Position numbers and translations under genes: made by a program. The notes beneath the pieces were generated by a model that was not told the origin of the DNA, ran no database searches, and worked only from the letters and a program-made list of their open reading frames with translations. DNA of 10,721 nucleotides from contig JACPHL010000232.1 of NCBI GenBank assembly GCA_016188625.1, positions 1-10,721 of the forward strand, written 5' to 3'. Of the stretch, positions 1 through 10,721 are shown piece by piece. Numbering within the stretch: position 1 is the first letter of the stretch; each line of letters opens with the position of its first letter. Source of the DNA: Candidatus Rokuibacteriota bacterium (GTDB taxonomy: Bacteria > Methylomirabilota > Methylomirabilia > Rokubacteriales > JACPHL01).

Positions 1-77
1 AGGCGGGGGCGACCCTTCGCGAGATCCACGACCGCTTCCGCGCTCAGTTCGGCGCCTGGTCCCTCCCGCTCTTCTGA
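1..77 (+). CDS. 3' end of a second acyl-CoA mutase large subunit gene (partial)
   Basis: Codons from base 3 to the TGA at 75-77 read AGATLREIHDRFRAQF followed by GAWSLPLF. This is the same C-terminus as the complete mutase on the opposite strand, with one substitution: Ala where the other copy has Thr, just before the final Trp. At DNA level the 77 bases match the reverse complement of 329-405 except at positions 54 and 68; the second difference is silent. The segment is therefore the end of a paralogous gene, transcribed towards the complete copy, with the rest of it left of the window. Identity to the full-length copy is direct; function is inherited from that gene. It cannot be seen whether the rest of the gene is intact. 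Confidence 0.8.
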   Translation, partial: AGATLREIHDRFRAQFGAWSLPLF

Positions 78-133
78 GATGTGTCTGAGCAAGGCTTTCG
101 GGAGTTCTGTCCCCCCGGGAGGCGCCGACCCCT
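1..133 (+). repeat. Left arm of a large inverted repeat
   Basis: This arm pairs with 273-405 in reverse complement. Bases 1-77 (coding) match at 75 of 77 positions. Past the stop codon the match continues for about 55 bases, including an exact block from 78 to 102 (GATGTGTCTGAGCAAGGCTT and onward), with one single-base indel at the stop codon and scattered substitutions that increase towards the centre. Homology fades after about base 133. The arm starts at the window edge, so the repeat probably extends further left. Confidence 0.85.
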
Positions 134-328
134 CGCTCCACACGCTCCGCGGCGCACCCGTCAGTGGCTCGCCGGGCGGGGCCCCTCCTCTCCGCTTCTC
201 GCCTGCCTGTCGGCTTCCCCACCCGGCTCGCTCACGACGGGGACCCGCGCCGCTCCGCTTAACGTTCCGCTCGGGGCCGCCGCCTCCCCCGGGGGCAGAA
301 CCCCCGAAAGCCTTGCTCAGACACATCG
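78..328. other. Intergenic region between convergent mutase 3' ends
   Basis: These 251 bp hold the non-coding inner parts of the two inverted-repeat arms and a unique centre at about 134-272. I find no convincing gene, RNA or promoter here. The small open frames on the plus strand are low-complexity Pro/Arg/Gly translations of GC-rich DNA. As it sits between two converging genes, its expected role is transcription termination, but no stem-loop followed by a T-run is present. Confidence 0.6.
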
Positions 329-405
329 TCAGAAGAGGGGGAGGGACCAGGTGCCGAACTGAGCGCGGAAGCGGTCGTGGATCTCGCGAAGGGTCGCCCC
401 CGCCT
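273..405 (-). repeat. Right arm of the large inverted repeat
   Basis: This is the reverse-complement partner of 1-133. Bases 329-405 are the last 25 codons and stop of the complete mutase gene; 273-328 are its 3' flank. The non-coding part is clearly more diverged than the coding part. That pattern fits a real, aged duplication kept similar within the genes, and is not what an exact fold-back assembly artefact would give. Confidence 0.85.
290..306 (-). terminator. Short GC hairpin downstream of the mutase stop
   Basis: On the minus strand a 6-bp stem CGGGGG/CCCCCG encloses a 5-base TTCTG loop, 23 bases past the mutase stop codon. No T-run follows, so as an intrinsic terminator it is weak; it may only be a 3'-end stabiliser or chance in GC-rich DNA. 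The matching place in the left arm forms a poorer stem. Confidence 0.3.
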
Positions 406-1987
406 CGGCGGCCGCCATCACCGAGGGGAAGGCGTTCCGGCCGGCGGCGAGGTCCGACTCCAGGGCGGCCAGGGCCCCCGCGCAGGCGGCCTGGTCGCGG
501 GAGGCCTTGACCCGGCGGATCCGCTCCCCCTGGCGGGCCGCGGCCGACGGCTGCTCGAAGACCTCCGGCGGCTCCTCGTCCCCCTCGACGAAGCAGTTGA
601 CCCCGACGACCTTGAGCCGCCCCTCCTTGACCGCGGCCCGGTAGCCCTCGGCGCTCTCGGTGAGCCGCGCGTGGATCCACCCCGACTCGGTGGCGGCCAC
701 GATCCCGCCCTGCGCCTCCACCTCCTCGAGGAGCGCCCGGGTCCTGGCCTCCACCTCGCGGGTGAGCCCCTCGAGGAGGTAAGAGCCGCCGAGGGGGTCC
801 ACGGCGCTCGTGACCCCGGACTCATGCTGGATGATCTGCTGGGTCCGGAGGGCCAGGCGCGCCGCGGCCTCGGTGGGGAGGCCCCACGCCTCGTCGTGCC
901 CCGAGACGTGGAGGGACTGGGCCCCGCCCAGGACCGCGGCGAGGGCCTGGTAGGCCGCGCGGACCGCGTTGTTGAGCGGCTGCTGGGCGGTGAGGGTGAC
1001 CCCGGAGGTCTGGACGTGGAAGCGCAGGGCCGCGGCGCGCGGGTCGTGGACGCCGAACTCCTCGGTCACGATCCGCCACCAGAGCCGGCGGGCGGCCCGG
1101 TACTTGGCGATCTCCTCGAAGAAGCTCCGGTGGGCGGCGAAGAAGAAGGAGAGGCGCGGCGCGGCCCGCTCCGCGTCGAGGCCCCGGCGGCCCAGCTCGC
1201 GGAGGACGGCCCGGGCATGGGCGAAGGCGAAGCCCAGCTCCTCCACCGCGGTCGCCCCGGCCTCCCGGAGGTTGTAGCCGACGAAGGAGACGGGGTTCCA
1301 GCGCCCGGCATGGCGGAGGGCGTACTCGATGGCGTCGCACTCCAGGCGGAAGCTCGCGGCCGGCGGCAGGGCGCGCGGGGCGGTGGTGACCGCCGTCTCC
1401 ATGAGGAAGTCATTCTGGCTGGTCCCGGCGAGCCGGTCGAGGTCGAGGCCGCGGCGGCGGGCCAGGGCGAAGTACATGGCCAGGATGACGATCGCCATCC
1501 CGGGGTTGCAGGCGACGAGGGAGACGCTCACCTCCTCGATCGGGATGCCGGCGAAGAGGACCTCCAGGTCCTCGAGGCAGTCCACCGCCACCCCGCCCTT
1601 CCCCGCCTCCGCCCGCGCCTCGGGGTCGTCGGAGTTGTACCCGCGCAGGGTCGGGTAGTCGAAAGTCAGGGAGAGCCCGGTGGCGCCCTGGCGGAGGAGG
1701 TAGTGGAACCGCGCGTTGGTGTCCTCCGGGGTCCCGAAGCCGGCCAGGGGGCGGACGGTCCAGAGCCGTCCCCGGTACATCGTGGGGTGCACCCCGCGGG
1801 TGAACGGCGGCGCGCCGGGGAAGCCGAGCTCCCGGAGGTAGTCGAAGCCGTCGAGGCCGGCCGGGGTGACCAGGGGCGGCACCGGGATCCCCGAGACGGT
1901 CTCGAAGGGCTCGGGGCGCTCGGGCGAGCGGGCGTAGCGCTCGGCCCGCCAGCGCGCCTCGGCTTCCCGGATCTCGTCCGGATCCAT
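329..1987 (-). CDS. B12-dependent acyl-CoA mutase large subunit (methylmalonyl-CoA mutase superfamily), divergent active site
   Basis: This 552-residue protein is the substrate-binding TIM-barrel subunit of an adenosylcobalamin-dependent acyl-CoA mutase. It ends without a B12-binding domain (no DxHxxG), matching the roughly 560-residue large subunits of isobutyryl-CoA and 2-hydroxyisobutyryl-CoA mutases, which need a separate small subunit. CoA-contact residues of the family are kept: T69, M70, R74, T77 and R79 in the TMYRGRLWTVR stretch, S106, R278, H324, Q326 and Q357. By my alignment to Propionibacterium MutB, Tyr89 is Leu81, Arg207 (binds the substrate carboxylate) is Thr201, and His244 is Asn239 (GYNLREAGA). 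The usual H-T-N motif reads H360-V-S. The substrate is therefore unlikely to be methylmalonyl-CoA and cannot be named. The ATG lies 3 nt after the ligase stop, with GGGAG upstream, so it is the last gene of the operon. Family assignment is firm; substrate unknown. Confidence 0.92.
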   Translation of the reverse strand: MDPDEIREAEARWRAERYARSPERPEPFETVSGIPVPPLVTPAGLDGFDYLRELGFPGAPPFTRGVHPTMYRGRLWTVRPLAGFGTPEDTNARFHYLLRQGATGLSLTFDYPTLRGYNSDDPEARAEAGKGGVAVDCLEDLEVLFAGIPIEEVSVSLVACNPGMAIVILAMYFALARRRGLDLDRLAGTSQNDFLMETAVTTAPRALPPAASFRLECDAIEYALRHAGRWNPVSFVGYNLREAGATAVEELGFAFAHARAVLRELGRRGLDAERAAPRLSFFFAAHRSFFEEIAKYRAARRLWWRIVTEEFGVHDPRAAALRFHVQTSGVTLTAQQPLNNAVRAAYQALAAVLGGAQSLHVSGHDEAWGLPTEAAARLALRTQQIIQHESGVTSAVDPLGGSYLLEGLTREVEARTRALLEEVEAQGGIVAATESGWIHARLTESAEGYRAAVKEGRLKVVGVNCFVEGDEEPPEVFEQPSAAARQGERIRRVKASRDQAACAGALAALESDLAAGRNAFPSVMAAAEAGATLREIHDRFRAQFGTWSLPLF

Positions 1988-1990
1988 GAT

Positions 1991-3256
1991 TTACTCCCAG
2001 GTGCGCTCGTCGGCGATCTTCGTGGCGCCCTCCGGGATCGTCCCCGGCGGGACGACCCGCACCTCGCCCCGGAGGTGCATCACCTCCTGGATCGCCCGGG
2101 CCATCTCGGCCTGGAGCCGGGCGGGGTCGGCGCCCTCGCCCAGCTCGACGCGGAAGGTCATCTCGTCCTGGTGGTCGCGGCGGGTGATCACCACCTGGTA
2201 GCGGATGACCGCCGGGAAGCGGGCGACGACCTCGTCGGCCTGGCGGGGGTGGATGAACATCCCCCGGACCTTGGTGACCTCGTCGGCCCGCCCGCGCCAG
2301 CCGAGCATCCGGGGGGAGGTCCGCCCGCAGGGGCAGGGCTCCTCCGTGAGCACGGAGAGGTCCCCGGTCCCGAAGCGGATCATCGGGTAGGCCGGCTGGT
2401 TCACCGTGACGACCATCTCGCCGATCTGGCCCGGCGGCAACGGCTCGCCGGTCTCGGGGTCGGCGATCTGGAGGACGGCGTCCTCCACGAGGTGCATCCC
2501 GACCTTCTCCCGGCACTCGTAGGCCACCATCCCGAGGTCCGCGGTCCCGAAGCCCTGCCGGGTGAGGACCCCGTAGGTCTCCTCGAAGCTCCGTCGGAGC
2601 GACTCCGGCAGCGGCTCAGCCGCGACGTTGGCCACCTCGAGGGCGAGTCGCGTCCCGAGCTCCTCGGCCCGCTTGAGGATCGTCAGGAGGAAGCTCGGGG
2701 TCCCGACGTAGCCGTTCACCCCGAGGTCCTGCGCCACGCGGACCTGGAGGTCCGTGTTCCCGGGCCCGGTGGGGATGACCGTGCAGCCGAGCCGGAGGAG
2801 GCCGGCGTCGATCATGTGGGCGGCCGGGGTGAGGTGGTAGGCGTAGGTGTCGATGACGACGTCGCCGGGCCGGAAGCCCCCGGCGTAGAGCCCCACCTCC
2901 GCCCGCCAGGGGCTCGGCGCGGCCCCGATCGGCTCGTAGATGGGTCCGGGGGAGACGAAGACCCGCCGTAGCTCCTCCCGGGGGAGGCCGGCGAGGCCGC
3001 CGAAGGGCGGGTCGGCCCGTTGGAGGTCGGGCATCGCGGACTTCTTGAGGACGGGGAGCCGGGCCAGGTCGGCGAGGCCCCGGATGTCGCGGGGCCGGAG
3101 CCCGGCCGCCTCGAGCCGGCGGCGGATCCCGGGGGCGTGGCGCCAGGCGTGGCGGACCAGCCTCCGGAGCCACGCCTCCTGGTAGCGCTGCCGCTCCGGC
3201 GGCGGGAGGGTCTCCTTCCCGGCCTCGTAGTAGCCGCTCAGCCGATCCGGTCGCAT
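1991..3256 (-). CDS. PaaK-like phenylacetate-CoA ligase family protein with altered P-loop
   Basis: A 421-residue cytoplasmic protein of the adenylate-forming superfamily, the usual length for PaaK (about 430). Visible PaaK landmarks are VTP-like VGTPSFLLTI (184-193), GFGTADLG (235-242, in place of YGxTE), RFGTGDL (294-300), the CPCGRTSPRMLGWRGRADE segment (308-326), VRG (330-332), and a late lysine K413 in ATKIADER, the expected catalytic position. The odd part is the phosphate-binding loop: where PaaK has SSGTTGKPT this protein has SPGPIYEPIG (102-111), losing the Gly-Thr-Thr core. I recall such variants beside Liv-type transporters, but their activity is unclear to me. The ATG is 2 nt past the livF stop; a longer open frame reaching back to 4117 only runs through livF in another frame. 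The expected job is ATP-dependent CoA activation of an imported carboxylic or aryl acid; substrate unknown, and activity is uncertain given the loop. Confidence 0.88.
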   Translation of the reverse strand: MRPDRLSGYYEAGKETLPPPERQRYQEAWLRRLVRHAWRHAPGIRRRLEAAGLRPRDIRGLADLARLPVLKKSAMPDLQRADPPFGGLAGLPREELRRVFVSPGPIYEPIGAAPSPWRAEVGLYAGGFRPGDVVIDTYAYHLTPAAHMIDAGLLRLGCTVIPTGPGNTDLQVRVAQDLGVNGYVGTPSFLLTILKRAEELGTRLALEVANVAAEPLPESLRRSFEETYGVLTRQGFGTADLGMVAYECREKVGMHLVEDAVLQIADPETGEPLPPGQIGEMVVTVNQPAYPMIRFGTGDLSVLTEEPCPCGRTSPRMLGWRGRADEVTKVRGMFIHPRQADEVVARFPAVIRYQVVITRRDHQDEMTFRVELGEGADPARLQAEMARAIQEVMHLRGEVRVVPPGTIPEGATKIADERTWE

Positions 3257-3258
3257 CC

Positions 3259-4059
3259 CTAGCTCAGCCAGCGCTTCCTGCGCTTGTAGTGCTTGACGTC
3301 CCGGTAGGACTTCCGGCTCCCGACCTCGGTCAGCCCGAGGTAGAACTCCTTGATGTCCTCGTTCTCCCGGAGCGTGGCGGCGTCGCCGTCCAGGACGATC
3401 CGTCCCGTCTCCATGACGTAGCCGTGGTGCGCGATGGTGAGGGCCATGGTCGCGTTCTGCTCCACCAGGAGCACGGTCAGCTTCTCCTCCCGGTTCAGCC
3501 GCTGGATGATCTCGAAGATCTCCTCGACCAGCCGGGGGGCCAGGCCCAGGGAGGGCTCGTCCAGGAGCATCAGCCGGGGGCGGGACATGAGGGCCCGCCC
3601 GATGGCCAGCATCTGCTGCTCCCCCCCGGAGAGGTAGCCGGCCTTGAGGTCCCTCCGCTCCCGGAGGCGGGGGAAGTACCCGTAGACCATGTCGAGCCCG
3701 CCCACGATCGCCCCCCAGTCGCCCCGGGTGTGGGCGCCCGCGATCAGGTTCTCCTCCGTGGTGAGGTGCTCGAAGATCCGCCGCCCCTCCAGGACCTGGA
3801 CGATCCCCCGCCGGACGATGGCGTGAGCCGGGAGCGTGTCGATCCGCTCCCCGGCGAACTCGATGGCGCCGCCGGTCACGGCGCCGCGCTCCGGGCGGAG
3901 GAGGCCGGAGACGGCCTTCAGGGTGGTGCTCTTCCCCGCCCCGTTGGCCCCGAGGAGGGCGATGATCCCCCCCTCGGGGACCTGGAGCGAGACCCCCTTC
4001 AGGACCAGGATGACCTGGTCGTAGATGACCTCGACGTTGTTGAGCGCCAGCACAGGCAT
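3259..4059 (-). CDS. livF: Branched-chain amino acid-type (HAAT) ABC transporter ATP-binding protein LivF
   Basis: A 266-residue ATPase, one of the two nucleotide-binding subunits of the importer, acting at the cytoplasmic face of the LivH/LivM permeases. Walker A is GANGAGKST (37-45), the signature LSGGEQQM (143-150), Walker B LMLLDEP (163-169), followed by LLVEQNA (197-203), which is typical of LivF. EGRRIF (91-96) matches the LivF VPEGRRxF motif. The chosen start gives MPVLALNN, the normal LivF beginning; an in-frame GTG at 4146 would add 29 unconserved residues. There is no good Shine-Dalgarno before either start. The protein is about 30 residues longer than E. coli LivF: the basic tail (from about 246, RKSYRDVKHYKRRKRWLS) may be specific to this transporter subgroup. 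It follows the binding-protein gene after 127 nt, the largest gap within the transporter operon. Confidence 0.93.
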   Translation of the reverse strand: MPVLALNNVEVIYDQVILVLKGVSLQVPEGGIIALLGANGAGKSTTLKAVSGLLRPERGAVTGGAIEFAGERIDTLPAHAIVRRGIVQVLEGRRIFEHLTTEENLIAGAHTRGDWGAIVGGLDMVYGYFPRLRERRDLKAGYLSGGEQQMLAIGRALMSRPRLMLLDEPSLGLAPRLVEEIFEIIQRLNREEKLTVLLVEQNATMALTIAHHGYVMETGRIVLDGDAATLRENEDIKEFYLGLTEVGSRKSYRDVKHYKRRKRWLS

Positions 4060-4164
4060 GACCCCGTGGGACCCAGCCCTTGATCCTTTCGGGAGAACTA
4101 CCCGGTCCTCTCCACAACTCTCGGCCCCGCGCTCGGCTCGGTCCACGTCCGGGCGGGGGGAGAA

Positions 4165-4190
4165 ATGAGGGGGGTGGCAGCCCCCCTCAT
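4165..4190 (-). terminator. Perfect 10-bp stem-loop at the 3' end of the binding-protein gene
   Basis: ATGAGGGGGG (4165-4174) and CCCCCCTCAT (4181-4190) pair perfectly around a 6-base loop. The TGA stop of the binding-protein gene lies inside the stem. On the minus strand the stem is followed by TTCTCCCCCC, a weak pyrimidine tract and not a T-run. Such a structure can be a leaky terminator or a block to 3' exonucleases that raises the level of binding-protein mRNA over livF and the genes after it. Structure seen directly; role inferred. Confidence 0.6.
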
Positions 4191-5413
4191 GATTTCTTGA
4201 GGGCCTCCTGGAGGATGTCGGGGTAGGCCTTGAACCAGTCGGTCACCCGGGTCCACTTCCCCCCCTTGACCTGCCAGACCTGGACCCAGCCCCCGCCCTC
4301 GTGGTCGTTGGGGGTGATCTCCAGGGGCGGGACGAGGCCCCCCAGGGTGACGCCCTTGATCATCTCGAAGCCCTGCTTGACGTGCTCGCCCTTGATCTGG
4401 GGCCCGAACTTCTTGATGGCGTTCCGGATCGCCTCCACGTGGACCGCGGCCCACAGGACCCCGCGGTTGTAGTAGACGCTGTGCGCCATCTCCTTGGGCG
4501 GGGCCTGGCCCTCGTCCCTGTACATCTTGACGATCTCCTGGATCACCGGGAAGTCCTGGCCGACCCCGGCGTACTGGAGCCCGAGGTAGCCCTCGGCCGT
4601 GGCCCAGCCGGCGGCCTCGACGTCCGACTCGGCGGCCCCCCACACGAAGCTGACCACCCGGTCCAGGGGGTAGCCGACCCGCTTGAGCTCCTTGATGGAG
4701 ACCGAGGGCGAGCGGCCGAACAGGTGCGTGATCACCCAGTCCGGCCGGAAGCGGCCGCCGATGTCCAGGACCTGGGCGCTCATCTCGATCCCGGGCGGCG
4801 GCACGGCGAAGGTCCTCAGCTCGAACCCCTCCCGCCTGGCGAGGGTTTCCAGGATCGGGAGGGGCTCCCGGCCCGCGGGGTTGTCGTAGAACAGGAAGGC
4901 GACCTTGCCCACCTTCTTCCCCTGCTTCTTGGACTCGTCGAGGAGGAACTTCACCGCCGCGGTGGCCTGGGACCAGTAGCTCGCGGCCACGGGGAAGACG
5001 TAGGGGTACTTGGTCCCGTCGGTGGCGTCCGCCCGCCCGAACCCGGGGGCGGTCCCGGGGATCCGGTCCTCGGTGAGCTTCGGGGTCAGGGCGTAGGTCT
5101 GGGGGGTCCCGTAGAGCATGAGGGAGACGATCCCCTCCTGCTTCATCTTCTCGTAGGACTCCACCGCGAGGGGGACCTGGTATTTGATGTCGATCTCGAT
5201 GACCCGGACCCTGTGCCCGTCCACGCCGCCCTTCTTGTTGACCAGCTTCACGTAGTCGTGGGCCCCGGGGCAGAGGAAGGGGCCGATGGTGTTGGTGGGA
5301 CCGACCCGATCGCACTGGAGCCCGACCGCGATCTCGTGGCCGGCCCAGACCGGCGACGCGGCCGCGGCCAGCGCCAGCACCGCCGCGAGGGTGAGGGCGA
5401 GACTTCGTGTCAT
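4187..5413 (-). CDS. Periplasmic substrate-binding protein of the HAAT ABC transporter
   Basis: A 408-residue secreted binding protein of the Leu/Ile/Val-binding (type I periplasmic, Peripla_BP_6) family that captures the ligand and delivers it to LivH/LivM. Residues 1-24 are a Sec signal peptide: MTR, a hydrophobic Leu/Ala core, and a likely signal peptidase I site after PVWA. No lipobox Cys is present. The mature part shows the family pattern: AHDYVKLVN-KKGGVDGHRV near 51-68, YGTPQTYAL, YPYVFPVAASY, and the late EGYLGLQYAG segment. It contains only two cysteines, C34 and C48, which could form a disulfide. The start is well supported by a strong Shine-Dalgarno. Its ligand cannot be read from sequence; the adjoining CoA ligases and mutase suggest an organic acid and not an amino acid (inference). 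Confidence 0.93.
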   Translation of the reverse strand: MTRSLALTLAAVLALAAAASPVWAGHEIAVGLQCDRVGPTNTIGPFLCPGAHDYVKLVNKKGGVDGHRVRVIEIDIKYQVPLAVESYEKMKQEGIVSLMLYGTPQTYALTPKLTEDRIPGTAPGFGRADATDGTKYPYVFPVAASYWSQATAAVKFLLDESKKQGKKVGKVAFLFYDNPAGREPLPILETLARREGFELRTFAVPPPGIEMSAQVLDIGGRFRPDWVITHLFGRSPSVSIKELKRVGYPLDRVVSFVWGAAESDVEAAGWATAEGYLGLQYAGVGQDFPVIQEIVKMYRDEGQAPPKEMAHSVYYNRGVLWAAVHVEAIRNAIKKFGPQIKGEHVKQGFEMIKGVTLGGLVPPLEITPNDHEGGGWVQVWQVKGGKWTRVTDWFKAYPDILQEALKKS

Positions 5414-5419
5414 GACGCG

Positions 5420-5426
5420 CCTCCTT
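5420..5426 (-). promoter_or_regulatory. Strong Shine-Dalgarno of the binding-protein gene
   Basis: AAGGAGG on the minus strand, 6 nt before the ATG at 5413, is close to the ideal anti-16S match. It is the strongest ribosome-binding site in the operon and sits in the 25-nt gap after livM. This fits the need for more binding protein than permease. Confidence 0.8.
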
Positions 5427-5438
5427 TTCGGTGAGGGG

Positions 5439-6506
5439 TTAGTACGCGAAGGGCCAGACCCGGAAGTAGTCCTTGATGTTCCGCCAGAGCTTGTTGAGCC
5501 CCTCGGGCTCCACCACCAGGAAGAAGACGATGAGGGCGCCGAAGAGGATCAGCTGGACGTTGGTGATGAGGTTGAGGACGTCGGGGATGGTGAAGAAGAG
5601 GCCCCCGATCCCCTCGACGACGTACCGGAGCACGATGGGCAGGAGGGTGAGGAAGACGGCCCCGAAGATCGAGCCCAGGATGGAGCCGAGCCCCCCGATG
5701 ATGATCATGGCCAGGAAGTCGATGGAGGTGACGATGGTGAACTGCTCGTAGTTGGCGATCCCCAGGTAGTAGGTGTAGAGGACCCCGGTGACCCCGGCGT
5801 AGAAGGAGGAGATGGCGAAGGCGAGGAGCTTGTAGCGGAAAATGTGGATCCCGATGATCTCGGCGGCCACGTCGTGGTCGCGGATGGCGATGAAGGCGCG
5901 CCCCGCCCGCGTCCGGAACAGGTTGAGGGCGGCGACGACGCCGAGGGCCGCGACGGTCATGATGAAGTAGTACATCTCCCGCTGGCTCTGGATGAGCAGG
6001 CCGCCCAGGGCGGGGCGCGGCACGTAGATGGAGGCCTGCACCCCCCCGCTGATCCACGTGACGTGGTTGATGGTCCACTCGATGACGAACTGGCCCGCCA
6101 GGGTGGCGATGGCGAGGTAGAGCCCCTTGATCCGGAGGGAGGGGGAACCGACGATCATCCCGACGAGGGCGGCCATGGCGCCGCCCGCGGGGAGGCAGAC
6201 CCAGACCGGCAGCCCCGCGCGGGTGGCCAGGATGGCGGCCGTGTACGCCCCCACGGACATGAAGGCCCCGTGGCCCAGGGAGATCTGGCCGGTGTAGCCC
6301 GTGAGGATGTTGAGCCCGATGGCCCCCACCACGGCGATGGCGGCCAGGTTGGCGATGGAGAGGAGGTAGTCGCCGGCGAGCAGGGGGAAGACGCCGAAGG
6401 CGGCCGCCGCGATGGCCCCCACCGTCCACCGGGCCAGGGGCACCGGGTAGAGGGCCATGTCGGCCGCGTAGCTGGTCTTGAGGACGCCGCACTCCCGGTG
6501 GATCAC
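5439..6506 (-). CDS. livM: HAAT ABC transporter permease LivM
   Basis: A 355-residue inner-membrane permease, the second transmembrane subunit. LivM landmarks are GYTGQISLGHGAFMSVGAY (70-88), LRIKGLYLAIATLA (124-137), the cytoplasmic coupling loop GRAFIAIRDHDVAAEIIGI (202-220) that docks an ATPase, and GGLGSILGSIFGA (271-283). Multiple hydrophobic segments span roughly residues 28-335. The start is GTG at 6506, 3 nt after the livH stop. I chose it over the internal ATG near residue 17 because the N-terminal CGVLKTSYAADMAL stretch resembles what I recall for homologues. The C-terminus is soluble (WRNIKDYFRVWPFAY). The Shine-Dalgarno is weak, so it is probably translationally coupled to livH. 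Confidence 0.93.
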   Translation of the reverse strand: MIHRECGVLKTSYAADMALYPVPLARWTVGAIAAAAFGVFPLLAGDYLLSIANLAAIAVVGAIGLNILTGYTGQISLGHGAFMSVGAYTAAILATRAGLPVWVCLPAGGAMAALVGMIVGSPSLRIKGLYLAIATLAGQFVIEWTINHVTWISGGVQASIYVPRPALGGLLIQSQREMYYFIMTVAALGVVAALNLFRTRAGRAFIAIRDHDVAAEIIGIHIFRYKLLAFAISSFYAGVTGVLYTYYLGIANYEQFTIVTSIDFLAMIIIGGLGSILGSIFGAVFLTLLPIVLRYVVEGIGGLFFTIPDVLNLITNVQLILFGALIVFFLVVEPEGLNKLWRNIKDYFRVWPFAY

Positions 6507-6509
6507 GGC

Positions 6510-7406
6510 TCAGACCCGCTCGATGATCTCCTTCCCGAAGATCCCGTAGGGCCGGACCATCAGGGCCAGGATCATGAGGAGGTAGGGGACGAAGTCCTTG
6601 GTCCCGCCCCCCACATAGGGGTCGATGTAGCCGGCCGCCACGCCCTCCACCACCCCGACGATCAGCCCGCCCACGACGGCCCCGGGGATCGAGTCCAGGC
6701 CGCCGAGGATCACCACGGGGAAGACCTTGAGCCCCACCAGGGCCAGGTGGACGTCCACCCCCAGGAGGTTCCCCCAGATGATCCCCCCCAGGGCCGACAC
6801 GATCCCGGCCATGGCCCAGGCCAGGGCGAAGTACCGCTCCACGTTGATCCCCATGGCCATGGCGACCTGCTGGCTGTCGGCCACCGCCCGCATGGCGATC
6901 CCCATCCGGCTCCGGAGAAAGATGTACCCGAACACGGCCAGGAATGCCAGGCTCACCCCGGCGGCCACGAGCTGGATGGGGGAGACGAGGACGACGACAT
7001 CGAGGACGTTCACGAGGAAGGGGGCCTCGGGGATCGGGAGGGGGAGGTTCTTGGTCTCGGCGCCCCAGACCAGGGGGCCCGTCCCCTTGAGGATCGCGGC
7101 GAGGCCGATGGTCGCCATGATCACCGCGATGACCGGGCGGCCGATCAGGGGCCGGAGCATGACGCGCTCGATCCCGAAGCCGAGGAGCATCATGGCCAGG
7201 ACGGCGATCGCCACGGTCGCCGCCAGGGGGACCCGGTAGAGCTGGATGAGGGCGGCGACGAAGAAGCCGGCGATCATCACCAGCTCCCCCTGGGCGAAGT
7301 TGATGGCGTCGGTGGCCTTGTAGATCAGGACGAACCCGAGGGCGATCAGGGAGTAGAGGGTCCCCACCAGGAGGCCGTTGACGACCAGGAGGGCGAAGAA
7401 GTCCAC
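6510..7406 (-). CDS. livH: HAAT ABC transporter permease LivH
   Basis: A 298-residue inner-membrane permease, the normal LivH length, partnering LivM. Landmarks are NGLLVGTLYSLIALGFVLIY (10-29), KATDAINFAQGELVMIAGF (30-48), the coupling loop GIAMRAVADSQQVAMAMGI (169-187), and GGLDSIPGAVVGG (235-247). The hydrophobic segments give about eight membrane helices. The start is a GTG at 7406, 7 nt past the stop of the upstream ligase; GAGGGGG overlapping that stop is a plausible ribosome-binding site. Both permeases use GTG starts, which may lower their synthesis relative to the binding protein. Confidence 0.93.
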   Translation of the reverse strand: MDFFALLVVNGLLVGTLYSLIALGFVLIYKATDAINFAQGELVMIAGFFVAALIQLYRVPLAATVAIAVLAMMLLGFGIERVMLRPLIGRPVIAVIMATIGLAAILKGTGPLVWGAETKNLPLPIPEAPFLVNVLDVVVLVSPIQLVAAGVSLAFLAVFGYIFLRSRMGIAMRAVADSQQVAMAMGINVERYFALAWAMAGIVSALGGIIWGNLLGVDVHLALVGLKVFPVVILGGLDSIPGAVVGGLIVGVVEGVAAGYIDPYVGGGTKDFVPYLLMILALMVRPYGIFGKEIIERV

Positions 7407-7413
7407 GGCCCCC

Positions 7414-9351
7414 TCAGGCCGCCGCCACCAGCGCCCCCTCCACCTCCTGGATGCGGACCGCGGAGTGGATGGTCGCCTGCCGGCCGTCCTCGTAGGTGAT
7501 GGTGGTGGCGACAGGAACCGAGGCCTGGTCCGAGTAGAGGGCCTCCACCAGGTCGGCGTACTTCTCGGCGATGAACCGCCGCCGGACCTTCCGGGTCCGG
7601 GTGATCTCGGCGTCGTCCGGGTCCAGCTCCTTGTGGAGGATGAAGAACTTCCTGATGCGGGTCGGCCCGGGGAGGCCCGCGTTGATCCGCCGCACCTCCT
7701 CGCCGACGAGGGCGTAGACCTCGGGCTTATGGGAGAGGTCCATGTAGCTCGTGTAGGCCAGGTTCCGCTTCTCGGCCCAGTTCCCCATCGTCCCCAGGTC
7801 GATGTTGATCATGGCGGCGACGTAGGGGCGCCCGTGGCCGACGGCCACCGCCTCCCGGATGTAGGGGCTGAACTTCAGCTTGTTCTCGATGAACTGGGGG
7901 GCAAAGGGGGTCCCGTCGGCCAGGCTCCCCAGGTCCTTGGCCCGGTCGATGACCACCAGGTGGCCGTCGGGGTCGAAGAAGCCGGCGTCCCCGGTGCGGA
8001 ACCAGCCGTCCTCGAGGACCTCGCGCGTGGCCTCCTCGTTCTTGTAGTACCCCTGGAAGACGCCCGGGCCCCGGATGAGGATCTCCCCCCGCTCGGAGAT
8101 CCGCACCTCCACGCCGGGGGCCGGCCTCCCCACGCTCTCGGGCTTGACCTCGCCGTCGGGCTGGACGACGCACGCCGCCGAGGTCTCGGTGAGGCCGTAG
8201 ATCTGCTTGAGGTTGAGCCCGATGCCCCGGAAGAACTGGAAGATCTCCGGCCCGAGGGCGGCCCCGCCGGTGTAGGCGTAACGCACCCGCCCCAGCCCGA
8301 GCTGGTCGCGGATGGGGCCGTAGGCGACCACCTCGCCGAGGGCGTAGAGGAGCCGGAGGCCCAGGGGGGCCCGCTGCCCGGCGGCGCGGCGGGCGAGGAT
8401 GCGGGCGGCCACGGCCATGGCGCCGCGGTAGAGGGCCCGCTTCACCCGATCCGAGTCCTCGATCTTCACCTGGACGGTCGTCAGCATCGCCTCCCAGATG
8501 CGGGGCGGGGCGAGGAGCACGGTGGGCCCCAGCTCACGCAGGTCCCGCTGGACCGTCTCGGGGGCCTCGGGACAGTTGATGGTGTAGCCCACCAGGAGCT
8601 GGCCCACCAGGGAGTAGATGACCTCCCCGATCCAGGCCATGGGGAGGTAGGCGAGCAGCTCGTCCGTGTCCCGGTAGCGCTCCACCGCCAGGAAGGCGTC
8701 CAGGTTGGCGATGAGGTTCCGGTGGGAGAGCATGACCCCCTTGGGGTGCCCGGTGGTCCCCGAGGTGTAGCAGATCAGGGCCGTGTCCCCCGCCGACCCC
8801 CTGGCCACCCCCCTGGCCACCTCCGCCTCGACGTACCCCGGCCGGGCCCGGCCGAACTCGCGCCCGAGCGCTTCGACCCGCTCGAAGGCGAGCAGGCTCG
8901 GGTCCCGGTCCCCCCCGAGCCCGCGGGCGTCGTCGAAGACGATCTGGCGGAGATGGGGGAGCTCCCCCTGGAGGCCCCGGATCTTGTCCACCTGCTCCTG
9001 GTCCTCGGCGACCACGACCTTGACCTCGGCGTGGTCGAGGACGTACTGGAGCTCGCGGGCGATGGAGTCCTGGAAGAGCGGGACCGGGATCCCGCCGAGG
9101 GCCTGGGCGGCCAGCTGGGCCCAGTAGAGCCGGGGCCGGTTGTCGCCGATCACCGAGAGCGCGTCCCCGCGCCGGAACCCCAGGGTGGCCAGCCCGAGGG
9201 CGAAGGCGCGGACGTGCTCCGCCGCGTCGGCCCAGGTGTAGGGACGCCAGATGCCCCGGTCCTTCTCGCGGATGGCCACCTTCCGCGCGCCGTAGCGCGC
9301 GGCCTGGTGGAGGAGGAGCTTGGGCAGGGTGTCGGGCTCGGCCGCGCTCAT
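7414..9351 (-). CDS. AMP-forming long-chain acyl-CoA synthetase-type ligase
   Basis: A 645-residue ligase of the long-chain acyl-CoA synthetase (FadD15-like) branch, which adenylates a carboxylic acid with ATP and transfers the acyl group to CoA. Motifs in order: P-loop TSGTTGHPKGVMLSH (196-210), YLPMAW (235-240), APPRIWEAM (281-289), YGLTET (385-390), GWFRTGD (449-455), hinge region DRAKD (469-473), FAPQFIENKLKFSPYI (483-498), and K588 in TRTRKVRRRF as candidate catalytic lysine. All core residues look intact, unlike the PaaK-like protein. The ATG overlaps the livG stop by 4 nt (ATGA), so translation is coupled; the longer open frame to 9522 runs into livG. A 12-bp tandem duplication lies before the P-loop. 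Its position between livG and livH suggests that it activates what the transporter imports; chain length and substrate are unknown. Confidence 0.93.
   Translation of the reverse strand: MSAAEPDTLPKLLLHQAARYGARKVAIREKDRGIWRPYTWADAAEHVRAFALGLATLGFRRGDALSVIGDNRPRLYWAQLAAQALGGIPVPLFQDSIARELQYVLDHAEVKVVVAEDQEQVDKIRGLQGELPHLRQIVFDDARGLGGDRDPSLLAFERVEALGREFGRARPGYVEAEVARGVARGSAGDTALICYTSGTTGHPKGVMLSHRNLIANLDAFLAVERYRDTDELLAYLPMAWIGEVIYSLVGQLLVGYTINCPEAPETVQRDLRELGPTVLLAPPRIWEAMLTTVQVKIEDSDRVKRALYRGAMAVAARILARRAAGQRAPLGLRLLYALGEVVAYGPIRDQLGLGRVRYAYTGGAALGPEIFQFFRGIGLNLKQIYGLTETSAACVVQPDGEVKPESVGRPAPGVEVRISERGEILIRGPGVFQGYYKNEEATREVLEDGWFRTGDAGFFDPDGHLVVIDRAKDLGSLADGTPFAPQFIENKLKFSPYIREAVAVGHGRPYVAAMINIDLGTMGNWAEKRNLAYTSYMDLSHKPEVYALVGEEVRRINAGLPGPTRIRKFFILHKELDPDDAEITRTRKVRRRFIAEKYADLVEALYSDQASVPVATTITYEDGRQATIHSAVRIQEVEGALVAAA
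8797..8820 (-). repeat. Perfect 12-bp tandem duplication inside the ligase gene
   Basis: GTGGCCAGGGGG occurs twice back to back on the minus strand and is in frame, giving VARG-VARG at residues 178-185. It lies in the linker just before the P-loop, and both units use the Arg codon AGG. It looks like a recent replication-slippage event. Confidence 0.85.
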
Positions 9352-10121
9352 GCCCGCCGCTTCCCGGCCCCGAGGTAGGCCTCGATCACCGCCGGATCGG
9401 ACCGGACCTCCCCGGGGCTCCCCTCGGCGATCTTCCTCCCCTGGTCGAGGACGGCCACCCGATCGGAGATGTCCATGACCACGCCCATGTCGTGCTCGAT
9501 GAGGACCACCGTGACCCCCCACTCCTCGCTGACGTCCAGGACGAAGCGGGCCATGTCCTCCTTCTCCTCCTGATTCATCCCCGTCATGGGCTCGTCGAGG
9601 AGGAGGAGCCGGGGCTCCAGGGCCAGGGCCCGCCCCAGCTCCACCCGCTTCTGGAGGCCGTAGGGGAGGGCCCCGACCACGCGCTTTCGGATATCCTGGA
9701 TCTTGAGGAAGTCGATGATCTCCTCTACCCGCTCCCGGTGGCGGACCTCCTCGCGCTGGGCCAGGCCCCAGTAGGCGATGGAGGGGAAGATCCCGGAGCG
9801 CATGCGGACGTGGCGGCCCAGCATGAGGTTGTCGAGGACCGTCATCCCCTTGAAGAGGGCGATGTTCTGGAAGGTCCGCGCGACCCCGAGGCGAGCGACG
9901 CGGTGGGGAGGGAAGTGGGTGATGTCAAGCCCGCCCAGGGTGATCCGGCCGCGGTGGGGGTGGTAGACCCCGCTGATCCCATTCAGGAGGGTCGTCTTGC
10001 CGGCCCCGTTGGGCCCGATGACCGCGAGGAGCTCCCGCTCGCGAACCTCGAGGGAGACCCCATCGAGGGCCCGGACCCCGCCGAAATCCTTGACGACGTC
10101 CTCGATCCAAAGGAGCGCCAT
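9348..10121 (-). CDS. livG: HAAT ABC transporter ATP-binding protein LivG
   Basis: A 257-residue ATPase, the other nucleotide-binding subunit, normal length for LivG. Walker A is GPNGAGKTT (36-44), the Q-loop is in ARTFQNIALF (Q85), the signature is the LivG-type LPYGLQKRVELGRAL (152-166) in place of LSGGQ, Walker B LLLLDEP (172-178), and the H-loop LIEHDMGVVM (208-217, H210). The C-terminal AEGSPGEVRSDPAVIEAYLG is typical of LivG. It starts with ATG at 10121, with no strong Shine-Dalgarno, and its TGA overlaps the following ligase ATG. It is the first transporter gene in transcription order, 71 nt after the lipoprotein gene. Confidence 0.95.
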   Translation of the reverse strand: MALLWIEDVVKDFGGVRALDGVSLEVRERELLAVIGPNGAGKTTLLNGISGVYHPHRGRITLGGLDITHFPPHRVARLGVARTFQNIALFKGMTVLDNLMLGRHVRMRSGIFPSIAYWGLAQREEVRHRERVEEIIDFLKIQDIRKRVVGALPYGLQKRVELGRALALEPRLLLLDEPMTGMNQEEKEDMARFVLDVSEEWGVTVVLIEHDMGVVMDISDRVAVLDQGRKIAEGSPGEVRSDPAVIEAYLGAGKRRA

Positions 10122-10152
10122 GCCCGAGGCCCAGGTTCCGCTCAGGGGGTGC

Positions 10153-10174
10153 CCGGGGGGCCGGAGCCCCCCGG
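10153..10174 (-). terminator. 9-bp GC stem with UNCG-type loop between the lipoprotein gene and livG
   Basis: On the minus strand CCGGGGGGC pairs perfectly with GCCCCCCGG around TCCG, i.e. a c(UCCG)g tetraloop of the very stable UNCG class. It starts 19 bases past the lipoprotein stop codon and ends about 30 bases before livG. There is no T-run, so it may be a weak terminator, a processing barrier, or a 3' stabiliser that reduces livG expression from the upstream promoter. Structure seen directly; role inferred. Confidence 0.55.
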
Positions 10175-10192
10175 ACCGGCTTCACCGCACGC

Positions 10193-10721
10193 TCACTTCT
10201 TCGGGAACGATCCCTGGAAGATGGCCAGCATGGGCCCCGTGGGGGTCGCGAAGGTCGCCACGCCCTCGGAGACGCGGATCCCGTACTCGAAATCGCCGAT
10301 CTTCTCCCACCACATCTTCACCAGATCCGGCGCCTTCAGGCCCATCTGCTGCATGCGGAACCCCTGGGTCACCGCGAGTGTGGCCGGGACGATGGCCGAG
10401 TCCAGCACGCTCACCACCCTGACGGTGTTCGTGACCCTGGCGGGGATGTGCACGGTGTCGTAGGTGGCCGGGGAGTTCAGGGTGAAGTACTCCCCCGCCT
10501 TGGCCTCGAGGGCGTAGGAGAACCGGAACTCCTCGAGTGTCACCGAGTGGTTGTTCGGGTTCGTGACATTGAAGACGAAGGCCAGGACCAGCGGGACCCG
10601 GGCCGGGCGATCGGCCCAGGGGAAGTAGCTGGCCACCTCGACCCGCTCCAGCTTGACCTCGGGCTTGACCGTGGCCATGCCCATCCCCGCCGGCATGGCC
10701 GCGCACCCGCTCAGGGCGACC
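10193..10721 (-). CDS. Lipoprotein with LEA-type-2 (WHy-like) domain, 5' end outside the window
   Basis: The visible 175 residues begin within a lipoprotein signal peptide: VALSGCAAM contains the lipobox L-S-G-C (Cys codon at 10703-10705). The ATG at 10696 is therefore internal and the true start lies right of the window. Ala after the Cys gives no inner-membrane retention signal, so outer-membrane sorting is expected if the host is Gram-negative. The mature part, with FVFNVTNPNNHSVTLEEFRF and later strand-like stretches, resembles the LEA_2/WHy fold, a beta-sandwich seen in desiccation-related and cell-envelope proteins; I rate this match as moderate. The protein ends FQGSFPKK. It precedes livG by 71 nt with a hairpin between them, so membership in the transporter operon is possible but not shown. 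Specific function unknown. Confidence 0.75.
   Translation of the reverse strand, partial: VALSGCAAMPAGMGMATVKPEVKLERVEVASYFPWADRPARVPLVLAFVFNVTNPNNHSVTLEEFRFSYALEAKAGEYFTLNSPATYDTVHIPARVTNTVRVVSVLDSAIVPATLAVTQGFRMQQMGLKAPDLVKMWWEKIGDFEYGIRVSEGVATFATPTGPMLAIFQGSFPKK

Follow-up and report, generated by a model that had tools for sequence, protein, structure and literature searches.

An RcmA-related acyl-CoA mutase large subunit with asparagine at the place of the active-site histidine

The mutase RcmA of Kyrpidia tusciae interconverts 2-hydroxyisobutyryl-CoA and (R)-3-hydroxybutyryl-CoA (PMC7176365), and the mutases of K. tusciae and Bacillus massiliosenegalensis have been purified and are active (PMC11599936). 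Here we compare RcmA and other AdoCbl-dependent acyl-CoA mutases with a large subunit encoded in the window, the whole 10.7-kb stretch of DNA that was analysed (contig C26 of a 2.6-Mb MAG, 84% complete). The reading that we favour, and consider likely, is that this protein is an Asn-type large subunit related to RCM, whose acyl-CoA substrate would be branched or hydroxylated and would lack a free carboxylate.

The active site of the window mutase

The mutase gene is an intact open reading frame encoding 552 amino acids. The gene and the codons of its altered pocket are located as follows:

329 to 1987, minus strand: Asn-type AdoCbl-dependent acyl-CoA mutase, large (substrate-binding) subunit, RcmA-related, with L81, T108, T201-T202 and N239
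1745 to 1747, minus strand: codon for Leu81, at the MutB Tyr89 position (by alignment; coordinates counted from the start of the ORF at 1987)
1664 to 1666, minus strand: codon for Thr108, at the MutB Ala116 position, which is Asp in HCM and Val in RcmA (by alignment)
1382 to 1387, minus strand: codons for Thr201-Thr202, at the MutB Arg207 position, with a one-residue insertion that makes the partner ambiguous (by alignment)
1271 to 1273, minus strand: codon for Asn239, at the MutB His244 position, invariant across the clade (by alignment)

The protein is a full-length match to PF01642 (585 bits; curated cut-off 22.1), and its AlphaFold2 model (pLDDT 82.8) has HCM 4r3u as its top PDB match, with a TM-score of 0.92. 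Family score and mutase fold together place it among the large subunits of AdoCbl-dependent acyl-CoA mutases.

The sequence was aligned with MutB, human MCM, HCM 4r3u and about 150 homologues. Leu81, Thr108 and Asn239 fall at the sites of MutB Tyr89, Ala116 and His244, as an earlier note on this DNA had proposed, and these assignments are safe because the columns flanking the pocket sites (R79, G83, D110, G237, Y238 and R241/E242) are invariant in the clade. At the MutB Arg207 site the partner is T201 or T202, a Thr either way as had been claimed. MutB Gln197, Tyr243 and Glu370 are retained as Q191, Y238 and E366, and the columns that contact CoA and the cofactor are kept, in agreement with the earlier statement about CoA contacts. 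The odd active site is real: the alignment does not restore Tyr, Arg or His.

At positions 89/116/207/244 the alignments contain Y/A/R/H in MCM, F/A/Q/H in ICM-like enzymes and I/D/Q/H in HCM. The residue types that the earlier note had given for these enzymes are thus correct, and so is its statement that the window pocket fits none of them. Methylmalonyl-CoA mutase (MutB, human MMUT; 38-41% identity) shares with the window protein its fold, CoA contacts, Gln197, Tyr243 and Glu370, whereas its Tyr89, Arg207 and His244 are each replaced, by Leu, Thr and Asn. The isobutyryl-CoA mutase type is alike in fold and in the absence of Arg207, but it has Phe89, Gln207, His244 and a DxHDRG small subunit and forms a separate clade. 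HcmAB, the 2-hydroxyisobutyryl-CoA mutase (HCM) of Aquincola (4r3u; 45% identity), is the most similar in fold and also has a separate small subunit, an aliphatic residue 89 and no Arg207; in contrast, the window protein has Thr for Asp116 and Asn for His244, lies outside the HCM clade, has neither Ile nor Val at 89 and lacks a neighbouring HCL.

With the loss of Arg207 the carboxylate anchor is gone. In human MCM the replacement R228Q, at the same position, leaves activity undetectable (PMC10356863), and the earlier argument that loss of the Arg speaks against a substrate with a free carboxylate is upheld.

The Asn-type clade and its small subunits

Asn at position 244 was found in 21/21 L/I-type relatives and in 0/120 of the His-type (ICM-, MCM- and HCM-type) relatives compared, and it is therefore not a chance replacement. 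The Asn-type sequences form a single group apart from MCM, ICM and HCM, with 99% SH-aLRT support in a first tree, still 99% after removal of 20 diagnostic columns and the long-branch rows, and 100/100 in a careful tree. In addition to 89, 207 and 244, positions 110, 123, 166, 200, 202 and 329, among others, set the clade apart. Its hosts belong to the window's class and to the Thermodesulfobacteriota, Myxococcota, Bacillota and Chloroflexota, and include an Archaeoglobales MAG. A deeper Asn-type pair from an actinobacterium and a Helarchaeote (L043 7995-10102; L074 2689-4767) has Phe89 (F-A-Q-Y-Y-N) and DGHWRG small subunits.

The clade also contains RcmA. Asn-type mutases were found in 4 of the 398 genomes searched in the class that includes the genome taken as K. 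tusciae. In the presumed K. tusciae operon, genes for GntR, MeaH, a mutase, a DIHWRG small subunit, an SDR and HCL are consecutive, and the rcm operon has been described likewise (PMC7176365). The mutase of this operon is taken to be RcmA, being recognized by its operon among other features and not by an accession. Its pocket residues are Ile, Val, Gln, Ser, Tyr and Asn, and it lies inside the Asn clade. The window mutase shares with it the clade (100/100), Asn at 244, the absence of Arg207 and the insertion in the 207 loop, and the close relatives of the window mutase have a DxHWRG small subunit as RcmA does. The two differ in their pockets (Ile, Val, Ser and His168 in RcmA; Leu, Thr, Thr and Cys160 in the window protein) and in their partners, RcmAB being paired with HCL and MeaH and the window mutase with a PaaK-like ligase and a Liv transporter. 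They are 51% identical, but some ICM/MCM-like paralogues reach 49-50% identity to the window mutase too, so that shared function with RcmA is not to be assumed. Because the mutases of K. tusciae and B. massiliosenegalensis were purified and are active, an enzyme of this kind can work with Asn where MutB has His244.

The gene that follows an Asn-type mutase encodes a B12-binding small subunit with the motif DxH[W/Y]RG in place of DxHDRG. In a first count the altered motif occurred in 20/20 Asn-type loci with the gene, and DxHDRG in 39/39 other loci. A wider alignment of 21 Asn-type and 53 other small subunits, to which G074 and small subunits without a typed mutase partner had been added, gave the same split. 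A further 13 Asn-type loci all have W, bringing the total to 34/34, although some of these loci are closely related and the independent events are fewer than 34/34 and 39/39 imply. Both motifs retain the His that ligates cobalt and the Asp before it. The small subunit thus co-varies with the Asn-type large subunit. Asp609 of Methylobacterium MCM is a MeaB salt-bridge residue (PMC9974510); a reading in which the Asp that follows the cobalt-ligating His corresponds to this residue was dropped, as the position seemed not to fit.

In three close relatives (G003, G046 and G074) a DSHWRG small-subunit gene adjoins the mutase, whereas the window contig ends 328 bp past the mutase without one. No DxHWRG small-subunit gene was found elsewhere in the MAG, at its 84% completeness. 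The corresponding stretch of the window is:

78 to 328, no strand: intergenic stretch with an interspersed repeat of ~185 bp (core 111 to 294), where relatives carry the small-subunit gene

Copies of the repeat at 111-294, with about 90% identity, GGGAGGC...GCCTCCC bounds and unrelated flanks, occur at some 40 sites of the MAG; an Rfam search of the window, this repeat included, gave no matches. At the contig edge, positions 1-77 duplicate the 3' end of the mutase gene in inverted orientation, at 97% identity, and face the mutase across the repeat; they are either a second, convergent copy or an artefact of fold-back assembly.

The collected loci contain several further unusual mutases. Three Syntrophobacterales/Desulfobacterial clusters (L012 2649-10071, L192 883-9230 and L194 5403-10561) each encode consecutive mutases of two or three kinds, along with MeaB and the small subunits that belong to them; the kinds present are an Asp244 type (VIQGYD; L012 and L192), an LCQQYH-like type and the Asn type. 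Four consecutive mutase-like frames, of which two are very divergent, one of these two lacking the Arg207 segment, adjoin acyl-CoA dehydrogenase and enoyl-CoA hydratase genes in G046 (L130 4451-14398). Mutases of L140, L142, L130 (12752-14398) and L012 (14336-15997) keep Arg207 and His244 and have Ala or Gly for Tyr243. Those of L140 and L142 adjoin enoyl-CoA hydratase and CoA transferase genes, and are perhaps IaaGH-like enzymes for bulky malonyl/succinyl-type CoA esters. On a Sphingobium plasmid, a mutase with nearly all active-site residues altered (L138 2899-4620; V-E-V-V-A-Q) is accompanied by a small subunit and MeaB. L136 may, as a guess, represent ethylmalonyl-CoA mutase.

The window subclade and RCM

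Within the Asn clade, the window mutase groups with those of G003 (72-74% identical), G046 and G074 (support 100/99). The pocket L/T/Q/T/Y/N is conserved in 4/4 members, with Pro replacing Gln just before the Leu; the L/T/T/N combination is thus, as the earlier note had envisaged, the property of a separate clade. The gene is present in only 4/95 genomes of the window's class. RCM sequences form their own subclade (100/100) with I/L-V-S at 89/116/207, and the two subclades differ at positions 89, 116, 119, 168, 207 and 240. They also differ in motifs, with THLPS, LPTIRG and a DIHWRG small subunit in RCM versus ACNPG, YPTLRG and DSHWRG in the window subclade. The window mutase, with its own subclade, L/T/T/N and the CNPG motif, therefore falls outside the RcmA subclade in the strict sense; the tree leaves the branching order among Asn-type subclades unsettled.

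This separation bears on the alternative that the window enzyme is simply an RCM, which would interconvert 2-hydroxyisobutyryl-CoA and (R)-3-hydroxybutyryl-CoA and do the same job with other pocket residues. The Asn clade and the small-subunit signature common to both would fit such an enzyme, but the subclades are distinct and the genome already has an I/D/Q/H HCM, which on contig C209 (L120; G000:C209) adjoins an HCL 64% identical to that of Kyrpidia. Co-existence is not fatal to the alternative, as Bacillus massiliosenegalensis is reported to have both HCM and RCM forms (PMC7176365). A second genome, G101, argues against it: a mutase of the RCM subclade, lying in a TPP enzyme-SDR-MeaB cluster that resembles reported clusters of acetone-degrading sulfate reducers, is present there together with a sister-type one (L017), which suggests divided roles. 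On balance we think that a plain RCM is unlikely, while taking it seriously. A TPP-lyase motif scan of the first loci found none at Asn-type loci; one was later found in L202. A short repeated segment, apparently an assembly error, interrupts the frame of the C209 HCM, and the window genome also has an ICM-type (F/A/Q/H) mutase on C320, a type common in the order.

The separate subclades, the pair of mutases in G101 and the genome's own HCM-HCL suggest that the window enzyme has a different substrate from RCM. The earlier note had raised the possibility of an undescribed specificity, and this survives in part. Asn at 244 is shared with the characterised RcmA, so the clade is not undescribed and the Asn, as a family trait with a known member, is not in itself a sign of new specificity. 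Of the refuting case that the note had named, placement in a characterised mutase clade with the same residues, one half thus holds. A new substrate could nevertheless be involved, because the pocket differs from that of RcmA and an HCM-HCL pair is encoded separately in the genome.

Neighbouring genes and the proposed reaction

Upstream of the mutase, the window encodes two CoA ligases and a Liv-type transporter:

1991 to 3262, minus strand: PaaK-like AMP-binding acyl-CoA ligase, next to the mutase on its upstream side, with about 29% identity to HCL
3259 to 4077, minus strand: LivF-type ABC ATPase
4187 to 5413, minus strand: LivK-type substrate-binding protein (PF13458)
5439 to 6506, minus strand: LivM-type permease
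6510 to 7406, minus strand: LivH-type permease
7414 to 9351, minus strand: long-chain-type acyl-CoA synthetase (FadD-like)
9348 to 10121, minus strand: LivG-type ABC ATPase

A Liv transporter with PaaK-like and FadD-like ligases is also found near the mutase in G074, and a PaaK-like ligase with Liv genes in G003, in differing gene orders; a Liv-FadD set lies near a Desulfobacterial Asn-type mutase (L195). However, 31/95 genomes of the window's class have an orthologue of the ligase and 47/95 one of LivK, mostly without a window-type mutase (4/95), and since they are common without the mutase, the neighbours are weak evidence on its substrate. A PaaK-like ligase was nearby in 7/24 Asn-type loci versus 0/60 His-type loci. 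As a general marker of the Asn type its proximity was rejected, 3/7 of these cases being the generic locus of the window's class, and was kept for Bacillota and Chloroflexota, where it is informative because the ligase is HCL-like. Ligases of the HCL (2-hydroxyisobutyryl-CoA ligase) type adjoin Asn-type mutases in Chloroflexota and in Bacillota, both Bacillus and others; in Bacillus aerolatus, for instance, GntR, MeaB, mutase, small subunit and ligase genes are in a row, and the ligase scores 502 bits to 6hdw versus 240 to PaaK. The window's own ligase, at 29% identity, is not an HCL.

The adjoining PaaK-like and FadD-like ligases could be taken to deliver an acyl-CoA with an aryl or long-chain substituent, much as for IaaGH, the mutase of indoleacetate degradation, whose partners are a CoA ligase and an uptake protein (PMC8360864). 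The transporter and ligases near the mutase in the window and G074, partly in G003, and the set in L195 are in keeping with this. IaaGH substrates, however, retain a carboxylate that would need Arg207; the window protein keeps Tyr243, and the putative bulky-substrate mutases, with Ala or Gly at that position and Arg207 kept, belong to another clade. The iaa-like role is further weakened by HCL being itself PaaK-like and by the frequency of Liv-PaaK loci without the mutase, and we regard it as improbable.

His244 mutants of MCM are strongly impaired, a sister-subclade relative has Ala at 244, and replacement of Arg207 abolishes MCM activity (human R228Q, PMC10356863), but a degenerate paralogue that has lost activity is very improbable given that RcmA, with Asn and without Arg, is active (PMC7176365, PMC11599936) and that an invariant pattern with a co-varying small subunit at dozens of loci is not what drift produces. 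The H244A MCM structure 1e1c is among the PDB matches of the model of the window mutase. The relative with Ala at 244 (L196 510-2174, in G153) belongs to the Desulfobacterial subclade, and a search of its adjoining genes gave no typical small subunit.

For the favoured reading, an RCM-related Asn-type mutase, we infer from sequence an active enzyme and the following course. The acyl-CoA would bind inside the TIM barrel, held by the conserved CoA contacts, and a separate DxHWRG small subunit, known from relatives and located off the window contig, would supply His-on cobalamin. Co-C homolysis would generate a substrate radical, and the CoA-thioester group would migrate 1,2, as in the MCM family, such that a branched and a linear acyl-CoA would be interconverted. 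Asn239, at the place of His244, probably hydrogen-bonds the thioester carbonyl, hydrogen-bond donation still being possible. Leu81, Thr108, Thr201/202 and Cys160 would form a pocket without a cationic partner; the probable substrate is therefore an acyl-CoA that is branched or carries a 2- or 3-hydroxy group and has no free carboxylate. Thr108 could hold a substrate hydroxyl, the job of Asp in HCM. Uptake of the acid may fall to the Liv-type transporter, and its activation to the two CoA ligases.

A bolder proposal, which we put forward tentatively and rate a little below an even chance, is that the window subclade, and perhaps its Desulfobacterial sister, is a B12 mutase derived from Asn-type stock with a substrate new for acyl-CoA mutases, Asn244 and the aromatic residue beside the cobalt-ligating His being a co-evolved catalytic variant.

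A puzzling triad thus becomes a defined family that spans bacteria and archaea in several Asn-type subclades, one of them with a characterised enzyme, and that has a matching change next to the cobalt ligand of the small subunit. It provides a sequence rule to separate RCM-type mutases from methylmalonyl-CoA mutase, their common annotation, and the Asn-type mutases are a natural test of the role of the catalytic His. Their subclades point to further candidate mutases for C-C rearrangement, a reaction that is of interest for branched-acid catabolism and engineered carbon pathways.
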